Source of the DNA: JBFLXN01 sp040755715 [NCBI: Candidatus Edwardsbacteria bacterium]
Lineage (GTDB): Bacteria; Edwardsbacteria; AC1; JBFLXN01
NCBI GenBank assembly: GCA_040755715.1
Contig: JBFLXN010000118.1
Location: forward strand, 1 to 8,601
DNA: 8,601 nt
Direction: 5' to 3'
Both the position numbers and the translations under genes were made by a program. The first letter of the stretch is position 1, and every line of letters begins with the position of its first letter. Positions 1 to 8,601 of this stretch are shown piece after piece. Under the pieces are notes generated by a model. The model did no database searches. It was not told the origin of the DNA and saw nothing but the letters and a program-made list of their open reading frames with translations.

Positions 1-120
1 TACCTCCTCTTTAGAGGAAGCCTACCATAATTAATCAAACCTTCGTCAAGAGACCATTACGACCAATTCTATATTTCTAAATGACCAAAAATAACTCAGA
101 ATTTGCACCGAAATCGGTGA
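1..120. other. Non-coding stretch with a small palindrome, upstream of the truncated secreted gene
   Basis: All three forward frames carry stops here, and I see no convincing gene. Two short perfect palindromes are present: TCCTCT-tt-AGAGGA at 5-18 and CACCGA-aa-TCGGTG at 106-119. The second overlaps the TGA (118-120) that closes the reading frame of the downstream secreted-protein gene, so the loss of that gene's 5' end coincides with a palindrome. A 21-codon ATG frame (81-146) encodes nothing recognisable. Confidence 0.4.
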
Positions 121-876
121 AGCCCCGGATTTTTTACTTCTATTAGTTCCGAGACCAAAGTCTGGGAAATTGAAGGAGTTCGGGTTCTATATCCGAATGG
201 TGGTGAGACCTTTCAACCAGCAACACAAGAGACAATAAAGTGGCAAAAATTTACCCCACCTGGTGCAGATTCATTTGAAGTTTTAATTTCTTATGACAAT
301 GGCGCAAGTTTTTCTTCTGTGGTCAGTGGACTGCTGACCGTGGACTCTTCTTTTGTCTGGACTGTTCCCGATAGTTCATCAGATTCTTGCTTAATAAAGG
401 TAATTGCCTACAGCCCACCTGGATTTCTCTGGGATGAATCGGATGGAGTGTTCAAGATTAGCGCTGTGGGAGTGGAAGAAACTTCAGTTCATAGTTCAAA
501 GTTCATAGTTCATAGTAAGTTGTATCAAAACCAGCCGAATCCGTTTACTGAAAGCACGGAGATAAGGTATCAGATAGCAGATAACAGATTACAGATGACA
601 GATAAACCGTCATCAGTTATCAGTCATCAGTCATCGGTCAGTTTGAAAATCTACAATGTAGCGGGGCAATTGGTGAAGACATTGGTGAATGAGGTAACCC
701 CTCCCTTCCCTCCCCTAACCCCGACCTCACCCTCCCCTCAAGGGGAGGGAAGAGTGAGGTCGGTGGTATGGGACGGGAGAGATGAGAGTGGAAAGCCGGT
801 AGCACCTGGCGTATATTTTTATCGATTAAAGGCTGGTGATTTCACGGATACGAAGAAGATGGTGTTGTCGCGGTAG
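121..876 (+). CDS. C-terminal part of a secreted Ig-like protein with a type IX-like sorting domain (5' truncated)
   Basis: The open frame runs from just after a TGA at 118-120 to TAG at 874-876 (251 residues). The first usable start is GTG 319, which would cut through a domain, so this is probably the 3' part of a broken gene. Residues about 20-115 form an Ig/fibronectin-like module of the Ser/Thr-rich PNGGE type (VLYPNGGETFQP, IKWQKF, VLISYDNGASF, FVWTVPD). The last about 115 residues match the FlgD-like/T9SS type A C-terminal sorting domain: LYQNQPNPFTESTEIRYQI, LKIYNVAGQLVKTLVNE, VVWDGRDESGKPVAPGVYFY and GDFTDTKKMVLSR. Known members of this family are exported, with the C-terminal domain directing outer-membrane translocation. 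Three repeat-derived in-frame segments interrupt it: VHSSKFIVHS before the domain, ADNRLQMTDKPSSVISHQSSV inside a loop region, and the Pro-rich TPPFPPLTPTSPSPQGEG. Passenger function is unknown. It may be a pseudogene or still translated from an unseen start. Confidence 0.7.
   Translation, partial: SPGFFTSISSETKVWEIEGVRVLYPNGGETFQPATQETIKWQKFTPPGADSFEVLISYDNGASFSSVVSGLLTVDSSFVWTVPDSSSDSCLIKVIAYSPPGFLWDESDGVFKISAVGVEETSVHSSKFIVHSKLYQNQPNPFTESTEIRYQIADNRLQMTDKPSSVISHQSSVSLKIYNVAGQLVKTLVNEVTPPFPPLTPTSPSPQGEGRVRSVVWDGRDESGKPVAPGVYFYRLKAGDFTDTKKMVLSR
485..516 (+). repeat. GTTCATA periodic repeat inside the secreted gene
   Basis: The block is built from GTTCATA / GTTCAAA units repeated four times. 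It is read in frame as VHSSKFIVHS, in the linker between the Ig-like module and the sorting domain. It does not match the family consensus there, so I read it as repeat DNA taken into the coding sequence. Confidence 0.6.
568..640 (+). repeat. CAGATA / CATCAGT periodic repeats inside the sorting domain
   Basis: The first half (about 570-603) repeats CAGAT-A-NN units: CAGATAG, CAGATAA, CAGATTA, CAGATGA, CAGATAA. The second half (about 609-640) repeats TCATCAGT / TATCAGT / TCATCAGT / TCATCGGT. Both are open in the gene's frame. They separate IRYQI from SLKIYNVAG, two strands that in this domain family normally lie a few residues apart. Confidence 0.6.
700..763 (+). repeat. C/T-rich palindromic repeat inside the sorting domain
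   Basis: Polypyrimidine DNA (CCCTCCC / CCCCTAACC) leads into an inverted repeat: left arm 721-738 (CCGACCTCA + CCCTCCCCT), right arm 741-749 (AGGGGAGGG) plus 755-763 (TGAGGTCGG), with a 5-nt bulge at 750-754 and a 2-nt loop. It stays in frame and adds a Pro/Ser-rich loop between LVNE and VVWDGRDE. It could form an 18-bp stem in the mRNA. Confidence 0.7.
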
Positions 877-943
877 CGGTGCGATTTATCGCACAGTATT
901 TGGTCCGACGAATATAGCAAATCCGTCGCATAAATGCGACCGC
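876..943 (+). repeat. Palindrome pair (GTGCGAT-ATCGCAC and GTCGCAT-ATGCGAC)
   Basis: Two perfect 7-bp stems with 2-nt loops lie at 879-894 and 925-940. They are bounded by GCGGT (876-880) and its complement ACCGC (939-943), so the whole unit is also an outer inverted repeat whose inner GCG and CGC triplets are swapped between the two halves. It starts at the last base of the upstream TAG stop. The form is that of a REP/MITE-like dispersed element. Confidence 0.6.
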
Positions 944-948
944 ACAAA

Positions 949-996
949 CCTACAGGTGATTTTTCTGTGACAAAGAAGATGATTCTAGTGAGATAA
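949..996 (+). pseudogene. Duplicated C-terminal scrap of a sorting domain
   Basis: The stretch reads PTGDFSVTKKMILVR followed by TAA (994-996). It is closely similar to the real end of the upstream gene, KAGDFTDTKKMVLSR, and lies in the same frame 120 nt further on. An in-frame TAA (931-933) and the palindrome pair separate the two. It has no start and is too short to fold, so I read it as the remaining 3' end of a second sorting-domain gene or of a partial tandem duplication. Codons differ at many positions, so the copy is not recent. Confidence 0.55.
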
Positions 997-1002
997 CATC
1001 GT

Positions 1003-1138
1003 AAACTTAAATATCAAAAATCAAATATCAAAATGACAATGCAAAATCTAAAATTTCGGACTTTGGTTTGTCCCGCCAGAGCGGGGTCCCGCATTTGCGG
1101 TGATAATTTTGATTTTTGGATTAAGCCCCGCAACGGGG
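1003..1138 (+). repeat. AT-rich inverted repeat followed by small GC hairpins
   Basis: ATATCAAAAATCAAATATCAAAAT-type periodic sequence (1009-1034) is paired with an inverted copy: CAAAAATCAAA at 1015-1025 against TTTGATTTTTG at 1108-1118 (11/11). Inside lie CCCGC-caga-GCGGG (1072-1085) and CCGCA-tt-TGCGG (1089-1100). A further palindrome, CCCCG-caa-CGGGG (1126-1138), follows. No gene is visible between 997 and 1175. Confidence 0.6.
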
Positions 1139-1175
1139 GAGGAATAAAGAGAACCGAAGAAAGGAGGGAATACTA

Positions 1176-1253
1176 ATGCTAAGAAAAATGTTAGTGTTAA
1201 TGATTGCCGTAGATTTCATCGCCAGTGTAGCGACGGCTGATGGTGCTGCTTAA
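1176..1253 (+). CDS. 25-residue signal-peptide ORF, probable head of a decayed exported protein
   Basis: ATG 1176 has a perfect Shine-Dalgarno (AAGGAGG, 1161-1167) at 8-nt spacing. The product is a complete Sec-type signal peptide: charged start MLRK, hydrophobic core MLVLMIAVDFIASV and an A-x-A type end (VATA before DGAA). TAA then ends it at 1251-1253. A second in-frame stop follows at 1260, and the frame then reads LGGAFRLSYS before another stop at 1293. The order signal peptide, DGAA, LGGAF loosely recalls the start of PorV-like outer-membrane proteins, but this is weak. It is either a dead gene head or a genuine short exported peptide. The strong ribosome site argues that translation once mattered here. 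Confidence 0.45.
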   Translation: MLRKMLVLMIAVDFIASVATADGAA

Positions 1254-1289
1254 GTATTCTAATTAGGTGGCGCCTTTCGTTTATCCTAC

Positions 1290-1409
1290 TCATAACGAGG
1301 GATAAAACAAAAGAGACAGCAATTCTCCCACGAGAATGGAAAGCAAAAACATCACAAAGAACAGAATAACATTTGTGATAGAAATTGAAGAGATACTAAA
1401 GTTAGACAT
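1290..1409 (-). CDS. Small hydrophobic membrane peptide, 39 residues
   Basis: The minus-strand ATG (1409-1407) is preceded by a perfect Shine-Dalgarno, AAAGGAGG (1425-1418), at 8-nt spacing, the best ribosome site on that strand in this window. The product has a polar Ser/Ile-rich N-terminus (MSNFSISSISITN), one uninterrupted transmembrane-like segment from about residue 14 to 36 (starting VILFFVMFLLSILVG, with a single Glu at 29), and ends YPSL. I do not recognise the family. It is last in the rsmG-to-acetyltransferase gene series, 80 nt after the second acetyltransferase. A weak -10-like TATAAA lies about 25 nt upstream of the start, with no good -35. It could be a small membrane regulator, a type I toxin-like peptide (but it has no C-terminal charge) or a chance ORF. 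Confidence 0.45.
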   Translation of the reverse strand: MSNFSISSISITNVILFFVMFLLSILVGELLSLLFYPSL

Positions 1410-1454
1410 CTATGCATCCTCCTTTTTCGCCTGATTTATAGCGCACAATAATCG

Positions 1455-1471
1455 CCCCGATGAAATTGGGG
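1455..1471 (-). terminator. Short hairpin after the second acetyltransferase (weak terminator candidate)
   Basis: Plus-strand CCCCGAT-gaa-ATTGGGG forms a 7-bp stem with one G-T pair, 19 nt past the acetyltransferase stop. Only CGATTATTGT, not a U-tract, follows on the minus strand. It may be a dispersed CCCCG/CGGGG palindrome (compare 1126-1138 and 7919-7937) rather than a terminator. Confidence 0.25.
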
Positions 1472-1489
1472 TTCCCACAAGCAGGCGCT

Positions 1490-2041
1490 TCATTCTCCAA
1501 CAAGCCCAGTTCTTTTGTCTGTCCTCAGAAGTCCCATTATGACAATGTCGTGGTATTCTCCCTCTTCGTATTTTGCCTTCCGCAAGATGCCCTCTTTTTT
1601 AAATGCTAATTGCTCAAAGGCCTCAAGCCTATGTTTGGCACGCTCGTCAAGATAAAGATAAAGGCGATGCAAATTAAGGGTATTAAAGGCATAGTCAATC
1701 ATCAATTGTGTGGCTTCACTTCCAAAACCCTTCTCCCAGTACTCCTTCTCTCCAATAGATATGGCTAATTCTGCTTGATTATTTATCTGGTCAATTTTTC
1801 GCAAGGCGGTAATTCCAATCTGAACATCACCATTTTTCACCATAATAACAAACGGAAGGAAAGTTTTGTCAGTATAGAGTTCTTCAATAAATTCTTTTTC
1901 ACGAAGGTGATTGGTGGGAAAGCTGGTCCACAGAAAGCTACCAGCCTTTGCGTCATTGGTCCATTTGACCAAAGTGTCAATGTCATCAATCTCCACAGGA
2001 CGCAGGTAAGTCTTTTCACCAATAAGAAATGGGTTCTGCAT
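1490..2041 (-). CDS. GNAT family N-acetyltransferase, RimJ/RimL type (copy 1)
   Basis: The product is 183 residues long and is predicted to transfer an acetyl group from acetyl-CoA to an amine, typically a protein N-terminus or small molecule; the substrate is unknown. The start is set at ATG 2041 because MQNPFLIGEKTYLRP aligns exactly with MQNPFIIGGRIYLRA of the neighbouring paralogue. The frame stays open to a TTG at 2206, but those 55 codons are repeat DNA. Landmarks are the N-terminal strand TYLRPVEIDD, the CoA-binding loop YWEKGFGSEAT (101-111, the family's W-x-K-G-x-G form) and the helix/strand LNLHRLYLYLDE with downstream AFKKEGILRKA. It has no Shine-Dalgarno. The C-terminal tail (about 175-183) is longer than in the paralogue and unalignable. 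About 80 of 178 positions are identical to copy 2 by hand count, so the pair arose by an old tandem duplication. Confidence 0.85.
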   Translation of the reverse strand: MQNPFLIGEKTYLRPVEIDDIDTLVKWTNDAKAGSFLWTSFPTNHLREKEFIEELYTDKTFLPFVIMVKNGDVQIGITALRKIDQINNQAELAISIGEKEYWEKGFGSEATQLMIDYAFNTLNLHRLYLYLDERAKHRLEAFEQLAFKKEGILRKAKYEEGEYHDIVIMGLLRTDKRTGLVGE

Positions 2042-2049
2042 ATTTTTAG

Positions 2050-2180
2050 TATCGGAATTCCAATCCGATATTGATTTCAGCGATAAAAAGAACGATGACA
2101 GCGATACAAAAACATCGCTTTTCGCTATCCGCTTTCCGCTATGCGCATATTGTTTAGCGGTAAGCGGTTGACGGATAGCG
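2050..2180 (-). repeat. Nested palindromic repeat (CGCTATCCG type) abutting the acetyltransferase start
   Basis: Three elements are stacked. TATCGGA-N7-TCCGATA lies at 2050-2070. GCGAT-N8-ATCGC lies at 2101-2118. A nested stem follows: CGCTATCCG (2123-2131) pairs with CGGATAGCG (2172-2180), enclosing CCGCTA (2136-2141) paired with TAGCGG (2155-2160). The block fills almost the whole gap between the two acetyltransferase genes and begins 8 nt upstream of the copy 1 start codon. Confidence 0.65.
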
Positions 2181-2212
2181 GTTAGTGATTTTATCGTCGT
2201 AATCAAACCCGA

Positions 2213-2241
2213 ACGAAGTGAAGGTTATTTTGTCACTTCGT
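2213..2241 (-). terminator. Hairpin spanning the stop codon of acetyltransferase copy 2
   Basis: ACGAAGTGA (2213-2221) and TCACTTCGT (2233-2241) are perfect 9-bp complements with an 11-nt loop. On the minus strand the first arm contains the last two codons and the TGA stop, so the stem would form right behind the terminating ribosome. No U-tract follows, so it is a weak intrinsic terminator candidate or a 3' stabilising stem. Confidence 0.35.
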
Positions 2242-2769
2242 CCATTCATCTCTGAGAATACTCATTAAGACCACATTGAAATACCTTCCATCTTTGAATT
2301 TCGCACCCCGAAGAATTGCCTCAATTTTGAATCCTGCCTTTTCATAGCATTTTATTCCTCGCTGATTCCATTCATAGACAAAAAGATATATCCGATGTAG
2401 ATTTAGTGTGTCAAAACCGTATTTTAGGAGGAGTTTAGTTGCTTCCGTGCCATAGCCTTTGTTCCAATATCCCTTTTCACCAATACATATACCAAATTCT
2501 GCTTGACGATGAACCCAATCAATACGCATCAGAGACATATTGCCAATCAAAAGATTCTTCTCTTTGAGCAGGATGTTCAAAATCACCCAACTTTTATCCT
2601 GGTAGCATTTCTCAATAAATTCTCTTTCTCTAATTTCGTTCAGCGGATATATCGTTGCCAAAAATTCTCTGACCTCAGAATCATTAAACCAGCAGAGAAA
2701 TGTTTCCAAATCTTTCATTTCTATCGCTCTTAAATAAATTCTTCCGCCGATTATAAATGGGTTTTGCAT
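2233..2769 (-). CDS. GNAT family N-acetyltransferase, RimJ/RimL type (copy 2)
   Basis: The product is 178 residues, the usual size for this family. It has the same architecture as its downstream paralogue: strand IYLRAIEMKD (11-20), conserved WFNDSE, CoA-binding loop YWNKGYGTEATKLLL (101-115) and LNLHRIYLFVYEWNQRGIKCYEKAGFK (123-148), the classic RimJ/RimL 'N-x-R-G-I-x-x-Y-E-K-x-G-F' region. Copy 1 lacks the Asn-Gln-Arg-Gly and the Tyr-Glu-Lys there (KHRLEAFEQLAF), so this copy looks the more ancestral. The start is at ATG 2769. An upstream GTG at 2784 lies inside a repeat and adds only five residues. No Shine-Dalgarno is visible. It follows the nitrilase-like gene by 113 nt, and the substrate is unknown. 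Confidence 0.87.
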   Translation of the reverse strand: MQNPFIIGGRIYLRAIEMKDLETFLCWFNDSEVREFLATIYPLNEIREREFIEKCYQDKSWVILNILLKEKNLLIGNMSLMRIDWVHRQAEFGICIGEKGYWNKGYGTEATKLLLKYGFDTLNLHRIYLFVYEWNQRGIKCYEKAGFKIEAILRGAKFKDGRYFNVVLMSILRDEWTK

Positions 2770-2779
2770 AAGATAGTCA

Positions 2780-2835
2780 ACCACAGATTAACACAGATTT
2801 TTAACCACGATTACACAGATGGGAAAATCTGTAAC
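2780..2835 (-). repeat. ACCACAGATTA periodic repeat upstream of acetyltransferase copy 2
   Basis: The plus strand reads CCACAGATTA-ACACAGATTT-TTAACCACGATTA-CACAGAT, then AATCTGT (2826-2832) as a partial inverted copy. The core AGATT recurs at roughly 10-nt steps in a CCAC/ACAC frame. It ends 11 nt from the acetyltransferase start codon. The rest of the gap to the nitrilase stop holds a small stem GCAAG-ttaac-CTTGC (2842-2856). Confidence 0.65.
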
Positions 2836-2882
2836 CAGACTGCAAGTTAACCTTGCTTCTCGCACAGCTGTAGTCAGATGTT

Positions 2883-3680
2883 TCACACTGTAATTCGCTG
2901 ATAAAATCTTACTCTTCTGTCTTTGAAAATATCATTATATTCTGTGATTTTTTTGTTTAACGCCAATGCCGAGTCAATATCAATTACTTTAACTATTTCT
3001 GCCCGACTATTAGTCTTTGCCAAAACTTGTCCTTGAGGGTCAACAATTTGGCTCTTCCCAGTGAATTTGAGACTCTGTCCTCCTCTTCTTTCAGAGCTCG
3101 TTCTATTAGCAGTAATAACGAAGACTCTATTTTCAATAGCCCTGGTTATCATCGCCTTCTGACAATAGGGTAAGACAAGATTGGCAGGATGACAAATAAT
3201 TTGTGCCCCTTTGAGGGTTAAAACTCGTATCGCTTCGGGAAAAATCCAGTCAAAACAAATGACGATGCCAATTTTTGTAGAACCTATCTGGAAGACGGCA
3301 AATGGTTTATCACCGGGAGTAAACAAAAACCTCTCTTTATAAAAAAGATGTATCTTGCGATAGGTTTTTACTTCACCTTTAGAAGAAACCAAAATCGCCG
3401 AATTGAAAAATTTGTTGCCCCTTCTTTCGGCTAATCCCGCCACTAAATTTAATCTTTGGCTTTTTGCAAGATTCAAAAGTGCTTCTGTGGTGGGTCCCTC
3501 TGGAATCTCCTCGGAGAATTTGGCTAACTCATCCTTTGAATAAAAAAGATAACCTGTATTAAAGAGTTCTGGCAAAACAACTAAATCAGCTCTGATAGAT
3601 TTGAGCAGGTGTTTGACTTTTTTAAGATTTTCTTCTTTCTCTCCAAATTTGGGGCAGAACTGCAAAAAGCCGATTCTCAC
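2883..3680 (-). CDS. Carbon-nitrogen hydrolase (nitrilase superfamily)
   Basis: The 265-residue protein has the full catalytic set of the nitrilase/amidase superfamily: Glu38 in VVLPELFNTGY, Lys109 in YRKIHLF, the second conserved Glu116 in YKERFLFTPGD, and nucleophile Cys142 in IGIVICFDWIFPEA. The family hydrolyses non-peptide C-N bonds (amides, carbamoyl amines, sometimes nitriles) through a Cys thioester. Length and the EL-FNTGY / ICFDW-FPE motifs fit cytoplasmic omega-amidase, carbamoylputrescine amidase or ureidopropionase-like branches, but the substrate cannot be told from sequence alone. The start is GTG 3680 (MRIGFLQF), with AAGAGG about 10 nt upstream. The gene begins 28 nt after the rsmG stop, consistent with co-transcription. 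There is no signal peptide or membrane segment. Confidence 0.88.
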   Translation of the reverse strand: MRIGFLQFCPKFGEKEENLKKVKHLLKSIRADLVVLPELFNTGYLFYSKDELAKFSEEIPEGPTTEALLNLAKSQRLNLVAGLAERRGNKFFNSAILVSSKGEVKTYRKIHLFYKERFLFTPGDKPFAVFQIGSTKIGIVICFDWIFPEAIRVLTLKGAQIICHPANLVLPYCQKAMITRAIENRVFVITANRTSSERRGGQSLKFTGKSQIVDPQGQVLAKTNSRAEIVKVIDIDSALALNKKITEYNDIFKDRRVRFYQRITV

Positions 3681-3708
3681 CTAGGAAATACCTCTTTTAG
3701 CCAAAGTT

Positions 3709-4386
3709 TCATCTCTTTTTGATTAGCAAAAGAATTCTGGGGCTTTCAGCAATCGGCAGGGTTATTTTAATTTCCTCTTTAACTAGACCGTTTAACCTTT
3801 TCAAAACTGCTGTTGCTTGTTTGATTTCTTCTCTTATCTTGTCTGTCTTGTAGGCAATTAGAATTCCTTCTCCTCTTAAAAGAGGGAATGACCATTTCAA
3901 AAGTTCTTTAAGTTTTGCTACCGCCCGAGCTAGGGCAAAATCATATTGTCCCCGATAATTTTGGTTTTTCAAAAATTCTTCCGCCCGCAGATTGATAACT
4001 TCTACATTCTGCAAATTCAAATGTTTCACGATGTATTCCAAAAACTTTGCCTTCTTAGTAATAGATTCCAATAAGGTTAGATGTATTTCCGGGCAGGCAA
4101 TTTTTAAGGGGATGCCGGGCAATCCACCACCACTACCAATGTCAATTACCTTTGGCTCAAAAATTTTCTCTGCTATCCACTGCCTAAGATATCGTAAGGC
4201 ACTGAGTGAGTCAAGAAAATGATGAGGAATTAGGTTTTTTATATCACGACGGGAGATGAGATTGATTTGTTTATTCCATTCCCTCAGTTCCTTGGCATAC
4301 TCAAGAAAGAGCTCAATTTGCTCAGGAGTCAAGTAGATTTGGAGAAGATTTATTCCACTAATGAGTTCGTCTCTTTCATTTGGCAT
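3709..4386 (-). CDS. rsmG: 16S rRNA (guanine-527-N7)-methyltransferase RsmG
   Basis: The 225-residue protein (family usually about 205-240) is the GidB/RsmG methyltransferase, which uses S-adenosylmethionine to methylate N7 of G527 in the 530 loop of 16S rRNA; in other bacteria its loss gives low-level streptomycin resistance. Diagnostic segments in order are WNKQINLIS (37-45), HHFLDSL (55-61), SAM motif I DIGSGGGLPGIPLKI (82-96), TLLESITKKAKFL (104-116), ALARAVAKLKELL (151-163) and a C-terminal strand RILLLIKKR. ATG 4386 has no good Shine-Dalgarno but lies 10 nt past a strong -10 box, which predicts a 5' leader of about 4 nt. It is first in a minus-strand series with the nitrilase-like gene. 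It has no adjacent gidA/parA/parB, unlike the classic chromosomal context. Confidence 0.95.
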   Translation of the reverse strand: MPNERDELISGINLLQIYLTPEQIELFLEYAKELREWNKQINLISRRDIKNLIPHHFLDSLSALRYLRQWIAEKIFEPKVIDIGSGGGLPGIPLKIACPEIHLTLLESITKKAKFLEYIVKHLNLQNVEVINLRAEEFLKNQNYRGQYDFALARAVAKLKELLKWSFPLLRGEGILIAYKTDKIREEIKQATAVLKRLNGLVKEEIKITLPIAESPRILLLIKKR

Positions 4387-4396
4387 TTTGCCTTAT

Positions 4397-4425
4397 ATTT
4401 TATCAAAAAATAGGGAAAAAGTCAA
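4397..4425 (-). promoter_or_regulatory. Sigma70-type promoter of rsmG
   Basis: On the minus strand, TTGACT (4425-4420) is separated by 17 nt from TAAAAT (4402-4397). Each box is 5/6 consensus at ideal spacing, and the spacer is T-rich. The predicted transcription start near 4390 is only about 4 nt before the rsmG ATG, implying a leaderless or nearly leaderless mRNA. Confidence 0.7.
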
Positions 4426-4442
4426 AAGATTTCTTGGGAGCA
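4426..4442 (+). repeat. Left target-site duplication of the insertion sequence
   Basis: AAGATTTCTTGGGAGCA directly precedes the left inverted repeat and matches the 17 nt after the right end (5860-5876, AAGATCTCTTGGGAACA) at 15 of 17 positions. It is also immediately upstream of the rsmG -35 box. Confidence 0.8.
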
Positions 4443-4494
4443 TGTTATTGTAAAGCCATAATGTCCCCTATAACTGTAAAGCTATAATGTCCCC
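4443..4494 (+). repeat. Left terminal inverted repeat with two tandem subunits
   Basis: Two copies of (A)YTGTAAAGC-YATAATGTCCCC lie 25 nt apart, with TGTAAAG starting at 4450 and 4475. The outer copy matches the right end perfectly over its 26 nt. The repeated subunit is a likely pair of transposase binding sites. Confidence 0.8.
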
Positions 4495-4604
4495 TTGTTG
4501 AGAAAGAAGTTGGTTTTGATTTTGTGGGGGCCGAGGTTTGATTTTCTGTTTGTTTCGTGGTATCTTTGTCCCGTCGTCAAACCATAACCATAGGAGGAAC
4601 AATT

Positions 4605-5810
4605 ATGCCACAAAATAAACCCTATTCACAAAAAGTCCTCAAGCGTTATCACATTCTTACCCTAACCGCTAACTTTAAGCTCACTCTTAAAGAATCAGTC
4701 CAACAAATAGGGCTTTCCTACCGCCAAATAAAAAGACTCTTTAGACGATTTATTAACAGTGGCAGAAAAATCGAAAGTCTCCTCTCTAAGAAGGTCGCCT
4801 GGAATAAATTGGACAAATCCAGCCGCCAGAAAATTATTGAACTTCATCACCAATATCCAGATTTTAATAATTGCCACCTAGCAGACCTCTTCACAGAGGA
4901 AACCGGCAAGAAAATTAGTCACAATACCGTCAGAAATATCTTTATCGAACAAAACCTCTACCAGCCGCGATTCAAGAAACATAGACCCCGTAAACGCTTC
5001 GAAATGCAATCCTTCGGACAACTTATCCAACTTGATACTTCTGAACACCAGTGGATACCTACCGTAGAGAAAGAATTACCCCTCATTGTTGCTATTGACG
5101 ACTTCTCCCGTGACCCACTCATTGCTTTCATATTTGAACACGATACCACCTGGAACAACATGAAAGTCGTTAGACTGCTGATAGAAAGATATGGACTCCC
5201 AGAAGCAATCTATACCGATAACGATTCTATCTTTAAGTATATCCGCTCAGATGACCCATTGCATGTGAAATATCATAAAGACCAAGAGGATGTGACTACA
5301 CAATTTGAAAGAGCGCTAGAGGAAATCGGTATAACTCTAATACGTCACAAACCATTTCAACCACAGGCAAAAGGTAAACTCGAACGATTCTTCAGATTCT
5401 TACAAGACCGCTTTGTCAATGAACTAAAAAGATATAAACTACCAAAAGAAACGCATCTCGCTATTAAATTCGCTAATAAAGTGCTCTTCAAATACCTCCA
5501 CTGGTGGAGAAATAATCATGTCCATTCAATTACTAAATGCAAGCCCATTGACAGACATGTCCCCTCAGTTTTTGAGCCTCTCCCAAAAGATATCAATTTA
5601 GACGACATATTTTGCTACAAATGGGAAAGAACGGTGAAAAATGATAATACTTTTCAATTTGGCAACAAGACTTATCAATTAACTCAGTTTATCAACAAAA
5701 GAAGTCGGCCCTACGGCAGAATCACTTTGCATGTTCTGCCTGGCAAATGGATTAGAGTTTTCTATGACAACAAGTTTGTTCAGCAATTTCCCTATCGCAA
5801 AGATATATAG
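4605..5810 (+). CDS. DDE transposase of the insertion sequence
   Basis: The 401-residue protein starts at ATG 4605, set by AGGAGG (4592-4597) 7 nt upstream; a GTG 48 nt earlier has no ribosome site. The N-terminal helix-turn-helix is about residues 24-50 (LKESVQQIGLSYRQIKRLFRRF), and a second DNA-binding region with NTVRNIFIEQ and a basic stretch KKHRPRKR runs to 131. The RNase H-like integrase core carries Asp144 (QLDTSEHQW), Asp205 (IYTDNDSIF) and Glu260 (QAKGKLERFF), with AIDDFSRDPLIAF between. The C-terminal about 60 residues form a beta-rich domain (TFQFGNKTYQL, RITLHVLPGKWIRVFYD). The length exceeds IS481 transposases (about 300) and fits the ISNCY/IS1202 style. The TAG stop shares its G with the right inverted repeat. 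No frameshift is seen, so the protein is probably active. Confidence 0.9.
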   Translation: MPQNKPYSQKVLKRYHILTLTANFKLTLKESVQQIGLSYRQIKRLFRRFINSGRKIESLLSKKVAWNKLDKSSRQKIIELHHQYPDFNNCHLADLFTEETGKKISHNTVRNIFIEQNLYQPRFKKHRPRKRFEMQSFGQLIQLDTSEHQWIPTVEKELPLIVAIDDFSRDPLIAFIFEHDTTWNNMKVVRLLIERYGLPEAIYTDNDSIFKYIRSDDPLHVKYHKDQEDVTTQFERALEEIGITLIRHKPFQPQAKGKLERFFRFLQDRFVNELKRYKLPKETHLAIKFANKVLFKYLHWWRNNHVHSITKCKPIDRHVPSVFEPLPKDINLDDIFCYKWERTVKNDNTFQFGNKTYQLTQFINKRSRPYGRITLHVLPGKWIRVFYDNKFVQQFPYRKDI

Positions 5811-5859
5811 GGGACATTTGGCTTTACAGTTAAGGGGACATTATGGCTTTACAATAACA
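5810..5859 (-). repeat. Right terminal inverted repeat with two tandem subunits
   Basis: GGGGACATTTGGCTTTACAG (5810-5829) and GGGGACATTATGGCTTTACA (5834-5853, ending ...CAATAACA at 5859) are inverted copies of the left subunits. They are again 25 nt apart (CTTTACA at 5822 and 5847). The inner copy is one base shorter than on the left. Confidence 0.8.
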
Positions 5860-5876
5860 AAGATCTCTTGGGAACA
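5860..5876 (+). repeat. Right target-site duplication of the insertion sequence
   Basis: AAGATCTCTTGGGAACA directly follows the right inverted repeat. It differs from the left copy by one T/C and one G/A change, both transitions. Confidence 0.8.
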
Positions 5877-5880
5877 AAAA

Positions 5881-5906
5881 TAGGGGCGTATAGCTGTACG
5901 CCCCTA
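5881..5906 (-). terminator. Perfect 10-bp hairpin with T-tracts on both sides
   Basis: TAGGGGCGTA and TACGCCCCTA pair perfectly around a 6-nt loop. On the minus strand a run of five T (5880-5876) follows at once, the form of an intrinsic terminator for the minus-strand remnant that stops at 5933. On the plus strand TTGTTTTTTT begins 4 nt after the stem and could end transcripts leaving the transposase. GGGGCGTAT...ATACGCCCC palindromes also occur as dispersed repeats in other bacteria, so dual origin is possible. Confidence 0.6.
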
Positions 5907-5932
5907 CAAATTGTTTTTTTCGTCACAGTCTA

Positions 5933-6100
5933 TCAGGTCTCACTTAACCAGTCTTTAATTCTCTGTTTTGATAACATTTTTACTCCGTACGCGACCATTG
6001 CCAAAGTAGAGACAGCCCAAACAAAAACCTTATGGAGGTAGAAACCACTTCTTACAACATAGTTGGGTAAAAGAAGAGAAAGATAGCAAGGAAAGTATAA
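5933..6100 (-). pseudogene. Membrane-protein remnant (C-terminal about 55 residues)
   Basis: The minus-strand frame is open from 6157 to TGA (5935-5933). Its last 55 codons before the stop look coding: LYFPCYLSLLLPNYVV, then a transmembrane-like YLHKVFVWAVSTLAMVAYG, then a basic tail KMLSKQRIKDWLSET. The only ATG with coding sense (5998) would leave 21 residues; no start with a ribosome site exists further up, where the frame runs into an inverted repeat. A terminator-like hairpin follows 26 nt after the stop, as expected for a real gene end. The PCYLSLLLPNY segment faintly recalls CcdA-like membrane proteins, but this is too short to name. Most likely the 3' end of a gene lost when the repeat arrived. 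Confidence 0.4.
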
Positions 6101-6190
6101 ACCACTGAGGACACTGAAATCACTGAAGAGTTTTTTAATCCAAAGATAAAGAAGATCTTATTTTTCTGTGCATTCAGTGTATTCAGTGGT
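6101..6190. repeat. ACCACTGA periodic inverted repeat
   Basis: Left arm ACCACTGAGGACACTGAAAT-CACTGA (6101-6126); right arm TGTGCATTCAGTGTATTCAG-TGGT (6167-6190). The right arm's complement, ACCACTGAATACACTGAATG..., matches the left with a few changes. CACTGA recurs at 9-nt steps. The arms enclose about 40 nt of AT-rich DNA, and the element ends 15 nt before the kinase -35 box. Confidence 0.7.
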
Positions 6191-6204
6191 GGACAGGATT
6201 TTTC

Positions 6205-6234
6205 TTGACAAGGGCAACTCTAGTTTGGTAAAAT
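6205..6234 (+). promoter_or_regulatory. Sigma70-type promoter of the histidine kinase gene
   Basis: TTGACA (6205-6210, full consensus) is followed after 18 nt by TAAAAT (6229-6234). Seven bases (ATAAACA) then lead to ATG 6242. With the usual -10 to start distance, transcription begins at about 6241, so the mRNA would be leaderless. There is no Shine-Dalgarno. Confidence 0.7.
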
Positions 6235-6241
6235 ATAAACA

Positions 6242-7909
6242 ATGACTCAAAAGAAACTATTGTGCTGGCAGTTTAAGAATTGTTCTCGCACTGATTGCCC
6301 TGCCTATGGCAGAGATGACTGTTGCTGTTGGCTAATTGGCGGAACCCTCTGTGGCAATGGGAAAAGCCACAGTTTGCGTCAAAAAATCAAAGAATGTTGT
6401 CGTGAATGTGATTTTTTTCTACAAATGATTCAACGTGCCACCGGAAGAAGAGAAGTTGAAAAAGTAATCATTAATACTTTGGATATATTTCTTGAGGAAC
6501 TAACTGCCTCTGAAAATGAACTCACTCAGACCAATCAGCAACTCAAAGAAAGATTAGAAGATTTAACCATACTTGATGAAGTAACCAAGACTTTACAAAA
6601 GACACTTCAACTGGACCAGGTCTTCCACATCATTTTAACTGGAATGACTGCTCGTCAAGCCTTGGGCTTAAATCGTGCCTTTCTATGCTTAATCAATGAA
6701 AAGGAAAATGTCTTGGAAGGGAAAAAGGCAGTTGGCCCTTCTTCGGGTGAAGAAGCCTCTAAAATCTGGAAAGAATTAGAAACTTCTCCACGCACCTTTG
6801 AACAGTTAGCCTTCAATCCGGAAAGCGAAAGTGCCAATAAAGCTGTTAATGAATTGGTAAGGAAGATTAGGATTCCACTTTCTCTGCCCGAGGGCGGAAT
6901 TTTTGCTAGGACCGTCTTAGAAAAGAAATCATTTAATATCAAAGATGCTGAAAAGGAGGCAAATTTTTGTCCCCTCTTATGTCAACTCTTGGGCTCCACT
7001 TCTTTTGCCTTAGTCCCTCTTGTCTATGAGGAGAAACCACTTGGGCTTCTGATAGCAGATAATCTCTTTAGTGGTCGTTCTATCACTAATGATGATATTA
7101 GTTTAATGGAGATTTATGCCGGCCAGGTAAGTTCAGCCATCAGAAATGCTCAACTTTATGAATCACTTCAGAATAAAATCAAGGAACTTGAAGCCACCCA
7201 GGAACTTTTAGTCAAAACTGAAAAGATAGCGGCGGTTGGAGAAATGGCACAAAGTTTAGCCCATGAAATTCGGAATCCTTTAGTCTCTATCGGCGGATTT
7301 GTTCGCTCTATCTATAAAGAAACTCCTTTAGAAAATCCAAACAGAAAATATCTGGGGATTGTCCTACGAGAAGTAGAACGTCTGGAAGAAACCCTTGATG
7401 ATATTTTCCGTTATACTTCTTCCATTAAACCAGAAATGCAAGAGGAAAATCTAAATGAAATTATTGAAGAAGCTATTCTCCTTTTGGAACCGGAAATGCA
7501 AGCCAAGGGAATTAAGACTCATCTGGAGATAGATTTTTCTTTACCAAAAATCTGGTTTGACACACATCAACTCCGCCATGTATTCTTGAACCTCTTCAAG
7601 AATTCTATCCATGCGATGTCTAAAGGAGGAGAACTTTTCATAAAAAACCACCAGCACAAGAATTTTGTGGAAATAGAAATTTCTGACACGGGCACTGGAA
7701 TTTCTCAAGAAGACTTGAACAAAATTTTTACTCCCTATTATACCACTAAGAGAGGCGGGGTAGGATTGGGATTAGCCATCAGCCATCAAGTGGTACAAAA
7801 TCATGGTGGCTCAATTGAAGTAAAGAGCGAGAAGGAAGGGGGCACAACCTTTCTCATCAGATTGCCATTTGAAAAGCGAAAGACATCTTCTAAAGAGCAA
7901 AATGTTTGA
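6242..7909 (+). CDS. Cytoplasmic sensor histidine kinase with Cys-rich N-terminus and GAF-like domain
   Basis: The 555-residue kinase has no membrane segment. Residues 1-60 hold ten cysteines (8, 14, 19, 27, 28, 29, 37, 52, 53, 56) in the pattern CWQFKNC...CPAYGRDDCCCW...GTLCG...CCRECDFF. This resembles the 'two-CW' Cys-rich module found before sensors and chemoreceptors, a plausible metal or redox site. A coiled coil (about 72-120) leads to a GAF-like domain (about 120-302; ARQALGLNRAFLCLIN, FALVPLVYEEKPLGLLIADN, GQVSSAIRNAQLYE), then a second coiled coil. The dimerisation/phosphoacceptor domain has His341 in SLAHEIRNPLVSIGGF. The ATPase domain shows the N-box NLFKNSIHAM (Asn454), G1 DTGTGI (482-487), F-box FTPYYTTKRGG and G2 GVGLGLAI (506-513). 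All key residues are present, in the style of NtrB/AtoS-like kinases. Its partner is probably the receiver protein 126 nt downstream. Confidence 0.93.
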   Translation: MTQKKLLCWQFKNCSRTDCPAYGRDDCCCWLIGGTLCGNGKSHSLRQKIKECCRECDFFLQMIQRATGRREVEKVIINTLDIFLEELTASENELTQTNQQLKERLEDLTILDEVTKTLQKTLQLDQVFHIILTGMTARQALGLNRAFLCLINEKENVLEGKKAVGPSSGEEASKIWKELETSPRTFEQLAFNPESESANKAVNELVRKIRIPLSLPEGGIFARTVLEKKSFNIKDAEKEANFCPLLCQLLGSTSFALVPLVYEEKPLGLLIADNLFSGRSITNDDISLMEIYAGQVSSAIRNAQLYESLQNKIKELEATQELLVKTEKIAAVGEMAQSLAHEIRNPLVSIGGFVRSIYKETPLENPNRKYLGIVLREVERLEETLDDIFRYTSSIKPEMQEENLNEIIEEAILLLEPEMQAKGIKTHLEIDFSLPKIWFDTHQLRHVFLNLFKNSIHAMSKGGELFIKNHQHKNFVEIEISDTGTGISQEDLNKIFTPYYTTKRGGVGLGLAISHQVVQNHGGSIEVKSEKEGGTTFLIRLPFEKRKTSSKEQNV

Positions 7910-7918
7910 TTACATTCA

Positions 7919-7937
7919 CCCCGGCATATCGTCGGGG
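7919..7937 (+). terminator. CCCCG/CGGGG hairpin after the kinase gene
   Basis: CCCCG-N9-CGGGG starts 9 nt after the kinase stop. No U-tract follows, so it may attenuate or separate kinase and receiver messages, or be a copy of the short GC palindromes seen at 1126-1138 and 1455-1471. Confidence 0.3.
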
Positions 7938-7953
7938 CAGGAATCATAAAGGC

Positions 7954-8010
7954 AGATTACACAGATTATTTCTTTAATCGGTATAATCTCTTTAAGAAAT
8001 CTGCGCAATC
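7954..8010. repeat. Inverted AGATTACACAGATT repeat enclosing a consensus -10 box
   Basis: GATTACACAGATT (7955-7967) pairs imperfectly with AATCTGCGCAATC (7998-8010): 11 of 13 positions match, and the other two can form G-T pairs. The loop contains TATAAT (7982-7987). A transcript starting from that box would begin near 7994, inside the second arm. No -35 at 16-19 nt is recognisable, so promoter activity is uncertain. Confidence 0.55.
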
Positions 8011-8035
8011 AGAAGTTATAAAAAGGAGAAATCAA

Positions 8036-8395
8036 ATGAAAAAAATATTGGTGGTGGATGACGAAAAAAATATTTGTCTGCTTTATAACAAAGAATTCTC
8101 AGCCGAGGGTTATGAAGTCATTACCGCTACGGAAATATCTGAAGCCGAAAAATTGTTCTTTGAAGGAGGGGTAAACTTAGTTATTTTGGATATTAAACTA
8201 ACAGAAGATAAAGACGGCGGGCTGGAGCTTCTTCGCAAAATGCGAGAAAAAGATAAAACCGTGCCAATCATTCTCAACACCGCCTATCCCTCTTATAAGG
8301 CGGAATTCTCTACTTGGTTAGCTGACGCCTATATCATCAAGTCAGGTAACTTAGCTGAATTGAAGACAAAAGTGAAGGAATTGTTGAGAAAATAA
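8036..8395 (+). CDS. Single-domain response regulator (receiver only)
   Basis: The 119-residue protein consists of one receiver domain and nothing else. It has the acidic pair Asp8-Asp9 (ILVVDDEKN), phospho-acceptor Asp52 (LVILDIKL), switch Thr82 (ILNTAYPSYK) and Lys102 (AYIIKSGNLAEL), all at the expected spacing. With no output domain it must work by protein contact or phosphotransfer, like CheY or Spo0F. AAAAGGAG lies 7 nt before ATG 8036, a strong ribosome site that contrasts with the leaderless kinase gene. The partner is probably the kinase just upstream. The A-D-A-Y-x-x-K-S-x-x-L-x-E-L-K ending is typical of a group of stand-alone receivers in poorly studied phyla. The target is unknown. 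Confidence 0.93.
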   Translation: MKKILVVDDEKNICLLYNKEFSAEGYEVITATEISEAEKLFFEGGVNLVILDIKLTEDKDGGLELLRKMREKDKTVPIILNTAYPSYKAEFSTWLADAYIIKSGNLAELKTKVKELLRK

Positions 8396-8403
8396 ACTTA
8401 CTA

Positions 8404-8492
8404 AACCGAATAAAACGAATGCCCATTTATTCATTGTTAATCCTCTGCCTCAAGGGAATAAAAAAATTCGTTAAATTCGTGTTAATTCGTGG
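8404..8492. repeat. CACGAATTAACACGAATTTAACG periodic inverted repeat
   Basis: Left arm AACCGAATAAAACGAAT (8404-8420). Right arm, read on the minus strand from 8492, is CCACGAATTAACACGAATTT, then AACGAAT. Core GAATT recurs at 10-nt steps in the same CCAC/ACAC frame as the AGATT and TGAAT repeats elsewhere in the window. It starts 9 nt after the receiver stop. Confidence 0.65.
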
Positions 8493-8601
8493 ACACACTA
8501 TGTCAAGCTCTTTTTAACTTGTTTGACAAATTAATCGAAATTGACTGTCTGGCAAAATTAGCGAGCAAGAAATTTTCGTCGTAAGTGAGATTGTTTTTCC
8601 A
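8493..8601. other. AT-rich tail with no gene seen
   Basis: No ORF with a start and ribosome site is visible on either strand. A consensus TTGACA sits at 8523-8528 but has no -10 at 16-18 nt. A gene may begin beyond the window. Confidence 0.3.

Follow-up and report, generated by a model that had tools for sequence, protein, structure and literature searches.

We propose that the CCAC-core-ACAC-core strings in this window, the whole analysed stretch of 8,601 nucleotides, are the arms (terminal inverted arrays) of small mobile elements encoding GxxExxY proteins, and that the window itself carries gene-less copies. We give this reading a probability of roughly 0.6. It draws its support from other genomes, where the association of GxxExxY genes with such arms, the presence of arm-to-arm copies and the variable states of sites in Flavobacterium make it most likely that the window holds gene-less (miniature or solo) arms of GxxExxY elements, together with arrays of a second, IVP type. 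Hairpins of iterated words are intergenic in numerous genomes of uncultivated organisms and in some of cultured ones, and our search of the literature found no explanation for them.

Word arrays in the window and in other genomes

The original prediction described one constant CCAC/ACAC frame with a variable core. We found the repeat strings where they had been placed, to within 1 nt, and with the cores as described. CCACAGATTAACACAGATT begins at window position 2781, ACCACTGAATACACTGAATG is the reverse complement of 6171-6190, CCACGAATTAACACGAATT is the beginning of the complement of 8472-8492, and ATTACACAGATT occupies 7956-7967. An additional frame absent from the earlier list, CCACGATTACACAGAT at 2805, lies directly behind the first one. 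The expected excess over background was also found: CCACN4-6ACAC matches the window 5 times, whereas 200 dinucleotide shuffles average 0.23 matches and never reach 5. Chains of C[AG]C words at a pitch of 8-11 nt numbered 4, compared with 0.17 in block shuffles (100 shuffles, maximum 2).

It had further been claimed that most copies occur as inverted pairs. In the window this is clear at only one of the four places, 6098-6191, which forms a strong hairpin with three words per arm (z -5.0). The fold of the tandem pair at 2779-2832 (z -3.0) merely joins ACAGATTTTT with AAAATCTGT, pairing within 7951-8013 is weak and a different fold is favoured (z -3.15), and the solo arm at 8464-8492 has no hairpin (z +0.68). 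Beyond the window inverted pairing was confirmed, with a partner of at most one mismatch within 200 nt downstream at 47 of 121 anchors versus 120 of 2660 random stretches. With ATG 2769 as the GNAT start, all four places are intergenic; the listed start, GTG 2784, would make the gene and the array share a few bases. Anchors elsewhere are likewise intergenic, 15 of 133 falling in an ORF of at least 120 aa compared with 78% of random positions.

Since a scan of the window found no trace of GxxExxY or IVP (best E 2.7 and 0.6), the copies there could only be gene-less derivatives. A known Rfam RNA was dropped as a candidate because the window has no Rfam match at the gathering threshold. Promoter function was also rejected, as the window has 23 promoter-like sites versus 19.1 in shuffles, which is no excess. 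Two of these sites are near arrays: 7958-7987 overlaps the degenerate 7951-7967 arm, and 6205-6234 follows the 6098-6191 hairpin.

Putative element features of the window
Feature	Position	Strand	Context	Evidence
Tandem pair of gene-less arms, AACCACAGATTAACACAGATT and AACCACGATTACACAGAT	2779-2820	+	Neighbours nitrilase (2883-3680, -) and GNAT (2233-2784, -), co-directional	Frame count, chain detector, folding
Left arm of gene-less hairpin element: CACTGAG, CACTGAA, CACTGAA	6100-6130	+		Frame, fold, chains
Right arm: CACTGAA, CACTGAA, CACAGAA	6163-6190	-		Hairpin with 6100-6130, z -5.0
Short degenerate arm GGCAGATTACACAGATT	7951-7967	+	Between histidine kinase (end 7909) and response regulator (start 8036)	Weak pairing; missed by frame count and chain detector
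Degenerate partner TCTGATTGCGCAGATTT	7997-8013	-		By eye; computed folding prefers another fold
Solo arm CCACGAATTAACACGAATTTAACGAATTT	8464-8492	-	3' of response regulator (stop 8395)	Frame and chains; no hairpin
7-nt word array GTTCATA/GTTCAAA	481-525	.	Type that flanks IVP (four-helix-bundle) genes in other genomes	Chain detector
7-nt word hairpin, AGATNAC words and inverted ATCAGTY words	559-644	.	IVP type	Chain detector; fold, z -3.75

Frame matches among those listed in genome_contigs come from at least 26 named phyla, and some of them are perhaps there by chance; the element family itself occurs across many bacterial phyla and in some archaea. The frame occurs 967 times versus 86 control matches in 23 genomes, which served for gene-family scans and word counts and had been picked for holding arrays. 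In the unselected check, 118 Bacteroidota genomes, the strict three-unit frame has no excess (63 versus 76 for the backwards pattern) and GxxExxY is present in 60. Thus array abundance is patchy among genomes. The original prediction is also supported by words that dominate within a genome, among the places listed. Carriage by phages was rejected, with 46 frame stretches in viral_contigs versus at least 118 in genome_contigs, collections of different size. Neither a protein scan nor an alignment scan of viral_contigs gave a confirmed GxxExxY.

GxxExxY genes between inverted arrays

We chose the GxxExxY and IVP gene families for testing since we took them to be neighbours of such repeats. Of 106 GxxExxY genes, 56 have arrays of C[AG]C words in inverted orientation on both sides, compared with 0 of 30 genes each for GNAT, Y1_Tnp and IVP; shuffled flanks gave 0, and the association has a Fisher probability of 2e-19. 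A further 27 GxxExxY genes had an array in one flank only and 23 in neither. By inverted flank similarity (SW at least 14) the three sets gave 21/30, 38/47 and 19/29, together 78/106, versus 1/30 for GNAT, and the last of these sets is from genomes not picked for arrays. The PF13366 sample comprises 63 of 111 matches (30 loci and 33 fetched; the remainder were mostly partial), to which we added 14 of the 21 matches of a second list and 29 loci from the unselected Bacteroidota matches. The home-made GxxExxY profile was built without L165, L167 and L168.

A full element consists of an arm, one ORF and an inverted arm, with a median length of 475 nt (range 408-777). In each arm one short word, made of C[AG]C and a purine-rich core, occurs two or more times with a pitch of 8-10 nt and free linkers. 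The outer edge of an arm is frequently (A)ACC[AG]C, and lag identity is 0.42 at 10 nt and 0.37 at 9 nt. The top word is common to both arms in 39 of 56 elements (13% in random pairing), and the first spacing is identical between arms in 93% (41% at random). Because the same word is usually in both arms, the element can fold as a segmented hairpin. The ORF belongs to PF13366/TIGR04256 and is no transposase, and a unit of this size leaves little room for anything further. We detected no target-site duplication, direct repeats of at least 6 nt occurring in 4 of 56 elements versus 8% by random pairing. Between parallel genes GxxExxY is oriented 81 sense to 2 antisense, which proves nothing because the native GNAT gene shows 17 to 1. 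The 23 gene-less hairpins found lie between parallel genes (8 sense, 4 antisense), convergent genes (5) and divergent genes (0), numbers too small to interpret.

Residues E23, D63, E73-x-K75 and Q87 of GxxExxY are invariant in 29 of 29 sequences. The AlphaFold model has a pLDDT of 88.4, with two of five models reaching 85 and a pLDDT of 46 when another of the same three sequences was placed first. Foldseek matched the model to SSO0001 (E 7.3e-5). VIA gave Z 9.8 for SSO0001 (99 aligned, rmsd 3.5) and Z 7.9 for Hjc (84 aligned, rmsd 2.8), where a Z below 8 may reflect a mere common arrangement. A search of the PDB by sequence found no convincing relative (two matches, E 0.35 and 0.83). By its D...ExK motif and modelled fold, GxxExxY is a predicted nuclease of the PD-(D/E)XK fold.

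IVP genes (PF05635, four-helix bundle) have inverted flanks in 28 of the 30 loci taken from a longer match list, and these flanks are made of arrays of 7-nt words, as against the 10-nt pitch of GxxExxY arms. From these flanks, IVP elements appear to be a sister class, with a different protein family between inverted arrays. Both proteins have NCBIfam names without a function, and the tie of the 10-nt class to GxxExxY and of the 7-nt class to IVP provides a likely context for each.

Copies, empty sites and turnover of words

The original prediction proposed mobility, with empty sites in close relatives, and we found both copies at different sites of one genome and empty sites in related species. 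Three loci in one genome (G018) are 88-91% alike over 425-447 nt, and two pairs in another (G014) are 91% alike over 465 nt (L155/L174) and 93% over 646 nt (L265/L266). The likeness ends at the outer arm edges in three of the four same-genome groups inspected (one in G018, two in G014). These alignments show gene and arms as one unit at several sites. A further pair (L163/L177, G016) has genes 82% alike and arms spelled with different words, which by this comparison is word exchange.

At Flavobacterium thiG|thiH, where both flanks were obtained at 28 of 30 loci, the gene is present in 9, another short insert in 13, and 6 are empty (gap at most 29 nt). At asnS|rpoN we read 30 of 60 matching genomes and found the gene in 8 and not in 22. 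At least 8 changes are needed on the flank tree, 6 of them forced by supported branches, and this looks like one old insertion repeatedly lost rather than many insertions. Words at this site differ between species at 92-96% left-flank identity. The hairpin there may have a site function, since almost all species that lack the gene still carry a hairpin of some kind. One Flavobacterium locus exists as a hairpin nested in a hairpin, as a hairpin alone and as a 25-nt empty site (G086); L421, L428 and L430 were dropped as mispaired from the comparison of nested and empty states at site S1. In G041 site S1 holds 1.2 kb of other DNA. These comparisons show that, in other genomes, insertion states vary between related species and words turn over fast.

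In Flavobacterium, gene-less copies of about 110 nt with an asymmetric 3' arm have ends in common with the thiG|thiH element; the outer 9 columns of their alignment are invariant because the copies were chosen by their outer words. In a single dispersed family the inner words are conserved at about 0.90 and the linkers at 0.57, which suggests that the word itself is read besides the layout. GxxExxY traces occur in 6 of 133 anchor windows, including two full elements, versus 2 of 664 control windows. Three gene-less arrays (L052, L053, L073) have a C-terminal scrap of GxxExxY between or beside their arms. These sequences show, in other genomes, gene-less copies with the ends of a gene-bearing one, some of them with a remnant of the gene.

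The GxxExxY tree of 55 tips requires 27 or more changes of word, versus a mean of 36.7 and a minimum of 32 in 200 shuffles; the word is more clustered than in the shuffles, yet far from fixed. The earlier interpretation, half-sites spaced by one turn of the helix and read by a DNA-binding or transposing protein that sets the core, is partly supported: the word pitch of about 10 nt and a companion protein of nuclease fold agree with it, but a core set by the specificity of the protein is not supported.

Mechanism, alternatives and known systems

We suggest that the GxxExxY nuclease would be produced by read-through of the host operon, would cut the hairpin or cruciform, and would move the element by reading the hairpin layout. 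Copies would join AT-rich intergenic DNA or the loops of other such hairpins, and gene-less copies may be mobilised in trans. Recognition would be largely by layout (pitch, pairing, CAC edges), so that words could be exchanged between lineages. Ends respelled while the layout is kept would make for an unusual mobile element. A candidate enzyme is thus named, and cultivable Flavobacterium offers testable units. A wider claim, somewhat doubtful and made tentatively, is that GxxExxY represents a new mobile-element superfamily with a small Cas4/Hjc-like nuclease that reads layout, with paired words spaced by one turn of the helix, instead of a fixed end sequence. Its lineages would respell their ends, its gene-less offspring would explain a large and as yet unexplained set of intergenic repeats across many phyla, and IVP would be a parallel 7-nt superfamily that includes 23S rRNA IVS.

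GxxExxY could instead be a passenger, the hairpins being moved by an unknown trans enzyme or by replication template switching, with nuclease and IVP genes caught inside. This would fit the mostly gene-less state of the arrays (3 of 133 anchors adjoin a full gene, in the two elements L018 and L081), the comparable architecture around two unrelated genes, the nesting of hairpins, and the words of gene-bearing arms, which in the two genomes read (G010, G003) differ from the commonest listed gene-less word. We consider it unlikely: random capture does not predict a separate arm frame for each gene, the catalytic residues are invariant, duplication takes in gene and arms together, and the gene scraps in gene-less copies point to loss rather than capture. 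It is less probable still that the hairpins are host elements acting in transcript ends, stability or processing, selected at operon junctions and changed by local rewriting. Their intergenic placing and the asnS|rpoN hairpin, held by nearly all species read under differing words, would agree with this, but orthologous sites are empty, families are dispersed with common ends and an asymmetric 3' arm, duplicates exist within genomes and solo arms do not fold. None of the seven terminator-like sites in the window coincides with an array, and terminator function was ruled out.

REP elements with RAYT (Y1) transposases are short intergenic hairpins in many copies, with gene-bearing and gene-less forms. 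The CCAC arrays resemble them in all these respects; they also have no detected target duplication, and Y1_Tnp genes occur in 20 of the 23 array-bearing genomes. A REP/RAYT origin was nevertheless rejected as very improbable, because arrays are in both flanks of 0 of 30 Y1_Tnp genes and in either flank of 1. Inverted flanks do occur at 13 of 30, and those inspected are palindromes of other kinds. One genome without a Y1_Tnp match (G015) holds the frame 14 times versus 0 control matches; two others have 58 versus 43 (G001) and 0 versus 1 (G019). Chance or low-complexity likeness in AT-rich DNA, which would suit the lack of excess in the unselected Bacteroidota, has next to no probability given the counts in the array-chosen genomes and the gene association, and for the window it is already refuted by the frame excess.

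MITEs are gene-less copies that share ends with a gene-bearing insertion sequence. The proposed GxxExxY elements are similar in their shared ends (the Flavobacterium family and thiG|thiH) and occasional gene scraps; they differ from insertion sequences in having no transposase, no detected target-site duplication and ends that vary from copy to copy. GxxExxY resembles Cas4, lambda exonuclease and archaeal Hjc in predicted fold and D...ExK...QxxxY residues. It differs as a single domain of 120-130 aa with its own motif, and the likeness is of fold only. The 23S rRNA IVS are hairpins with a short ORF, and a Coxiella IVS is described as 428 nt long with a 28-bp stem and excision by RNase III (PMC4990558). 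To that extent the IVP class is alike, with a short ORF of the S23p/IVP family inside an inverted-repeat hairpin. In contrast, IVS sit in rRNA, and the window's CCAC arrays are flanked by protein genes; the CCAC class codes for GxxExxY, each copy builds its arms from a word of its own, and 0 of 30 IVP genes lie within CAC arrays.

Rickettsia palindromic elements are palindromic repeats able to lie in frame in ORFs, and we know of no link between them and GxxExxY or word exchange. The 7-nt arrays of the window are similar to them in this respect, as the 559-644 hairpin lies in frame inside a FlgD-like ORF.

Repeat arrays in the window

The strings named in the original prediction are present in the window sequence and their frame is in excess there, with CCAC-N4-6-ACAC occurring five times in 8.6 kb vs 0.23 times in shuffles. 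The repeats are intergenic, between the nitrilase and GNAT genes, between the insertion sequence (IS) and the histidine kinase gene, between the kinase and response regulator genes, and past the response regulator gene. The claim that most occur as inverted pairs did not hold, since only one clear hairpin was found. Because the frame is in common, the window arrays are, judged from sequence, most likely members of the family of arrays (arms) that flank GxxExxY nuclease-fold genes. Every comparison below concerns genomes other than the window's own.

Features of the window
Feature	Position	Remark
FlgD_ig-like secreted-protein ORF	319-876	in-frame 7-nt word hairpin 559-644 and C-rich palindrome 702-782
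7-nt word arrays (IVP type)	481-525 and 559-644	
Intergenic iterated-word hairpin, ATCAAAA type	998-1125	z -3.9
Intergenic iterated-word hairpin, CGCTATC/CGCTTTC type	2090-2200	z -3.9
Tandem arms	2779-2832	
17-nt imperfect direct repeat flanking IS	4426-4442 / 5860-5876	AAGATTTCTTGGGAGCA / AAGATCTCTTGGGAACA
ISNCY/IS481-like element	4443-5859	27-nt perfect inverted repeats
Transposase of ISNCY/IS481-like element	4557-5810	rve; NCBIfam transpos_ISNCY_2 below cut-off
Palindrome TAGGGGCGTATAGCTGTACGCCCCTA	5881-5907	directly behind IS
Clear hairpin	6098-6191	z -5.0
Degenerate arms	7951-8013	
Solo arm	8464-8492	

The repeats within the FlgD_ig-like ORF are read as protein. The string of the palindrome behind the IS is common in environmental genomes.

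Spread of the frame and its words

An exact-pattern scan with CCACNRATTWACACNRATT, both cores left free, returned at least 118 loci. Among the matches listed were 26 named phyla, eight unassigned loci and six archaeal loci; part of these matches, above all single ones within ORFs, may be chance. The commonest same-core pairs among the matches listed were AGATT/AGATT (33), GAATT/GAATT (13) and GGATT/GGATT (12), and the commonest mixed pair was AGATT/GGATT (14). Words at the listed places were genome-specific (AGATT in G010, GAAG/AAAG in G022, GAAA/GAAC and AGATG in G003). In 23 array-bearing genomes, themselves picked from the CCACNRATTWACACNRATT loci, we found 967 copies of core-free CCACN6ACACN7CAC vs 86 of the backwards pattern, 43 of the latter from G001 and 23 from G006. 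The same strict pattern was not in excess in 118 unselected Bacteroidota genomes (63 vs 76 backwards), and thus frame abundance is patchy. A contig labelled viral, IMGVR_UViG_3300031885_000054 (loci L359 and L365), has 16 array-pattern matches and is perhaps a chromosomal piece.

Nothing relevant to the repeat strings was found among the best 30 of 405 literature matches. For the domain accessions, no relevant paper was found in the accessible portions of the literature searched, PMC10910872 and PMC11637426 included, a collection with subscription journals mostly outside it. 'GxxExxY' occurs in two papers of that collection, in one of them as a pipeline label beside a reverse transcriptase (PMC8934634). 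Likeness of PF05635 to Avd is treated in PMC10053308 and IVS in PMC4990558.

Genes between inverted arms

IVP (four-helix-bundle, PF05635) and GxxExxY (PF13366), two families known as neighbours of such repeats, were tested as partner genes. IVP was present in 21/23 array-bearing genomes vs 0/14 named controls, GxxExxY in 20/23 vs 3/14; the latter also occurred in 60/118 unselected Bacteroidota genomes. Reading of the flanks showed inverted arrays bracketing genes of both families. Scoring the upstream flank against the reversed downstream flank by local alignment (score at least 14), we found inverted flanks at 28/30 IVP, 21/30 GxxExxY, 13/30 Y1 transposase (Y1_Tnp) and 1/30 GNAT control genes. 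A second GxxExxY set gave 38/47, and GxxExxY genes from genomes not array-selected 19/29. The printed Y1_Tnp inverted stretches were palindromes of other kinds; L215, L230, L231 and others of L209-L238 have their own RAYT/REP-like palindromes. The sole GNAT control with inverted flanks, L180, stands between arrays of ACAGGAT-type words, and genes of other families may occasionally be enclosed by arms of this kind.

When flanks were searched with a detector for C[AG]C words spaced at a pitch of 8-11 nt, 56/106 GxxExxY genes had arrays on both sides (83/106 on one side or both); the two-sided count was 0/30 for IVP, 0/30 for GNAT and 0/30 for Y1_Tnp genes. Arm pitch also differed, with lag 10 for GxxExxY and lags 7 and 14 for IVP. 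Therefore the repeat family of the original prediction is the GxxExxY arm type. IVP genes, which number up to 30 per genome, are a parallel element class; the inverted flanks seen at 28 of the 30 loci L119-L148 are mostly 7-nt word arrays.

Between parallel genes, sense/antisense counts were 81/2 for GxxExxY, 17/2 for IVP, 11/3 for Y1_Tnp and 17/1 for native GNAT. The GxxExxY bias fits read-through expression and is no proof of oriented insertion. Gene-less hairpins (8 sense, 4 antisense) were too few for a reading.

Units, sites and the GxxExxY protein

In other genomes our data demonstrate the architecture, unit duplication, site presence and absence, gene loss and word turnover. GxxExxY copies at separate sites within each of two genomes (G018, G014) are 88-93% alike across 425-646 nt, and likeness ends at the outer arm edges (AACCGC...GCGGTT, GGACGC...GCGTCC, AGCCAC...GTGGCT). 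Two G016 copies (L163, L177) have genes 82% alike and different arm words. The 56 elements with arms detected on both sides have a median length of 475 nt (408-777) and no target duplication was found for them.

Flavobacterium sp. CF108 has seven GxxExxY elements, each between housekeeping genes (named from translations, not by family search). The original prediction had proposed a search for empty sites in close strains, and empty sites were found between species: among 28 congeners the thiG/thiH site held a gene-bearing unit in 9, another short insert in 13 (C[AG]CAAAG-type words in 11, other palindromes in two) and 29 nt or less in 6, while a third site was empty (25 nt) in one species, had a single hairpin in one and a loop-nested second hairpin in two. 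At asnS/rpoN the gene was present in 8/30 and absent in 22/30. On the flank tree this pattern implies no fewer than 8 changes, and well-supported branches make 6 of these unavoidable. At asnS/rpoN, too, hairpin words differ between species whose left flanks match 92-96%.

All 29 GxxExxY proteins examined share G-x-x-E-x-x-Y, D63, E73-x-K75, Q87 and N104-F105. Weak Pfam and PHROGs likeness was found to Cas4 (15/29), phage endonuclease I (7/29), and endonuclease and RecE-like families. Structures nearest to the predicted model (pLDDT 88.4, pTM 0.81) were SSO0001, which we take to be a Cas4 protein, then LHK and lambda exonucleases (VIA Z 9.8 for SSO0001, 7.9 for Hjc). A GxxExxY tree with 55 tips requires no fewer than 27 changes of the arm word, with some clustering; the protein therefore does not dictate the word, and the idea that it sets core specificity was not upheld.

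Only 3 of 133 anchors (matches to the array pattern) adjoin a full GxxExxY gene (two elements). Three further anchors (L052, L053, L073) keep a C-terminal scrap of the gene; among control windows, 2/664 show a GxxExxY trace. Hairpins of ~110 nt that lack the gene but end like the thiG/thiH element are scattered across the genus Flavobacterium. In the favoured reading the nuclease would cut the hairpin or cruciform, and layout alone might be enough for recognition; in the main rival reading the GxxExxY gene is a passenger of the hairpins. Among 15 aligned gene-less copies there was no compensatory change, and pair identity was about 0.90 for inner words (averaged over alignment columns) vs 0.57 for linkers. 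Such word conservation within one dispersed family counts against recognition by layout alone.
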